Positions 1 through 64,000 of a stretch of 64,000 nucleotides of DNA are shown piece after piece (position 1 is the first letter of the stretch; the number at the start of each line of letters is the position of its first letter). Position numbers and translations under genes: made by a program. The notes beneath the pieces are model-generated. The model ran no database searches. It had not been told where the DNA came from and saw nothing but the letters and a program-made list of their open reading frames with translations. The stretch lies in the NCBI RefSeq assembly GCF_014127105.1, contig NZ_CP059902.1, forward strand, positions 3,594,501-3,658,500, in the 5' to 3' direction. Source of the stretch: Devosia sp. MC521 (GTDB lineage: Bacteria > Pseudomonadota > Alphaproteobacteria > Rhizobiales > Devosiaceae).

Positions 1-301
1 TCTGCTCGACGTCGCGCCCCACGTAGCCCACTTCCGTGAACTTAGTCGCTTCAACTTTGACGAAGGGTGCCTGCGCAAGGCGGGCAAGACGGCGAGAAAT
101 CTCAGTCTTGCCAACGCCGGTTGGCCCGATCATCAGGATATTTTTAGGGGTGACCTCGCGGCGCAATTCGGGAGGAAGCTGCTGGCGACGCCAACGATTG
201 CGCAAAGCCACGGCGACGGCGCGCTTGGCGTCGGACTGACCCACAATGTGGCGATCAAGCTCAGAGACAATCTCGCGCGGCGAAAAATTGGTTTCACTCA
301 T
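1..301 (-). CDS. hslU: HslU, ATPase subunit of the HslVU protease (5' part only)
   Basis: ATP-dependent unfoldase that feeds substrates into the HslV peptidase chamber in the cytoplasm. Only the first 100 codons lie in the window; the gene runs off the left edge. The N-terminus reads [20 protein letters not shown] and is followed by GQ, the conserved IVGQ motif of ClpX/HslU AAA+ proteins. A Walker A motif GPTGVGKT lies at about residues 59-66. The start ATG overlaps the stop of the upstream GNAT gene by 8 bases, so the order hslV - GNAT - hslU is a translationally coupled operon. The arrangement with an acetyltransferase between hslV and hslU is familiar in Rhizobiales. Confidence 0.95.
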
Positions 302-839
302 CTTTTTCACTTTCGGAAGTGCGCTGGGGCGAAGCTGGATGATTATCCAGGAAGCGCACCATCAGGTGTTCGTCGATAAATCGACCATTCACATAGAGGT
401 AGCGGGGCTCTGTCCCATAGACCGTAAAGCCCAGCCGCTTGTAGAGTTTGAGCGCTGGTTCGTTCTCCGACCACACACCGAGATGAAGTTGGATAACGCG
501 GGTCTGCGCATACTCCACAACAGTATTGATCAGTGCTTCAGCCATGCCCGAACCGCGATGTTCGGGGCGAACATAGACCTGAATGAGCCAGCCGCGATGC
601 TGTTCTTTCCGGCCTTCGGCTTGATAAAAGGCTGCAATACCACCGAGCGAGCCTGTGTCGGTCTCCGCTGCAAAGACAGAGAGACTTTCAAGCGTTTCGG
701 TCAGCTCGGCATCGGTCTTTTGCAAAAAGCCCTCTGCTGAAGCGACGAAAGCTTCCGGATGATTGGTGAGGGCTTCAAGCCGAATGGCCCGATAGTTTGC
801 CTCATCCCCTGCCCGCAATTGCCGGATAGAATGGGTCAC
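294..839 (-). CDS. GNAT family N-acetyltransferase between hslV and hslU
   Basis: A 181-residue protein with one GNAT domain. The acetyl-CoA pyrophosphate-binding loop is visible as [10 protein letters not shown] near residue 95, after a VYVRP strand. The later segment ending [10 protein letters not shown] is the classic GNAT motif B. The C-terminal tail is charged (SESEKDE). It starts 2 bases downstream of the hslV stop and its end overlaps the hslU start, so it is co-transcribed with the protease subunits. The substrate cannot be read from sequence; the position is compatible with small-molecule or protein acetylation, but any link to proteolysis is only inferred from operon structure. Confidence 0.85.
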
Positions 840-841
840 GA

Positions 842-1396
842 TTAGAGCTCGATGGTTTCGATCGTCACATTGCCATTGGTGTAGACGCAGATTTCTTCTG
901 CAATCTTCATGGCGCGACGGGCAATATCTTCGGCATCAAGTTCGGTCGCCTGATGGAGAGCGAGTGCAGCCGAATGGGCGTAATTGCCGCCTGAGCCGAT
1001 TGCGATAACGCCATGGTCTGGGGTCAGCACGTCGCCATTGCCGGTGAGGACCAACGTATCGGTCTTGTCGGCAACGATCATCATGGCTTCGAGTTTGCGC
1101 AAATAGCGATCGGTGCGCCAATCCTTGGCTAGTTCCACCGCCGCCCGCATCAACTGATCAGGATATTGCTCAAGCTTGGCTTCGAGCCGTTCGAAGAGGG
1201 TGAAGGCATCAGCGGTCGATCCGGCAAAGCCGCCGATCACCTTGCCACCAGCCAGACGGCGCACCTTGCGCGCGCCATGTTTCATTACGGTTGGGCCAAT
1301 GGATACCTGACCATCGCCAGCCACCACGACCTTATTGCCCTTGCGCACCGACACGATGGTTGTGCCGTGCCACCCGGGAGATTGATGTTCACTCAT
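842..1396 (-). CDS. hslV: HslV, peptidase subunit of the HslVU protease
   Basis: Threonine peptidase that forms the dodecameric proteolytic core with HslU. I chose the ATG at 1396 (184 residues), because the N-terminus then reads [20 protein letters not shown]. The GTT junction is where HslV is processed to expose its catalytic N-terminal Thr (Thr12). Downstream [14 protein letters not shown] and [11 protein letters not shown] are family signatures. An in-frame extension to 1504 exists but adds residues with no HslV character. A weak GGAG lies about 11 bases before the ATG. It diverges from hisB over a 155-bp intergenic region. I looked there for an RpoH promoter like those of dnaK and dnaJ and did not find a convincing one. 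Confidence 0.95.
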
Positions 1397-1551
1397 GTTG
1401 GGAAAGTCTCCAAACTGTTGATACCTATTTAGGAGGCTTCGCTGAGATTGCAATGCGTGGAGGGAGCGTCGACCAAAGCACAAAGCAACGCAATCTTTAT
1501 GCATCCCCGCATATCTGGTAGGGACGATCCGTCCGCTCGGAGAAAAGACAT

Positions 1552-2139
1552 ATGCGTACCGCTTCCATCGCTCGTAAAACCAATGAGACCGAAATTTCGG
1601 TTAGCATCAATCTCGATGGCACCGGCGCGCATTCTATGAAGACCGGCGTTGGCTTTTTCGACCATATGCTCGATCAGCTTTCCCGCCACTCGCTCATTGA
1701 TATGGAAATTGTCTGCAAGGGCGACCTGCACATTGATTTCCACCATACCGTGGAAGATGTCGGCATTGCGCTTGGCCAAGCAATTCGCGAAGCACTGGGC
1801 GATAAAAAGGGCATTCGCCGTTATGCCTCTTGCGACCTGCCGATGGATGGCACGCTGACCCGTGCCGCGCTCGACGTGTCAGGGCGCGCCTTCTTGGTGT
1901 TCAAGGCAGAGTTCAGCCGCGACAAAATCGGTGACATCGACACCGAGCTGTTCATGGAATTTTTCCAGGCTTTTGCGGTCAACGCTGGCATCACCCTGCA
2001 CATTGAAAACTTCTACTTCGACAACAACCACCATTTGGCCGAGTCGATGTTTAAGGCTGTGGCGCGTGCGCTGCGCGACGCTGTTGAGATTGATCCGCGT
2101 ACTGCAGATCGCATTCCCTCCACCAAGGGCACGCTCTAG
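1552..2139 (+). CDS. hisB: Imidazoleglycerol-phosphate dehydratase
   Basis: Catalyses the sixth step of histidine synthesis, dehydrating imidazole-glycerol phosphate to imidazole-acetol phosphate with Mn-binding His/Glu residues. The 195-residue length fits the monofunctional family. Metal-binding motifs are visible: [13 protein letters not shown] near residue 40, [14 protein letters not shown] near 65, and the distal [12 protein letters not shown] near 160. ATG at 1552 is preceded by a purine-rich GGAGAAAAG. It is the first gene of hisB-hisH-hisA-membrane protein-hisF-hisE-coaA, all on the plus strand. Unlike the enteric enzyme it carries no histidinol-phosphatase domain. Confidence 0.96.
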
Positions 2140-2219
2140 CCCTTTTGTTCTCGGGCGTTTTGCACTAAGTCAGCCCTAACCCCAGCACTCTCGCTCTTTG
2201 CGTGAGGGTGCTCAGTTTC

Positions 2220-2245
2220 CTTCTGCGGTCCCTCGGGCGCAGAAG
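2220..2245 (+). repeat. Inverted repeat in the hisB-hisH spacer
   Basis: CTTCTGCG (2220-2227) and CGCAGAAG (2238-2245) form a perfect 8-bp stem with a 10-base loop, ending 24 bases before the hisH ATG. A second, imperfect hairpin (AGCACTCTC... / ...GAGGGTGCT, about 2184-2212) lies just upstream. No T-run follows either, so they are not simple intrinsic terminators. They could tune or stabilise the intercistronic mRNA; that is inference. Confidence 0.4.
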
Positions 2246-2269
2246 CTATCCTTGAGAAAGGCCATAACC

Positions 2270-2923
2270 ATGAGCACAGTCGCCATTATTGACTACGGCG
2301 CTGGCAATCTGCATTCGGCAGCCAAAGCGTTCGAACGTGTGGCAGCAGAACGCGGTCATGGTGAAAGCGTCATCGTCACCAGCGACCCAGACCTCGTCCG
2401 TGCGGCCACGCGCATCGTCCTCCCCGGCGTCGGCGCCTATGCCGATTGTAAGGCAGGCCTCGATGGCGTCACCGGCATGGTCGACGTGCTGGAAGAAAAA
2501 GTTCTCAACGGCACCACACCCTTTTTGGGCGTTTGTGTTGGCATGCAATTGCTGTCCACCGAAGGTCGCGAGAAGGTGGTTAGCAAGGGCCTCGGTTGGA
2601 TCGACGGCGCGGTGGAGAAAATCACCCCGTCTGACTCAAGCCTTAAAATTCCGCACATGGGCTGGAACACGCTGACCATCACGCGCCCCCATGCGCTCTT
2701 GAAAGACATTCCGGATGGACCTGATGGGCTGCACGCCTATTTCGTCCACTCCTATCACTTCAAAACCGACGCGGCAGAACACCTCTTTGCCACCACCGAA
2801 TATGGTGGCTCGTTCACCGCTTGCGTTGGCCGCGACAATATCTTTGGCACGCAGTTCCACCCGGAAAAGAGCCAAGCGCTTGGCCTGCGTCTCATCAATA
2901 ACTTCTTGGACTGGACCCCATGA
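2270..2923 (+). CDS. hisH: Imidazole glycerol phosphate synthase, glutaminase subunit
   Basis: Class I glutamine amidotransferase that supplies ammonia to HisF. The nucleophile elbow [11 protein letters not shown] holds the catalytic Cys, and [10 protein letters not shown] near the C-terminus holds the His and Glu of the triad. The oxyanion strand PGVGAYADC is also present. I chose ATG at 2270 (217 residues, [16 protein letters not shown]), which puts the conserved IDYGAGN at the N-terminus, over the longer frame from 2198. AGAAAGG lies upstream. The stop overlaps hisA by 4 bases (ATGA), implying translational coupling. Confidence 0.96.
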
Positions 2924-3648
2924 TCCTCTTTCCTGCAATCGATCTTAAAGATGGTCAGTGCGTTCGCCTCAAGCTGGGCGATATGGACCAGGCTACTGTC
3001 TTCAACGACAACCCAGCCGCTCAGGCCAAGAGCTTTGAAGATCAGGGTTTTGAATATCTGCACGTGGTCGACCTCAACGGCGCTTTCGCTGGTGAGAGCG
3101 TCAATGGGGGTGCCGTTGAAGAGATTTTGAAAACCGTCAAATTCCCGGTGCAGCTGGGCGGTGGTATCCGCAACCTCGGTCATATCGAAAGCTGGCTCGA
3201 TAAGGGTCTTGCCCGCGTGATCCTCGGTACTGTTGCCGTGCGTGATCCAGCCCTCGTCAAGGAAGCAGCGCAAAAATGGCCGGGCCAAGTTGCTGTTGGT
3301 ATCGACGCGCGCAAAGGCATGGTCGCCGTTGAAGGCTGGGCGGAAACGTCTGAACTTTCCATCCTTGAATTGGCCAAGCGTTTTGAAGGCGCAGGCGTTG
3401 CCGCCATCATCTATACCGACATCGACCGTGATGGCGTTCTGGCTGGCATCAATTGGGAGTCTACTCTTGAGCTTGCTCGCGCCACCTCGATCCCCGTTAT
3501 CGCTTCGGGCGGTCTGGCGTCGATGGATGACATCGAACGCATGACCCAGCCGGAATATGCTGTGCTTGAAGGCGCGATTTCGGGCCGAGCGCTTTACGAT
3601 GGTCGCATTGATTCACGTGAAGCATTGGCACGATTGAAGGCCAAATGA
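2920..3648 (+). CDS. hisA: Phosphoribosylformimino-5-aminoimidazole carboxamide ribotide isomerase
   Basis: TIM-barrel isomerase (ProFAR isomerase) of histidine biosynthesis, 242 residues. Both catalytic aspartates are visible: [12 protein letters not shown] at the N-terminus and [14 protein letters not shown] near residue 168. Phosphate-binding motifs GGGIRN and ASGGLAS are in their expected positions. Coupled to hisH by ATGA at 2920 and to the following small gene by ATGA at 3645. A parS-like sequence (3609-3624) lies inside the last 14 codons. Confidence 0.96.
3609..3624 (+). promoter_or_regulatory. parS-like ParB site inside hisA
   Basis: TGATTCACGTGAAGCA matches the universal parS TGTTTCACGTGAAACA at 14 of 16 positions and contains the full TTCACGTGAA core. 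It overlaps codons for IDSREAL near the HisA C-terminus. As a single site it could be chance. It is listed because seven further sites share the same core and the same A at position 3. It is the weakest of the set, having G in place of A in the right half. Confidence 0.5.
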
Positions 3649-3968
3649 GTTCAGTTCGGCACCACCTATTTCCCTGGTGGGGCTATGGCCAGGCCTTGGT
3701 TGTGATTGCTGTGTTTGCCTCAGCCCCACTTGTCGGGACGTTGATTGCCAACACTCTTGCTGTCTTGGCTGGCTGTCAGCTCGTTGATCATAGTGTCACG
3801 AGCTGTCATTTCTTCGGCATGGATTGGGGCCCCGGTCTCTTCATCCTGTCGTTGCTGACTTGGTTTACGACGATCACTTTCCCCATCGCCTGGGGCGCGC
3901 TTTTGGCGTTGATGGTGATCATCACCACCCACCGCATCGCCTGGCGGCTGATGCCGAAAGCGCACTGA
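3645..3968 (+). CDS. Small membrane protein embedded in the his operon
   Basis: A 107-residue protein I do not recognise. It has two clear hydrophobic stretches: about residues 15-38, rich in [20 protein letters not shown], and about residues 65-98. Between them lies a short loop with two or three Cys residues ([13 protein letters not shown]). It starts within the hisA stop (ATGA) and ends 2 bases before hisF, so it is translated as part of the operon. Nothing suggests a catalytic role in histidine synthesis. It may be a lineage-specific inner-membrane protein that moved into the operon. Confidence 0.75.
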
Positions 3969-3970
3969 TC

Positions 3971-4771
3971 ATGAGCCTGAAAACCCGTATCATCCCCTGC
4001 CTCGACGTTGCCGGTGGCCGCGTTGTTAAAGGTGTACAGTTTGTCGATCTCGTCGATGCCGGCGATCCGGTTGAAGCCGCGATTGCTTATGACGCCGCCG
4101 GTGCCGATGAGCTAACCTTCCTCGACATCACTGCCAGTCACGAAGGCCGGGACACGATTTTTGACGTTGTCGCCCGTACGGCTGAACACTGCTTTATGCC
4201 GGTGACCGTTGGCGGTGGTGTTCGCACGATTGAAGATATTCGCAAGCTCCTGCTCGCAGGCGCGGACAAGGTCTCGATCAATTCCGCTGCCGTGAACGAC
4301 CCTGACTTTATCGCCCGTGCGGCGGATAAATTTGGCAATCAGTGCATCGTGGTTTCGGTCGACGCCAAGCAGCGTCTCGATGCCAAGGTTGGCGGTGACA
4401 ATCGCTCTGAGTGGGAGATTTACACCCATGGCGGTCGCAAGCCGACTGGCATTGATGCGGTGGAATTTGCTCACCGCATGGTTGAACGTGGCGCGGGCGA
4501 GTTGCTGGTGACCTCCATGGACCGCGACGGTACCAAGTCTGGTTTCGATCTCCAACTCGTGCGCTCTATTGCCGACAGTGTCGATGTGCCTGTTGTTGCC
4601 TCGGGCGGTGTTGGCAATCTCCAGCATTTGGTCGATGGCGTGAAAGAAGGTCATGCGAGCGCTGTGCTCGCGGCCTCGATTTTCCACTTCGGCACTTACA
4701 CCATTCCTGAGGCGAAGCAGTATATGGTCGATCATGGCATTCCCATGCGCATGGACCGCACCAAGCCCTAA
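3971..4771 (+). CDS. hisF: Imidazole glycerol phosphate synthase, cyclase subunit
   Basis: TIM-barrel cyclase that uses ammonia from HisH to form IGP and [25 protein letters not shown] carries the first catalytic Asp and [16 protein letters not shown] the second. Phosphate-binding GGGVRTIED and ASGGVGN are also present. I chose ATG at 3971 (266 residues), since the longer frame from 3824 is the overlap with the upstream membrane-protein gene in another frame. At 266 residues it is slightly longer than the usual 250-258, with the extra residues near [18 protein letters not shown]. It lies 2 bases after the preceding stop. Confidence 0.96.
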
Positions 4772-4841
4772 GTCAAAGGTGGCGGATGACGCCTCCCCAA
4801 ATGTGTGATTTAAGCCCACTTCAAAGGGGCGGGAGTAATCC

Positions 4842-5156
4842 ATGACACTTGAAGAACTCGAACAGCGTGTCGCTGTGCGCGCTGCAGCTTCACCTGACGA
4901 AAGTTACACCGCCAAATTGATTGCGCGCGGCATCAACAAAGCCTCGCAAAAGCTAGGCGAGGAAGCCACGGAAGCCGTCATCGCTGCGGTGACTGGCGAC
5001 AGGGCTGAACTCGTCAAGGAAGCGGCTGACGTTCTCTACCATCTCTTGGTTGTTCTCAAAGCCGCTGACGTGCCTCTCGTCGAGGTCATGGCTGAGCTTG
5101 ATGCGCGCACAGCCCAATCTGGCCTCGCCGAAAAAGCCTCTCGCAAGGAGCACTAG
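4842..5156 (+). CDS. hisE: Phosphoribosyl-ATP pyrophosphatase
   Basis: Second step of histidine synthesis, removing pyrophosphate from PR-ATP. The 104-residue all-alpha MazG-like protein shows the metal-binding pattern [13 protein letters not shown] followed by [17 protein letters not shown]. It is a stand-alone HisE, not fused to HisI, as is typical of alphaproteobacteria. It begins 70 bases after hisF and ends next to coaA (the TAG overlaps a possible GTG start at 5156). Confidence 0.94.
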
Positions 5157-5158
5157 TG

Positions 5159-6106
5159 ATGGCTAAGCGTCAACGGCCTGACCCCTATCGCACTTTCTCA
5201 AAGGCGGAATGGAGCGCATTGCGCAACGGTCAGCCGATGACGCTGGACGAGGCCGATATTGATCGGCTGCGTTCGCTCTCAGACCCTATTTCTTTGGCTG
5301 AGGCTGAAGAGGTCTATCTGCCGCTTTCGCGCCTTCTCTCCTATTACGTCGAGGCGATCCAAGGCCTGCACCGCGTGTCGAGCCGGTTTCTAAAGTCGCC
5401 CGATGCCAAGGTCCCCTTCATCATTGGTGTGGCGGGTTCTGTCGCTGTCGGCAAGTCGACGACTGCTCGTATTCTGCAAGCGCTGCTCTCGCGCTGGCCG
5501 TCCAACCCCAAGGTCGACCTTGTCACCACCGATGGCTTCCTCCACCCCAATGCGGTGTTGGAAGAGCGTGGTATCATGCACCGCAAGGGTTTCCCTGAAA
5601 GCTATGATCGCGCGCGATTTGTTAGCTTCTTGGCCGATATTAAATCGGGCAAGCGCAATGTGCAGGTCCCGGTCTATTCTCACCTCGTCTATGACATTGT
5701 GAAGGGTGGGGATGTCACCATCGACCGGCCAGACATTTTGATCGTTGAAGGGCTCAATATTCTGCAGCCCGGCGAACTGCCCAAAACCGGCAACCCAATT
5801 CTGTTCGCGTCGGACTTTATCGACTTCTCGATCTATATCGATGCGGAGTTGGAAGACCTCGAGGCTTGGTTCCTTGAGCGCTTCTACCGCCTGCGCGAAA
5901 CCGCATTCCGCGATCCCAATTCCTTCTTCCGCAAATTTGCTGAGATGAGCAAAGAGGAAGCGGGCGAATATGGGCGCAATGTTTGGCGCACCATCAACTT
6001 GCCTAACCTTCTCGAAAACGTACAGCCGACCCGGGGTCGCGCTGACCTCGTTTTGAAGAAGGGTAATAATCATCGAGTCGATGAAGTCCGACTTCGTCGT
6101 CTCTAA
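5159..6106 (+). CDS. coaA: Type I pantothenate kinase
   Basis: Phosphorylates pantothenate in the first committed step of coenzyme A synthesis. The P-loop GVAGSVAVGKSTTAR is at about residues 89-103, and TTDGFLHPN and GFPESYD are family signatures. AAGGAG at 5145-5150 is 8 bases before ATG 5159, so I prefer that start (315 residues) to the GTG at 5156. It is the last gene of the his operon, and an intrinsic terminator follows directly. Confidence 0.95.
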   Translation: MAKRQRPDPYRTFSKAEWSALRNGQPMTLDEADIDRLRSLSDPISLAEAEEVYLPLSRLLSYYVEAIQGLHRVSSRFLKSPDAKVPFIIGVAGSVAVGKSTTARILQALLSRWPSNPKVDLVTTDGFLHPNAVLEERGIMHRKGFPESYDRARFVSFLADIKSGKRNVQVPVYSHLVYDIVKGGDVTIDRPDILIVEGLNILQPGELPKTGNPILFASDFIDFSIYIDAELEDLEAWFLERFYRLRETAFRDPNSFFRKFAEMSKEEAGEYGRNVWRTINLPNLLENVQPTRGRADLVLKKGNNHRVDEVRLRRL

Positions 6107-6118
6107 CGACGCTATCCA

Positions 6119-6144
6119 AGCCCGCGCATGTCGCGGGCTTTTTT
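6119..6144 (+). terminator. Intrinsic terminator of the his-coaA operon
   Basis: AGCCCGCG (6119-6126), a 5-base loop, then CGCGGGCT (6132-6139) running into six T (6139-6144). This is a textbook Rho-independent terminator 12 bases after the coaA stop. The convergent VOC gene ends at 6149. Confidence 0.9.
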
Positions 6145-6148
6145 GTGT

Positions 6149-6499
6149 TTAGTAGGTGCCCTGTTGCGGTTGTGACAGCACAATCAGATTGCCGTCTGGG
6201 TCACGAAATTTAGCCGTTTTGAAAAAGTCGCCAAAGGCTTTGGATACTGGCTTAATGCCGAACATGTCGAGGCGGCTGATCTCTTCGGCAATATCGTCGA
6301 CGATCAGGATCACCATGCTGGCCCCTGCCCGATCCTCATCGGTCACGACGTGCACCCAGCCTCCGCCGGGTAGCTTCCATTCGGCAACATTGCGCATGGT
6401 TTGAGCATCAGCGGGGCGGCCGAACAAATACTCATACCACACGAGCGACTGGCTCAAGTCCTCCACGGCGATGCCAGCCAGCACATTCGTCAGTGTCAT
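6149..6499 (-). CDS. VOC-fold (glyoxalase/bleomycin-resistance) protein
   Basis: A 116-residue single-module vicinal-oxygen-chelate protein. Visible features are the first beta-alpha unit ([17 protein letters not shown]), [17 protein letters not shown] in the middle, and the C-terminal [13 protein letters not shown], a hallmark of the family. I chose the ATG at 6499 because the frame upstream of it has no VOC character and runs under dapB. Substrate unknown; a metal-dependent lyase or dioxygenase-like activity is typical of the fold. It diverges from dapB over 108 bases. Confidence 0.8.
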
Positions 6500-6607
6500 G
6501 ACAGGGTCGACTTTCTTGGCTTTTCTCCGAATCGTAGCACAGTGTTCGACTTGGAGCGACGCATCAGCACTGCTATAGGCATCAACCATATTCTCGTGGA
6601 GGTTCTT

Positions 6608-7420
6608 ATGACCAAGTTGCGCACCATCGTTGCAGGTGCCGGGGGCCGAATGGGCGCTGCCAATGTGCGCGCTGTCGCCGCTCATCCTGAACTGGAGCTT
6701 GTTGGTGCTCTCGATCGGTCTGGATCTCCCGTGTTGGGCAAAGACGTCGGTGTGCTCGCCGGTCTTGAAGAGCTTGGCGTCGTCGTCACCGATAATGCCG
6801 ATAGCCTGCTCGACAATGCCGATGTGATTATCGACTTCACTGCTCCAGCAGCTTCCGTTGCTCTGGCGCAGAAGGCCGCTGCCAAGGGTATCGTCCACAT
6901 CATTGGCACGACAGGTTGCCTTGAAGCAGACGACGCCGCCATTGCCGAAGCAGGCAAGGCCGGTGCGCGGATCGTTAAGTCAGGCAACTTCTCGCCGGGC
7001 ATGGTGGCCCTGACGGTCCTCGTCGAAAAGGCTGCAGCCGCGCTGTCTGACTACGACGTCGAAATTCTCGAGATGCATCACAATCTGAAGGTGGATGCGC
7101 CTTCTGGCACCGCCTTGATGTTGGGTGAAGCAGCGGCAAAGGGCCGTGGCATTTCCTTGAAGGATAATTCTGTTCGCTCTCGTGACGGCCACACCGGTCC
7201 TCGTGAGTCTGGCACCATTGGCTTTGCTACCCTACGCGGCGGCAGTGTCATTGGCGATCACCACGTCATTTTGGCCGGTCCATCGGAGCGCATCGAGCTC
7301 AATCACCTTGCTCAAGACCGCACCATTTACGCCAATGGCGCCGCTAAGGCAGCGCTCTGGGCACACCGCCAGCCGGCGGGTCTTTACTCCATGGCCGATG
7401 TACTCGGCCTCAACAGCTAA
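6608..7420 (+). CDS. dapB: 4-hydroxy-tetrahydrodipicolinate reductase
   Basis: NAD(P)H-dependent step of the lysine/diaminopimelate pathway, needed for peptidoglycan. The nucleotide-binding motif [16 protein letters not shown] is at residues 8-23, and the catalytic signature [20 protein letters not shown] near 160. [20 protein letters not shown] is the expected downstream block. ATG 6608 (270 residues) puts the Rossmann motif at the N-terminus; the frame open from 6401 overlaps the divergent VOC gene. gpmA follows 11 bases downstream and probably shares the transcript. Confidence 0.95.
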
Positions 7421-7431
7421 GGGAATTTTCT

Positions 7432-8046
7432 ATGACCGGCACGCTGATCCTGGTCCGTCACGGCCAGAGCGAGTGGAACCTAAAAAACCTGTTCACCGGG
7501 TGGCGCAATCCAAACCTCACCGAACAAGGTGAAGGGGAAGCCCGCGCAACGGGTAAGGCTTTGAAGGCTGCGGGCATCGCCCCCGACCTCTACTACACCT
7601 CGGGCCTGCGTCGTGCTCAGCACACGCTCGATTTGATGCTTGAGGAAATGGGCGTTCAGAACGTCACCATCACTCGCAATATCGCGCTTAACGAACGCGA
7701 CTATGGCGATCTCGCCGGCCTCAATAAGGATGATGCGCGCGCCAAGTGGGGCGAGGAGCAGGTTGTCATTTGGCGCCGTTCATTTGACGTTCCTCCACCA
7801 GGGGGCGAAAGCCTTAAGGACACGGCAGCTCGTACCGTGCCTTATTATGAGGCCGAAATCCTGCCGCAGCTCAAGGCGGGTAAGACTGTCCTCGTTGCAG
7901 CGCACGGCAATTCCCTGCGGGCTCTCGTCATGGCCATTGAACGTCTGACCCCTGACGAAATTCTGGCGCGCGAAATTGGCACTGGCGAACCCACGATCTA
8001 CAAGATCTCCGCTGATGGAAAATTCGAAGAGCGCGTGACGCTCTAA
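7432..8046 (+). CDS. gpmA: 2,3-bisphosphoglycerate-dependent phosphoglycerate mutase
   Basis: Interconverts 3- and 2-phosphoglycerate in glycolysis. [18 protein letters not shown] holds the phospho-accepting His and [11 protein letters not shown] the second His. [15 protein letters not shown] is a GpmA-specific block. At 204 residues it is the short alphaproteobacterial form of dPGM, lacking part of the C-terminal tail of the about 250-residue enteric enzyme. It lies directly behind dapB and ahead of a strong terminator. Confidence 0.93.
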
Positions 8047-8068
8047 GCGACAAGACAAGAGTTTGATG

Positions 8069-8091
8069 AAGGGGCCGAGAGGCCCCTTTTT
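8069..8091 (+). terminator. Intrinsic terminator after gpmA
   Basis: GGGGCC (8071-8076), GAGA loop, GGCCCC (8081-8086), then five T. A strong hairpin just ahead of a parS-like site and the convergent Ada-like gene. Confidence 0.88.
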
Positions 8092-8097
8092 CATTTT

Positions 8098-8113
8098 GGA
8101 TTCACGTGGAACA
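8098..8113 (+). promoter_or_regulatory. parS-like ParB site in the gpmA/ada spacer
   Basis: GGATTCACGTGGAACA matches parS TGTTTCACGTGAAACA at 13 of 16 positions, with the invariant CACGTG core. It lies in the 70-bp spacer between two convergent genes, where no promoter is expected, which favours a chromosome-organisation role over gene regulation. Confidence 0.7.
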
Positions 8114-8116
8114 CTT

Positions 8117-8986
8117 TTAGCTCCTGGTCGAAATCACCCCAGCTTCCCAACCCAATATGGCGCGTTTGCGAGGCACGCCCCAATGATAGCCGGTAAGGGC
8201 GCCGGTTGAGCCAACGACACGGTGGCACGGGATGACAAAGCTAATGGGGTTCCGTCCGACGGCTGCCCCCACCGCCCGTGAGGCTTTGGGCTTGCCAATC
8301 GTGCGCGCCACCTCGGCATAGGTCGCCGCCTGCCCCACCGGAATTTTGAGCAGCGTCTGCCAGACACTCACCTCAAAGTCAGTGCCGATCATGACGAGCT
8401 TGACGGGCTGCTCCGCCGACCAATTTTGTGGCGCGAAGATTTTTACGACCTCGGGTCCAACACGGGCATCGTCCCGAGAAAAGCGTGCCATCGGCCATCG
8501 GCGGGCAAGATCTAAAAATGCGTCTTCGACACTGGTCTCTTCGTCGGCAAAGCCAATGCCGGAAATGCCGTATTCTGTCATCGTGACCACAGCCGTCCCG
8601 AAGGGCGATGGCGCTGTGCCCCAGATCATATCCAGCCCTGCCCCGCCAGTACGGAAAACGCCAGGCGGCATGGCTTCATAGGTGACGAAGAGATCATGAA
8701 GCCGTGAGGTTGATGAGAACCCAACTTCATAGCTCGTGTCCAATACGCTGACATTTTCCGAGAGAAGTTTCTTAGCGTGATTGAGCGCGACAGCTTGGGC
8801 GAAGCTTTTGGGGGAGAGGCCGCACCAGCGCCGAAAGAGATCGGTCAGTTGGCGCTCGGTTAGGCCAATAGCGCGCGCGAAGCGGTCCAGCGCCAACTCA
8901 TCGGCCCCCCGCTCGCTGAGATAGCGAATAGCAGCGCGGATGGTGTCATAGTCCTGTGCGGGAGAAATTTCGGGTCGTTGGTTCAT
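8117..8986 (-). CDS. Ada-like protein: AraC-type HTH plus methylguanine-DNA methyltransferase
   Basis: A 289-residue protein with two parts. Residues about 10-100 form an AraC-type DNA-binding domain (ERQLTDLFRRWCGLSPKSFA, then the EVGFSSTSRLHDLF helix). Residues about 120-285 form an Ogt-type domain with the active-site motif IPCHRVV. The C-terminal GYHWGVPRKRAILGWE is also standard. It transfers alkyl groups from O6-alkylguanine to Cys. The N-terminal zinc domain of E. coli Ada (methyl phosphotriester sensor) is absent, so it cannot sense damage the way Ada does. The gene stands alone, convergent to gpmA. Confidence 0.9.
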   Translation of the reverse strand: MNQRPEISPAQDYDTIRAAIRYLSERGADELALDRFARAIGLTERQLTDLFRRWCGLSPKSFAQAVALNHAKKLLSENVSVLDTSYEVGFSSTSRLHDLFVTYEAMPPGVFRTGGAGLDMIWGTAPSPFGTAVVTMTEYGISGIGFADEETSVEDAFLDLARRWPMARFSRDDARVGPEVVKIFAPQNWSAEQPVKLVMIGTDFEVSVWQTLLKIPVGQAATYAEVARTIGKPKASRAVGAAVGRNPISFVIPCHRVVGSTGALTGYHWGVPRKRAILGWEAGVISTRS

Positions 8987-9056
8987 CGCTCAATTCACCT
9001 CAGAGGCTGGGCTTAGTTTAGCCAGCTTGGAGCGGAACAAGCGACCCGTTTTTGAC

Positions 9057-9536
9057 CTATCGATTACGTCGTGCTTGCCGCAAGGCGGCGCCAAAGGCTT
9101 TGGCAAAACTGCCCTTGTCATCCATCGATAGGAAGGCACCAAGCTCATGGATTTCGTCTTCATGCTTGAGCAGGATTTGGGTGGTCCGCTCAAAAGCATC
9201 GCGGTGCAGCACGAGACGGACAGTGTTGGGATCAAAGCGCTGCATGCGTTTGGGCTTGGCAAAACCCTGCTCAACAACTTCGAGCTGTTCGGGCCACAGC
9301 GTCACCGTTTGGGTTTGATGAGTTTTACGGCGCTGGCTCTGTCCGTAAACAATCAGACCCACTGCCGCGCAAGCGAATGCTAAAGCTCCGGTCAGGAGAT
9401 ATTCTGACGCGATCATCAAGACCGGCATCACTCCCAAAAAGGCCACCACCAGTGCCATCCAACCGCCGGTCAGTCGCATGGCGCGATCAGGGCGAAGTGT
9501 AGCAGCAAACAGGGGTTTGTTGGTCGTGACTTGCAT
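9057..9536 (-). CDS. DUF2244 family membrane protein
   Basis: A 159-residue protein starting at ATG 9536 (MQVTTNKPLFAATLRP). The N-terminus carries two hydrophobic helices (about residues 25-45 and 48-66). The rest is soluble, with a PH-like pattern (QTVTLWPEQLEVVEQG, then RLVLHRDAFERTTQILLKH). This matches DUF2244, an alphaproteobacterial integral membrane family of unknown function that often neighbours nth and other repair genes. It diverges from nth with only 48 bases between starts, so the two share a promoter region. Confidence 0.8.
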   Translation of the reverse strand: MQVTTNKPLFAATLRPDRAMRLTGGWMALVVAFLGVMPVLMIASEYLLTGALAFACAAVGLIVYGQSQRRKTHQTQTVTLWPEQLEVVEQGFAKPKRMQRFDPNTVRLVLHRDAFERTTQILLKHEDEIHELGAFLSMDDKGSFAKAFGAALRQARRNR

Positions 9537-9584
9537 GGTTATGCCTCTTACCGGAAATAGTGGCAGAGATTCGGAAGCGAGAGA

Positions 9585-10259
9585 ATGGCAGCAACACAAA
9601 AAGTGAAGAGGCTCACCCGGGCTCAAGCCGAAGCTGTATTTGATCGTTTCCACGAAATCGAGCCCGAACCCAAGGGTGAACTCGATTATGTGAACGCCTT
9701 CACTCTGCTGGTGGCCGTGGTTTTGTCCGCGCAGGCCACCGACGTCGGGGTCAACAAGGCGACGAAAAATCTCTTCAAGCTCGCACCCGACCCCGCATCC
9801 ATGGTGGCACTCGGCGTTGAGGGCATTGAGAACGAGATCAAGACCATCGGCCTCTACCGCAACAAGGCCAAGTTCACCTATGAGCTTTCCAAGCAGCTGA
9901 TCGACAAGCACGGCGGGGAAGTGCCAGATGTGCGCGAGGCGCTAGAGGCCCTGCCCGGCGTCGGTCGCAAGACGGCCAATGTCGTGCTCAATATTTTCTT
10001 CAAGCAGCCGACCATTGCCGTCGACACCCATCTCTTCCGCGTCGGCAATCGCACCGGCATGGCCTTGGGTAAGACCCCGCTTGAAGTGGAAATGGCGCTC
10101 ACCAAAATGGTGCCGGACCGCTATATGCTCCATGCCCATCATTGGTTGATCCTCCACGGTCGCTATATTTGCAAAGCGCGAAAGCCAGAATGCTGGCGCT
10201 GCCCGATACTGGAGTGGTGCAATTTCTCCCCCAAAACAGAGAACCCTGCCCGCAGCTAA
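9585..10259 (+). CDS. nth: Endonuclease III (DNA glycosylase/AP lyase)
   Basis: Base-excision repair enzyme for oxidised pyrimidines. The helix-hairpin-helix LPGVGRKTANVVL contains the catalytic Lys, and VDTHLFRVGNR the catalytic Asp. The C-terminal [4Fe-4S] loop C-X6-C-X2-C-X5-C is intact (CKARKPECWRCPILEWC). 224 residues, a usual length. Confidence 0.96.
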   Translation: MAATQKVKRLTRAQAEAVFDRFHEIEPEPKGELDYVNAFTLLVAVVLSAQATDVGVNKATKNLFKLAPDPASMVALGVEGIENEIKTIGLYRNKAKFTYELSKQLIDKHGGEVPDVREALEALPGVGRKTANVVLNIFFKQPTIAVDTHLFRVGNRTGMALGKTPLEVEMALTKMVPDRYMLHAHHWLILHGRYICKARKPECWRCPILEWCNFSPKTENPARS

Positions 10260-10306
10260 TCGCACCTTTGTTGACACTGCCAACATCGCCGCGCGATATG
10301 TGGTTC

Positions 10307-10867
10307 ATGTCAACATTTCATCTGAGCTCTTATCATCACGGCAATCTTCGCAGCGTCATGCTGGAGGTTGCCATGGGCATTTTGGAACGCGATGGCGAGC
10401 AAGGCGTCGGCCTGCGCGATCTAGCGCGATTGGTTGGCGTCTCCCCAGCAGCCCCATATCGGCATTTTGATAGCCGCAACTCGCTGCTCGAAGCTCTGGC
10501 CATCACGGGCTTTCATCGCTTCTCAGCGCGCATGGCAAAGGTTGCCGAAGAGCATCCCGATAATCCGCTGTCGGCCATGGGCAAAACCTATGTGCTGTTT
10601 GCGCTCGAAAACGCCAATCTCTTCCGTCTCATGTTCTCGCCACAGCTGACCAAGATTGCGCGGCCAGGATTGAAAATGGCGTCAGACACGGCTTTCGATA
10701 GTCTGCGACAGGTTATCGGTGGCGACGATGAATTTGACCGTGTGAAAGCCCTGTCTGCTTGGGCCAAAGTTCATGGTCTGGCTATGCTCTTGCTTGATGG
10801 TCAGGTGAAGGTCGAAACACCTGAAGAAACCAAGGCGCTCATCGCCGATGTTTTGGCCAGCCTTTAG
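10307..10867 (+). CDS. TetR-family transcriptional regulator
   Basis: A 186-residue repressor-type protein. N-terminal helix-turn-helix: LRDLARLVGVSPAAPYRHF followed by DSRNSLLEAL. The leader SSYHHGNLRSVMLEVAM is typical of the TetR subgroup with the WHG-type C-terminal domain. I chose ATG 10307; ATG 10298 would add three residues. Its ligand and targets are not apparent. It follows nth by 47 bases and could regulate itself; TTGACA (10271-10276) lies upstream of the start but no good -10 follows at standard spacing. Confidence 0.85.
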   Translation: MSTFHLSSYHHGNLRSVMLEVAMGILERDGEQGVGLRDLARLVGVSPAAPYRHFDSRNSLLEALAITGFHRFSARMAKVAEEHPDNPLSAMGKTYVLFALENANLFRLMFSPQLTKIARPGLKMASDTAFDSLRQVIGGDDEFDRVKALSAWAKVHGLAMLLLDGQVKVETPEETKALIADVLASL

Positions 10868-10963
10868 GCCAAGCTGGCCAGCTGCGACATGCTGACGGCA
10901 TTGCCCGCACCGGACGCTTAGCATAAGACTTTTTCGGTTTTCCTATCACCTCGGACCTTTTCA

Positions 10964-11968
10964 ATGACGCAGACCCGCTTTGACGTGCTGACTATTGGCA
11001 ATGCAATCGTCGACATCATCACGCCAATCGAGCCCGGCTTCATTGAACGCGAGGGCATGACCGAAGGCATTATGCACCTCATCGATGGGGATCGCGCCGA
11101 ATATCTCTACGGCAAAATGCCTGCCAGCCGTCAACAGAGCTCCGGTGGTTCGGCGGGCAATACGGCGGCTGGCGTCGCCTCGCTCGGCGGGCGCGCTGCC
11201 TTTGTCGGCAAGGTGGCCGATGACGGTCTTGGGGATGTGTTTGACACCGATATGCGCGCGCAGGGCGTGCATTATTCGACGACCCGCCTCATTAACGGTG
11301 CGCGCACCGCCCGCTGCATGATCTTCGTCTCCGAAGATGGCGAGCGCACCATGAATACTTACCTCGGTGCCTGCCATGAGCTGACCGAGCGCGATATTCT
11401 GGAAGATGAAATCGGCGGTTCGGCCGTCACCTATATGGAAGGCTTTTTGTGGGATCCGGTGGAAGCCAAGAAGGCTTTCGTCCGCGCCGCCCACTATGCC
11501 CATAAGCATGAACGCGCTTCCGCATTCACCCTTTCCGATCCGTTCTGCGTTGATCGCTTCCGCGCTGAGTTCCTCGACCTCATTCGCTCAAAAACTATCG
11601 ACTATGTCTTTGCCAATGTGAATGAATTGAAGTCTCTCTATGAGACCGATGACCTTGGTGCTGCGGTTCGCCAGATCGCTCAGGACGCCGAAGTTGCGGC
11701 CATCACCATGGGCGCCGAAGGCGCGATGGCGATCTGCAATGGCGAAGTGATTTCGGTTCCGGCCTTCCCGGTCGACAAGGTGATGGATGCGACCGGCGCT
11801 GGCGATCTATTCGCCTCAGGCTTCCTGCTTGGCCTCGCGCGTGGCCAGAACCACGAAATGGCCCTCAAGGCTGGTTGCCTCGCTGCGTCCGAGGTGATCT
11901 CCCACATTGGCGCTCGCCCGCAGCAAAGCCTTGCCGATCTGGCTAAATCCCACGGCCTCGCAGTTTAA
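10964..11968 (+). CDS. PfkB-family carbohydrate/nucleoside kinase (probable adenosine kinase)
   Basis: A 334-residue ribokinase-fold enzyme. Signature 1 is GGSAGNTAAGVASLGGRAAF near residue 62. Signature 2, DATGAGDLFASGFLLGLARG near 275, holds the catalytic Asp of GAGD. The N-terminus FDVLTIGNAIVDIITP and the overall length match the group annotated as adenosine kinase in rhizobia; the substrate cannot be fixed from sequence alone. The stop overlaps the convergent hydroxypyruvate-isomerase-like gene by 4 bases. Confidence 0.88.
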   Translation: MTQTRFDVLTIGNAIVDIITPIEPGFIEREGMTEGIMHLIDGDRAEYLYGKMPASRQQSSGGSAGNTAAGVASLGGRAAFVGKVADDGLGDVFDTDMRAQGVHYSTTRLINGARTARCMIFVSEDGERTMNTYLGACHELTERDILEDEIGGSAVTYMEGFLWDPVEAKKAFVRAAHYAHKHERASAFTLSDPFCVDRFRAEFLDLIRSKTIDYVFANVNELKSLYETDDLGAAVRQIAQDAEVAAITMGAEGAMAICNGEVISVPAFPVDKVMDATGAGDLFASGFLLGLARGQNHEMALKAGCLAASEVISHIGARPQQSLADLAKSHGLAV

Positions 11969-12732
11969 AGCGAAAGGCTTTGGCGCATTTGTGCCAGAGC
12001 CGCATCCGTTGATCCGGTGGGGCGGAATTCGAGCCCCACAAATCCATCATAGCCTTCACCATGTAGCCACTCGAGCTTACGCTTGAGATCGAGCTCACCC
12101 CTCCCCGGCTGATTGCGGCCGGGGTGATCGGCGATATGAAGATGGGCGATGGTGTCGATATTGCCCGCCATAATTGCCTCTGGGTCCTCCCCCATGACCA
12201 TCGAGTGGTAGAGGTCATAGGTAAGCCCAATCTCCGCCCGGTTCACATCGCGAATGATATCAAGGGCTTCGCGCGTGTCGGTGAGGAAATAGCCTGGGTG
12301 ATCAATGAGATCGTTGAGCGGCTCCAGCGCCAAACGTACGCCTGAGCCTTTTAGGACATCTGCCGATTTTTCCATGGCCAGCGCTAGCGCGTCGCGTTGG
12401 GCATTGCGATCCATGCTTTCGAGCAAGGGGCCGGATTGGCAAATGAGTATCTTGGTGCCGAGATCGAGTGCCACGTCACGGCTCTTTTCGAGCCCGGCTA
12501 GAAAGCGATCGTGGTCAGCGGATGTTGTGAGCTTGGCAAAGGGCTCGGCAACAATCCCGGCCAAGGCGACCCCGGTTTCTGCCAGTACGTCTTTGATCTG
12601 GCTGAGGTCTTTGTTGGACCACAGCCAGAATTCCACGGCGTCAAAGCCAGCGGCTTTTGCCAGTCTGATCCGATCTGCCACCTCCCCGGTTTCGGGGACG
12701 AAGAGCATTTCGACACAGGCTGAGAGTTTCAT
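11965..12732 (-). CDS. Hydroxypyruvate isomerase-like TIM-barrel protein
   Basis: A 255-residue xylose-isomerase-like TIM barrel. Metal-binding and catalytic acid residues appear in LALEPLND (Glu), LTYDLYHSMVMGED (Asp, His), HLHIADHPGRNQPG (His) and FVGLEFRPTG (Glu). This pattern is that of the Hyi/OtnI group (hydroxypyruvate or 2-oxo-tetronate isomerase). It lies 4 bases after pyrF on the same strand, as the last gene of a four-gene operon, with no obvious metabolic link to pyrimidine synthesis. Confidence 0.85.
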   Translation of the reverse strand: MKLSACVEMLFVPETGEVADRIRLAKAAGFDAVEFWLWSNKDLSQIKDVLAETGVALAGIVAEPFAKLTTSADHDRFLAGLEKSRDVALDLGTKILICQSGPLLESMDRNAQRDALALAMEKSADVLKGSGVRLALEPLNDLIDHPGYFLTDTREALDIIRDVNRAEIGLTYDLYHSMVMGEDPEAIMAGNIDTIAHLHIADHPGRNQPGRGELDLKRKLEWLHGEGYDGFVGLEFRPTGSTDAALAQMRQSLSL

Positions 12733-12736
12733 GATG

Positions 12737-13438
12737 TTAGGCCAAGCTGATGCGAGGGCCGTTCATTTCTGCAAGAATTGCCTTGGCAGCTGCGGCCGGA
12801 TCGGCAGCTTCTATGATTGGACGCGCGACGACAAGATGGGTCGCACCAGCATCGAGTGCTGCGCCCGGGGTCATGGCACGCTTCTGGTCGCCCAGAGGGG
12901 CACCGGATGGGCGAATGCCTGGCGTTACGATGGCCATTTTGGGGCCCAGGATGGGGCGTACCATGGCCGCTTCCTGCGCCGAGGCCACGATGCCACCAAT
13001 GCCAGCAGCCCTTGCCTGTTCAGCACGCTGCGCGACTAGACCGACGGCGTCACGTTCATAACCGGCTTCGCGCAGATCAACATCGTCCATTGAGGTCAAG
13101 ACGGTCACGCCGAGCACGCAGAGGGTCGAGCCTGCTGCAGCCTTAGCGGCCGAGCGCATGGTTTTGGGATAGGCATGGACGGTCAGCATTGCTGCGCCGG
13201 TTTCCGCAATCGCGGCCACGCCCTTTTCGATGGTGTTGTCGATGTCGAGGAGCTTGAGGTCAAAGAAGACCTTCTTGCCGGCAGCGATCAGCTCCTTGCC
13301 GAGCGCAAAACCATCGGCGCCATAAAAGCACTGATAGCCAATCTTGTAGTACTCAACGCTATCGCCGAGGAGCGAAACGATCTCTTCAGCGCGTGCACGC
13401 GTCGGGACGTCAAGACCCACGATGAGATGGCCAGCCAT
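12737..13438 (-). CDS. pyrF: Orotidine 5'-phosphate decarboxylase
   Basis: Final step of UMP synthesis. The catalytic K-x-D charge network is in [18 protein letters not shown] near residue 60. The distal phosphate-binding block [10 protein letters not shown] and the closing HLVVARPI are present. 233 residues is normal. Co-oriented and closely spaced with the histidine phosphatase upstream (64 bp) and the TIM-barrel isomerase downstream (4 bp). Confidence 0.96.
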
Positions 13439-13502
13439 TATAAAACTCCGCGATGTCTAGTGTTGGTGCTGTATGGACCAAATTGGTTTTGCCGACAAGG
13501 CG

Positions 13503-14111
13503 TCACTCCATCCAGGACGCGGGTAGGCTTTCCATAGCCATCCAATCGGATTCAAGCGTCTCGGCGTGCGGATCAAAAATGAAGCAATTGCCGCCACCGG
13601 CGACGCCCAGATGCTGCTGATCTTGGCTGCGAGAAATCGGGAGCCCGCCAAGGTGGCATTTGAGCAGCGTTCCAACGCCACCATGGCCGCAAAAGATCAG
13701 GGAGCGATCGGGTTCGGCAAAGGCAATGGCGGTCCGGATGGCCGCAACAATCCGCGCTTGCGCATCGACCGCCCTCTCCCACCCGGCAACACTTTGATCT
13801 GGCTGTGCGAAGAATTGGTTGGCGTGCTCATCAAAGTGTGGTCCGGCCAGAAACCCCGTGGCGGAGCGATCATTCTCATCCATGCTGGAATGGGAAATGA
13901 TCTCCGCACCCAAGGGCGCACCAATGATGTGAGCCAACTCAATGGCTTTGCGTTCCGCGCTCGAAAATATCTGTACCGAGCTCGGCAGCAGATTGCGTTG
14001 CGCAAAGTGTTGCGCGCGGTCCCGACCGACAGATGAAAGCCCCCATTGGGGGACCGCAACATCTGGATCGATCTCTACCTGCGGGTGGGTGATGTAAAGG
14101 GCGCGAATGAT
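13503..14111 (-). CDS. Histidine phosphatase (phosphoglycerate-mutase fold) with no usual start codon
   Basis: The frame from about 14111 encodes an RALYITHPQVEIDPDVAVPQ beginning, then WGLSSVGRDRAQHF. The His of THPQV fits the phospho-His of a variant histidine-phosphatase subgroup with THP instead of RHG. The distal FCGHGGVGTLLKCHL holds the second His. The homologous reading therefore starts at the very end of the upstream FMN-reductase gene, but no ATG, GTG or TTG exists in this frame before TTG 13937, which lies past the first catalytic His. The expected start position reads ATC (14109-14111) in GGCTAATCATT, one base from a TAATG stop-start overlap. Either a rare ATC/ATT start is used, or the start was lost by point mutation or base-call error. 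Phosphatase function inferred from fold. Confidence 0.7.
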   Translation of the reverse strand: MIRALYITHPQVEIDPDVAVPQWGLSSVGRDRAQHFAQRNLLPSSVQIFSSAERKAIELAHIIGAPLGAEIISHSSMDENDRSATGFLAGPHFDEHANQFFAQPDQSVAGWERAVDAQARIVAAIRTAIAFAEPDRSLIFCGHGGVGTLLKCHLGGLPISRSQDQQHLGVAGGGNCFIFDPHAETLESDWMAMESLPASWME

Positions 14112-14656
14112 TAGCCTCGGTTGAAGTGGGTCATCTCGATGACGATGGTATCGATCTTTTTGATCACGCCAGCTTCTGTGAGATTGCCCGCCTCGTCAAA
14201 CGCTTGGCTGGCCGGACCAATGCCCAAAAGTGTTGGCACGACCAAAGCGCCGACCTTGGTCAATGACTCTCGGAGGTGGCTGAGGCTCCACAGCGTTCCA
14301 TATTTGCCCGAGCTGACGCCGCCGATGCCGAAAGTCGCGTGACGGAAGGGGCTTGGACTTTGGCGCGAGAGCCAGGCCAGCGTGTTGACCAAAAGCGGGG
14401 TGTGCGAGCCGTTATATTCTGGGCTAGCGATGAAAATAATGTCGGCCTCGCGCCAAAGCTGGGCGAGTTTAACCGCTGCCTCCGGAACATTGTCCGGCTC
14501 TAAGTCTTCATTAAAAATCGGCATTGGGAAGTCGCCGAGATTGAGTGCATTGACCTCCACCCCTGCTTGGCTCAGCTTATCGCTGACGATGTGCTGCAGT
14601 TTTTGGTTATGCGAACCGGCGCGAATAGAGCCGGAAAGAGTGAGTGCTGTCTTCAT
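14111..14656 (-). CDS. NADPH-dependent FMN reductase family flavoprotein
   Basis: A 181-residue flavodoxin-like protein. The FMN phosphate loop is GSIRAGSHNQKL at residues 9-20, and the second signature SPEYNGSHTPLLVNTLAWLS is near residue 80. This is the NADPH-dependent FMN reductase / azoreductase-like family (quinone, chromate or FMN reduction). It is the first gene of the minus operon and its stop overlaps the place where the next gene should start. Confidence 0.88.
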   Translation of the reverse strand: MKTALTLSGSIRAGSHNQKLQHIVSDKLSQAGVEVNALNLGDFPMPIFNEDLEPDNVPEAAVKLAQLWREADIIFIASPEYNGSHTPLLVNTLAWLSRQSPSPFRHATFGIGGVSSGKYGTLWSLSHLRESLTKVGALVVPTLLGIGPASQAFDEAGNLTEAGVIKKIDTIVIEMTHFNRG

Positions 14657-14739
14657 TGTGAATTCCTAAAACCTCTATCGAGACGTTTGGGCAGCTCGGA
14701 TGTTCCATCGCTCGAAGAGAAAAATGCGAGGAAGCCGTT

Positions 14740-15147
14740 ATGCCTGAAATGATCTTCATCAATGTGCCGGTGCGCGACCTACCAGCCGCTATGGCTTATT
14801 ATCGTGCTCTGGGGTTTGCACATAATCCGCAATTCACCGATGAGACTGCGGCCTGTGTGGTGATCAGCGAGACGATTTTTGTCATGCTGCTGACCCATGA
14901 CAAGTTCCGCTTCTTCTCCCCCAATCCCATCTCGGACACGAAATCCTCGACCTCCGCTCTTTATGCATTGTCGCGCGAAAGCCGCGCCGATGTCGATAAA
15001 ATCGCTGAGGCAGGGCTAGCCGCTGGCGGCCGCGAATATCGCGACATCCAGGATCTCGGGTTTATGTATTCTCGCGCGATTGCAGATCTCGATGGGCATG
15101 TCTGGGAATATATGTACATGGATATGAGCCAGATGGGACAAGGCTAA
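14740..15147 (+). CDS. VOC-fold glyoxalase-like protein
   Basis: A 135-residue vicinal-oxygen-chelate protein of the PhnB/extradiol-like type. N-terminal INVPVRDLPAAMAYYRALGF is a standard VOC first motif and the C-terminal DLDGHVWEYMYMDMSQM is the metal-proximal end. Substrate unknown. It is a single gene divergent from the FMN reductase, with a bidirectional terminator after it. Confidence 0.8.
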   Translation: MPEMIFINVPVRDLPAAMAYYRALGFAHNPQFTDETAACVVISETIFVMLLTHDKFRFFSPNPISDTKSSTSALYALSRESRADVDKIAEAGLAAGGREYRDIQDLGFMYSRAIADLDGHVWEYMYMDMSQMGQG

Positions 15148-15169
15148 GAGCTCTGCTCGATCGACACAA

Positions 15170-15200
15170 AAAAGGCGACCCGTGGGCCGCCTTTCGTTTT
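15170..15200. terminator. Bidirectional terminator between the VOC gene and dnaJ
   Basis: AAAGGCG-ACCC-GT-GGGC-CGCCTTT (15171-15194), with an A-run on the left (15168-15173) and CGTTTT on the right. It can end both the plus-strand VOC gene and minus-strand dnaJ. Confidence 0.8.
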
Positions 15201-15206
15201 AGACGC

Positions 15207-16337
15207 TTAAGCGTCGAACATTTTCTTGAGCTTGTCGAAGAAGCCACCCGAGGTTGGGCTGGTGTCGCTGGTTTCGAGCTTGGCAAATTCTTCCAAGAGC
15301 TCGCGCTGGCGCTTGGACAGGTTCTGCGGCGTCTCAATGTCGAGCTGCACGTAGAGATCACCAACATCCTTGCTGCGCAGAACCGGCATGCCCTTGCCCT
15401 TAAGGCGAACCCGCTGGCCCGGCTGCGTGCCTGTGGGCACCTTTACCTTGGCGCGGCTATTATCGAGGGTCGGCACTTCGAACTCGCCGCCCAGCGCTGC
15501 TGTGGTCATTGAGATCGGGATACGGGCGTAAAGATCGGCACCATCGCGCTGGAACAGATCATGCGGACGGGTGGAGACGAAGATATAGAGGTCGCCCGGA
15601 GGACCACCGCGGACCCCAGCTTCACCTTCATTGGCGAGGCGAATGCGAGTGCCGTCCTCAATACCCTTTGGAATATCGACCGAAAGCTTGCGGCTCTGCT
15701 GGCGACGGCCCTGACCACCGCAATCGGTGCACGGCTGGTCCATCATCTCGCCACGGCCGCTACACACTGGGCAGGTGCGTTCGATGGTGAAAAAGCCCTG
15801 CGCCGCACGTACCTTGCCATGGCCATTACACTGGCGGCAGGTGTGGGTGCCGGTGCCAGGCTTAGCGCCCGAACCATCGCAGGTGTCGCAGCCAGCAAGC
15901 GTTGGCACGTCGATTTCAACCGTGCGACCCTCAAAGCTTTCTTCAAGCGAGATCTCGAGATTGTAGCGCAGATCCGAGCCGCGTGTTTTGGCCGAACCGC
16001 CGCCACCGCGACGACCGCCGCCCATGAAGTCACCGAAGATGTCTTCAAAAATATCGGACATGGAGGAGTTGAACTCCGGACCAAATCCGCCACCGCCACG
16101 GCCACCGCCGTTTTCAAACGCGGCATGACCAAAACGGTCATAGGCCGAACGCTTCTGCGGGTCCTTTAGCGTGTCATAGGCTTCGTTGATTTCTTTGAAC
16201 TTGGCTTCAGCCTCTGCGTTGCCCGGATTGCGGTCCGGGTGGAATTGCATGGCGAGCTTGCGATAAGCGCTCTTGAGGGCGGCATCATCGGCACCCTTTT
16301 GTGCGCCGAGCACCTCGTAGAAGTCGCGTTTGGCCAA
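15207..16337 (-). CDS. dnaJ: Chaperone DnaJ (Hsp40)
   Basis: Co-chaperone that stimulates DnaK ATPase. The J domain occupies residues 1-70 with the HPD motif ([11 protein letters not shown]). A Gly/Phe-rich linker follows at about 75-115. Four zinc-binding CxxCxGxG repeats run from about 145 to 210 ([32 protein letters not shown]), then the C-terminal substrate-binding domains. 376 residues, full length. It is downstream of dnaK on the same strand but 347 bases away, behind a dnaK terminator, with its own RpoH-like promoter. Confidence 0.97.
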
Positions 16338-16426
16338 GGTAGTCTATCTCCTGGATCGCGCCGGTCATGGTCGTCGCGCTGGACTTGAAACTGAAACAGC
16401 CGGTGTCATCCCGGCGAGTACTGCCG

Positions 16427-16455
16427 ATATGGGCAGTTGTATGCGTCTTAGCAAG
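16427..16455 (-). promoter_or_regulatory. Candidate RpoH (sigma-32) promoter of dnaJ
   Basis: Read on the minus strand: CTTG (16455-16452), 18 bases, CCCATAT (16433-16427). This fits the alphaproteobacterial heat-shock consensus (CTTG-N17/18-CYTATNT type) and has the same element spacing as the dnaK promoter in this window. It would give a leader of about 80 bases before the dnaJ ATG at 16337. Confidence 0.6.
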
Positions 16456-16505
16456 GGGTAAGGCTGCGATCAACCGGCGCAGGCTTTTGTCTTTTTGTCC
16501 AAAAC

Positions 16506-16521
16506 GGATTCACGTGAAACT
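16506..16521 (+). promoter_or_regulatory. parS-like ParB site between dnaJ and dnaK
   Basis: GGATTCACGTGAAACT, 13 of 16 matches to universal parS, identical over 16 bases to the site at 21673-21688. It is not inside a promoter or terminator seen here. Confidence 0.75.
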
Positions 16522-16625
16522 ATAGCGATGGCCTGTGCGAGCACCCGTCGCCCAAAATGGCTTGGGATCTGCGGTAGGCAGGTCCTGAAGCCGAGCGCGC
16601 TGATGTGGGCAGCGGGCCAAAACCC

Positions 16626-16663
16626 CAAAACAAAAAAGGCCCGGTGTTGCCACCGAGCCTTCA
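16626..16663 (-). terminator. Intrinsic terminator of dnaK
   Basis: On the minus strand: AAGGCTCGGTG, a short loop, then CACCGGGCCTT, followed by TTTTTTG TTTT (the plus-strand A-run at 16627-16637). It lies 21 bases after the dnaK stop. Confidence 0.8.
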
Positions 16664-16684
16664 AAAACGCCGTCGAAGTTATTC

Positions 16685-18592
16685 TTACTTCTTGGTGTCG
16701 CTGTCGTTTACTTCTTCGAAGTCGGCATCGAGGATGTCGTCATCGTTGTCGTCAGCAGTACCAGCGGCCTTGGCTTCAGCTTCAGCCTGCGAAGCCTTGT
16801 ACATGGCTTCGCCCAGCTTCATGGATGCTTCTGCCAGAGCATTGGTCTTTTCCTTGATCAGTTCTGCGTCGTCGCCGTCGATGACAGCGCGCAGATCGGT
16901 GATCGCGGTTTCGATCGCGGTCTTGTCAGCAGCAGGAACCTTGTCGCCGTAGTCCTTGAGGGACTTTTCGGTCGAGTGGATGAGCGATTCACCCTGGTTC
17001 TTGGCTTCAACCGATTCGCGCTTGCGCTTGTCGGCTTCGGCATTGGCTTCTGCGTCCTTGACCATCTGCTCGATGTCAGCGTCCGAAAGACCACCCGATG
17101 CCTGAATACGGATCTGGTGTTCCTTGCCAGTGCCCTTGTCCTTAGCGGACACGTTCACAATGCCGTTGGCGTCGATGTCGAAGGTCACTTCGATCTGCGG
17201 AACGCCACGCGGTGCTGGTGGGATACCGGCGAGGTCAAAGTTGCCCAAGAGCTTGTTGTCTGCAGCCATTTCGCGTTCACCCTGGAACACGCGGATGGTC
17301 ACAGCCGACTGATTGTCTTCGGCGGTCGAGAAGGTCTGGCTCTTCTTGGTCGGGATGGTGGTGTTACGGTCGATAAGACGGGTAAACACGCCACCCAGAG
17401 TTTCAATGCCGAGCGAGAGCGGGGTCACGTCGAGCAGCAGAACGTCCTTAACGTCGCCCTGCAGAACGCCGCCCTGAATTGCTGCGCCAAGGGCAACAAC
17501 TTCGTCAGGGTTTACGCCCTTGTGTGGTTCCTTGCCGAACAGCTGCTTTACAGCTTCCTGGACCTTAGGCATGCGGCTCATACCGCCAACGAGAACGACT
17601 TCGTCGATCTGCGAAGCGGTCAGACCCGCGTCCTTCATCGCCTTCTTGCATGGCTCGATGGTGCGCAGGATGAGGTCTTCAACCAGCGTTTCGAGCTTGG
17701 AGCGCGAGAGCTTGAGGGTCAGGTGCTTTGGACCGGAAGCGTCTGCAGTGATGAACGGCAGGTTGATTTCGGTCTGAGTGGCGCTCGAAAGTTCGATCTT
17801 TGCCTTTTCAGCAGCTTCCTTTAGGCGCTGCAGAGCAAGCTTGTCGGAACGCAGATCGATCCCCTGTTCCTTCTTGAACTCGTCAGCGAGGTAGTCGACC
17901 AGACGCATGTCAAAGTCTTCACCGCCGAGGAAGGTGTCGCCATTGGTCGACTTCACTTCGAAGACGCCATCGCCGATTTCGAGGATCGACACGTCGAAGG
18001 TACCGCCGCCAAGGTCATAGACCGCGATGGTGCCGGAATTCTTCTTGTCGAGGCCGTATGCAAGCGCAGCTGCAGTCGGCTCGTTGATGATGCGCAGAAC
18101 TTCAAGGCCGGCAATCTTGCCTGCGTCCTTGGTGGCCTGGCGCTGGCTGTCGTTGAAGTAAGCCGGAACGGTGATGACTGCCTGAGTGACGGTCTCGCCG
18201 AGGTAAGCCTCAGCGGTTTCCTTCATCTTCTGCAGGATCATGGCCGAAACCTGGCTTGGGGAGTACTGCTCACCCGAAGCTTCAACCCATGCGTCGCCAT
18301 TGCTTGCGCGTGCGATCTTGAACGGAACCAGACCCTTGTCCTTTTCGACCATCTTGTCGTCGAAACGACGGCCGATCAGGCGCTTTACAGCGAACAGGGT
18401 GTTTTCTGGGTTGGTAACGGCCTGGCGCTTAGCCGGCTGACCGACCAGACGTTCGCCGTCCTTGGAAAACGCAACCATAGATGGCGTGGTGCGTGCGCCT
18501 TCTGCGTTCTCGATAACCTTCGGGTTGCTGCCGTCCATGACGGCGACGCAGCTGTTGGTCGTACCGAGGTCGATGCCGATAACTTTAGCCAT
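16685..18592 (-). CDS. dnaK: Chaperone DnaK (Hsp70)
   Basis: ATP-dependent folding chaperone. The nucleotide-binding domain starts with [17 protein letters not shown] and contains [16 protein letters not shown] and [19 protein letters not shown]. The substrate-binding domain follows from about residue 390, and the helical lid ends in the acidic tail [11 protein letters not shown]. 635 residues, full length. An RpoH-type promoter and a roughly 120-base leader with two GC-rich hairpins lie upstream. It is separated from dnaJ by a terminator. Confidence 0.98.
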
Positions 18593-18651
18593 TCTCTAGC
18601 CTCTCTTTCAGCGAACCCGCCGTGAAGTCCTTTGCAACGAAAGCAACTTCT

Positions 18652-18706
18652 GGCCCTTCGGGGCCGGGGTCCCTCGTAGGTTCTGGATCAGTGCCCCGTT
18701 CGGGGC
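18652..18706 (-). repeat. Two GC-rich hairpins in the dnaK leader
   Basis: GGCCC-TTCG-GGGCC (18652-18665) and GCCCC-GTTC-GGGGC (18693-18706) are perfect 5-bp stems with 4-base loops, both inside the predicted dnaK 5' untranslated region. They could affect translation or mRNA stability. No ROSE-type thermometer sequence was recognised, so the function is open. Confidence 0.45.
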
Positions 18707-18716
18707 CTAGGGCCGT

Positions 18717-18745
18717 ATATAGGGGGGTGTGGCGAGGGCTTCAAG
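18717..18745 (-). promoter_or_regulatory. RpoH (sigma-32) promoter of dnaK
   Basis: On the minus strand: CTTGAA (18745-18740), 16 bases, CCTATAT (18723-18717). It matches the alphaproteobacterial heat-shock promoter consensus very well. The start of transcription would be near 18710, about 118 bases before the ATG. Confidence 0.8.
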
Positions 18746-18819
18746 CGCGGGGGCGTTATGATTTTCGTCCCCGCACAATCAGTGGAAGACCCGGTGGATT
18801 ACTCGGGTCCTTTTACCGC

Positions 18820-19152
18820 TTAGTCTTGGAGCGTGTAGCTTGCCAGCGAACAGATATCGACTTCGTTGACGATCAGCTCTTCCTCTTCGGCGCCAACAAA
18901 CTTGAAGTCATAAAGGCACTGGTCCGAACCATCACCGATGGTGGCGGTGGCTTCGAAGCCAGCTTCGAGCACCCCGAGGTTTTCGAGAAGGTCTTCACCC
19001 CAAGAGTCTTCATTGGACGGGGTGGTGTAGAAATAATGCAGGTCAATGGAGCTGTTGTTGATGATTTGGAACTCAACAGTTTCTGCCATTGCAGGGATAG
19101 CAGCGGCCAGGAGTGCGACAGCACCAATGGCGGCTAAGATATTCTTGGCCAT
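18820..19152 (-). CDS. Small secreted protein of unknown function
   Basis: A 110-residue protein starting at ATG 19152 with a clear Sec signal peptide (MAKNILAAIGAVALLAAAIP, cleavage likely after AMA at residues 21-23). The mature part, about 87 residues, begins ETVEFQIINNSSIDLHYFY and contains SWGEDLLENLG, then two Cys in QCLYDFKFV and VDICSL that could form a disulfide. The pattern of strand, WGxDLL, then C-YD resembles a small periplasmic beta-domain seen in other alphaproteobacteria, but I cannot name the family. It is acidic, alone, and diverges from pabBC. Confidence 0.75.
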   Translation of the reverse strand: MAKNILAAIGAVALLAAAIPAMAETVEFQIINNSSIDLHYFYTTPSNEDSWGEDLLENLGVLEAGFEATATIGDGSDQCLYDFKFVGAEEEELIVNEVDICSLASYTLQD

Positions 19153-19264
19153 ATAAAACTCTCCGGAAAATAGACATGAAAAATCGCGTCGTCTTTTGCC
19201 ATTTTCGCAAAACGGTGCCAAGGGGGGCAGTATCGGACGGCCGAGAAATCTTTTAGAAGGCGTC

Positions 19265-21040
19265 ATGATTTCAAAAGGCACAGTGCTGTTGCAGGACAGC
19301 GCTCACGCAGACAGTAAGAGCCTTTTATTTTCAGCGCCCTACCGCGTGCTGAGCGCCCATAGCTATGATCAGGCGCTATTGGTTATGGCGGAGATGGTCG
19401 AGCTGCAGGCGCAGGGCCTCTGGCTGGCCGGCTATTTTGCCTATGAAATGGGTTATGGCTTTGAGGAGCGTTTGCGCGGCTTTTTGCCTGCGCATTCTGC
19501 GTCCCCGCTGCTCTGGTTTGGCGTGTATGACGCCCCGAAATATCTTACACAAGAATCCGTCAACGCGCTTTTATCAGCAGCGCCTGTGGGCGCAGCCGAA
19601 CGTTTGGCCCCTCGAACCGATTTTCAGACCTACAAATCAGCATTCGATCGGGTAAAAAATTATATCGAGGCGGGCGACGTGTATCAGATCAACCTCACCC
19701 TCAAGGCCGAGTTCGATTTGGTTGGTGATAGTCTCGGGTTCTATCGCAGCCTTGTGCAAAGCCAGCCCACCGCCTTTGGCGCTTATATCGATGCGGGTGA
19801 CCACAAAATTCTCTCGGCCTCACCGGAGCTGTTCATCTCGGCAAAAGATGGCGCGCTCAGCGCGCGGCCGATGAAGGGGACTTTAAAACGCTCACCCCGC
19901 GCCGCTGACGACGCGGCCTATCGCGCTCGCTTGCAGAGCGACGAGAAAAACCGCGCCGAAAATCTCATGATCGTTGATCTCTTGCGCAATGATATGGCGC
20001 GGATTTCTGAGATCGGCTCGGTGCGGGTGACAGACCTTTTTACGGTGGAGACTTATCGCACGCTGCACACAATGACTTCGGGCATTGTTTCTCGCCTACT
20101 TCCAGAGATGACCGCCATTGGTGCTGTCGAAAATCTCTTTCCATGCGGCTCTATCACCGGAGCCCCAAAATTGCGGGCGATGGAAATTATCCATGAGGTC
20201 GAGGATGGCGCGCGGGGCGTTTATACGGGCTCTATCGGCTTTATCGCGCCAAATGGCGATTTCAGTTTCAACGTCGCCATCCGCACCGCCGTTATTGACG
20301 CAGCGGGTAAGGGCGAGATCGGCGTTGGTGGGGGCATTGTTGCCGACAGTGTTGCCGAAGACGAATATCAGGAGGCTTTGCTCAAATTGCAGTTTCTGGC
20401 CGACCCGGCCCAACCGGTGACCCTTATCGAAACTTTTAAGTGGAGCGCGGAAGAAGGCTTCGTGCTGCGACAGCGCCATGTTGAGCGTCTGCTTGCCTCG
20501 GCTGAATATTTTGGCTTGCCGGTAGAAGCCGATGCGATTGAAACATTCCTCGACGATAACGCCAGCGCTTGGACGCAGCCCATGCGGGTTCGTCTCACTC
20601 ATTCTGCAGCTGGGCTCGATTTGACAGCGGTGGTTCTACCTCCGAGCCCAAGTCTCTTCCGCTTCGATATCGCCAGCGAAGTCCTGCAATCCTCATCGGT
20701 GTGGGTCGCGCACAAAACCACCAATCGCTCCTTTTATGATGAACCGAAAAAGCGCGCCCATGATGAGCGTGGCTTGGATGAATTGGTTTTCACCAATGAG
20801 CGCGGCGAACTGACCGAGGGCTCTTTTACCAATCTATTCATCGAGCGGGATGGTCGGCTGCTGACCCCTGCCGTGAGCTCCGGCTTGTTGCCGGGAACAT
20901 TGCGGGCAGAAGTTTTGGCGAGCGGGAAGGCGGAAGAAGCCATCCTGACCCTTGCCGATCTCGAAACGGCTGATGCAATCTATCTCGGCAATTCCGTGCG
21001 CGGTCTTATCCGTGCTGAGTGGGTAAGGGGCAAGGCATGA
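19265..21040 (+). CDS. pabB: Aminodeoxychorismate synthase I / 4-amino-4-deoxychorismate lyase fusion
   Basis: Makes p-aminobenzoate for folate. Residues about 1-380 are a PabB chorismate-binding domain (GDVYQINLTLKAEF, ARPMKGTLKR with the catalytic Lys, and the MEIIHEVEDGARGVYTGSIG block). Residues about 385-591 are a PabC-like class IV aminotransferase fold with HKTTNRSFYD, which holds the PLP Lys, and GSFTNLFIERDGRLLTP. 591 residues from ATG 19265; the frame open from 19196 has no added homology. Coupled to pncA by an ATGA overlap. A glutaminase partner (PabA) is not in the window. Confidence 0.92.
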   Translation: MISKGTVLLQDSAHADSKSLLFSAPYRVLSAHSYDQALLVMAEMVELQAQGLWLAGYFAYEMGYGFEERLRGFLPAHSASPLLWFGVYDAPKYLTQESVNALLSAAPVGAAERLAPRTDFQTYKSAFDRVKNYIEAGDVYQINLTLKAEFDLVGDSLGFYRSLVQSQPTAFGAYIDAGDHKILSASPELFISAKDGALSARPMKGTLKRSPRAADDAAYRARLQSDEKNRAENLMIVDLLRNDMARISEIGSVRVTDLFTVETYRTLHTMTSGIVSRLLPEMTAIGAVENLFPCGSITGAPKLRAMEIIHEVEDGARGVYTGSIGFIAPNGDFSFNVAIRTAVIDAAGKGEIGVGGGIVADSVAEDEYQEALLKLQFLADPAQPVTLIETFKWSAEEGFVLRQRHVERLLASAEYFGLPVEADAIETFLDDNASAWTQPMRVRLTHSAAGLDLTAVVLPPSPSLFRFDIASEVLQSSSVWVAHKTTNRSFYDEPKKRAHDERGLDELVFTNERGELTEGSFTNLFIERDGRLLTPAVSSGLLPGTLRAEVLASGKAEEAILTLADLETADAIYLGNSVRGLIRAEWVRGKA

Positions 21041-21672
21041 GCTTTGAAATCAAATCCGACGACGTTCTGGTCGTTGTCGATGTGCAATATGATTTTCTGC
21101 CCGGTGGCAGTCTCGCCGTTGCCGATGGTGATGCGATCATTCCAGTGGTCAACGCCTTGGCCAAGAAGTTTGCCAATGTCGTGCTGACCCAAGACTGGCA
21201 CCCTGCCGATCATGTCTCCTTTGCCAGCCAGCATGCGGGCAAGGCGCCATTTGAAACGGTAGAGCTGGATTATGGAACACAGGTCTTGTGGCCGAACCAC
21301 TGCGTATGGGGCACGCGCGGCGCCGAAATTTCGGCTGATCTCGACATCCCACACGCGCAAATGATTATCCGCAAAGGCTTTAATCGCGCCATCGATAGCT
21401 ATTCGGGCTTTCAAGAAGCGGATCGCACAAGCCTGACAGGGTTGGCGAGCTATCTTGGCGAGCGCAATTTGAGCCGGGTCTTCGTGGTTGGCCTCGCCAC
21501 CGATTTTTGTGTGGCCTGGACAGCTATTGATTCTGCCGCTGGCGGGTTTGAGACTTTTGTCATTGAAGACGCCACCCGCGCCATCGATGCCAACGGTTCG
21601 CTCGAAAAGGCTTGGGCTGATTTGGAAGAAGCGGGCGTGACGCGGATCACGTCGGCCGAGCTAATCAGCTAA
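21037..21672 (+). CDS. pncA: Nicotinamidase
   Basis: Hydrolyses nicotinamide to nicotinate in NAD salvage (also pyrazinamidase activity in the family). The triad is visible: Asp in VDVQYDFLPGG, Lys in RKGFNRAIDSYSGF, and Cys in VGLATDFCVAWTA. Metal ligands sit in DWHPADHVSF. ATG 21037 overlaps the pabBC stop. 211 residues, normal length. A parS-like site follows directly after the stop codon. Confidence 0.94.
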   Translation: MSFEIKSDDVLVVVDVQYDFLPGGSLAVADGDAIIPVVNALAKKFANVVLTQDWHPADHVSFASQHAGKAPFETVELDYGTQVLWPNHCVWGTRGAEISADLDIPHAQMIIRKGFNRAIDSYSGFQEADRTSLTGLASYLGERNLSRVFVVGLATDFCVAWTAIDSAAGGFETFVIEDATRAIDANGSLEKAWADLEEAGVTRITSAELIS

Positions 21673-21688
21673 GGATTCACGTGAAACT
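21673..21688 (+). promoter_or_regulatory. parS-like ParB site after pncA
   Basis: GGATTCACGTGAAACT begins at the first base after the pncA stop codon, in a 23-bp convergent spacer. Sixteen-base identity with the site at 16506. 13 of 16 matches to universal parS. Confidence 0.75.
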
Positions 21689-21695
21689 AAGCTGA

Positions 21696-21914
21696 TTATC
21701 GTTCGGCAATGAGCATCGCCTTGATCGTGGTCGCTTTGACAAAATGATCAAGGCGGTGGGTTTTTATCCACCACGTAGCCATTTCCATCAGCAGATCAGG
21801 CGTGTCATTGCGGTTGGCGAAAAACGCATAAAACGAGAGGCCAACGCCCTCCCCCTTTTGTGCGATTTTGGCGGTACACACCGCGATGGCTTTTTCACGC
21901 AGTGCGGGTGTCAT
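21696..21914 (-). CDS. DUF6500-type small protein
   Basis: A 72-residue soluble protein (MTPALREKAIAVCTAKIAQK, then GVGLSFYAFFANRNDTPDLL and TWWIKTHRLDHFVKATTIKA). I recognise the pattern of DUF6500, a short alphaproteobacterial family of unknown function. It lies downstream of grpE on the same strand, separated by a terminator, and convergent to pncA. Confidence 0.7.
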   Translation of the reverse strand: MTPALREKAIAVCTAKIAQKGEGVGLSFYAFFANRNDTPDLLMEMATWWIKTHRLDHFVKATTIKAMLIAER

Positions 21915-21937
21915 TTATTTTCCGTCCGCTTGAGGCA

Positions 21938-21966
21938 TAAAAAAGGGCACCGGATGGCGCCCTTTC
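21938..21966 (-). terminator. Intrinsic terminator of hrcA-grpE
   Basis: On the minus strand: AAAGGGCGCC-ATCC-GGTGCCCTTT followed by TTTATGCC (the plus-strand run AAAAAA at 21939-21944). It lies 20 bases after the grpE stop. Confidence 0.8.
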
Positions 21967-21985
21967 AAGTGTGAAGGCAGAGCGC

Positions 21986-22570
21986 TTAAGCGTTCTTGTC
22001 GATCGCGTCGCCTGCTTCAGCCGCTGGACCGCCCTTGGCAACACCAACCATGGCTGGGCGCAGAACGCGCTCGCCAATGGCAAAGCCTTCCTGAACGACC
22101 TGCACAATCGTGCCTTCTGGAACGGCCGGGTTCGGCACTTCGAACATCGCCTGGTGCTTATGCGGATCGAACTTCTGGCCAGCGGCTTCAATCGGCTTGA
22201 CGCCATGCTTGGCAAGAAGACGGTTGGTTTCGCGTTCAGCCAGCTCAATGCCTTCGATCAGGCTCTTGAGTGAACCTTCAGCGCTCTCACGGACATCGGC
22301 TGGGATGACCAGCAGCGCGCGCGACAGCGCGTCGGTGGCGCTCAGCATATCGCGAGCAAATCCAGCGATGGCGTAGGTGCGGGTGTCAGCGACTTCGCGC
22401 TCCGTGCGCTTACGCAGGTTTTCCATTTCCGCAATGGTACGCAGAACGCGGTCCTTGAGGTCGGCGTTTTCCGCCTGCAATGCCTCAACGGGATCGACTT
22501 CTGGAGCGGTTTCGGTGGTCGGGATCTCGACTTCCGGATTTTCGCCCTGGGCGGCGTTTTCGTCGCTCAT
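21986..22570 (-). CDS. grpE: GrpE nucleotide-exchange factor
   Basis: Releases ADP from DnaK. 194 residues: an acidic disordered start, a long coiled coil from about 28 to 85 ([37 protein letters not shown]), then the C-terminal beta domain with [31 protein letters not shown] and VGVAKG. It follows hrcA by 73 bases on the same strand, the usual hrcA-grpE order. Confidence 0.96.
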
Positions 22571-22643
22571 TGTGTCTTCTTCCGTTCGTTAAAACTTTCT
22601 GTCCCGCATATCGGTCAAGCGAGACGGTAATTCAAGCTCTCAC

Positions 22644-23729
22644 TCACCGTGCTGCGCGCTTACGCGCAATCATCGCGGAAATGACGTTAGCCGTGTAGTC
22701 CACAACGGGGACAATGCGTGCATAGTTCAATCGCGTTGGCCCGATAACGCCTAAGACGCCAACGATCCGATCATTGGCATCCTTATAGGGCGAGAGAATC
22801 ACCGAAGAGCCGGAGAGGGAGAAGAGCTTATTCTCTGAGCCGATGAAAATACGGACACCCTGCCCGCGCTCCGCATCGCCCAAGAGATCGAGCAATCCAT
22901 CCTTGCTTTCCAGCTCATCGAACAACTGCCGCATCCGTGCCAACTCGTCGCTGGCCATGGTGTCATTGATGAGATTGGCGCGGCCGCGAACGATCACCGT
23001 GGGAGCATTGCCCGACGCAGGGGTGGACAGGGTCGCAATGCCAGCGTCGACGAGTTTTTGGGTGAGCTCGTCCAATTCGGCGCGTTGTTCATCGCGTCGC
23101 TCATTGAGCAGTTTTTTGGCTTCCGCCAAAGTGCGCCCGACAATGTAATTGGAGAGGTAATTGCCCGCCTGCTGCAAGGAGCTCGCGGCGTAGCCGGGTG
23201 GAAGATCGAGGATGCGGTTTTCCACCTGCCCATCTTCGCCAACCATGATGGCCATGGCCCGTGAATTATCGAGGCGCACAAATTCGATATGCCTCAGCAC
23301 CATATCGGCCTTGGTGGCAATAACTACGCCAGCGCCGTGGCTAAGGCCGGAGAGGAGGGAGGAGGCTTCCGTCAGCATGTCCTCGACCTGCCCGCGCCCG
23401 GCCGTGTGTTCCATCTGACGGGCTATCCGGCCGCGCTCATCCTCATCCACCGCGCCCACTTCAAGCATGGAGTCGACGAAAAAGCGCAGGCCTTGCTGGG
23501 TCGGCGCACGGCCAGCGGAGGTGTGTGGCGCCGCAATAAGACCTAGGTCTTCAAGGTCTGCCATCACATTTCTGACAGAAGCGGGGGAAAGCTCCACCTG
23601 CAAAAGTCGGCTAAGATCACGCGATCCCACGGGCACACCGGTGTCGAGATAGCGCTCGACGAGGGTCCGAAAAATCTCCTGGGAGCGCGTGTTGAGCACG
23701 CTAAGGAAGTCTTCTGCCGGTCTGGTCAT
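22644..23729 (-). CDS. hrcA: Heat-inducible transcription repressor HrcA
   Basis: Represses groE-type genes through CIRCE elements. 361 residues with an N-terminal winged helix (RDLSRLLQVELSPASVRNVM, then ADLEDLGLIAAPHTSAGRAP) and the C-terminal HrcA dimer domain ending IGPTRLNYARIVPVVDYTAN. The gene diverges from rph with 139 bases between starts. No CIRCE repeat was seen there or elsewhere, consistent with its target groE lying outside this window. Confidence 0.96.
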   Translation of the reverse strand: MTRPAEDFLSVLNTRSQEIFRTLVERYLDTGVPVGSRDLSRLLQVELSPASVRNVMADLEDLGLIAAPHTSAGRAPTQQGLRFFVDSMLEVGAVDEDERGRIARQMEHTAGRGQVEDMLTEASSLLSGLSHGAGVVIATKADMVLRHIEFVRLDNSRAMAIMVGEDGQVENRILDLPPGYAASSLQQAGNYLSNYIVGRTLAEAKKLLNERRDEQRAELDELTQKLVDAGIATLSTPASGNAPTVIVRGRANLINDTMASDELARMRQLFDELESKDGLLDLLGDAERGQGVRIFIGSENKLFSLSGSSVILSPYKDANDRIVGVLGVIGPTRLNYARIVPVVDYTANVISAMIARKRAAR

Positions 23730-23868
23730 GGCTTTTATGCTAAATCTTTCGCTTTAACCCTGTACTCTCATTTAAGCTCTTCCTCCCCAAGCGCCAAGCT
23801 GCCGCAGCTTGTGAGTGGGGCCGTTGGAGGTTAAGAGGCGGTTAACACCATTTTCTAGCGGACAAAAT

Positions 23869-24585
23869 ATGCGCCCCTCCGGTCGACAGCCTTCAGATAT
23901 GCGTACGGTGACCTTTGAACGTAAGGTCTCCATGAAAGCAGAAGGCTCGTGCCTTGTAACCTTCGGCAACACCAAAGTTTTGTGCACTGCTTCGGTTGAA
24001 ACCAGCGTTCCGGGTTGGCTGCGTGGCAAGGGTCAGGGCTGGGTCACAGCTGAATACGGCATGCTGCCCCGCGCCACCGGTTCGCGCAATCGTCGTGAAG
24101 CCACAGCCGGCAAGCAGACAGGCCGCACCCAAGAAATTCAGCGTCTCATCGGTCGCTCGCTCCGCGCTGTTGTAGATTTGGCAGCGCTCGGCGAAGCTCA
24201 GATCACTCTCGATTGTGACGTGCTTGAAGCCGATGGCGGCACCCGTACCGCAGCCATCTCGGGCGCTTATGTGGCACTGGTTGATGCCATCGCCTGGATG
24301 GAAGAGCGCAAGCTGACCAAGGGCAAGGTTCTCAAGGACAGTATCGCAGCGGTTTCTTGCGGCATTTATCGCGGCACCCCGGTTCTCGATCTCGACTATC
24401 TCGAAGACGTCGAAGCGGAAACGGATGCCAACTTCGTCATGACCGGTTCGGGCAAGTTTGTCGAAATTCAGGGCACTGCTGAAGGCGCTCCGTTCGACCG
24501 CTCGGAGCTGGAAGCCCTTATGGGTCTGGCCGAAAAGGGCATTACCGAACTTTCCGCGCAGCAGCGCGCAGTTCTGGGTCAATAA
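23869..24585 (+). CDS. rph: Ribonuclease PH
   Basis: Phosphate-dependent 3' exonuclease that trims tRNA 3' ends. [20 protein letters not shown] is the standard N-terminus, which decides ATG 23869 (238 residues) over the longer frame. The signature block [20 protein letters not shown] and the phosphate-binding [17 protein letters not shown] are present. The TAA stop overlaps the ATG of the next small ORF (TAATG). Confidence 0.96.
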
Positions 24586-24740
24586 TGCACTGGTTGCGGA
24601 AGAAGCTACCGTTTCGTCTTGCTGACCGTCCTGCTCGCCCTGAGCAGGCGGCGCGGCCCAATGGCGAACGCCATTTTTCCGCTCACAATTCTCGCGTATG
24701 GAATGACATCGTCCGCGCACTCGAAGGTACAAAGAAATGA
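24585..24740 (+). CDS. Small basic ORF coupled between rph and rdgB
   Basis: A 51-codon ORF. It starts at an ATG overlapping the rph stop by one base (TAATG at 24583-24587) and stops with a TGA overlapping the rdgB start (ATGA, 24737-24740). The product starts [16 protein letters not shown], is rich in Arg, Lys and His, and ends in a short helix-like VWNDIVRALEGTKK. No known domain. The exact fit between two coupled genes, filling the whole 151-base gap, is the main evidence that it is translated. Chance occurrence of such a frame is possible, so expression is inferred. Confidence 0.6.
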   Translation: MHWLRKKLPFRLADRPARPEQAARPNGERHFSAHNSRVWNDIVRALEGTKK

Positions 24741-25381
24741 CCATCCCTCGTCTTCGCCCCGGTGATCGTCTTTGCATCGCGACCCATAACGCGGGCAAGC
24801 TCAAAGAATTCCGCGAATTGTTTGAGCCCTTTGGTTTGGTTCTGGTGTCGGCGGGCGATTTGGGCCTGCCGGAGCCAGAAGAAACCGGCACCACCTTTGC
24901 CGAAAACGCGCGCACCAAGGCTCATGCTGCGGCGACGGGCGCCAATATGTTGGCTCTGTCCGACGACAGCGGCCTTTGCGTCGACGCGCTCAATGGCGAT
25001 CCGGGTGTTTACACCGCCGATTGGGCTGGTGTGCCGCGCGACTTCAATCGCGCCATGAAGCGCGTGGAAGATGCCTTGCAGGCCGCAGGCGCAGGCTCTC
25101 CCGGCCAGCGTCGCGGCTCGTTTAATGCCACGCTTTGCCTTGCCCATCCCGATGGCCGCGATATGCTTTTTGTTGGCAAGTGCGAAGGGACGCTGATCTG
25201 GCCGCCACGCGGCGATGTCGGTCATGGCTATGACCCGATGTTCATGCCTGATGGCCATGACATCACTTTTGGTGAAATGGCGCCTGAGGTGAAGCATTCT
25301 TGGTCGCCCGGTCAAACTGGTCTTTCCCATCGTGCGCGGGCCTTTGCCCAATTCGTTGAGAACCAGATAGAGCATGCCTAG
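24737..25381 (+). CDS. rdgB: XTP/dITP pyrophosphatase (RdgB/HAM1 family)
   Basis: Removes non-canonical purine nucleotides. N-terminal IATHNAGKLKEFRELFEPFG is the substrate/metal-binding block, and LSDDSGLCVDALNGDPGVYT and YDPMFMPDGHDITFGEM are the other signatures. 214 residues, slightly longer than usual at the N-terminus. Coupled to the upstream 51-codon ORF; hemW follows. Confidence 0.95.
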   Translation: MTIPRLRPGDRLCIATHNAGKLKEFRELFEPFGLVLVSAGDLGLPEPEETGTTFAENARTKAHAAATGANMLALSDDSGLCVDALNGDPGVYTADWAGVPRDFNRAMKRVEDALQAAGAGSPGQRRGSFNATLCLAHPDGRDMLFVGKCEGTLIWPPRGDVGHGYDPMFMPDGHDITFGEMAPEVKHSWSPGQTGLSHRARAFAQFVENQIEHA

Positions 25382-25462
25382 TCAGACCAATGTCTGGGCA
25401 GTAACAATTCTTCTGTCCCCGATGGGCGGGGCGGATCGGTGCATTATGCGAGGCGTTCGACC

Positions 25463-26614
25463 ATGAACGGGAATGATCTCTTCGGCATTTATGTGCACTG
25501 GCCTTTCTGTGCCTCCAAATGCCCCTACTGCGATTTCAACTCGCATGTGCATCGCGGCCCGTTTGACGAAGATGCCTTCGTTGAAGGCTATAAGCGTGAG
25601 ATCGCCCATATGGGTTCGCTCACGCCCGGCCGTCTAGTGCAGTCGATTTTCTTTGGCGGTGGCACGCCTTCGCTGATGTCGCCAAAGGCCGTTGGCACGA
25701 TTTTGGATGCCATCTCCAATGAGTGGCAAATCGACAGCAATGCCGAAATCACCCTGGAGGCCAACCCAACCAGTGTTGAGGTGGATCGCTTCCGCGGCTT
25801 CCGCATGGCTGGCGTTAATCGCGTGTCGCTCGGTGTGCAGTCGCTGCGCCCTGGTCCGCTGGCCGAATTGGGCCGTCGCCACTCTGTCGAAGAAGCCATT
25901 GCTGCCGTGCGTATCGCGCAGTCGATCTTTGATCGATCGAGTTTTGATCTGATCTACGCGCGTCCCAAGCAGACGCTTGAAGATTGGGAAGATGAGCTCA
26001 AGGAAGCCATCTGGCTGGCCGATGGTCACTTGAGCCTTTACCAGCTCACCATTGAGCAGGGTACGCGCTACTACGATCTCTATAATGCCGGTAAGCTCAT
26101 CATGCCGAACGAAGATCTCGGCGCGGATTTTTATGAGATGACGCAGGAGCTGACGTCGGCTGCTGGCATGCCCGCCTATGAGATTTCCAACCATGCTGTG
26201 CCCGGTCAGGAAAGCCGCCATAACATGCTCTATTGGCGTTATGGCGAATATGCTGGCATTGGTCCGGGCGCACATGGTCGCCTCATGGTCAATCATCAGC
26301 GCTACGCGACAGCCTGCGAGAAAATGCCATGGCAGTGGCTCGACCTGACGGAAAAACACGGCCACGGCATGGTCACCAATGATGTGCTGAGCTGGGAAGA
26401 ACAGGGCGACGAATATCTCGTCATGGGGCTGCGTCTTAAGGAAGGCATTTCCCCATCGCGCTTCATGGCTATTTCCGGCCGTGGTCTGGCGGAAAGGCAG
26501 ATCGAGGTTTTGAAGGGCTATGGCTTCCTCGAAACGCTCCCCAACGGCAATCTGCGCGTCACGGAGAAGGGTTTTCCTGTTCTCGACGCGGTTGTCGCCG
26601 ATCTCGCAGCGTAA
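25463..26614 (+). CDS. hemW: HemW-type radical SAM heme chaperone
   Basis: Often annotated as coproporphyrinogen III oxidase (HemN-like), but the rdgB-hemW context and 383-residue length fit HemW, which binds and delivers heme. The radical-SAM motif C-X3-C-X2-C is CASKCPYC at residues 16-23, with IFFGGGTPSLM as the SAM-binding strand. The C-terminal HemN_C domain includes EYAGIGPGAHGRL. I chose ATG 25463; a GTG at 25439 would add eight unremarkable residues. HemW lacks the extra Cys typical of true HemN. Confidence 0.88.
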   Translation: MNGNDLFGIYVHWPFCASKCPYCDFNSHVHRGPFDEDAFVEGYKREIAHMGSLTPGRLVQSIFFGGGTPSLMSPKAVGTILDAISNEWQIDSNAEITLEANPTSVEVDRFRGFRMAGVNRVSLGVQSLRPGPLAELGRRHSVEEAIAAVRIAQSIFDRSSFDLIYARPKQTLEDWEDELKEAIWLADGHLSLYQLTIEQGTRYYDLYNAGKLIMPNEDLGADFYEMTQELTSAAGMPAYEISNHAVPGQESRHNMLYWRYGEYAGIGPGAHGRLMVNHQRYATACEKMPWQWLDLTEKHGHGMVTNDVLSWEEQGDEYLVMGLRLKEGISPSRFMAISGRGLAERQIEVLKGYGFLETLPNGNLRVTEKGFPVLDAVVADLAA

Positions 26615-26685
26615 AACCTTTTTGGGTGATGGCGCCCGGCGCCCTCACCTGCTCCAAGTTTTGACTATTCATAAAAGGCGCTGTC

Positions 26686-27576
26686 ATGAGTGAGACCAGC
26701 AAGAATTTCTTTATTGCCGGCAGTAGCTTTGACGCGCCGCTCTTGTTGCCTGGGCTTTATGTCGTTGCGACACCCATTGGCAATCTTCGCGATATCACCA
26801 TTCGTGCGCTTGAAACTTTGGCTGCTGCCGACGCGATCCTCTGCGAGGACACCCGCACCTCGGCAAAGCTGCTTGATCATTTTGGTATCCGCGCCCGCCG
26901 CGTCGCCTTTCACGAGCACAATGAGCGCGAGAAGGCAGAAGATATCGCCAACCGCATTAGCGCTGGCGCAGTGATTGCACTCATTTCTGATGCGGGCACC
27001 CCCCTGCTCTCCGATCCGGGCTTTCCGCTCATCCGCGTCTTGGCTGAACAGAACCTGCCGGTCTTCCCCATTCCCGGAGCCTCGGCGTTGCTTTCGGCTT
27101 TGGTGGTGGCAGGCCTGCCAACCGATGCTTTTGCCTTCCATGGCTTCCTGCCACCCAAGGCCGGTGCGCGTGCCAATGCGCTCGGTCGTCTGAAGGATTC
27201 ACGTGAAACCTTGGTGTTTTACGAAAGCCCCCGCCGCATCGCAGACACGCTCGCCTCCATGGCGGAAGTGTTTGGCGACCGACAGGCTTCGGTCTCTCTG
27301 GAATTGACCAAGCGCTTCGAGCGCACGTTTCGCGGGCCTCTTTCGGAGTTGGCTCAACAGTTCGCTGAAGATGACACCAAGGGCGAAGCTGTTATTGTCG
27401 TTTCCGGTGCGAGCGAGCCAACCGCCCCAGCGGCAGAAGATTGGCAGGCAGCACTGACCCAAGCCATGGCCGATGCGCCCCTGCGTGCCGCCGTCGATGA
27501 CATCGCCGCGCGTTTCAATTTGAAGCGCAAGGAGGTTTACGATGCTGCCCTCGCGATCAAGGCGCAGTCGGAATAA
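26686..27576 (+). CDS. rsmI: 16S rRNA (cytidine(1402)-2'-O)-methyltransferase
   Basis: Methylates C1402 of 16S rRNA. The tetrapyrrole-methylase fold shows GLYVVATPIGNLRDITIRAL at residue 23, CEDTRTSAKLLDHFGI, and the SAM-binding LISDAGTPLLSDPGFPLI. 296 residues. The 3' end overlaps the yraN start by 35 bases. A parS-like site lies inside (27195-27210). Confidence 0.94.
   Translation: MSETSKNFFIAGSSFDAPLLLPGLYVVATPIGNLRDITIRALETLAAADAILCEDTRTSAKLLDHFGIRARRVAFHEHNEREKAEDIANRISAGAVIALISDAGTPLLSDPGFPLIRVLAEQNLPVFPIPGASALLSALVVAGLPTDAFAFHGFLPPKAGARANALGRLKDSRETLVFYESPRRIADTLASMAEVFGDRQASVSLELTKRFERTFRGPLSELAQQFAEDDTKGEAVIVVSGASEPTAPAAEDWQAALTQAMADAPLRAAVDDIAARFNLKRKEVYDAALAIKAQSE
27195..27210 (+). 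promoter_or_regulatory. parS-like ParB site inside rsmI
   Basis: GGATTCACGTGAAACC, sharing 15 consecutive bases (GGATTCACGTGAAAC) with the sites at 16506 and 21673. It spans codons for KDSRETL. An internal site with no promoter context argues for a DNA-organising rather than regulatory role. Confidence 0.7.
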
Positions 27577-27918
27577 GAGCATTCTGGCCGAAAAATTTGG
27601 CCAGCGCAGTGAGGCGCTGGCGGCGCTGTATTTGCGTCTCAAATTCTATCGCATTCGCAATCGCCGCTACAAAACCCCTGTAGGCGAGATCGACATTGTT
27701 GCGAAAAGTCCAAAACCTTGGTCTTCATCGAGGTCAAAGCGCGGGCAAAGTTCTCGGATTATCTTGAGGCCAGCGAAGCGGTTAACCGCGAACGCATCAC
27801 GCGGGCCGCAGAATTTTGGCTCATGCGCCACCCACACGAAGCAGGCCGAGATTGCCGCTTTGACGTAATTTTCCTTGCACCCGGCCGTTTGCCGGTTCAT
27901 CTCATCAACGCTTTCTAG
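27542..27918 (+). pseudogene. YraN-type endonuclease-like protein, broken by a frameshift
   Basis: The UPF0102/YraN family is a small restriction-endonuclease-like protein of unknown cellular role. The first frame gives the typical beginning LAEKFGQRSEALAALYLRLK and TPVGEIDIVAKS (to about 27710). The conserved continuation TLVFIEVKARAKFSDYLEAS with [20 protein letters not shown] is then found in the minus-one frame from about 27715 to 27918. One base is missing (or two are extra) in the A-rich stretch around 27703-27716. The two halves together give a full-length protein. It may be a real null allele or a sequencing error; a programmed slip is unlikely because the P-site codon would not re-pair. 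Confidence 0.8.
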
Positions 27919-27932
27919 TGCGAGATTTGCTC

Positions 27933-28874
27933 ATGTCCCTCAAAGTCGCCGTCCAAATGGATCACGTCTCAACCATCAATCCCAAGGGTGACAGCACCTT
28001 TGCTATGATGTTGGAGGCGCAATCGCGCGGCCATGAACTGGTGCACTACACCGCCGACACTCTAGCGCTGCGGGACAATGTGCTCAGCGCTTTGGTGCAA
28101 CCGATCAAGGTCATTGACGCCGATAAGGGTGAGCACTTTGAGCTCGGCGCGGCCAGCCGCATTGATCTGTCGACCCAGGACGTGGTGCTGATGCGCCAAG
28201 ACCCGCCGTTCGACATGAACTACATCACCATCACCCATATGCTCGAGCGCATTCACCCCAAGACCTTGGTGGTCAATCCGCCAGCGGCGGTGCGCAATGC
28301 GCCAGAGAAAATTCTGGTCACCGAATTCCCCGAGCTGATGCCGCCAACGCTGATCACTCGCGATCGCGCTGAAATCGAAGCGTTCCGCGCGGAGCACGGC
28401 AATATCATCGTCAAGCCGCTCTACGGCAATGGTGGCGCTGGCGTCTTCCTCATTCAGGAAAACGATCAAAACCTCGCTAGCCTTCTTGAGCTGTTTGAAG
28501 ACAAATATCGCGAACCCTTCATGATCCAGCGTTACCTGCCGGATGTGCGCAAGGGTGACAAGCGCATTATCATCATCGATGGTGAGCCTGTGATGGGCCT
28601 CAACCGCGTGCCGGCAGAGGGCGAAGCGCGCTCCAACATGCATGTTGGCGGTCGTCCGGAACTCTCCCCGCTGACCGAACGTGAGTTGGAAATCTGCGCG
28701 GCCATTGCGCCAGCGCTGAAGGCTCGCGACATGATCTTCGTTGGCATTGACGTCATCGGCGGCTATCTCACCGAGATCAATGTCACCTCGCCCACCGGCC
28801 TGCGTGAAATCAAGCGCTTTGGTGGCCCCGATATTACGGCCATGATCTGGGACGCAATCGAAAAGCGTCGCTAA
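27933..28874 (+). CDS. gshB: Glutathione synthetase
   Basis: ATP-grasp ligase adding glycine to gamma-glutamylcysteine. Signatures: [20 protein letters not shown] at the N-terminus, [30 protein letters not shown] (ATP-grasp loop), [20 protein letters not shown], and the terminal [15 protein letters not shown] 27933 (313 residues) is preferred; GTG 27918 overlaps the yraN stop and would add five residues. Confidence 0.95.
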
Positions 28875-28901
28875 GCGTTTTTGTGAAGGGGGCGAAGGCT
28901 C

Positions 28902-29537
28902 ATGGATGTTTTTCTGGTCGCTTTCGTCACCCTCTTCGCAACCGTGGGTGTCGCCGACATTCCCTTTATCTTTGCGGCGCTGACCAAGGATAACACGCCT
29001 GCGGAACGCAGGATTTTTGCCACGCGCGGTGTGCTCATCGCGCTGGGCATTCTTTTGTGCTTTGCCTTTCTCGGCAATTCCATTCTCGAAGTCTTCGGCA
29101 TCACCATTCCGGCGCTGCGCACGGCAGGTGGCATTCTGCTGCTGTTGATTGCGATCGACATGGTGTTTGCTCGCCATTCCGGCGCGACGGGCACCACCTC
29201 CGAAGAAGAAAACGAAGCCCGTCAGTCCAACGACATTTCGGTGTTCCCTCTGGCGATGCCGCTGTTGAGCGGTCCTGGGGCTATTAGTGCCGTCATCCTG
29301 CTGACGACCGGGGCCGACAATCGCTTGGCGTTCTGGATGGTTGTTGCGGCTATCGTCGCCATTATGCTGGCGGCCTGGCTCACCTTGCTGGTCGCTATCC
29401 CGATCCAGCGCCTGCTCGGTATCACTGGGCTGGCAGTGGTCACTCGTGTGGTCGGGGTGCTTTTGGCAGCCCTTGCCGTGCAGTTTATCTTCGATGGCGT
29501 GCGCACCAGCGGACTATTGGGTGTGGTCGCTAGCTAA
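28902..29537 (+). CDS. MarC/YchE family inner-membrane protein
   Basis: A 211-residue protein with about six hydrophobic helices, matching the MarC family. Typical blocks are FLGNSILEVFGITIPALRTA with GGILLLLIAIDMV, and PLAMPLLSGPGAISAVILLT in the second half. Despite the name, family members have no proven antibiotic-resistance role; function unknown. It lies 27 bases after gshB. Confidence 0.88.
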   Translation: MDVFLVAFVTLFATVGVADIPFIFAALTKDNTPAERRIFATRGVLIALGILLCFAFLGNSILEVFGITIPALRTAGGILLLLIAIDMVFARHSGATGTTSEEENEARQSNDISVFPLAMPLLSGPGAISAVILLTTGADNRLAFWMVVAAIVAIMLAAWLTLLVAIPIQRLLGITGLAVVTRVVGVLLAALAVQFIFDGVRTSGLLGVVAS

Positions 29538-29551
29538 CCCCACTCCTTGAA

Positions 29552-29588
29552 CGCTGGTCGTGGTGCACGTGACGCATCATGACCAGCG
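29552..29588. repeat. Long hairpin between convergent marC and SGNH gene
   Basis: CGCTGGTCGTGGTGC (29552-29566) pairs with GCATCATGACCAGCG (29574-29588): 15 bp with two G-T pairs and a 7-base loop. It sits exactly in the 53-base convergent spacer. No T-run on either side, so it may act as a transcript 3'-end stabiliser or a Rho-linked terminator. Confidence 0.5.
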
Positions 29589-29590
29589 CC

Positions 29591-30760
29591 TTAGAGCGCT
29601 TCTGTCTCACTGCGCGCCCGCTCGGCTGGATCATAGCCCAAGCCAAAGTCATCCACGCGGCCGTGAGGAGCATCCATCAGCTGCTCGAGCGTGAAGGCTG
29701 GTGCCGTGTGTGTAGCGCTCAGGTCCATCAAACTGTTGGCGCGCTGGGCTAGGCGCCCAAGCGGGAGCACGGGGCCGGCAACTTCCAGCAACCGGATTTG
29801 CCCTAGGCCCTGATAGGGCGGGCGCTGCATTAAGGCGGCATCTGTGCCAGCGAGCGGATCAACGGCCGCAAGGGTAATGGTACCACCGCGATAAAACACG
29901 CTGAGACTTTGGCTGACGTAAAACGCGATCTTGTCGGCGCCCGCATTGGCAAAGTGAATGCCATCGTCTTTGCGCATGCGTGCGTTCTGCCCGTTTAGAT
30001 CCGGCCCGAACGCGGTGTAGCGGCCATCCTCGCTCAAGAAGCGGTCAAAAATATCGATGAACTCTGCGCCGCCAGAGAATGCCGCCATGCGTTGCAGGGC
30101 ATTGATCTGGGCAATGTCGGCAGAATATTGACTGCGTTCCATAGGCGGCAAACCTAACCAGAGAACAGGTTTGCGGGCGCTCCTGAGCTGGCTCAGAAAC
30201 TGATTTAACTGCGCCTGATAGCTGGCCGACCAGTTTGGTGAGAGAACAATGTTGTCGGATGCAGCCCCGGGAAACTCTTGGCGATCGTTGACGCCAATGC
30301 TGATAACGGCGACGTCGAAGCTATTTTCGGCAATAGCGCTGCCGATCTTTGCGCCCCAATCAAAGAAATCCGCCCGCACAAACCCTGAAGCGCTGACGCC
30401 TTCATCAAGGACCACAAGGTTTGGATCTTCTGCGTAGTGGCGTTCGAGCGCCTTTGCCAAATCAATGGCCAGGCTGTCGCCGAATACGGCCAAGCGCGTC
30501 GCGTCTACGCTTTTGACGACCACTGGCTTGGGCGGTGGCGGCGGCGGGGTTGGCGCGGCTTGCCGGCGTGGCTGTGTTCGTTGGACCGGCGCCGGCGCAG
30601 CGGGCTCCTCACCAAACAACAGATCAAAAAGCGTGCGGCGGCGCGGTTGTTCCTGCTGGGCAATAACAATCCGCTCGTCCCCGATCACCTGCGCCCACGC
30701 GGGTGCGGTGTCGAGCCCGACAATGCTCAAGAGCACTACAAATACGCCTAGCCGCTTCAT
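29591..30760 (-). CDS. DUF459-type SGNH/GDSL hydrolase, exported
   Basis: A 389-residue protein with an N-terminal signal peptide (MKRLGVFVVLLSIVGLDTAP, cleavage near AWA). A proline-rich linker follows (about residues 55-85, containing a run of prolines). The SGNH fold shows block I FGDSLAIDLAKAL with the catalytic Ser, ISIGVNDRQ as block III, and DGIHFANAGADKIA with the terminal Asp-x-x-His. Such periplasmic esterases often de-acetylate or modify surface glycans; the substrate is unknown. It follows the lytic transglycosylase gene on the same strand. Confidence 0.85.
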   Translation of the reverse strand: MKRLGVFVVLLSIVGLDTAPAWAQVIGDERIVIAQQEQPRRRTLFDLLFGEEPAAPAPVQRTQPRRQAAPTPPPPPPKPVVVKSVDATRLAVFGDSLAIDLAKALERHYAEDPNLVVLDEGVSASGFVRADFFDWGAKIGSAIAENSFDVAVISIGVNDRQEFPGAASDNIVLSPNWSASYQAQLNQFLSQLRSARKPVLWLGLPPMERSQYSADIAQINALQRMAAFSGGAEFIDIFDRFLSEDGRYTAFGPDLNGQNARMRKDDGIHFANAGADKIAFYVSQSLSVFYRGGTITLAAVDPLAGTDAALMQRPPYQGLGQIRLLEVAGPVLPLGRLAQRANSLMDLSATHTAPAFTLEQLMDAPHGRVDDFGLGYDPAERARSETEAL

Positions 30761-30830
30761 CGGCCTCTCACTGCAATTTTCGCCGCCAGTTTAGCATAGC
30801 CGCTTGGCTCAAGACCATGCGCTTCTTGGC

Positions 30831-32015
30831 TTAACGCAGTGCCTCATAACTGGCGCGCGTGACAAAGCCGTCGGCGCGTTGGCCTTGTGCTGCCTGAAAT
30901 CGCGCATAGGCTGCCTGCGTCACCGGCCCGATGCGGCCGTCAACTATGCCGTCATAATAGCCAAGCTCTTTCAGTTTTTGCTGGATGTGCTGGCGCTGGG
31001 CGAGATTGGGAAATTGCGTATTGCGTGGCCAGTTCGTGGCAAGATTGCCCCCGCCTTTGAGCCGGTCGGTGAGATGGCCAATGGCCAGGGCATAGCTGTC
31101 GGAGAAATTATAGCCTTTGAAGGCAAGGTAATTGGCGGTCAGCAGAAATTTGGGACCCGTATGGCCTGCTGGAATGTAGAGAAAAACCGGCGTTTCGAGC
31201 GTTTGAAATTGCCGCCCGGCAACGCGCGCAATGCCGCGTTCGGCAAAGAAGCGGATTGGGCGAAGCTGGTCGCGCGTCGCGAGCAGATAGTCGAACCCTT
31301 CCGGCACGTCCACCTCAAAGCCCCAGTCCATACCCGGCTGGTAGCCGAGCGCGCGCAGATAGATCGCGCTGGTGACCAGAGCGTCGGCAAGCGAGTTATG
31401 GAGATCGACCTGCCCGTCGCCGTCCCCATCCTTACCATGGGCAAGAACATTGCTGGGGTTCACCTGAAGATGGCCAATCGCCCCGGCCCATGACCCCATC
31501 GGCGAAACACCGCCACTGCGCTCGGTCAGTTTGAGCGCCGCGATGAAATCGGCCTTGTCTTCGGCAAAACGAACGCGTCTTTGCCAGACAACTGTTGCGA
31601 GCGAACGGACAATGGGGCGGATCAGCTTTGTCTGACTGAGCACAGTGCCATAATCGGTTTCCATCCCCCAGATCGCACCGAGCACATAAGGATCGACGCC
31701 TGAGGCCGCTCCCACGCTTTGGAACAGGTCTTTTTGGCGGGCCATAGCCGCCCGGCCCCGTTCAACGCGATTATTGGATATGCGCTGATCGAGATATTCC
31801 CAGACCGGCGTGGTGAACTCTGGTTGGCTCGCTACCAGATTGGGCACGTTGGGGTCCGGGGTGAGCCCCCCAGTGGCGCTATCATAGACAGAGGCGCTGA
31901 CCCCTTGGGCCAGCGCCTCTGCGCGGAATTCACCGATAAACTGCTCAAAGCTCTCCCTCGGTTGGGCGAGTGTGGCGCCGGTACAAATCAACCAGATCAC
32001 AATCGCCAAACGCAT
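30831..32015 (-). CDS. Lytic murein transglycosylase (MltB type) with peptidoglycan-binding domain
   Basis: A 394-residue periplasmic enzyme with signal peptide MRLAIVIWLICTGATLA. The catalytic domain is SLT_2/MltB-like; the catalytic Glu is in GAIWGMETDYGTVLSQT and the supporting motif is GSWAGAIGHLQVNPSNVL. A PG_binding_1 domain covers the last 60 residues (RQHIQQKLKELGYYDGIVDG, then RIGPVTQAAYARFQAAQG). It cleaves glycan strands to 1,6-anhydro-muropeptides. 12 bases separate it from galE upstream. Confidence 0.92.
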   Translation of the reverse strand: MRLAIVIWLICTGATLAQPRESFEQFIGEFRAEALAQGVSASVYDSATGGLTPDPNVPNLVASQPEFTTPVWEYLDQRISNNRVERGRAAMARQKDLFQSVGAASGVDPYVLGAIWGMETDYGTVLSQTKLIRPIVRSLATVVWQRRVRFAEDKADFIAALKLTERSGGVSPMGSWAGAIGHLQVNPSNVLAHGKDGDGDGQVDLHNSLADALVTSAIYLRALGYQPGMDWGFEVDVPEGFDYLLATRDQLRPIRFFAERGIARVAGRQFQTLETPVFLYIPAGHTGPKFLLTANYLAFKGYNFSDSYALAIGHLTDRLKGGGNLATNWPRNTQFPNLAQRQHIQQKLKELGYYDGIVDGRIGPVTQAAYARFQAAQGQRADGFVTRASYEALR

Positions 32016-32027
32016 GGGAAAGCTCCT

Positions 32028-33014
32028 TTAGCGGTTTCGCGTCATCAAGTGACGTTCCCAAGCATACGCTGTTTCGACGATTTCGTTGAGATCGTCGTGT
32101 TCTGGCACCCAGCCGAGAAGCTGACGCACTTTTTCACCAGTGGCTGTGATGGACGCCGGGTCGCCCGCACGGCGTGGGCCTTCTTCGGCAACGAAGTCGA
32201 CGCCGGAAACCTTGCGCACGGTGTCGACGACTTCACGAACGGAATAGCCACGACCATATGCACAGTTCAGGGTTGTGCTTTCGCCACCTGAACGCAGATG
32301 CTTGAGCAGCAAGGCATGGGCACTGATCAGGTCGGTAACGTGAATATAGTCCCGAACACAGGTGCCATCCGGTGTTTCGTAGTCGGTGCCGAAAATGTTC
32401 ATTTTCTCACGCTGACCAAGCGCCGTTTGGCACGCGACCTTGATGAGGTGAGTGGCCTCAGGCGTTGACTGACCCGAACGCTTGCCCGGATCCGCACCAG
32501 CAACGTTGAAATAGCGCAGGACGCCATAGGTCATGTCATGCGCATCGGCGACGTCGGCGAGCATCCACTCGGTCATGAGCTTCGAGCGACCATAGGGCGA
32601 CATCGGGTTGAGCTGTGTATCTTCGACAACCGGTGCAAGCCCGGTCATGCCGTAGACCGCGGCGGTCGAGGAGAAGATGAAGTGTTTCACGCCACCCTTG
32701 ACCGCAGCCTCAATCAGGCTGCGCGAAGTAGACGTGTTGTTGGCGTAGTATTTTAGGGGATTGGTCACCGATTCCGGCACGACAATAGAGCCGGCGAAGT
32801 GAACGATCTCCGTAATGCCATATTTTTCGATCAGCGATATGACGAAAGGAATGTCGTTTGCGTTCCCTTCAACGAACTTCGCCCGAGCATCAATGGCCCA
32901 GTCAAAGCCGGTAACAAGATTATCCAAGACCACAACGTCTTCGCCAGCATCAGCGAGATTGAGGACCATGTGGCTGCCGATATAGCCGGCGCCCCCAGTA
33001 ACCAGAACGGCCAT
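32028..33014 (-). CDS. galE: UDP-glucose 4-epimerase
   Basis: Interconverts UDP-glucose and UDP-galactose. The NAD-binding motif VTGGAGYIGSH is at the N-terminus. The YxxxK active site appears as SPYGRSKLMTE near residue 147, preceded by the SSTAAVYG serine block. NCAYGRGYSVREVV and WVPEHDDL are further signatures. 328 residues. It diverges from galU over 106 bases; together they provide nucleotide sugars for envelope polysaccharide. Confidence 0.95.
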   Translation of the reverse strand: MAVLVTGGAGYIGSHMVLNLADAGEDVVVLDNLVTGFDWAIDARAKFVEGNANDIPFVISLIEKYGITEIVHFAGSIVVPESVTNPLKYYANNTSTSRSLIEAAVKGGVKHFIFSSTAAVYGMTGLAPVVEDTQLNPMSPYGRSKLMTEWMLADVADAHDMTYGVLRYFNVAGADPGKRSGQSTPEATHLIKVACQTALGQREKMNIFGTDYETPDGTCVRDYIHVTDLISAHALLLKHLRSGGESTTLNCAYGRGYSVREVVDTVRKVSGVDFVAEEGPRRAGDPASITATGEKVRQLLGWVPEHDDLNEIVETAYAWERHLMTRNR

Positions 33015-33120
33015 GAAAGCTCTCTCCTATGGCGAAACGCTAGTTTTAAAACTTATCCTGTGGCAGATAGCTGTAAAGTTTTATGCCGACTACCCCTAAG
33101 AATTCATTTGGAGTGCCCAC

Positions 33121-34005
33121 GTGACCAAGCGTGTACGTACCGCTGTCTTTCCTGTTGCCGGACTTGGCACGCGTTTCCTGCCCGCCACTAAGGCCATGCC
33201 TAAGGAAATGCTGACGGTCGTTGACCGCCCCCTGATCCAATATGCCGTGGATGAGGCGCGAGAAGCTGGTATCGAGCATTTTGTGTTCGTGACCGGTCGC
33301 AACAAGGCTGTGATCGAAGACCATTTTGATCGTCAATTTGAACTTGAAGCCACACTTGAAAGCCGCGGCAAGAATGCGGCTTTGGAAGAGTTGCGCAAGG
33401 ATCTGCCCTCTGCCGGTCGCACCAGCTTTACCCGCCAGCAAGAACCGCTCGGCCTTGGCCATGCGGTGTGGTGTGCGCGCGATATCGTTGGTGACCAGCC
33501 ATTTGCGCTGCTACTGCCCGATATGATTTTCCGCGCCAAGCCGGGCGTGTTGCGTCAGATGATGGACGCGTACGAAGAAACCGGCGGCAATGTCATTGGC
33601 GTTGAAGAATGCGCTTGGGACGATGTTTCGTCCTATGGCGTTGTTGTTCGTGGCGATGGCGACGACAAGGGTTTTGCGATCAGCGGCATGGTTGAAAAGC
33701 CAAAGCGCGAAGAAGCCCCGTCCAATCTCTTCATCTCCGGCCGCTATATTCTGCAGCCAGAAATCTTCTCGCTTTTGGCCGAACAGCCACGCGGTGCGGG
33801 TGGGGAAATCCAGCTCACCGACGCGATGCAGACCCTTATGGGCCAGCAGAAGTTCACCGGCGTAAAGTACGAAGGCAAGGTGTTCGACTGTGGCTCCAAG
33901 CTGGGCTTCCTCACGGCCAACGTCGTCTTCGCGCTCGACCGCGAAGACATCCGCGCTGGTTTCCTTGAGGAGCTGCGGGCGCTCGATCTGAGCGACAAGC
34001 TTTAA
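33121..34005 (+). CDS. galU: UTP-glucose-1-phosphate uridylyltransferase
   Basis: Makes UDP-glucose. The nucleotidyltransferase motif [20 protein letters not shown] is followed by [23 protein letters not shown] start at 33121 is chosen, with GGAG 9-10 bases upstream; no ATG gives a full-length protein. 294 residues. It ends 3 bases from the convergent outer-membrane protein gene. Confidence 0.95.
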
Positions 34006-34008
34006 GGA

Positions 34009-35247
34009 CTACCGCTTGAGCGTCACACCGACGCTGAGCTGGTGACTATAAAATGTGCCCGTCGCGCTATTGGTGCGGTGGGCATAATTGTAATCGGCGC
34101 TGAGTTTTGTGCGCGTGTTGAGGCCATAATCGGCCCCGAGGCCCGCACTGCGGCGATCTTCAGTTTCGCCACTATTTTCAACGCGTGAATGTGCGAGCTC
34201 GCTACTGGTGCGCAACGCCAGCGCGCTGTTGACTTGATAGCTGGCCGACAGCTTAGCGCTATCAATCACGCGTACAGCACCGGCACTATCCGCCCCTGTC
34301 GGCTCGATATTGCGCGCCAAAAGGCCGGTAACGCTCAGGGTTGGATCAGGCTTCCAAGTCACACCCGCTTCATAGAGACGGGCCGTCACTTCCGGCTGCG
34401 TTGCCGAGGTGAATATGTATTGGCCCATGCCAACGGCGGCATGGGCGGTAATCCGCTCTTGCCAGTTCCCGCTCACGCCCATTTTGACGTTGCGCGTATA
34501 GGCATCTGCGAATTGGCCGGAGCTTTTCCCTGCCTGGTCAAACCAATGGCGACCGAGCTGGCCTTCGCCATAGACTTCAACGATTGGGGTGATTTGATAA
34601 CCGAGGCGCAGCGTGCCCTCCGCGCTCCATCGGTTCTGATCGGAATTATCGGTTGTGCCTGTGTCGCGCCTCTCGGTCGGCCCATAGGCAACACGCTCTA
34701 TCTGGCCATTGAGCCTGAGGTTGAACTGGCCAAAACGATGAGCCATGCCAGCCTCAATATGGCCGGTGGTGATATCTGCGGGTCGAATAATTTGAGGATC
34801 AAAGCCGGGTGTGCCGAGCAATTCACGATCGAATTTTAGGCCGGCCTGGCCCTGCACCCGCGTGTTCTCGTTCAACTGCGAACCAGCCGTAACCGAAATT
34901 GCCGCGGTGGTTGGGGTGATCTGCGGGTCACTGCCGCGCGCCAATTCGACATGGGCATTGATATGAGTATCAACCACATTGCCCAGGCTGCGCAAATCGA
35001 GCTCGGGGCGCAGGTGGGCGCTAAAACTATTGCCATCGCTGGACGAGATCTGCGTGCCTCTTAGACCGAGTGACCAGTCTATCTCAAAGGGGGGAGCCCC
35101 TTCCTCTGTCGGGACAAAGCTTGTAGGCGCAGCCGGGTAAAGCCCTGGCTGTAGGCGGTCGTCACTAATGGGGTCGGCAAGCACTGACCCCGCGCACAGG
35201 CACGGTGCCAATGCGAGCAGCGTCAAATTCAGCTTCTTTACCAACAA
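34009..35247 (-). CDS. Outer-membrane beta-barrel protein
   Basis: A 412-residue protein with signal peptide MLVKKLNLTLLALAPCLCAG ending SVLA. The mature part has many alternating short amphipathic strands (SLGLRGTQISSSDGNSFSAH, NARVQGQ-type turns, HRFGQFNLRLNGQIERV). The ending FYSHQLSVGVTLKR resembles a barrel closing strand, although the last residue is Arg, not the canonical Phe. It looks like the 'outer membrane beta-barrel protein' (BBP2-like) family common in Rhizobiales. Cargo unknown. Confidence 0.75.
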   Translation of the reverse strand: MLVKKLNLTLLALAPCLCAGSVLADPISDDRLQPGLYPAAPTSFVPTEEGAPPFEIDWSLGLRGTQISSSDGNSFSAHLRPELDLRSLGNVVDTHINAHVELARGSDPQITPTTAAISVTAGSQLNENTRVQGQAGLKFDRELLGTPGFDPQIIRPADITTGHIEAGMAHRFGQFNLRLNGQIERVAYGPTERRDTGTTDNSDQNRWSAEGTLRLGYQITPIVEVYGEGQLGRHWFDQAGKSSGQFADAYTRNVKMGVSGNWQERITAHAAVGMGQYIFTSATQPEVTARLYEAGVTWKPDPTLSVTGLLARNIEPTGADSAGAVRVIDSAKLSASYQVNSALALRTSSELAHSRVENSGETEDRRSAGLGADYGLNTRTKLSADYNYAHRTNSATGTFYSHQLSVGVTLKR

Positions 35248-35357
35248 AACTCATGGCTCCGCCGTCAAGCAGGGCGTTTCTTCGACCGCGTCGAAAACCC
35301 CTGTCATGCCCATAAGGAACCCTTGCACGTCATGGTTAAATACTGGTTGAGACGGAC

Positions 35358-35807
35358 CTAAAACGGCTCCACTCTGAGGATATTACCGTCGGCGCCAACT
35401 ACTCGCACTTTGCTCCCGGTGGTCAAGTCAGGCCCTGAGACACGCCAAACCGTGTCGCCAATATGCATTCGGCCCAAGCCGCTGATGATCGGTTCGGAGA
35501 GGATCCCTGTTTGCCCGATCAACTGATCAGTCCGTTGATTGAGCAGTGGTTTGTCGCTGTGTGCCTGCCGACGCTTCGCACTTTTGGTCCAGATGAAAAT
35601 CGCGCTCAAAGAGAGGGCCGCGAAGGCCAGCCATTGGAGCGGCCAACTGACCGCAACCACCAGTGTCAGCGCCCCGATGACCAGAGCGGAGACACCGAAC
35701 CAAATGAGGAAGCCGCCCGGCACTGCCAACTCAAGGCCGAGCAAGATCAGGCCAAAAACCATCCAGCTCCATGGTCCAAAGCTAGCGATAAGAGCAATAA
35801 GGTTCAT
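35358..35807 (-). CDS. NfeD-family membrane protein
   Basis: A 149-residue protein with two or three N-terminal hydrophobic helices (LIALIASFGPWSWMVFGLIL, then the stretch around VAVSWPLQWLAFAALSL). The C-terminal OB-fold domain contains GQTGILSEPIISGLGRMHIG and GSKVRVVGADGNILRVEPF. This is the short NfeD1b type that pairs with SPFH proteins. It directly follows the SPFH gene (3-base spacing), supporting a membrane-microdomain partnership. Confidence 0.85.
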   Translation of the reverse strand: MNLIALIASFGPWSWMVFGLILLGLELAVPGGFLIWFGVSALVIGALTLVVAVSWPLQWLAFAALSLSAIFIWTKSAKRRQAHSDKPLLNQRTDQLIGQTGILSEPIISGLGRMHIGDTVWRVSGPDLTTGSKVRVVGADGNILRVEPF

Positions 35808-35810
35808 GTC

Positions 35811-36794
35811 TTAACCCGCGTTTGGAGGACGACCAGTGCCGCGTGGCTGGGACGAACCCGCGCCAAAGGCTTCGCGGGCGATTTCGGCAATACCGCCGAT
35901 TGAGCCGATCACGCTGGCGGCTTCCACGGGCAGCATCAGAACCTTTTGGTTTGGCGAGGTGGCGATGCCCTCGAGGGCTTTGATGTAATTGTTGGCGACA
36001 AAATAATTGATCGCCTGCACGTCACCCGAAGCAATGGCCTCCGACACCAGCTGGGTCGCGCGCGCTTCGGCTTCTGCAGCGCGTTCACGCGCTTCAGCGT
36101 CGCGGAAGGCAGCCTCTTTGCGGCCCTCCGCTTCGAGCACTTGCGCCTGCTTTTCGCCTTCTGCTTTGAGGATAGCAGCTTGGCGACGACCCTCGGCTTC
36201 CAAAATTGTCGCGCGCTTTTCGCGCTCTGCCTTCATTTGGCGGCCCATCGACTCCACAAGATCCTTGGGTGGATCAATGTCTTTGATTTCGATGCGGGTA
36301 ATTTTAACGCCCCAAGGCGAAACGGCGGTGTCCACCACCCGCAACACGCGATCATTGATCTCATCGCGATGGCTGAGCAGCTCGTCGAGATCCATGGAAC
36401 CCATGACGGATCGGATGTTGGTCATGGTCAAATTGAGGATGGCATTTTCCAAGTTCGACACTTCGTAAGCAGCAGCTGCAGCATCGAGAATTTGGTAGAA
36501 TGTGACGCCGTTTGCCGTCACGGTCGCATTGTCGCGTGTGATCACCTCTTGATGCGGAACGTCGAGGACCTGTTCCATAACATTGAGCTTTTTGCCGATG
36601 ACATCGATAAAGGGCACGATCAAATTGAGCCCGGGCTTCAGTGTGCGAATGTAGCGGCCAAATCGCTCAATGGTGTAGTGATAGCCCTGCGGCACGGTCT
36701 TGGCGCCAGCAAACAAGACAATGATCAGCAGTATCGCAAGTGCGATTAGAACTGTGTTCAAACCGCCTAGGCCCAATTCATCCAACAATCCCAT
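35811..36794 (-). CDS. SPFH/band-7 (paraslipin, QmcA-like) membrane protein
   Basis: A 327-residue protein with one N-terminal transmembrane helix (about residues 12-30, [16 protein letters not shown]). The SPFH domain follows ([20 protein letters not shown], then [15 protein letters not shown]). After it comes a long charged coiled coil of repeated [19 protein letters not shown] type (about 185-240). A Gly/Pro tail closes it. Such proteins form scaffolds that recruit proteases or NfeD. Paired with the nfeD gene downstream. Confidence 0.9.
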
Positions 36795-36883
36795 CGCCGC
36801 GCTCCCATAACAAAAGTGCTGCCACGTTACCGCAGCAGCACTCTATTGGGGATAGGCTATTCGCTAAGATTTGCTGACCCTGG

Positions 36884-37735
36884 CTATTTGGCGTAGCCGC
36901 AACGGCCTGTCTGCTGCAGCGCTGGTATGGCGCGTGGATCACAGCCGGTCGACAGGAAGGTCATCCATTCGTTCTGTGAACCATAGAAGACGTTGCGATC
37001 CACCTCGCCCCGCACACCGGCCACAAGACCGGTCTGGGTATACTGCCAGAAGGTCCAAGGACGGTTCTTATAGCGCTCATGCGGCTCGGCAGCGGTGGAG
37101 CGCAGCCAGAAGCTATTGGGGAAGTACTCGCCTTCGAGAATGTCGCGGTGGAAGTTCATGTCAGTGTAGATGATCGGCAGCTTACCGCTATGGCGCTCCA
37201 TCACATCCAGCATCAGACGAATTTTTTCCAAGGCATCGGCCTTGCTCGGCTTGGTCTTGCAGCTCGAGTGATTGTTCCATTCGAGGTCTAGAACCGGCGG
37301 CAGTGCCGATGGGTCTGCTGGCACATTGGCAACGAACCAAGCGGCCTGCTCGGAGGCCAGCGAACACCATGTCATAAAGTGATAGGCGCCGCGTGGCATG
37401 CCAGCCTGAGCGGCGCGCTGCCAGTTCACGCGGAAGTCTGGGTCAAGATAGTCCTTGCCCTCGGTTGCTTTCATGAAAACGAATTGAATGCCAGCACCGC
37501 GAGCGCGAGGGAAATCGACGTTTTCCTGATAGCGCGCGACGTCAATGCCCTGCACCGGCATCGAGCGGGCTCGATCAACGGCCTTATGCGGACGGTTGTC
37601 GCCCGGAATGGCTCCATAGAGCCCACCGCCAGTAGCACAAGCAGCCAATGCAACGCCGACGAGGGCGAAGACAGCGCCTTTCGCAAGGGTGGAGAGGCGG
37701 GGAGATTTCAAAACCGGTTTCATCAATGAAGGCAC
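36884..37735 (-). CDS. GH25 lysozyme-like lipoprotein
   Basis: A 283-residue protein. N-terminal hydrophobic segment with a lipobox-like LVGVALAACATGG suggests lipid attachment at Cys. The GH25 fold begins with GIDVARYQENVDFPRARG (first Asp), continues with VFMKATEGKDYLDPDF, and holds the acid pair in PPVLDLEWN. YTDMNFHRDI and PWTFWQYTQTG are further GH25 signatures. It probably acts on peptidoglycan as N-acetylmuramidase. Stands alone upstream of the nfeD/SPFH pair. Confidence 0.88.
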   Translation of the reverse strand: MPSLMKPVLKSPRLSTLAKGAVFALVGVALAACATGGGLYGAIPGDNRPHKAVDRARSMPVQGIDVARYQENVDFPRARGAGIQFVFMKATEGKDYLDPDFRVNWQRAAQAGMPRGAYHFMTWCSLASEQAAWFVANVPADPSALPPVLDLEWNNHSSCKTKPSKADALEKIRLMLDVMERHSGKLPIIYTDMNFHRDILEGEYFPNSFWLRSTAAEPHERYKNRPWTFWQYTQTGLVAGVRGEVDRNVFYGSQNEWMTFLSTGCDPRAIPALQQTGRCGYAK

Positions 37736-37886
37736 ACGCTACGCACAACTTAAGCTGGCCTTTGTTTCAACATTTCTGGGTTAATGGAGTTTTAGGGTAA
37801 CCAATATGGCAGTTCGCATGGTTAATAGACCATATTGCGTTCTCTTTGCGTTCTGTTAGCCTGCCTTTGGCTAGGGGGACATACCT

Positions 37887-39012
37887 ATGGTGACACGCGT
37901 TGGCACCGTGGCGTTTCAGGGGATCGAAGCTGTTCCGATTGAGGTGCAGGTTCAGATAGCGCCGGGTTTACACCATATTTACATGGTCGGGCTGCCGGAT
38001 AAGGCCGTCAAAGAAGCCAGCGAGCGTGTCCGCGCGGCGCTCGTTGCCTCGGGACTTGGTCTGCCCGCCAAGCGCATTACGGTCAATCTGGCCCCAGCTG
38101 ATCTTCCCAAAGAGGGTAGTCACTACGACTTGCCGATCGCGCTGGCGATGATGGCAGCTATGGGCGCGATCCCCAGCGATGCGCTCGATGGCTATCTGGT
38201 CCTGGGGGAATTGGGGCTTGATGGCCGCATTTCTCATGTCAGTGGCATCTTGCCCGCCGCGCTTGCCGCCAGTGAAAAGGGCATGGGCGTTATTTGCCCC
38301 GCCGCCTCTGGTCCCGAAGCGGCCTGGGCGGGCGAAGACATTGATATTATTGCTGCCGATAGCCTCCTCGCGGTGGCCAATCACCTTGTTGGCCATCAAT
38401 TGCAGGCTCGGCCCAAACCCGCCCGCCAATCAGAAGAGCGCAGCAATTTGCCCGATCTCAGCGATGTGCGGGGACAAGCTGTCGCTCGTCGTGCCCTCGA
38501 AGTGGCCGCGGCTGGGGGGCATAATCTTTTATTCGTAGGGCCGCCCGGTGCTGGAAAATCCATGCTGGCGGCCCGCCTACCCTCTATTTTGCCGCCACTT
38601 AGTCCGCGAGAATTATTGGATATTTCCATGATCCAATCCATTTCCGGCGAGCTGGTCGGCGGCGTCCTCTCCGATCGTCGTCCCTTCCGCGCTCCGCACC
38701 ACTCTGCCTCGATGGCAGCCCTTGTTGGCGGCGGCTTGCGGGTGAAACCCGGAGAGGTAAGCCTTGCCCATAATGGCGTGCTCTTTTTGGATGAATTGCC
38801 TGAATTTGCGCCCAATGTTTTGGATAGTCTGCGTCAGCCTCTGGAGAGCGGCGAAACAGTCATCGCCCGGGCAAATGCCCGCGTCACCTATCCTAGTCGC
38901 TTCCAACTCATTGCCGCTATGAACCCCTGTAAATGCGGTTACGCCGGAACGCCGGGTCATATTTGTAAGCGTGGCCCGGCCTGTGCCGGTGATTACCAGG
39001 CCCGTATCTCTG
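37887..39012 (+). pseudogene. comM: comM (YifB-type Mg-chelatase-like ATPase), 5' part, interrupted by IS1
   Basis: The first 375 codons of ComM: the Lon-like N-domain (MVTRVGTVAFQGIEAVPIEV, GRISHVSGILPAALAAS) and the AAA+ domain with Walker A FVGPPGAGKSMLAARLP and Walker B GVLFLDELPEF. The sensor region IAAMNPCKCGY and a Cys-rich loop precede the break. ComM promotes branch migration in natural transformation and is widespread. The frame continues only 11 codons into the IS before TAG at 39045. The missing end resumes at 39799. Confidence 0.93.
39004..39012 (+). repeat. Left target-site duplication of the IS1 element
   Basis: GTATCTCTG, repeated exactly at 39799-39807 on the other side of the insertion. 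A 9-bp duplication is characteristic of IS1-family transposition. Confidence 0.88.
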
Positions 39013-39798
39013 GGGACTGTTTACAACTTGCTCATTTGGGATTCTAGTTTGATTGCTTGGGGGTGATTTGCCGGAGGGTTTGAGATGGATTGTCCAGATT
39101 GTTCTAGCACTGCCACGGTCAAGCGCGGCCTCAAGGCGGGTTACCAGCGATTTAGCTGTAAGCAGTGTGGTCGGTACTTTACTGATCGCGCCCCTAAATT
39201 CAGCGCTGAGACAAAAGCGCAGGCCGTTCAGATGTATCTCAACGGCACCGGCATTCGGGCCATTGGGCGCGTCCTTTCGGCCTCCCCAGCCGCGGTCCTT
39301 AAATGGATCCGCAAGGAGCACGACATCTTGCAAGAGCGGATTGCGGCTCAGCGCGGTACGCCAGCGAGCGGGCCCGATATTATTGAGATGGACGAGATCT
39401 ATACCTACGTCCAAAAAACAGCAGCGAGCGGTTATCTGGACCGTTTATAGCCGAAGACAGCGCCGCGTTGTTGCCCACCACATCGGTGACAAAGGCGTAG
39501 AAAGTGCGATCACGGCCTATCGCTTGGCCCTTCAGGCTGTGGGTGAGATCGGGGCCATCTTTACCGATGCCAACTCTTGTTACGCACTCGCTTTCAAGCG
39601 CAATGGCGTGACCGTGCCACATCTGGAAACAAAGGCGCAAACCCACCTGATTGAGTCCTCCAATTCCTCAATCAGGGACAATCTTGCGCGGTTCAATCGG
39701 CGGACAAAGCGCGTCTCCAAAACAGTGCAGATGCTCGAGATTACGCTCAATCTGTTCTTCAACAGACACCTCATAAGGAGTCCCAAATGAACAGTCCC
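39013..39798 (+). mobile_element. IS1-family insertion sequence in comM
   Basis: A 786-bp element flanked by 9-bp direct repeats. Terminal inverted repeats: GGGACTGTT at 39013-39021 and AACAGTCCC at 39790-39798. Inside these the left end has 11 extra bases (39022-39032, containing CAACTTGCT) before CATTTGGGA (39033-39041), while the right end joins TCCCAAATG (39781-39789) directly to AACAGTCCC. Since IS1 ends normally carry a CAACTT-type block, the right end looks like it lost 11 bases. The length, duplication size and transposase all fit IS1. Confidence 0.9.
39085..39790 (+). pseudogene. IS1-type transposase, split at an A6C run
   Basis: Frame one (39085-39450) starts MDCPDCSSTATVKRGLKAGY and has an InsA-type zinc finger (CPDC...CKQCGRYF), an HTH (RAIGRVLSASPAAVLKWIRK) and the first DDE aspartate in IIEMDEIYTYVQK. 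The rest of the DDE domain lies in the plus-one frame to 39790: TVYSRRQRRVVAHHIGDKG, second Asp in IFTDANSCYALAF, and Glu in THLIESSNSSIRDNLARF. The break is at CAAAAAACAG (39412-39421). IS1 uses an A6C slip, but in the minus-one direction; here one A must be lost, so this copy may be frameshifted, or depend on transcriptional slippage. Confidence 0.8.
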
Positions 39799-39807
39799 GT
39801 ATCTCTG
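39799..39807 (+). repeat. Right target-site duplication of the IS1 element
   Basis: GTATCTCTG, identical to 39004-39012. Removing the element plus one copy restores an uninterrupted comM reading frame (ISG-PFLDRIDI junction). Confidence 0.88.
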
Positions 39808-40208
39808 GCCCTTTTCTGGATCGCATTGATATCCGCATTGATGTGCCAAGCGTATCGGCCGCCGAGATGATCGGTGCCGTCGGGGAGGCCGAGTCTTCGG
39901 CCGTTGTGGCTAGCCGTGTGGCACGGGCAAGAGAGTTTCAGCGCCAACGCTATGACGCCGCTGGACACCCTGAGGTCCTCACCAATGCGTCAGCCACGTC
40001 AACGCTGATCTAGCGACTTGTTGAGCCTGATCGGGAAAGTCAAAACTTGCTGCTGCAAGCGGCAGACCGGTTCAATCTTTCGGCTCGCGCCTATCACCGC
40101 GTTCTCAAAGTCGCGCGGACCTTGGCTGATTTGGCTAGTTCTGAAAAAGTCTCTCGTCCGCATATCGCCGAAGCGCTGAGCTATCGATTGATCTTTGAAA
40201 CACGTTAG
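39799..40208 (+). pseudogene. comM: comM 3' part, with an additional in-frame TAG
   Basis: Continues the ComM protein in frame after the IS: PFLDRIDIRIDVPSVSAAEM, VASRVARAREFQRQRYDAAG, and the C-terminal helicase-like block RFNLSARAYHRVLKVARTLA ending HIAEALSYRLIFETR at TAG 40206. An in-frame TAG at 40011-40013 (ACG CTG ATC TAG CGA) interrupts the conserved region where other ComM proteins read through. The gene therefore carries two separate disabling changes. Confidence 0.88.
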
Positions 40209-40282
40209 CGTTTAGGCCGATACAAAGCAGTTGTTTAAGCTTTGGCCTTACCAGTTGAGGCCCGGCAATAAGGACGAATTGA

Positions 40283-40663
40283 ATGGCGAAAAAGCAGACG
40301 AGCAAGTTTCGCTATTTCTGCGTCGCAGCGCTGCTCTTGGCGCTCTGCTTTGGCCTTGTAACGTTCCGCCTGCCCTTCTGGGTCGCCGCACTGTATTTCG
40401 GCATGGGGCTCGTTAGTCTGGTGCTTTATGCCATCGACAAATCATCTGCGCGTGGGGGGCGTAGACGTATCCGGGAGCTGCATCTGCTGTTTGCGGACAC
40501 AGCGTTTGGTATTCTGGGCGGGCTACTCGGGCAGCAATTGTTTCGGCACAAAACGCAAAAGCAGCTTTTTGCGGTGTCGGCGCTCGCACTTACCGCGTTC
40601 CATTTACTGGTTATTTTCGCTGTCATTGAGATGACACCAGGGCCGGTGCGCTCGCTCAACTAA
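40283..40663 (+). CDS. DUF1294 family membrane protein
   Basis: A 126-residue integral membrane protein with four hydrophobic segments (about residues 12-28, 30-48, 72-88, 95-115). The conserved DUF1294 signature appears as YAIDKSSARGGRRRIRELHL followed by GGLLGQQLFRHKTQKQ. Function unknown. A tandem pair of parS-like sites follows its stop. Confidence 0.85.
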   Translation: MAKKQTSKFRYFCVAALLLALCFGLVTFRLPFWVAALYFGMGLVSLVLYAIDKSSARGGRRRIRELHLLFADTAFGILGGLLGQQLFRHKTQKQLFAVSALALTAFHLLVIFAVIEMTPGPVRSLN

Positions 40664-40668
40664 TGCCG

Positions 40669-40684
40669 TGTTTCACGTGAATCC
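40669..40684 (-). promoter_or_regulatory. parS-like ParB site, first of a tandem pair
   Basis: On the plus strand TGTTTCACGTGAATCC; on the minus strand GGATTCACGTGAAACA, the exact window consensus. 14 of 16 matches to universal parS. It is the only site in reverse orientation, and faces its neighbour at 40700. Confidence 0.82.
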
Positions 40685-40699
40685 AAAATTCCAAATCCG

Positions 40700-40715
40700 T
40701 GATTCACGTGGAACA
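40700..40715 (+). promoter_or_regulatory. parS-like ParB site, second of a tandem pair
   Basis: TGATTCACGTGGAACA, 14 of 16 matches to universal parS, centred 31 bp from the previous site, about three helical turns. It ends one base before the stop codon of the convergent WYL-type regulator gene. Confidence 0.82.
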
Positions 40716-41423
40716 TCAGGTGTTCCCTTCGGTGTACTTCACATCGTGCTCCCACGAGGCGCGCCATTCCTTTTCGAGCTGACCCCGTCGCTTGCCGTAG
40801 CGTTCTTCGGTGAGCTGAAGGCTGACAATGCGATCCGTGCGGAAGTTTCGGAAGGCGTTGCGTAGCAGGCACCACGCTGCAATGGTTTGTTTTCCTTCGT
40901 AAAACGCGAGCCCGACAGGCCAGATCGTCCTTGAACTCGCGCGCGCCTGCTCATCTTGGTAGTCGATGATGACAGCGCGCTCCTGCCGCACAGCTTGGCG
41001 AATATCGCCGAGCACGGGCACGGGTTTTCTCTGGCCCCAAATGGCGACGGGCCAAAGAGCGGTGTCGCTGATCCGATCGCGCAAATCATCCGGCGACGCG
41101 GTCGCAATTTTTGCCAAGGCATTGCGCGCGGCTGCACCCAAGCCATCATCGGGTTGCGCCTCGACCCAGCGTGCGCCGAGGACGAGTGCCTCTAGCTCTT
41201 CGGGCGTGAACATGAGCGGTGGGAGGAAAAATCCGGGTTTCAGCATGTAGCCAATTCCCGCTTCGCCATCGATTGGGGCGCCCAGCCCAATAAGGGTTTG
41301 GATGTCGCGATAAAGCGTGCGCACAGAGACTTTTTGTTCCTGCGCCAAAGCAGCGGCAGTAACCGGCATACGGTGACGCCGCAAGGCGTCCATGATCGAG
41401 AAAAGTCGCTCGGTCTTATCCAT
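40716..41423 (-). CDS. YafY-type HTH/WYL-domain transcriptional regulator
   Basis: A 235-residue protein. The N-terminal HTH_11 domain reads RLFSIMDALRRHRMPVTAAA and KVSVRTLYRDIQTLIGLGAP. The C-terminal WYL-type sensing domain includes VIDYQDEQARASSRTIWPVG and AAWCLLRNAFRNFRTDRIVS. Such regulators sense nucleic acid or stress signals, or control local catabolic genes. No adjacent partner gene makes the target obvious. Confidence 0.85.
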   Translation of the reverse strand: MDKTERLFSIMDALRRHRMPVTAAALAQEQKVSVRTLYRDIQTLIGLGAPIDGEAGIGYMLKPGFFLPPLMFTPEELEALVLGARWVEAQPDDGLGAAARNALAKIATASPDDLRDRISDTALWPVAIWGQRKPVPVLGDIRQAVRQERAVIIDYQDEQARASSRTIWPVGLAFYEGKQTIAAWCLLRNAFRNFRTDRIVSLQLTEERYGKRRGQLEKEWRASWEHDVKYTEGNT

Positions 41424-41510
41424 AGAGGCGTTCCCATATTCCGCTCCTGAGCAGTGTGGCTCAGGAGCGTAACGAAGGGAACGCTCAAATCTTGTCAGCA
41501 GAGCACTGCG

Positions 41511-42521
41511 TTAGGAAATTTCGATTTCGCACCAGTGGCTGTACGGCTTGTCCGGACCGCAAATGATATTGGGGAAATGCGGGTTGTGCAGCGCGTCGGC
41601 TGGGCACTGGTCTTCTAGGCAGAAGCCAGAGTGCTTGCCGTACATCTTGCCCTCAAGGCCCGGCATTTTCATGTCGGTCCATACCGCATTGTAGAACTGC
41701 ACGCCCGGACGATCCGACCACAATTTGAGGGTGAGGTCCTTGTCTGGCGAAACAACGGTTGCGAGCGGTTCGGAGAATTTTCTACCGTTATCAAGCACCA
41801 GCCCCATATCGTAATCGACCCCCGCGCCCTTTTCGTCGCGCATGGTGCGCGGCTTACGGAGATCGTAAATCGTGCCGCGCGAGGGGAGAATGGCGCCGGT
41901 TGGCGCCAGATCATCACCCAGGATCGTATAGGCGCTCGAGTTAATCTGAACGGTGTGGTCGAGGACCGTGTCGGTCGTGCCAAGATTGAAATACTGGTGC
42001 TGCACGAGGCTGATCGGCGTGTTGCGGTCCGTGGTGGCGCGAAGCTCCAACCGCAGGCGGTTTCCGATCAACGTATAGGTCGCATAAAAATTCACATTGC
42101 CCGGATAGCCCATGGCTCCATCGGGCGAGAAATGGCTGAAGCGAACCGAGTTGTTCGACGAATCAACTTGGCCCTGCCAGACCTGATGGCCCAAGCCATC
42201 GGTGCCGCCGTGCAGCTGTAGTTTGCCAACATTGGCTGCGAGTTGATAGGTCGTGCCATCGAGCTCGAAACTGGCGTCTTTAATCCGGTTGGCGACGCGT
42301 CCCGCGATCGCGCCGAAATGGGCGCCATGGTCCAGATAGGCCTCAAGATTATCGAATCCGAGAACGACGCTTCTCTCGCCCCCATTGACTGGAACGCGCC
42401 AATCGCGGACAGAAACGCCATAGCCGATAATATCGACAGAGACGCCGGTATCGCTGGTCAGGCGAAACTGATCGACCCTCTGGCCGCCGATTTCGCCGAA
42501 TTGTGAGACGGTTACGCCCAT
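41511..42521 (-). CDS. galM: Aldose 1-epimerase (mutarotase)
   Basis: Interconverts alpha and beta sugar anomers. 336 residues from ATG 42521 (MGVTVSQFGEIGGQRVDQFR). Catalytic residues are visible in GRVANRIKDASFELDG, QLHGGTDGLGHQVW, and SLVQHQYFNLG, with the catalytic Glu probably in FCLEDQCPAD. The frame upstream to 42614 is not supported by homology. It diverges from the LacI-type regulator and is close to the xylose genes, suggesting a role in pentose uptake metabolism. Confidence 0.93.
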   Translation of the reverse strand: MGVTVSQFGEIGGQRVDQFRLTSDTGVSVDIIGYGVSVRDWRVPVNGGERSVVLGFDNLEAYLDHGAHFGAIAGRVANRIKDASFELDGTTYQLAANVGKLQLHGGTDGLGHQVWQGQVDSSNNSVRFSHFSPDGAMGYPGNVNFYATYTLIGNRLRLELRATTDRNTPISLVQHQYFNLGTTDTVLDHTVQINSSAYTILGDDLAPTGAILPSRGTIYDLRKPRTMRDEKGAGVDYDMGLVLDNGRKFSEPLATVVSPDKDLTLKLWSDRPGVQFYNAVWTDMKMPGLEGKMYGKHSGFCLEDQCPADALHNPHFPNIICGPDKPYSHWCEIEIS

Positions 42522-42656
42522 AATGTCCTCCACTTTGGCACAAGGGTCTAGCTTTATTGTCTCTTCACCGCAACGGGACACTTGACCTTTGCTAGGCGCG
42601 CAACAACTCTGCAAAAGCAGACGCCAGTGTGGGGAAGCAGTTTGTCAGAGGAAAGC

Positions 42657-43685
42657 TTGAAACGTCGAGCAACTGTACATGACGTTGCTCGTGCAGCTGG
42701 CGTCTCTCTAGCGACTGTCGACAGGGTGCTTAATGGCCGCCCCGGGGTGCGCGCGGCAACAGCCACGAAGGTCGAAGACGCTATTGCCGAGATCGGGTTT
42801 ACCCGCGATCTCAACGCTTCCCTAATGGCTCGTGCGCGCGATCTGCACCTCGTTTTCTTCATCCCTGAAAGCACCAATGAGTTTATGGAGAGCCTTGCCG
42901 ACGCTGTGTCGCGGCGTGTTCTCTCTGCCCAATCGGACAGAATTCATCTCGAGTTGGTGCGCATTAAAGCGTTTGACGCGGTTGGTTTGGCGGAGCGCTT
43001 GGATAGGCTCGATCCCAAAACCACCGACTATGCCATTGTCGTTTCGGGCGATGAACCTGAGGTGATCGCGGCAATAGATGGCGCTCATCGTCGCGGCATT
43101 AGTGTCATTACGCTGGTTTCTGACCTGCCCTTGTCGGCGCGGCGGAATTTCATCGGCGTCGATAATGTTGCGGCTGGACGCACGGCAGCCTCGCTCATGG
43201 GGCGCTTCCTGCCCCAAGGGGGCAAGGTTGGGGTTATGGCGGGCTCGCTCCACCTGCGCGATCACCTGGATCGTCTCGAAGGGTTTCGGAGTGTGATCGC
43301 ATCCGAGTTTGCACACATCGAACTTATTGGCCCCAAAGAAGGCCATGATGAGCGCAGCTTAACGCAAGCCTATGTCGCAGAACTTATCAAAGAAAATGAG
43401 GGACTTGCCGGCATTTACAATTTGGGTGCAGGCAATGCTGGTCTGGTCGCTGCGCTAGAGGCTTCCGGTCGCGGTGGTGATATCAAAGTGATCACCCACG
43501 AACTGACCGGGCCAACACGTTTGGGGCTCATGGGTGGAACTATCGATGTGGTTCTGGATCAGAACCCTGATGGTGAGATTCGTGAAGTTATTGCCGCTGC
43601 GCGCAGCCTAACCTTGTCGGGTGCTCGACCTGTACAGAGCGAGTCTATTGAATTAGCGATTTTCCTTCGCGATAATTTGCGCTAG
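42657..43685 (+). CDS. LacI-family transcriptional regulator
   Basis: DNA-binding domain KRRATVHDVARAAGVSLATV then DRVLNGRPGVRAAT. The C-terminal part is a periplasmic-binding-protein-like sugar sensor (residues about 65-335). No ATG is available: I chose TTG 42657 because GAGGA at 42650-42654 precedes it and it gives the usual short N-terminus (342 residues). TTG 42582 and TTG 42642 are alternatives. Its position between galM and xylBA makes it the likely regulator of this sugar module. Confidence 0.88.
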   Translation: MKRRATVHDVARAAGVSLATVDRVLNGRPGVRAATATKVEDAIAEIGFTRDLNASLMARARDLHLVFFIPESTNEFMESLADAVSRRVLSAQSDRIHLELVRIKAFDAVGLAERLDRLDPKTTDYAIVVSGDEPEVIAAIDGAHRRGISVITLVSDLPLSARRNFIGVDNVAAGRTAASLMGRFLPQGGKVGVMAGSLHLRDHLDRLEGFRSVIASEFAHIELIGPKEGHDERSLTQAYVAELIKENEGLAGIYNLGAGNAGLVAALEASGRGGDIKVITHELTGPTRLGLMGGTIDVVLDQNPDGEIREVIAAARSLTLSGARPVQSESIELAIFLRDNLR

Positions 43686-43696
43686 ATAGCGCTATC
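43685..43696. promoter_or_regulatory. Palindrome, candidate LacI-type operator
   Basis: GATAGCGCTATC is a perfect 12-bp palindrome starting at the last base of the regulator stop codon and 79 bases before xylB. LacI-family operators are typically palindromes centred on a CG, often AGCGCT, as here. No second copy was seen in the galM/regulator spacer, so this is a suggestion only. Confidence 0.35.
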
Positions 43697-43774
43697 GATG
43701 TCAGCGGTGCGCTCCAAAAACGGAGCATTGGGAGTTGGGATGTTTTTGTTGATTGCTTCTGAGGTACGTGCCTC

Positions 43775-45238
43775 ATGACCTTTCTTGGCATTGATATCGG
43801 CACTTCCGGCGTAAAAGCGCTGTTGATCGACGCGTCCGGGAAAGCGCTGGGCGAAGCGACGGCTGCGGCCGTGGAGCCGACCCGTCCCCATCCCGGTTGG
43901 TCGGAACAAAACCCGCAGGATTGGTGGGCGGCAACGCTTGCCGCGATCGACAAGCTTCACGCGTCCCATCCGCAGGCTTTGGCGGCGGTGAAGGGCATCG
44001 GCCTTTCTGGTCATATGCACGGCGCGACCCTCTTGGGGGCCAATGACGAAGTTCTGCGCCCCTGCATTTTGTGGAATGACGGTCGCTCGGCCGCTGAATG
44101 CGCGGAAATGGAAGCGGCCCTGCCCAGTCTGCGCGATGTTGCTGGCAATATCGCCATGGCAGGCTTCACTGCGCCTAAGATTGCTTGGGTGCGCAAGCAT
44201 GAGCCAGAGATCTTCAAAAAGCTCAAAAAGGTTCTTTTGCCTAAGGCCTATGTGCGCTTGCTGCTGACCGGCGAGCATGTCGAGGACATGTCCGATGCCG
44301 CTGGAACGCTCTGGCTCGACGTCGCAAAACGCGATTGGTCTGATGAACTGCTCGCCGTGACAGGTCTCACGCGTGAACACATGCCGCGTCTGGTCGAAGG
44401 CTCAGAAAGCTCGGGTCAGCTCAACGCTGAATTCGCCGCGCGTTGGGGCATGACGGGGCCAGTGATCGTTGCTGGTGGCGCAGGCGACAATGCTGCTGCT
44501 GCTTGCGGGATCGGCGCTATTCGTCCCGGCGAAGGTTTTGTCTCGCTGGGTACTTCGGGCGTGTTGTTCGTCTCGAACGCCAAGTTCAGCCCGAACACCA
44601 ATGGGGCCGTACACGCGTTTTGCCACGCGATACCAAATACTTGGCACCAGATGGGTGTCGTCCTTTCGGCGACCGACTCGCTCAATTGGCTCGCCCGCAT
44701 CACCGGCAAAAAGCAGGCGGAGCTGGCTGGCGAAGCGGAGGCACAGTTCAACGGTCCGGGCGAAGAAATCTTCCTGCCTTACCTCTCCGGCGAACGGACG
44801 CCGCACAATGCGCCTAAGGCGCGAGGCTCGTTTGTTGGCCTCAGCCAATCGAGCGATACAGCGCAAATGGCGCAAGCCGTCATGGAAGGCGTCGCTTTCG
44901 CCATGCGCGATAGTCAGCGCGTTTTGGCGGATGCGGGCACAAACATCTCGCGGCTTCTGGCCGTGGGTGGCGGCACCAGATCCGCGCTTTGGCTCAAATT
45001 ACTCGCCACCAATCTCAACATGGAAATCGCCCTACCCGCGGACGGTGATTTCGGTGGGGCATTGGGCGCTGCCCGTCTGGGCCTTTGTGCGGCAATCGGC
45101 GCCTCACCTGCAGAGGTGATGACCATGCCGCCCGTCAAAACAGTTATCGCACCCGACACAAAGCTGTCGGCTGCTTATTCAGAACAATACGAGCGCTACC
45201 GCGCCCTATTCCCGGCTATTGAGGAGATACGCCAGTGA
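43775..45238 (+). CDS. xylB: Xylulokinase
   Basis: Phosphorylates D-xylulose to xylulose 5-phosphate. FGGY-type kinase: the N-terminal ATP-binding block [19 protein letters not shown] and the substrate region [13 protein letters not shown] are visible. The second-domain phosphate block is [16 protein letters not shown], and [20 protein letters not shown] closes it. 487 residues. It is coupled to xylA by a 4-base overlap (GTGA). Confidence 0.95.
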
Positions 45239-46542
45239 CCGACTTTTTCCAGGGTCTGAGCCAAGTTAAATTCGAAGGTCCAGAGAGCAAGAACCCGCTC
45301 GCTTACCGTCATTACAATAAGGACGAGCTTGTTGCTGGCAAGCGGATGGAAGATCACATCCGCCCGGCCATCGCCTATTGGCACACGTTCGCGCAGGAAG
45401 GCGGCGACCCCTTTGGCGGCCGTACTTTTGATCGTCCTTGGTTCGATAAGGGCCTCGAAGGCGCAAAGCTCAAGACCGAAGTTGCGTTTGAGTTCTTTAA
45501 TCTCATCGACGTGCCCTTTTTTGCCTTCCACGACGTGGATGTGGCACCAGAAGGCGCAACTCTAGCGGAGAGTAATAAGAACCTGCGCATTATCGGCGAT
45601 CTCATTGCCAGCAAGATGCAGAGCTCGGGCAAGAAGCTCCTGTGGGGCACTGCCAATCTCTTCTCTAACCGTCGCTATATGGCGGGTGCTGCGACCAATC
45701 CAGATCCAGAAATTTTCGCCTATGCTGCCGGTCAGGTGAAGGCCGTACTCGAGTTGACCCATGAACTGGGCGGCGAAAACTATGTGCTTTGGGGCGGCCG
45801 CGAAGGCTACGAAACCCTGCTCAACACCAAGATCGGCCAGGAACAGGACCAGATGGCCCGCTTCCTGACGCTGGTTATCGAGCATGCCGAAAAGATCGGC
45901 TTTACCGGTCAGATCCTCATCGAACCCAAGCCACAAGAACCGTCCAAGCACCAGTACGACTTTGACGTCGCAACGGTGTTCGGCTTCCTCCAGAAATATG
46001 GCCTCGACAAGAAGGTGAAGTGCAACATCGAAGTTGGCCACGCTTTCCTCGCCGGTCACTCCTTCGAGCATGAATTGGCTGTGGCCTCCTCGCTGGGCCA
46101 GCTTGGCTCGGTCGACGCCAACCGCAATGACTTGCAGTCTGGCTGGGATACCGACCACTTCCCGAACAATGCCGGGGAAATGGCCCTCGCCTTCTACTAC
46201 ATTCTCAAGCAGGGTGGTCTTGGCAAGGGCGGCTTCAATTTCGACGCCAAAGTGCGCCGCCAGTCGCTCGACCCAGCAGATTTGTTGCACGGTCATATTT
46301 TGGGTCTCGACACCTTGGCTCGTGGCCTCAAGGGCGCAGCTGCCCTGATCGCAGATGGCGAATTCGATAAGCTGCTCGATGACCGCTACGCCGGTTGGGA
46401 CAATGGCTTGGGCAAGGATATTCTGGCTGGAAAGCTGTCGCTGGCTGACATTGCCGGCAAGGTTGACGCACAAAGCATCAATCCTCAGCCGCGCTCTGGC
46501 CGCCAAGAATATCTCGAAAATCTAGTCAATCGGTTCGTCTGA
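45235..46542 (+). CDS. xylA: Xylose isomerase
   Basis: Interconverts D-xylose and D-xylulose. 435 residues with a GTG start overlapping the xylB stop. Active-site His in [13 protein letters not shown], metal ligands in [32 protein letters not shown] and [19 protein letters not shown]. Its stop overlaps the next gene (TGATG). Confidence 0.96.
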
Positions 46543-46982
46543 TGATCCGGGCGATCGAACAGAGCGACCATCGGGTGTGGACCCAATTGTGGACTGCCTA
46601 TTTGCAGTTCTACGAAACGGTTCTGCCGCAAGAGGTTTTTGCCTCGACGTGGTCGCGCCTTCTCGATCCTAACGAGCCAACCTGGGGCGCGCTCGCGCTC
46701 CAGGACGGCCAGCCTATTGGCCTCGTTCACTGGCTATATCATCGCACCAATTGGGCGGTCGCCGACAATTGCTATTTGCAGGATTTGTACGTCATGCCCG
46801 AAGGGCGTGGTGGCGGCCATGGTCGTGCACTGATCGAACATGTCGCGACAATCGCGCGGGCCAGACCCTGCGCGCAGCTCTATTGGACCACCCACAAAAC
46901 CAATACGACCGCTATGCAGCTCTATGATCGACTGGCCAGCCAGACCGGCTTCGTCCCATATCGCATGACGCTGTCGGTCTAG
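46542..46982 (+). CDS. GNAT acetyltransferase within the xylose operon
   Basis: A 146-residue single GNAT domain. The acetyl-CoA-binding loop is EGRGGGHGRALIEHVA near residue 88, and YWTTHKTNTTAMQLYDRLA is the motif B helix. Its ATG overlaps the xylA stop by one base (TGATG) and the GH43 gene begins 9 bases after it, so it is firmly in the xylose operon. Substrate unknown; modification of a sugar, enzyme or inhibitor are all possible. Confidence 0.83.
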   Translation: MIRAIEQSDHRVWTQLWTAYLQFYETVLPQEVFASTWSRLLDPNEPTWGALALQDGQPIGLVHWLYHRTNWAVADNCYLQDLYVMPEGRGGGHGRALIEHVATIARARPCAQLYWTTHKTNTTAMQLYDRLASQTGFVPYRMTLSV

Positions 46983-46991
46983 GATTTAACG

Positions 46992-48614
46992 ATGCCACAG
47001 ATCACCAATCCCATTCTTCCCGGTTTTAATCCGGACCCGTCGATCCTTCGCGTCGGCGACGACTACTATATTGCCACGTCCACGTTTGAATGGTTCCCCG
47101 GCGTGCAGATCCACCACTCAAAGGATCTGGCCAATTGGGAGCTGGTGACGCGTCCGCTGACCCGCAAGGCCCAGCTCGATATGCGTGGCGACCCAGATAG
47201 CTGTGGCGTGTGGGCGCCGTGCCTGAGCCATGACGGCGAGCGTTTTTGGCTGGTTTACACCGATGTGAAGCGCAAAGACGGCTCGTTCAAGGACGCCCAT
47301 AACTACATCGTCTGGGCGGATAATATTGAAGGCCCGTGGTCAGACCCGGTCTATACCAATTCCTCGGGCTTTGACCCCTCGCTGTTCCATGACGACGATG
47401 GCCGGAAGTGGTTCGTCAACATGGCCTGGGACCATCGCGTCCGCCCGCTGCTTTTTGCGGGCATCATGCTGCAAGAGTTTGATCCGGTGGCCGGAAAGCT
47501 CGTTGGCCCGATCACCAATATCTATCAGGGCACAGACCTTAAACTGGTCGAAGGCCCGCATCTTTATAAGCGCAACGGCTGGTATTATTTGCTCACTGCT
47601 GAAGGCGGCACGGCCTATGACCATGCCTGCACTTTTGCGCGCTCGCGCACGCTGGATGGGCAATATGAAACCCATCCCGACAAGCATATTCTGACCTCAA
47701 AAGACTCGCCCTTTGCCGCCATCCAGCGCGCCGGTCATGGTGATCTCGTGGATACGCCTGACGGCAAAACCTATCTCGTTCACCTCGGCGGTCGCCCGAC
47801 CACGCAAGAACGCCGCTGCGTTCTCGGCCGCGAAACCTCAATTCAGGAATGCTATTGGGGCGAGGACGACTGGCTCTATGTTAAGAACGGGCCGGTCCCC
47901 TCGCTTGAGGCGGACGTGCCGGGCACGCGCGACGAGGACAAATATTGGGCGGAGCAGCGCTATAGCTTTGAAAATGGTCTGCACAAGGATTTCCAGTGGC
48001 TCCGCACGCCGGAAACCGAGCGCATTTTCACAACTGAAAACGGCAAGTTGCGTCTGTTTGGTCGCGAGTCGATTGGCTCGTGGTTTGAGCAATCATTGGT
48101 CGCCCGCCGCCAGACGCATTTTTCCTATGACGCGGAAACGCTCGTCGATTTTGCCGCCACGGACGAACGCACCATGGCCGGGCTGACGGCCTATTATAGC
48201 CGCTACAATTTCTTCTATCTCGCCGTGACGGCCCATTCGGATGGTCAACGCGAACTGCTGCTGATGACTTCGGAAATGAGCTGGCCAGATGGCAAGCTCA
48301 AATTCCCTGCGGCCCCTGTGCAAATCCCTAATGGCGGCAAGGTCCGGCTCAAGCTCACCGTTCGCAATCGTGACCTGCAGTTTTACTACGCGCTTGAGGG
48401 CCAAGAATTGCAGGCCATTGGGCCGGTGTTCGACGCGTCCTTGCTGTCCGATGAATGTGGTGGTCACCAGGCACACGGCAGCTTCACTGGCGCCTTCGTT
48501 GGCGTTGCCGCTAATGACTTGAACGGCACGGCCTCGCCAGCGGATTTCGACTACTTCACTTACACGCCGCAGCACGGGTCCTTGGATCGTTATAAGCTCG
48601 ATGCGGTAAGTTAA
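46992..48614 (+). CDS. xynB: GH43 beta-xylosidase/arabinofuranosidase
   Basis: Hydrolyses xylo-oligosaccharides to xylose, feeding xylA/xylB. The five-bladed propeller shows the base Asp in GFNPDPSILRVGDDYYIATS and the pKa-modulating Asp in SGFDPSLFHDDDGRKW, with the acid Glu in KLVEGPHLYKRNGWYYL. A C-terminal beta-sandwich (about residues 330-540, GH43_C2 type) follows. No signal peptide, so it is cytoplasmic and acts on imported oligosaccharides. 540 residues. The last gene of the operon, with a hairpin terminator after it. Confidence 0.93.
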   Translation: MPQITNPILPGFNPDPSILRVGDDYYIATSTFEWFPGVQIHHSKDLANWELVTRPLTRKAQLDMRGDPDSCGVWAPCLSHDGERFWLVYTDVKRKDGSFKDAHNYIVWADNIEGPWSDPVYTNSSGFDPSLFHDDDGRKWFVNMAWDHRVRPLLFAGIMLQEFDPVAGKLVGPITNIYQGTDLKLVEGPHLYKRNGWYYLLTAEGGTAYDHACTFARSRTLDGQYETHPDKHILTSKDSPFAAIQRAGHGDLVDTPDGKTYLVHLGGRPTTQERRCVLGRETSIQECYWGEDDWLYVKNGPVPSLEADVPGTRDEDKYWAEQRYSFENGLHKDFQWLRTPETERIFTTENGKLRLFGRESIGSWFEQSLVARRQTHFSYDAETLVDFAATDERTMAGLTAYYSRYNFFYLAVTAHSDGQRELLLMTSEMSWPDGKLKFPAAPVQIPNGGKVRLKLTVRNRDLQFYYALEGQELQAIGPVFDASLLSDECGGHQAHGSFTGAFVGVAANDLNGTASPADFDYFTYTPQHGSLDRYKLDAVS

Positions 48615-48636
48615 GCGCTTTATTTCTCTCGAACAG

Positions 48637-48681
48637 GGCGCGGAGGAGAACGACTTGTCTCTTTCGCGCCTTGTTATTTTT
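48637..48681 (+). terminator. Terminator after the xylose operon
   Basis: GGCGCG (48637-48642) and CGCGCC (48665-48670) with an inner GAGGAGA/TCTCTTT stem, followed by TTGTTATTTTT. It separates the GH43 gene from metY. Confidence 0.65.
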
Positions 48682-48725
48682 CTGGTGTTGTCAGAGTCTT
48701 CTCATCCGTTCTTAGGGAGAAGACT

Positions 48726-49997
48726 ATGAAGCCCGAAACTATTGCCCTGCACCACGGCTATACCTCTGAAGCGACGACGAAGTCCGCTGCCGTGCCGATC
48801 TATCAGACGACCTCCTATACCTTCGACAATACCCAGCATGGCGCTGATCTGTTCGATCTGAAGGTTCCGGGCAATATCTACACCCGCATCATGAACCCGA
48901 CTCAGGCCGTGCTCGAAGCGCGTGTGGCTGAGCTCGAAGGCGGGATCGCAGCACTGGCGCTTGCCTCGGGCATGGCTGCCATCACCTATGCCATTCAGAC
49001 CATTGCTGGTGTCGGCGACAATATTGTTTCGGTCTCCCAGCTCTATGGCGGCACATACAATCTCTTCGTTCACGCTTTCCCGCGTCAGGGGATTGAAACC
49101 CGTCTTGTCAGCCATGACGATTACGAAGGCTTTGAAAAGGCTATCGACGACAAGACCAAGGCGATTTTCCTCGAATCCATCGGCAATCCAGCGGGCAATG
49201 TCGTCGACATTCAAAAGATCGCCGAGATCGCCCATCGCCATGGCGTGCCAGTGATCGTCGATAACACTGTCGCGACCCCCTATCTGACACGCCCATTCGA
49301 TTTCGGCGCGGACATAGTTGTGCACTCGTTGACCAAATACATCGGCGGCCACGGTGTTGCCATTGGTGGCGCGATTGTCGACAGCGGCAAGTTTGATTGG
49401 AAGGCCAACGCCAAGCGCTTCCCAATTCTTAATGAGCCCGATCCGTCCTATCACGGTGTGGTCTACACTGAGGCTTTGGGGCCAGCAGCCTATATCGGTC
49501 GTGCTCGCGTTGCTCCGCTGCGCAACACTGGTGCTGCGATCTCCCCTCACAATGCCTTCTTGATTTTGCAGGGTCTGGAAACGCTTGGTCTGCGTATCGA
49601 GCGCCACTCTGAAAATGCGCTCAAGGTGGCAAAGCACCTCAAGAGCCATCCAAAGGTAAAGTGGGTGAATTATGCCGGGCTTGAGGACAGCCCTTACCAT
49701 GCCGTTGCGCAGAAGATTTCCAAGGGCTCGGGCTCGGGCATTTTGTCCTTCGGCATCGACGGTGGGAAGGAATCTGGCGGGCGATTTATCGACGCCCTGC
49801 AGTTGATCTTGCGCCTCGTCAACATTGGCGATGCCAAGTCGCTCGCTTGCCATCCGGCCTCCACCACGCACCGTCAGCTCTCGCCAGAAGAACTGGCTAA
49901 GGCCGGTGTGTCGGAAGATTTGGTCCGTATATCGGTGGGCATCGAGCACATCGACGACATCATCGCCGACATCGATCAGGCGCTGGCCAAGGCATAA
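48726..49997 (+). CDS. metY: O-acetylhomoserine sulfhydrylase family PLP enzyme
   Basis: Cys/Met-metabolism PLP enzyme, 423 residues. The PLP Lys is in [18 protein letters not shown]. The [20 protein letters not shown] segment and the length separate MetY (O-acetylhomoserine aminocarboxypropyltransferase) from shorter MetZ/MetB. It converts O-acetylhomoserine and sulfide to homocysteine. I looked for a SAM-II riboswitch in the 111 bases upstream and did not recognise one. Confidence 0.88.
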
Positions 49998-50137
49998 TCA
50001 CAAGTTCTGGAGCCGGGGGCGACAGCCTCCGGCTTTGGGCGTAGTCTGAGCTCTTTAGCGGTCGCAGGTTCTGCGTATCGCGCTTGAGGCAGCGCCACGC
50101 GGGTCACGCGACTTCCATTGTTGGAAGGAGGACGACT

Positions 50138-50947
50138 ATGGCCCGAATTCATCTCATGTCCGGTGTGGGCGAAAAGCTCGATCTGCCGGCAATCGCGAAA
50201 ATTTCTTATGCGGACCTTGGCGATGCCCTCAGCAAAGGGGCTGCGGATTTTTGGGCCAAGCCCAGTCATTATCTGCTCTTGGCACTGATCTACCCGGTCA
50301 TCGGTATTGTGCTCACCGTGTGGATGAATGGCTATCAGACCTGGCCCCTCCTTTATCCACTCATCGGCGGTTTCGCCCTTCTCGGTCCGGTAGCGGCGCT
50401 GCCGCTTTACGAAATCTCCAAGCAGCGCGAAGAGGGGCGCCGACCCAGTTGGCGCGATGCCTTCCGTGTCATTCGCTCACCTGCCATTGGCAGTATCGTC
50501 GTGGTTGGCGTCATGCTGCTCGTGCTGTTCACTCTCTGGCTCACCGCCGCGCAGTCGATTTATCAAAGCATTTTCGGCTCCGTCGCGCCGCGCACTTTAG
50601 ATGGTCTGTTCGCGCAAGTCTTCGGCTCGCCGGACGGGATGAGCCTGCTGGTTATGGGCACGGGCGTGGGCGCGCTATTTGCTCTTGCGGTGCTGTGCAC
50701 CAGTGTCATCGCCTTCCCGCTGCTCATCGATCGCGATGTCGGCGCCTATGTGGCCATTGAAACCTCTGTCCGCGCCGTGCTGAAGAACATTGGGCCAATG
50801 TTGGCTTGGGGGCTAATCGTTGGCGCGGCCGTGTTTATCGGCTCTGCCCTGCTGTTCGTTGGGCTTGCGGTGGTACTGCCTATTCTGGGCCACGCCACGT
50901 GGCACCTTTATCGCAAGCTGGTCCCACAGACCTCGCTCATTCGATAA
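50138..50947 (+). CDS. DUF2189 family inner-membrane protein
   Basis: A 269-residue membrane protein with about five or six hydrophobic helices. The DUF2189 block includes ISYADLGDALSKGAADFWAK near the start, AALPLYEISKQREEGRRPSW in the middle and GHATWHLYRKLVP at the end. ATG 50138 follows a strong GGAAGGAGG. Function unknown. Confidence 0.85.
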   Translation: MARIHLMSGVGEKLDLPAIAKISYADLGDALSKGAADFWAKPSHYLLLALIYPVIGIVLTVWMNGYQTWPLLYPLIGGFALLGPVAALPLYEISKQREEGRRPSWRDAFRVIRSPAIGSIVVVGVMLLVLFTLWLTAAQSIYQSIFGSVAPRTLDGLFAQVFGSPDGMSLLVMGTGVGALFALAVLCTSVIAFPLLIDRDVGAYVAIETSVRAVLKNIGPMLAWGLIVGAAVFIGSALLFVGLAVVLPILGHATWHLYRKLVPQTSLIR

Positions 50948-50973
50948 AGCGATAAACGCACGGAAAACGGGTG

Positions 50974-50991
50974 CTCTGCCGGTTGGCAGAG
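50974..50991 (+). repeat. Hairpin between the DUF2189 gene and mutS
   Basis: CTCTGCC (50974-50980), GGTT loop, GGCAGAG (50985-50991). Perfect 7-bp stem but no T-run, so a weak or Rho-dependent terminator at most. Confidence 0.4.
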
Positions 50992-51047
50992 TGCCGTGAA
51001 TTGCCTAAGCTCGGCACTTCCGACTAGCGCCCCAATCTCCCGAGCTC

Positions 51048-53759
51048 ATGGACCAAATTTCGCCAGACGCAACACTGAGCGCCGCATCTGGACTGACGCC
51101 CATGATGGCCCAGTTCTTTGAAATCAAATCGGCCAATCCGGGCTATTTGCTGTTCTATCGCATGGGCGATTTCTATGAGCTCTTCTTTGAAGACGCCGAG
51201 ATCGCCAGTGCGGCCTTGGGCATCGTGCTCACCAAGCGCGGCAAGCACTTGGGCGAAGATATTTCCATGTGCGGCGTGCCGATCCACGCTGCCAATGATT
51301 ATCTCAATAAGCTGATCCGGCTCGGACACCGCGTCGCCATTTGTGAGCAAATGGAAGACCCGGCGGAAGCCAAAAAGCGCGGCTCGAAATCTGTGGTGAA
51401 GCGGGGCGTTGTGCGCCTTGTTACCCCTGGGACGCTGACCGAAGATGACCATCTCGACGCGCGATCCGCCAATTATTTGGCAGCGCTCTCCATGGTCCGT
51501 CACGGCGACACCGACTTTGCGCTCGCTTGGGCCGATATTTCAACTGGCGAAACCTTTGTTTCCGACCTGACGGCTGAACAGCTTTCGGACGAAATGGCCC
51601 GGATCGCTCCGGCCGAATTGCTACTGACCGATGCGACGCGCGCGGCACTCGTCGAGCGGCATTTGTTCGCGCCGGCCTGGGCCGCGATTGCGTCTTCTCT
51701 GGCGCCAGAATTGGCTGACAGCGAAAACGCCTTTGCAGCGCTGCGAAAAGTGTTCGACCCGTCGGTTTTTGATCCCTCTGCTTTATCGCGCGCATCTCGC
51801 AGCGCCGTTGGCGCTTTGGTGGGGTATGCGCTTGAAAGCCAGAAGGGTCGCGCCACGGCGCTGCGCCCGCCGGTGAGTGGCGCCAATGAGCTGACATTGA
51901 GCATCGATGCGGCGACCCGCTCATCGCTCGAAATCCTGCAAACCCAACGTGGCCAGGCCAAAGGGTCACTGCGCCAAAGCATTGACCTGACCGTCACCGC
52001 GCCCGGCGCGCGTCTGCTGTCCAATCGACTGGCCGCGCCGCTGAGCAAGTCTGAGCCGATCAATGAGCGTCTCGATGCAGTGGAGCGTCTGTTCGATGAC
52101 ACGTTGCTGCGGACGCGGTTGCGTCAGGATTTGAAGGCTGCGCCCGATGTGGCGCGCGCGCTCTCGCGTTTGACACTGGAGCGCGGTGGTCCGCGTGATC
52201 TGGCGTCCATTGGCAAAGCCGTGTCGGCAGCGCTCGATGTGGCGGCGCAATTGGCCGCACATGATGACCTACCCCCGATCCTGTCGCGTTTGCAGGCCGT
52301 TCTCGGCGCTGCCCCACGCGACATGGCGCTGAACCTTTCGCTGGCGCTGGACGATGATCTGCCACTTTTGGCGCGCGATGGGGGCTTTGTGCGGCCCCAT
52401 TACGATCCGCGTCTGGATGAAGAACGGGCTCTGAGCCGCGAAACCCGCGAGGTTGTCGCCGCTCTGCAGGCGCGCCTCATGGACGAGACCGACGTCCGCT
52501 CGCTCAAGATCAAGCACAATGGCGTTCTGGGCTTCTTTGTTGAAGTCCCGGCCGCCCATGGTCAGAAGCTGCTGGAGCCGCCGCATCGCGAGGTTTTCAT
52601 CCATCGCCAGACCATGGCCAATGCCATGCGCTTTACGACGACCGAGCTGGCGGAACTTGAGGGCCGTATCTCGCAGGCGCAGGGCGCTGCGCTCGAAATC
52701 GAGCATGCGATTTTTGCGCATCTGCGTGAAAGTGTCTTGAGCCACACGACTGCTTTGCAGGATCTGGCCGATGCCCTCGCCGAACTGGACGTCACAGCGG
52801 CTTTGGCGGAAGTCTCGGCAACGCGCGGCTATCATCGTCCCTTGGTCGACGACAGCCTAGCCTTTGCTATTGAAGGCGGGCGCCATCCGGTTGTGGAACT
52901 GATGGTGAAGGCCGAAGGGCATAGTTTTGTCGCCAACAACGCCGATCTATCTGGTTCGGAAGAAACAGGTGGCGGTGGTCTTTGGCTCGTCACTGGCCCG
53001 AATATGGGCGGTAAGTCGACCTTCCTCCGTCAAAACGCCCTGATCGCCATTCTCGCACAGATGGGCTGCTTTGTCCCTGCGGATAGCGCCCATATCGGCG
53101 TCGTTGATCGCCTGTTCTCTCGCGTCGGCGCCTCTGACGATATCGCTCACGGCCGCTCGACCTTCATGGTCGAAATGGTCGAAACCGCGGCTATTCTTAA
53201 TCGCGCGACCCGCCGTTCGCTGGTGGTGCTCGACGAAATTGGCCGTGGCACAGCGACCTTCGATGGTCTTTCCATCGCTTGGGCGGCGGTTGAGGCCTTG
53301 CATGAAACCACCGGTTGCCGCGCTTTGTTTGCCACCCATTTCCATGAGCTGACCTCTTTGGCCAAGACGCTCTCGCGTGTTGCCAATGTCACCATGAAGG
53401 TGCGTGAATGGGAGGGCGAAGTTGTCTTCCTGCACGAAGTTGGCCCCGGCGCTGCCGACCGATCCTATGGCATTCAGGTTGCGCGCCTTGCCGGTCTGCC
53501 TGAACCTGTCATCTATCGTGCTAAGCAAGTCCTAGACATACTTGAGAAACGATCCTCCGGTACGGCCTCTTCCAGCGACAAGGCGAGCGTGCTAGACGAT
53601 TTGCCGCTCTTCGCGCATCAGCCTGTTCCGGTTCCAGTCCGAACAGACGCTGTGCACGAGGCACTCGACGCGGTCCGGCCGGATGAAATGACCCCGCGCC
53701 AGGCTATAGAGGCTCTGTATCACTTGAAGAAACTCCGCGATGACGCTCGCCGAAACTGA
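51048..53759 (+). CDS. mutS: DNA mismatch repair protein MutS
   Basis: Recognises mismatches and starts repair. N-terminal domain has the Phe-x-Glu mismatch-reading motif in RMGDFYELFFEDAE. The ATPase shows Walker A TGPNMGGKSTFLRQNALIAI, SRVGASDDIAHGRSTFMVEM, Walker B LVVLDEIGRGTATFDGLSIA and FATHFHELT. 903 residues. Its last 20 bases overlap the start of glnD, a rhizobial arrangement. Confidence 0.97.
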   Translation: MDQISPDATLSAASGLTPMMAQFFEIKSANPGYLLFYRMGDFYELFFEDAEIASAALGIVLTKRGKHLGEDISMCGVPIHAANDYLNKLIRLGHRVAICEQMEDPAEAKKRGSKSVVKRGVVRLVTPGTLTEDDHLDARSANYLAALSMVRHGDTDFALAWADISTGETFVSDLTAEQLSDEMARIAPAELLLTDATRAALVERHLFAPAWAAIASSLAPELADSENAFAALRKVFDPSVFDPSALSRASRSAVGALVGYALESQKGRATALRPPVSGANELTLSIDAATRSSLEILQTQRGQAKGSLRQSIDLTVTAPGARLLSNRLAAPLSKSEPINERLDAVERLFDDTLLRTRLRQDLKAAPDVARALSRLTLERGGPRDLASIGKAVSAALDVAAQLAAHDDLPPILSRLQAVLGAAPRDMALNLSLALDDDLPLLARDGGFVRPHYDPRLDEERALSRETREVVAALQARLMDETDVRSLKIKHNGVLGFFVEVPAAHGQKLLEPPHREVFIHRQTMANAMRFTTTELAELEGRISQAQGAALEIEHAIFAHLRESVLSHTTALQDLADALAELDVTAALAEVSATRGYHRPLVDDSLAFAIEGGRHPVVELMVKAEGHSFVANNADLSGSEETGGGGLWLVTGPNMGGKSTFLRQNALIAILAQMGCFVPADSAHIGVVDRLFSRVGASDDIAHGRSTFMVEMVETAAILNRATRRSLVVLDEIGRGTATFDGLSIAWAAVEALHETTGCRALFATHFHELTSLAKTLSRVANVTMKVREWEGEVVFLHEVGPGAADRSYGIQVARLAGLPEPVIYRAKQVLDILEKRSSGTASSSDKASVLDDLPLFAHQPVPVPVRTDAVHEALDAVRPDEMTPRQAIEALYHLKKLRDDARRN

Positions 53760-56535
53760 GGCCCGGCCCAAAAAGCCACAGTTCGCGCTCAAAACCGCGC
53801 CGACCATTCTTGCCGAACTCGATAGTATCGTGGGCGACGAGGCCGCTGGCTCGCCCAGGGCTCGCGCGCTGGTTCTGGCCCATATTCGTCAGACGCTCCA
53901 GACCGCCCGCAAGGCCGCCGAGGTCGACCTAATCGCCACCGGCAAGGGGACGCGCTGCGCGCAAAACCTTTCGGCTGCGCAGGATGAGATCATCCGAGCG
54001 GTCTATTCCTTCGCAACAATGCGCGTTTATCCGGTCGATAACCCTTCTGGCGCTGAAGCCATCGCGCTCTCGGCTGTTGGCGGCTATGGCCGTGGCACGC
54101 TGGCGCCGGGTTCGGACATCGATCTGCTGTTTATCCTGCCCTATAAGCAAACCCCTTGGGGCGAGCAGGTCACAGAATATGTGCTCTACATGCTCTGGGA
54201 TTTGGGTCAAAAAGTTGGCCACGCCGTGCGCTCGGTGGATGAGTGTATTCGCATGGCTCGCGCCGATATGACGGTGCGCACCGCGACGCTCGAATCCCGC
54301 TATGTGACCGGAGATAAAGAGCTGTTCTCGCAACTGGTCTCGCGTTTTGAAACCGAGATCATGCCGAAGACCGGCCCGGAATTCATCGCTGCCAAAATGG
54401 CCGAGCGCGATGAGCGCCACCGACAAATGGGCAATACTCGCTATGTGGTTGAGCCCAATATCAAAGACGGTAAAGGGGGCTTACGCGATCTCAATACCCT
54501 CTTCTGGATCGGCAAATATTTCTATCAGGTCAAAACCAGCCAGGAGCTGGTGGACAAAAAAGTTCTCAGCGCTGCGGAATATCGCCACTTCTCTCGCGCT
54601 GAAGATTTCCTTTGGGCAGTGCGCTGCCACCTTCACTACATCACCGGTCGTGCTGACGAAAAGCTGACCTTTGACGTGCAGCCCGATCTGGCGCGCCGCA
54701 TGGGCTATGAGCAGCGTCTTGGGATGCTAGGGGTTGAGCGCTTCATGAAGCGCTATTTCCTTGTGGCCAAAGACGTCGGTGATCTCACCCGTATCATTTG
54801 CGCCAGTCTCGAATTCCATCACGTTAAAGACATGGACGTGGTTGGCCGCATGCTCTCGCCTTTCCGTAAGGGCAAGAGCAAGATCAAGGGCGAAGCCGAT
54901 TTCGTCATCGACACCGGGCGTCTCAATATCGCTGCCGCCGATGTGTTTGAAAAAGACCCAGTCAATCTCATTCGCATGTTCATGGTCGCCGGGCGCGAGG
55001 AACTGCTGTTCCACCCTGACGCCATCAAGGTTATTCGCGACTCTCTCCATCTCATCGACAACAAGCTGCGCAATGATCAGAAGGCAAATGCCTTTTTCCT
55101 GACTGTTCTCACCAGCTCCACCTATGTCGAGCGCATGCTGCGGCAGATGAATGAGAGCGGCGTTCTGGGCAGGTTTGTGCCCGATTTCGGCAAGATCGTC
55201 GCCCTGATGCAGTTCAATATGTATCACCACTATACGGTGGATGAGCATTTGATCCGCTCGGTTGGGATTATGGCGGATATCGCCAATGGCGGTATGCGCA
55301 CTGAATTGCCGCTGACTCATGAGTTGCTGCCGCAGCTCAACGACACCAAGCTGCTTTTTGTGGCGCTGTTCCTTCATGACATCGCCAAGGGACGCCCGGA
55401 AGATCACTCCATCGCTGGTGCGCGGATCGCGAAAAAACTGTGCCCACGCTTCGGCCTGACCCCAGCCGAAACAGATACTGTCGCTTGGCTGGTCGAAAAC
55501 CATTTGGTGATGAGCGAGATTGCGCAGGCGCGCGATATTCAGGATCCTGAAACTGCCAAGGCATTTGCAGAAATCGTGCAATCGCCACAGCGTCTGGCCC
55601 TGCTGATGATCCTTACCGCTTGCGATATTCGCGCTGTGGGTCCTGGCACGTGGACGGGTTGGAAAGGCTCGTTGCTGCGGGCGCTTTATTACGCGACCGA
55701 ACCCCTACTGTCGGGCGGTCATTCGCAAGTCAGTCAATCGGATCGCGTCAATCAGGCGAAATACGCCTTGAAAGAGGCGTTGTCGGCCTGGCCTGCTGAA
55801 GACGTCGACGCCTATATCGGTCGTCACTACGACCACTATTGGCTCCGTGCTGAACCAGAATTGCAGATCGAGCACGCGCGGATGATCCGCAATGCCGATC
55901 AGTCGGGTAACCCCTTTGCTGGGTCGATCCGGGTGAAGGCGTTTGAGAGCATCACCGAGGTGAGCTTTTATACGCCCGACCATCCGCGCCTGCTCTCGCT
56001 CATCGCGGGTGCCTGCACTATGCAGGATGCGTCGATTATTGGGGCGCAGATATTCTCGACCCGTGACGGCCGCGCCATCGACACTTTCCGCCTTCGTCGT
56101 TCGTTCACCTCCGATGAGGACGAAAAGGTTCGCGCCACTCGAATTATCGATACGGTCAAGCAATTGCTGCAGGGCCAGCGTCAGGTGACCATCGATCTGG
56201 GCAAGGAAAGTCGCCACAACAAGCGTCTCAAACCTTTCGCCCTGCCCGCTCAGGTCTCGGTGTCCAATGCCATCTCGGAAAAGTTCACCGTTATTGAAGT
56301 GGCCGGTCTCGATCGCATTGGTCTGCTCTATGCTTTGACCCGCGAGATATCCGATCTGAGCCTGACCATTGGGTCGGCTCATATCGGCACCTATGGGGAA
56401 AAAGCGGTCGACGTTTTCTATGTCACTGACCTGACGGGCCAGAAGATTCACGTGAAACAGCGCCAGAAGAAAATCCACGATTCTCTTCTTGCCGTTTTCG
56501 AAACACCGGACGCGAAGAAGCCAAGCAATGGCTAA
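53740..56535 (+). CDS. glnD: Bifunctional [protein-PII] uridylyltransferase / uridylyl-removing enzyme
   Basis: Senses glutamine and modifies the PII proteins GlnB/GlnK. The nucleotidyltransferase block is GGYGRGTLAPGSDIDLLFIL, the GlnD-linker includes EPNIKDGKGGLRDLNTLFWI, and the HD hydrolase domain has FLHDIAKGRPEDHSIAGARI. Two C-terminal ACT domains (about 740-820 and 845-925) bind glutamine; one begins FTVIEVAGLDRIGLLYALTR. 931 residues. A parS-like site lies at codons for QKIHVKQ. Confidence 0.96.
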   Translation: MTLAETEARPKKPQFALKTAPTILAELDSIVGDEAAGSPRARALVLAHIRQTLQTARKAAEVDLIATGKGTRCAQNLSAAQDEIIRAVYSFATMRVYPVDNPSGAEAIALSAVGGYGRGTLAPGSDIDLLFILPYKQTPWGEQVTEYVLYMLWDLGQKVGHAVRSVDECIRMARADMTVRTATLESRYVTGDKELFSQLVSRFETEIMPKTGPEFIAAKMAERDERHRQMGNTRYVVEPNIKDGKGGLRDLNTLFWIGKYFYQVKTSQELVDKKVLSAAEYRHFSRAEDFLWAVRCHLHYITGRADEKLTFDVQPDLARRMGYEQRLGMLGVERFMKRYFLVAKDVGDLTRIICASLEFHHVKDMDVVGRMLSPFRKGKSKIKGEADFVIDTGRLNIAAADVFEKDPVNLIRMFMVAGREELLFHPDAIKVIRDSLHLIDNKLRNDQKANAFFLTVLTSSTYVERMLRQMNESGVLGRFVPDFGKIVALMQFNMYHHYTVDEHLIRSVGIMADIANGGMRTELPLTHELLPQLNDTKLLFVALFLHDIAKGRPEDHSIAGARIAKKLCPRFGLTPAETDTVAWLVENHLVMSEIAQARDIQDPETAKAFAEIVQSPQRLALLMILTACDIRAVGPGTWTGWKGSLLRALYYATEPLLSGGHSQVSQSDRVNQAKYALKEALSAWPAEDVDAYIGRHYDHYWLRAEPELQIEHARMIRNADQSGNPFAGSIRVKAFESITEVSFYTPDHPRLLSLIAGACTMQDASIIGAQIFSTRDGRAIDTFRLRRSFTSDEDEKVRATRIIDTVKQLLQGQRQVTIDLGKESRHNKRLKPFALPAQVSVSNAISEKFTVIEVAGLDRIGLLYALTREISDLSLTIGSAHIGTYGEKAVDVFYVTDLTGQKIHVKQRQKKIHDSLLAVFETPDAKKPSNG
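56444..56459 (+). promoter_or_regulatory. parS-like ParB site inside glnD
   Basis: AGATTCACGTGAAACA, 14 of 16 matches to universal parS, with both CACGTG and a perfect right half (GTGAAACA). It falls in the last ACT domain of GlnD and is the easternmost site seen. Confidence 0.78.
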
Positions 56536-56550
56536 GCGTCGAGGACGCGC

Positions 56551-58110
56551 ATGAGCCTATTTCGCAACTTCGTCTCTGTCGGTTCTATGACATTAATCTC
56601 GCGCGTGGCCGGCCTCGCGCGGGACATGTTGATGGCGGTGGTCTTGGGAGTTGGCCCGGCCGCGGACGCCTTTTATGCCGCCTTCCGCTTCCCCAATCTG
56701 TTCCGACGCTTATTTGCCGAAGGCGCGTTTAACACCGCCTTTGTGCCGATGTTCTCGGGCGCGCTTGAAACGCAAGGCAACGCCGGGGCCAAGGAACTGG
56801 CCTCGCGGATCATGAGCTGGCTGGTGGTGGCACTGATCATCGTCACCATCTTGGCCGAAGTTTTCATGCCCCAGCTGATGGCACTGTTTGTGCCGGGCTT
56901 TGTCGGCGATAAAGAAAAATTCGATCTGACGGTTTTGTTGACCCGGATCATGTTCCCCTATCTCGCCTGCATGTCGCTGATGGCGGCCTATAGCGCGATC
57001 CTAAATACGCTAAACCGCTATTTTGCTTCGGCTTTTGCGCCGGTTCTGCTCAATCTCGTCAATATCGCCGCCCTCATCCCGCTCGCCACATTCTTCGTGC
57101 AAGCGCCGCAACAGGCGACACTTTGGGTGGCCCTTGCGACCATGCTCGGCGGCGTTGCCCAGCTTATTTTGGTGTGGGGCGCAATCCAGCGCACTGGCAT
57201 GAAGCCCAAGCTGCGCCTGCCGCGCTTTGATGCAGATGTGCGCCGGTTCTGGGTTCTGGCTGTTCCGGCGATCCTCGCCGGGGGCATTACCCAGATCAAT
57301 ATTTTCGTCGGGACGATCATCGCCTCGGGCGGTGAGAACACTATTTCGATCCTCAATTTCGCCGATCGTCTCTATCAATTGCCGCTCGGTATCATTGGCA
57401 TCGCCATTGGCACTGTGCTTTTGCCGGAGTTGAGCCGCCACCTCAAAGGTGGTCGCGAAACTGAAGCGCGGGCCTCTCAAGACCAAGCCCTCTTTATCTC
57501 CATGCTGCTCACAATGCCGGCGGCCTTTGCGCTGGTCGCGCTGGGGGAGCCAATTGTCCGCGTGCTGTTTGAACGTGGGCAATTTGGTGCGATGGATACG
57601 CTCTATACCACTGAAGCGCTTATTGGTTTTGCTATCGGGCTCCCCGCCTTTGTGCTCATCCGCATCCTCCAGCCAGGGTTCTTTGCGCGCGAGGATACGG
57701 TCACACCGACCGTGTTTGCGCTGGTGAGTGTGGTGCTCAATATTGGGATTTCGCTGCTGCTATTCCCAAGCTTAAAACACCTTGGCATCGCCTTGGCGAC
57801 CAGTGTCTCCGCCTGGGCCAATGTGGCCTTAATGGGCGTCACCTTGGCATATCGTGGGCACTTCAGGCCCAGTTGGGCCCAATGGCGTGGTCAAGTGTCG
57901 ATCCTGCTGGTCAGCGCCATCATGGGTGGTGGCCTGTTCATTCTCGCCGACCAAGGTCGGGGCCTTTTGGGGATTGGCTCCCCCTTCTGGATACAGGCGG
58001 GTGTGCTCGCAATTTTGATCACGTTCGGTGTCGTGCTCTATTTCACACTCATACACATCACAGGCACACAACGCCTCGGTCAGCTTTTGCGACGGTTCAA
58101 ACGTCGCTAA
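56551..58110 (+). CDS. murJ: Lipid II flippase MurJ
   Basis: Moves lipid II across the inner membrane for peptidoglycan synthesis (formerly MviN). 519 residues, with about 14 hydrophobic helices. Family blocks: SVGSMTLISRVAGLARDMLM, FRFPNLFRRLFAEGAFNTAF and RDxxTPT-like region EDTVTPTVFALVSVVLNIG. It starts 15 bases after glnD. Confidence 0.95.
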   Translation: MSLFRNFVSVGSMTLISRVAGLARDMLMAVVLGVGPAADAFYAAFRFPNLFRRLFAEGAFNTAFVPMFSGALETQGNAGAKELASRIMSWLVVALIIVTILAEVFMPQLMALFVPGFVGDKEKFDLTVLLTRIMFPYLACMSLMAAYSAILNTLNRYFASAFAPVLLNLVNIAALIPLATFFVQAPQQATLWVALATMLGGVAQLILVWGAIQRTGMKPKLRLPRFDADVRRFWVLAVPAILAGGITQINIFVGTIIASGGENTISILNFADRLYQLPLGIIGIAIGTVLLPELSRHLKGGRETEARASQDQALFISMLLTMPAAFALVALGEPIVRVLFERGQFGAMDTLYTTEALIGFAIGLPAFVLIRILQPGFFAREDTVTPTVFALVSVVLNIGISLLLFPSLKHLGIALATSVSAWANVALMGVTLAYRGHFRPSWAQWRGQVSILLVSAIMGGGLFILADQGRGLLGIGSPFWIQAGVLAILITFGVVLYFTLIHITGTQRLGQLLRRFKRR

Positions 58111-58179
58111 TTGGTTTTCATCTTCTGTCGGGCCGTATAAAACGGTCCTCAAATTTCCCGTCTTGGGTTGAAGGACATC

Positions 58180-59220
58180 ATGAATTTTAGCCCCCGCGTT
58201 TTTTCTGGCATCCAGCCTTCCGGTGATCTGCACTTGGGCAATTATCTCGGCGCCATTCGCCGTTTTGTGCCCCTGCAGCATACGCACGAAACCATCTATT
58301 GCGTGGTTGATATGCACGCCATCACGGTCTGGCAGGAGCCTGATGCGCTGCGCCGCGCGACGCGTGAAGTGGCTGCGGCTTTCATCGCTGCCGGGATCGA
58401 CCCGAAGAAGTCGATCATTTTCAACCAGTCTCAGGTCGTTCAGCATGCTGAACTGGCTTGGATCTTTAACTGCGTCGCGCGCATCGGTTGGATGAACCGC
58501 ATGACCCAGTTCAAGGATAAGGCCGGTAAGAATTCCGAAGCAGTCTCGCTGGGCCTTCTCGCCTATCCTTCGCTCATGGCCGCAGACATTCTGCTCTATA
58601 AGGCGACGGAAGTGCCGGTTGGCGACGACCAGAAGCAGCACCTTGAGCTTACTCGCGACATCGCGGCAAAATTCAACAATGACTATGCCAAGTCCATTGC
58701 TGAAACCGGCGCGGCTAATGTTGACGGCGAATTCTTCCCCATCACCGAGCCACTGATTGCCGGTCCGGCGACCCGCATTATGTCGCTGCGTGACGGCACC
58801 AAGAAGATGAGCAAGTCGGACCCGTCCGATCAGTCGCGCATCTCGCTGCTCGATGACGCCGATGCGATCTCGAAAAAGATCAAGAAGGCGACCACGGACC
58901 CGGCCGAGCTGCCGACAGACGTTGAAGGCCTAGCGGGTCGTCCTGAAGCGGACAATCTCGTCGGCATCTATGCTGCACTCAGTGACAAGACCAAGGCCGA
59001 AGTGATCGCCGAATATGGTGGTGCCGGCTGGGGTAAGTTCAAGCCAGCTCTGGCCGAGCTCGCGGTTTCCGTTCTCGCGCCAATGAACAATGAAATGCGT
59101 CGTCTGCTCGACGATCCAGCGACCATTGATGCGATTCTGCGCGATGGTGGCGAACGCGCTGGCGCGATCGCTGAGGCGACCATGAAGGACGTCCGCAACA
59201 TCGTTGGCTTTATCCGCTAA
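58180..59220 (+). CDS. trpS: Tryptophanyl-tRNA synthetase
   Basis: Class I synthetase. The HIGH-like motif is [15 protein letters not shown] and the KMSKS motif [14 protein letters not shown] near residue 210. ATG 58180 is preferred because AAGGA (58171-58175) precedes it; TTG 58168 would add four residues. 346 residues. A hairpin near 58130-58148 (GGGCCGT/ACGGTCC) separates it from murJ. Confidence 0.95.
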
Positions 59221-59232
59221 TCGGAGGCGCTC

Positions 59233-59706
59233 ATGGTCGCTGAAGTTGAGTACAAACGCAAATTTCTGGTTGTCATCGACGAGACGGAAGAATGCGAACG
59301 CGCGCTGACTTTCGCGGCCTATCGCGTCAAACGCACCGGCGGCACCGTGGTGCTCATGACCGTCATTCCCTCCCCCGAGTTTATCGGCTTGGGGGTGGAA
59401 GACGTTTTGCGCGCGGAGGCGGTGGAGCAAGCTGAGCGGAACCTCGACTTGCGTCTGGCGCGTATTCGCGAAATTGGCGATGTCCGTACGGAATCCGTGA
59501 TCCGCGAGGGCAATGGCCCTGAGCAGATTGAAGAGGTCATCGCTCGCGATAAGGATATTGCTATCCTTGTGCTCGCGGCCTCCAACTCTTCAGATGGTCC
59601 GGGGCCATTGGCGACGCATTTTGCGGCGCGCGCCAATGTGCTCCCAATCCCACTGACCATCGTTCCCGGTCACATGACCGACGAGGAAGTGATCGCTGTG
59701 TGTTGA
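59233..59706 (+). CDS. Universal stress protein (UspA family)
   Basis: A 157-residue Rossmann-like protein: N-terminal FLVVIDETEECERALTFAAY and the C-terminal block ILVLAASNSSDGPGPLATHF, where the ATP-binding G-x2-G-x9-G pattern is only partly recognisable. Could be a non-nucleotide-binding or weakly binding member. It follows trpS by 12 bases and is probably co-transcribed. Confidence 0.82.
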   Translation: MVAEVEYKRKFLVVIDETEECERALTFAAYRVKRTGGTVVLMTVIPSPEFIGLGVEDVLRAEAVEQAERNLDLRLARIREIGDVRTESVIREGNGPEQIEEVIARDKDIAILVLAASNSSDGPGPLATHFAARANVLPIPLTIVPGHMTDEEVIAVC

Positions 59707-59710
59707 AGAC

Positions 59711-60007
59711 TTAGGCGGCCTCGGCCGCCTTTTGTTTGCGCTTCAAGAATGGGTCATTGAGGAATGTCCCGAAGGGGAAGAACGAAGCAATGGTGGTTCG
59801 CGCCCATTCCACCGGCGTAAAGCCCTTGCCCCAAAGGCAAAACACCATAGCGACGATGTAGAGAACGAAGGCGAGGCCGTGGATGCGGCCAGCCGGGGAA
59901 ATAAGGTCGGGATAGCCGAACCAGTATTTTGCTGGCATGGCGACGCAAAACAGCGCGAGGGTTGTAATACCCTCAAAGACGCCGATATATCTGAATAAGC
60001 GGATCAT
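59711..60007 (-). CDS. DUF3817 family membrane protein
   Basis: A 98-residue protein with three hydrophobic helices (about residues 5-25, 40-60, 70-85). Conserved blocks RLFRYIGVFEGITTLALFCV and MPAKYWFGYPDL, then GRIHGLAFVLYIVAM, match DUF3817 (often called YdzA-like). Function unknown. Its C-terminal Ala-rich codons overlap the uspA terminator. Confidence 0.82.
   Translation of the reverse strand: MIRLFRYIGVFEGITTLALFCVAMPAKYWFGYPDLISPAGRIHGLAFVLYIVAMVFCLWGKGFTPVEWARTTIASFFPFGTFLNDPFLKRKQKAAEAA
59713..59733 (+). terminator. Terminator of trpS-uspA, overlapping the DUF3817 3' end
   Basis: AGGCGGCC-TC-GGCCGCCT (59713-59730) then TTT. The stem doubles as the last codons (AEAA) of the opposite-strand gene, an economical arrangement. 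Confidence 0.7.
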
Positions 60008-60136
60008 GTTATGTCTCTAGCGCTGCATGGTTGTCCGCGCAATCGTGACGCTCTGTCGCAAATGCAGCTTGTAAGACCCTTGCATTCGCCGCCGAAATAG
60101 CTATTTTAGAAGCATTCTAATTTACGAGCAGCATCC

Positions 60137-60703
60137 ATGTTCATCCAGACTGAAGCCACGCCGAACCCGGCAACTCTGAAGTTTTTGCCTGGGCGGGATG
60201 TGCTCACCGGTGAGCCACGCGATTTCCGCGACGCCGATGCCGCGACGGCCTCCCCGCTCGCGACCGGCCTGTTCGCAATCTCTGGCGTTACCGGCGTTTT
60301 CCTTGGTTCGGACTTTATCTCGGTCACCAAGGACGAAACCAATTGGGCCCATATCAAGCCAGCTATTCTTGGCGTGATCATGGATCATTTCCTGTCGGGC
60401 AAGCCGGTTATCGCCGAAGGCGTTGAAGCGCCGCTCAACTTCGACGAAGTCGAAGAATTCTTCGAAGAAGAAGACAAGGAAATGGTCGAAGTCATCAAGG
60501 AATTGTTGGCGACCCGCGTCCGTCCTGCTGTGGCGATGGATGGCGGCGACATCATTTTTAAGGGCTACAAAGAAGGCACCGTGTTCCTCCATATGCAGGG
60601 CGCGTGCTCGGGTTGCCCTTCTTCCACGGCTACCCTAAAGAACGGCATTGAAAATCTCCTGCGCCACTTTGTTCCCGGCGTAGAGGCCGTTCAGCAGGTT
60701 TGA
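60137..60703 (+). CDS. Nfu-type Fe-S cluster scaffold/carrier
   Basis: A 188-residue protein with an Nfu N-terminal domain (MFIQTEATPNPATLKFLPGR) and a NifU-like C-terminal domain with the cluster-binding C-X2-C in MQGACSGCPSSTATLKNGIE. Alphaproteobacterial and mitochondrial NFU1 share this layout. It carries assembled [4Fe-4S] clusters to apo-proteins. Confidence 0.93.
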   Translation: MFIQTEATPNPATLKFLPGRDVLTGEPRDFRDADAATASPLATGLFAISGVTGVFLGSDFISVTKDETNWAHIKPAILGVIMDHFLSGKPVIAEGVEAPLNFDEVEEFFEEEDKEMVEVIKELLATRVRPAVAMDGGDIIFKGYKEGTVFLHMQGACSGCPSSTATLKNGIENLLRHFVPGVEAVQQV

Positions 60704-60744
60704 TATTTCTTAGGGCTCAGTCCTGAGATAAACAATTAGCAGCA

Positions 60745-60782
60745 AGCCAGAAGCCCGATGAGTAATCGTCGGGCTTCTGGCT
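60745..60782. repeat. Perfect 14-bp inverted repeat before the RNA methyltransferase gene
   Basis: AGCCAGAAGCCCGA (60745-60758) and TCGGGCTTCTGGCT (60769-60782) with a 10-base loop. No T-run follows (ATCTGG). It lies 42 bases after the nfu stop and 45 bases before the next ATG. It could be a terminator without a U-tract, an mRNA-stabilising hairpin, or a protein-binding palindrome. Confidence 0.6.
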
Positions 60783-60826
60783 ATCTGGTGCCCCAGCCAG
60801 ACCCGATACAAGAGTTGAGTTCGCCC

Positions 60827-62020
60827 ATGTCCACCACCGTCACCATCGAAACCCTCGGACAGCGGGGCGAAGGCGTCACCAGCATTGATGGCCAGCGTGT
60901 TTATGTGCCCTTCACCCTGCCGGGTGAAGAGGTTGTCATTGAGCACGAGGGTGAGCGCGGGCAGCTGCAAACAGTCACGACCGCTTCAGCTGATCGTATT
61001 GAACCCTTCTGCCCCTATTTCGGTGAGTGCGGGGGCTGCCAGATCCAGCATCTTTCGCCTGATGCTTATAAGGCATTCAAAATTGGCTTGGTGGAGACAG
61101 CGCTCCAACACGCCGGTCTTGAGCACAAGGTTGAGGCTTTCCACATCGCGCATGGCGAGGGACGCCGTCGGGCGACGCTTCATGCTCGCAAGAATGCTGC
61201 TGGCTATATGCGCATTCGCTCGCATGAACTGCTCAACATCGAAAAATGCCCGATCCTTGTGCCTGCTCTCGTTCATGCTCCCAAGATCGCGCAGATTTTG
61301 GCGGCGTCTATCGGGGAATGCGATGTCAGCTTTACAGCGACCAGCACGGGACTAGACGTGCACATCCGCAAGGCCCCAAAGGGCTTGAAGTTGGAGACGC
61401 TCGTGCCATTGGCCGCCCAACTGCGTCTGGCGCGTCTCTCCATTGATGGCGACATGGTTTCCGTGCGCCAGCAGCCAACGATCACGATGGGACGCTCGGA
61501 AGTTGATCTGCCGATTGGTAGCTTCCTCCAAGCGACTGCACAGGCCGAAGACGTTCTGGCCAGCTATGTCATCGCCGCAGTTGGCAAGTCCAAGTCCGTG
61601 GCCGACCTTTTCTGCGGGATTGGTCCATTTGCCCTGCGTCTGGCCGAAAAGGCGCCGGTTTACGCCGCCGATAGCGATAAGGCCGCAACCCTTGCGCTCG
61701 CAAAGGCCACACGTTTCACCAAGGGGTTGAAGGCTGTCACCAGCAAGGTGCGAGATCTTTTCCGCGACCCACTTACCCAGTTCGAGCTCAACTTCGAAAC
61801 AGTCGTTCTCGATCCGCCTCGGGCTGGTGCTGAAGCGCAGATCAAAGAGCTGGTAAAGTCGAAGGTGAAGAACGTGGTGATGGTCGCCTGCGATCCGAAA
61901 ACTTTTGCTCGGGACGCAAAAACGCTTGTTCAGGCCGGGTTCATTCTCAGTGAGCTAATAGCAGTAGATCAGTTCGCTTGGTCCACTCACATCGAAGTCG
62001 CAGGAACCTTCCGTCGGTAA
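60827..62020 (+). CDS. RNA m5U-methyltransferase (TrmA/RlmD family)
   Basis: A 397-residue class I SAM-dependent methyltransferase. The N-terminal TRAM-like domain includes IETLGQRGEGVTSIDGQRVY, and a [4Fe-4S] site is visible as C-X5-C-X2-C (CPYFGECGGC) with a later Cys in KCPIL. SAM binding: ADLFCGIGPFALRLAEKA. The catalytic Cys is in VMVACDPKTFARD. It methylates a uridine in rRNA or tRNA; which one is not decidable here. The start at ATG 60827 excludes an extension into the upstream hairpin. Confidence 0.9.
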   Translation: MSTTVTIETLGQRGEGVTSIDGQRVYVPFTLPGEEVVIEHEGERGQLQTVTTASADRIEPFCPYFGECGGCQIQHLSPDAYKAFKIGLVETALQHAGLEHKVEAFHIAHGEGRRRATLHARKNAAGYMRIRSHELLNIEKCPILVPALVHAPKIAQILAASIGECDVSFTATSTGLDVHIRKAPKGLKLETLVPLAAQLRLARLSIDGDMVSVRQQPTITMGRSEVDLPIGSFLQATAQAEDVLASYVIAAVGKSKSVADLFCGIGPFALRLAEKAPVYAADSDKAATLALAKATRFTKGLKAVTSKVRDLFRDPLTQFELNFETVVLDPPRAGAEAQIKELVKSKVKNVVMVACDPKTFARDAKTLVQAGFILSELIAVDQFAWSTHIEVAGTFRR

Positions 62021-62124
62021 ATTTAGCAACCGATAACGATGTACCCACGTTTCTTCCATCAAGGGCTTGAACGATACACGCACGTGCCTTCAATTAGGCG
62101 CGTTTTGATAAGGAGCATTACTTA

Positions 62125-62508
62125 ATGATGCTGAAGACCATTATTGCCGCCGCTTCGTTTGCAGCTTTGTTTGCTGCGCCAGCCTTTGCTCAGGACGCTT
62201 CGCCGAACGGGACCTGGGTTGATAAGTGGGGCACGAGCTTCACATTCAAGCTTTGCGGTAGTGGCACCGACCTGTGCGGTACGCTGAACGATATTCAGGG
62301 CGACTCGCGTACCCCTGAAAACCTGAAGTTCGTGAATCAGCAGGTTGTGCAGGGCAAGCAGACTGGCCCGAACAAGTGGGAAGGCAATATCTCGCTCAAC
62401 GGTGGTGGTGCAAAGGCCATTGTTGAACTTAAGAATGCCACCACTATCAAGCTCACCGGCTGTAAGGGCGGCATCTTCTGCTCCAGCATCGATTACATCA
62501 AACAGTAA
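62125..62508 (+). CDS. DUF2147-type secreted protein
   Basis: A 127-residue protein with a signal peptide (MMLKTIIAAASFAALFAAPA, cleavage likely after AFA). The mature part is a small beta-barrel-like domain: GTWVDKWGTSFTFKLCG, NKWEGNISLNGGGAKAIVEL, and TIKLTGCKGGIFCSS with four Cys in total, likely two disulfides. It resembles DUF2147, usually about 110-130 residues. Function unknown. Confidence 0.78.
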   Translation: MMLKTIIAAASFAALFAAPAFAQDASPNGTWVDKWGTSFTFKLCGSGTDLCGTLNDIQGDSRTPENLKFVNQQVVQGKQTGPNKWEGNISLNGGGAKAIVELKNATTIKLTGCKGGIFCSSIDYIKQ

Positions 62509-62524
62509 TCGATAGATGAATTTG

Positions 62525-62552
62525 AAAAGCCCCGGGAGACCGGGGCTTTTTT
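62525..62552. terminator. Bidirectional terminator between DUF2147 and the TIM-barrel gene
   Basis: AAAGCCCCGG (62526-62535), GAGA, CCGGGGCTTT (62540-62549), then TTT; the left side is A-rich, so it works in both directions for the convergent genes. Confidence 0.88.
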
Positions 62553-62554
62553 GT

Positions 62555-63379
62555 TTAGCAGACAGTAGCAACGCGTTCCTTGATCACCTGAAGCACTTCG
62601 TCACCGTCGCGCTTCCACCAATTGTTTTGGCTGAAAATCTCCACCTCTTGCGGGCCGGAGAAACCTGCGTCCTCGATCATTTTGCGGATGCCGGGAAGGT
62701 CGATAACCCCATCGCCCATCATGCCGCGATCGAGCAAAAAGTCCGAGGTTGGATTGAGCCAATCGCAAATATGATGCGCGAAAATACGCTTCATCCGCCC
62801 TGCCCGCGCAATGGCTTTGGCCAAATTGGGGTCCCACCAGACGTGATAAACGTCGATTGCGACGCCAACCGTTTCGCCCAGCTGTTCGCAAATATCGAGC
62901 GCTTGGTCGATGGTGTTCACGCAGGCGCGGTCCGCGGCATACATAGGGTGCAGCGGCTCGATAGCGATCTTCACATTGGACGCTTTGGCGTGTGGCAGGA
63001 TTGCGGCAATGCCGTCGGACACCTGCTTGCGGGCTTCAACGATATTGCGGCTGCCCTGCGGAATGCCACCGACAACTAACACAAGACAGTCTGCATTAAG
63101 CGCCGCGGCTTCGTCGATAGCGCGCAGATTGTCTTCAATATTGGCCTTTAGCCCTTCTGTGGTGAGGGCTGGGAACATGCCGCCACGGCAGACGCCCGTC
63201 ACTTGCAGCTTGTTGTCTCGAACGATCCGCGCGGCTTCTTTGAGGCCAATGGCCTGGATTTGATCGCGCCACGGCGAGATGGCGGTAATTCCAGCCCGCA
63301 AGCACCCGTCGACAGCTTCGGCAAAGCCCCACTGCTGGCGCGTCGTGGCAAAATTGAGGGAGATGCCACGGTCGGTCAT
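62555..63379 (-). CDS. Sugar phosphate isomerase/epimerase-like TIM barrel
   Basis: A 274-residue xylose-isomerase-like TIM barrel. Metal-ligand candidates: Glu in KIAIEPLHPMYAADR, Asp in VAIDVYHVWWDPNL, His in FAHHICDW, and the late Glu in EVEIFSQNNWW. The N-terminus MTDRGISLNFATTRQQWGFA suggests a sugar or inositol-type substrate. Its start overlaps the DUF993 gene stop (ATGA), so the two are coupled. Confidence 0.85.
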   Translation of the reverse strand: MTDRGISLNFATTRQQWGFAEAVDGCLRAGITAISPWRDQIQAIGLKEAARIVRDNKLQVTGVCRGGMFPALTTEGLKANIEDNLRAIDEAAALNADCLVLVVGGIPQGSRNIVEARKQVSDGIAAILPHAKASNVKIAIEPLHPMYAADRACVNTIDQALDICEQLGETVGVAIDVYHVWWDPNLAKAIARAGRMKRIFAHHICDWLNPTSDFLLDRGMMGDGVIDLPGIRKMIEDAGFSGPQEVEIFSQNNWWKRDGDEVLQVIKERVATVC

Positions 63380-64000
63380 GCTGAAACTCCATTGACGGCG
63401 AGGAAGGCCTTCATGCGGCTCGTGGCGAGTTCTGGGTCGGCCAGCACGCGGGCCTTATCGGCAAGGCGGAACAGCTCGGCAAAGTGCTGGACGGAGCGGG
63501 TCGACTGCTGCCCGCCGACCATCTGAAAATGATCCTGCAATCCGTTGAGATAGGCGAGGAAGACGACGCCGGTTTTGTAAAAGCGGGTGGGCGCTGCAAA
63601 GATGTGACGGCTCAGCGGAACCGTTGGCTCCAAAATGTCGAAAAACTCATTGGTATTGCCACGGCCCAAGGCCGCGAGACCGGCTGATGCTGCGGGCGCA
63701 ATGGCGTCAAAGATACCAAGCAGGGCGTGCGAAAAACCTTGGTCGTCGCCAGCGATCAACTCGGCATAATTGAAATCGTCGCCCGTATACATTTTGACCT
63801 GGCTCGGCAGGCGGCGGCGCATGTCGATCTCTTTTTCTGCCGAGAGCAGAGAGATTTTGATGCCGTCGACCTTGTCGGCGTGAGCGGCGATCACATCGAG
63901 GCACACGTCCATGGCTTCGTCATGCGTACCCTTGCCCCAATAGCCGAGCAAAGCTGGATCAAACATTTCGCCCAGCCAATGCATGATCACCGGTTGCTTC
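63376..64000 (-). CDS. DUF993 (dihydrodipicolinate-synthase-like aldolase), 3' part
   Basis: Only the C-terminal 207 residues are in the window; the frame runs off the right edge (KQPVIMHWLGEMFDPALLGY is the first visible part). The catalytic-Lys region of a Schiff-base aldolase fits DKVDGIKISLLSAEKEIDMR. TARGET-like residues GDDFNYAELIAGDDQGFSHA and the all-alpha C-terminus match DUF993, found with sugar oxidoreductases and isomerases. It is coupled to the TIM-barrel gene downstream; the rest of the operon lies outside. Confidence 0.82.
   Translation of the reverse strand, partial: KQPVIMHWLGEMFDPALLGYWGKGTHDEAMDVCLDVIAAHADKVDGIKISLLSAEKEIDMRRRLPSQVKMYTGDDFNYAELIAGDDQGFSHALLGIFDAIAPAASAGLAALGRGNTNEFFDILEPTVPLSRHIFAAPTRFYKTGVVFLAYLNGLQDHFQMVGGQQSTRSVQHFAELFRLADKARVLADPELATSRMKAFLAVNGVSA

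Follow-up and report, generated by a model that had tools for sequence, protein, structure and literature searches.

Two facing parS sites in a convergent intergenic spacer of Devosia sp. MC521 are probably ordinary members of an origin-proximal parS cluster

The two closely spaced parS-like sequences at positions 40669 to 40715 of the analyzed 64,000-nucleotide stretch (the window, 3594501 to 3658500 of the 3.78-Mb single-contig chromosome) are best read as two ordinary origin-proximal parS sites, whose closeness is a by-product of lineage history and which would act as redundant ParB loaders. We assign this reading a probability of about 85%. Site B (TGTTTCACGTGAATCC) lies on the minus strand at 40669 to 40684, and site A (TGATTCACGTGGAACA) lies on the plus strand at 40700 to 40715. 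Both are 16-mer matches with two mismatches each to the canonical parS sequence TGTTTCACGTGAAACA, exactly where the preliminary description had placed them. The separation of 31 bp given there is correct as a start-to-start distance, and the actual gap is 15 bp. In site B, GANTC occupies the inner half on the right (GAATC at 40679 to 40683), and in site A the inner half on the left (40701 to 40705); with both GATTC halves inward, the sites face each other as described, and the accompanying label "tandem" was wrong. The spacer is indeed convergent. It is bounded by the stop at 40663 of a plus-strand gene for a 126-amino-acid DUF1294 protein (40283 to 40663) and by the end at 40716 of a minus-strand gene for a YafY-like HTH_11 and WYL transcriptional regulator (40716 to 41423), both assigned by Pfam. 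The relatives of this regulator with a known source come mostly from Devosia.

The sites are almost certainly parS, a prediction in which the sequence, the clustering around parAB, and a canonical ParB agree. The window contains eight matches to the 16-mer at up to three mismatches, compared with 0.20 expected in shuffles. The core pattern GNTTCACGTGNANC was found at 15 distinct genome sites, all within 3571891 to 3650958 (79 kb around parAB), and its reversed control at none; this clustering and the excess over shuffles rule out chance matches. A looser search with the 16-mer at up to three mismatches returned 21 genome places, five of which are far from parAB and have no CACGTG core, and its reversed control returned 10. 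Successive parS sites of this genome are 0.03 to 16 kb apart. The AT skew switches sign near hemE, which suggests that the origin is located there; beyond parA, we recognize by sequence what are presumably rsmG, mnmG, mnmE, hemE, and maf. The genome-wide distribution also bears on whether the two sites are operators of the local HTH/WYL regulator. They adjoin the regulator gene, but they lie at the 3' ends of both flanking genes, and the core pattern has 13 further occurrences in the genome, all of them around parAB. This distribution led us to reject operator function, which we consider extremely improbable.

The parB gene (3578650 to 3579522 of the chromosome) is the only ParB_N match in the genome, and its product carries the Pfam domains ParB_N, HTH_ParB, and ParB_C. 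The best solved-structure match was 6t1f (3.9e-74), which we take to be Caulobacter ParB. In the alignment to 6t1f, R173, T179, and G201 were kept and a lysine replaced A184 (numbering of PMC7383237), a position described in that source as permissive for altered ParB specificity. The lysine in this protein (L001, 1006 to 1881) might relate to the acceptance of GATTC.

The remaining window sites are all on the plus strand. Five are single 16-mer matches: GGATTCACGTGGAACA at 8098 to 8113, GGATTCACGTGAAACT at both 16506 to 16521 and 21673 to 21688, GGATTCACGTGAAACC at 27195 to 27210, and AGATTCACGTGAAACA at 56444 to 56459. The sixth, TGATTCACGTGAAGCA at 3609 to 3624, lies inside an open reading frame (2920 to 3648) that we take to be hisA-like. 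The 14-base core of this site was found about 18 to 21 kb from parB in 24/24 genomes, and its unusual GCTTC half was likewise kept in all 24, so that coding and centromere constraints may overlap within the reading frame. The view that sites A and B are two of the best sites stands within the window, where four sites tie at two mismatches, but not genome-wide, because the sole perfect parS of the genome lies outside the window, in the gene upstream of parA. Similarly, the pair does differ from the single scattered sites of the window, but a second close pair (59 bp) is located near parAB, beyond the window and outside the view of the preliminary description.

Next, we compared the locus among relatives in 67 entries, comprising the window, the loci of 49 of 75 relatives (the other 26 had no site), and 17 of 23 further genomes of the genus (the regulator gene found no match in the remaining six); the set probably counts a few organisms twice. 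Site A recurs in relatives, a type B site is present in most entries, and both sites are present in 42 of the 67. In 40 of these 42, the sites are in facing order, A then B, with spacings of 23 to 3,951 bp, and 38 have this order with a separation of 0.75 to 4 kb. The order is reversed in the other two (L072 and L077; 502 and 516 bp). Only the window (31 bp) and D. aurantiaca (L120; 23 bp) have spacings below 60 bp, and these two compact pairs differ by just 8 bp. Conservation of the 31-bp spacing, the absence of which the preliminary description had named as a refuting outcome, therefore fails, and a conserved spacing of the pair is refuted by the spread among relatives. The facing order shared by 40 of the 42 might point to a functional role for the arrangement, with the caveat that the entries share descent.

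The neighbors of the sites vary as well. Commonly, site A lies between an ScfR-type regulator and isocitrate lyase, or DUF1294 adjoins it directly; site B comes after isocitrate lyase, after a cyclopropane-synthase-family gene, or after DUF1294. Neither ScfR nor aceA was found at the locus in 15 of the 67 entries (scored at this locus, so that the genes may sit elsewhere in those genomes), and site A was still kept, indicating that the site outlives its neighbor genes. Because spacing and gene content vary while the sites recur, the kept unit is each site and not the spacing. In a tree of 64 entries based on six flanking proteins, the window and D. aurantiaca were sisters amid entries with separated sites. 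This tree is midpoint rooted, the node joining the two has no printed support, and its parent node has a support of 0.58; the choice between loss and insertion thus rests on parsimony. Most likely, the genes between A and B were lost in this lineage, and the closeness of the pair looks recent and accidental.

The window DUF1294 protein has only the DUF1294 domain in Pfam, and a relative (L064, 13975 to 14634) has an extra N-terminal cold-shock domain; the identity between the window protein and the relatives' versions is about 32 to 51%. In addition, a ComM-like gene at 37806 to 40196 looks interrupted. A long relative (L064, 15177 to 16805) aligns to it as two pieces, at 37806 to 39023 and 39726 to 40196, and the comparison with L120 gives three matching pieces in different frames.

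After loading at parS, ParB moves into the adjoining DNA as a CTP clamp. Sites A and B would both load ParB in this way, and the protein would spread outward from each. In relatives, isocitrate lyase, cyclopropane-synthase-family, and/or DUF1294 genes lie between A and B, and an ScfR-type regulator sits next to site A on the side away from site B. Loss of the intervening DNA, rather than insertion, in the lineage of the window and D. aurantiaca would have left the sites 23 to 31 bp apart, and A and B would now be two redundant loaders inside one ParB domain.

The preliminary description had instead proposed that the close pair is a plausible strong nucleation point for ParB spreading; on a rival reading of this kind, the pair would be a nucleation center selected for cooperative loading through its close spacing. 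Twenty-four origin regions were compared (our genome and 23 others, about 100 kb each; 86.7 kb in G023). The two sites lie 31 bp apart start to start, and close pairs do recur. A tandem close pair at the mnmG-mnmE spacer, about 3.4 kb from parB, was found in 22/24 genomes with the sites 35 to 112 bp apart, and one further close pair (47 bp) was found in G022. Among the matches listed, close pairs were also present in other genera and families, including one in G103 whose two sites face each other at 18 bp and have the same half-site types as the A-B pair. However, among the 24 genomes the 31-bp facing pair occurs only in that of the window, its spacing is unconserved, and the mnmG-mnmE pair is the better conserved one. 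The phase also differs: the A-B spacing corresponds to 2.95 turns, whereas the mnmG-mnmE spacings (often 35 to 37, 46 to 47, or 59 bp in L166 and homologous stretches) are commonly near a half-turn phase, a weak pattern in itself. Nine distinct Devosia spacings grouped around a half-turn (R = 0.64, P about 0.03). The P value was 0.0025 for 23 values from the family, inflated by shared descent, and 0.13 for 17 values from other families. The best-fitting periods were 10.8, 11.1, and 12.9, with no clean 10.5, and the spacings were hand-picked, partly from among the matches listed; the helical phasing of close pairs is thus a hint. Moreover, a single parS is reported to be enough in C. glutamicum (PMC7083940) and in P. 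aeruginosa (PMC4368675). Two sites may yield a higher ParB peak than one, but nothing was found that marks the A-B locus as privileged, and we consider a selected nucleation center highly improbable.

Because the GATTC halves of A and B face inward, the pair also forms an inverted repeat (40669 to 40715) with 15-bp arms at 40669 to 40683 and 40701 to 40715 and a 17-nucleotide loop. The convergent genes are separated by 52 bp, of which this repeat covers 47, and its predicted RNA folds at -21.5 kcal/mol (z = -4.7) on the plus strand and -20.2 kcal/mol (z = -3.8) on the minus strand. It could accordingly be viewed as a bidirectional terminator of both genes, independent of ParB. However, no T-run follows the hairpin, as an intrinsic terminator would have, and the repeat is absent from the terminator-like matches, although the loop limit of 8 in that scan would miss a 17-nucleotide loop anyway. 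In addition, any close facing parS pair forms such a repeat, and most relatives with both sites have them apart. We consider the terminator quite improbable, and the RNA hairpin is kept as a possible by-product of two ordinary parS sites that came to lie close together.

A feature shared by sites A and B with most other parS sites of the related genomes examined is their asymmetry. In the 24 genomes, 306 parS sites were scored. A single GANTC half is present in 256 of them and absent from 50, and no site has two; each of the eight window sites has exactly one. The GANTC half is nearly invariant (GATTC in 254, GACTC in 2), and its partner is GTTTC in 202, GCTTC in 27, GTTCC in 25, and GCTCC and GATCC in one each. 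With random assortment of halves within genomes, about 51 double forms were expected (37 to 64 in 2,000 shuffles) versus the zero observed, an expectation in which orthologous sites repeat across the 24 genomes. For the genome of the window alone, the chance of no double was 0.013. When the one-sided excess was tested singly in six genomes, five gave P values of 0.004 to 0.021, and there was none in G142 (P = 0.41). The double-GATTC form GATTCACGTGAATC was found in 0/75 genomes of the genus and 0/150 of the order, sets that contain some incomplete genomes. Elsewhere in the family, 40/41 genomes from other genera (41 of 61 sampled) had the one-sided form GATTCACGTGRAAC, as did 65/150 of the order (five of the family among them; the other 85 were without it) and 8/190 of a class sample that included our own genome.

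The one-sided motif lies in GANTC-poor DNA. The window contains 49 GANTC motifs versus 282 in dinucleotide shuffles, and the eight parS sites, with one motif each, account for 8 of the 49. With a higher-order Markov model, the depletion was milder, with 109 motifs versus 241 expected in the 104-kb region of this genome and 2,976 versus 4,932 over the 24 regions, 256 of the former inside parS. The genome encodes a CcrM homologue, which matches 6pbd at 6.4e-160 and has a RAMA domain; sites A and B thus each carry the GANTC motif in a genome with CcrM. The GANTC half points toward the inferred origin at 196 of the 256 one-sided sites (10 of 13 in our genome), and, by position bin, about 10 bins point toward it, 2 away, and 1 is mixed. 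The top strand of the right arm is T-rich, yet the one-sided sites there carry A, so strand composition is no simple cause of the polarity. This orientation is a hint, since the orthologous sites are not independent.

These patterns could mean that parS in Devosia and part of the order is one-sided by design, that ParB loading responds to or is polarized by hemimethylation after replication, and that the double-GATTC form is selected against. One half would be GTTTC-like and the other would have a single CcrM site (GATTC); the hemimethylated state would follow replication of the origin, and the facing pair would place two methylation sites 22 bp apart. Several findings count against this reading. 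The altered GATTC-type halves keep the motif twice (GACTC) and lose it three times (GATCC twice and GATAC once), numbers too few to decide on selection for GANTC as such. Furthermore, 50 of the 306 sites are without GANTC, including the perfect site upstream of parA, and most sampled genomes of the order are without the one-sided form. Methylation of the GANTCs at the Caulobacter parS locus was described as not significantly altered by extra methylases (PMC5172544), a result that shows neither coupling nor its absence in Devosia. Literature searches found nothing joining "parS sites" with Devosia and no title on bacterial segregation among works containing GATTCACGTG, and none of the titles listed dealt with a methylation motif located within the parS of a chromosome. 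Judged from sequence patterns, a role for methylation seems unlikely; the one-sided form may instead simply reflect site recognition by this ParB, in which A is tolerated or preferred in one half.

Altogether, the pair is an example of the evolution of a dispersed bacterial centromere, in which parS sites persist and the genes between them come and go; close pairs can therefore arise without selection on spacing. The finding that parS sites in GANTC-poor DNA never carry more than one CcrM motif each makes a link between methylation, replication timing, and ParB loading testable.

The sites resemble the canonical chromosomal parS TGTTTCACGTGAAACA, as reported for Hyphomonas (PMC6650430), in being 16-bp near-palindromes with a central CACGTG that cluster close to parAB and the presumed origin and are accompanied by a canonical ParB. 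They differ from it in that one half is GANTC (almost always GATTC) instead of GTTTC at 256 of the 306 sites in the 24 genomes, and in number, since Hyphomonas is described with two sites (PMC6650430) and about 15 are spread here over 79 kb. The parS sites 1 to 7 of Caulobacter, also an alphaproteobacterium, offer a precedent for asymmetry, with a GTGAAA half reported as conserved (PMC5815017). However, the second half is loose there and usually fixed as GATTC here, and the five strongest Caulobacter sites lie within 5 kb (PMC5815017) compared with steps of 0.03 to 16 kb here. Repeated, redundant parS sites are shared with C. glutamicum, for which ten origin-proximal sites, few ParB zones, and the sufficiency of single sites are described; the available part of that report makes no mention of a one-sided methylation motif (PMC7083940). 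CcrM motifs near an alphaproteobacterial centromere, with a suggested role in extra regulation, are also described for the 3parS of the repABC plasmid pAMI4 (PMC9040568), where GANTC lies about 500 bp from the parS of a RepB system, in contrast to its position inside the parS half-site here.
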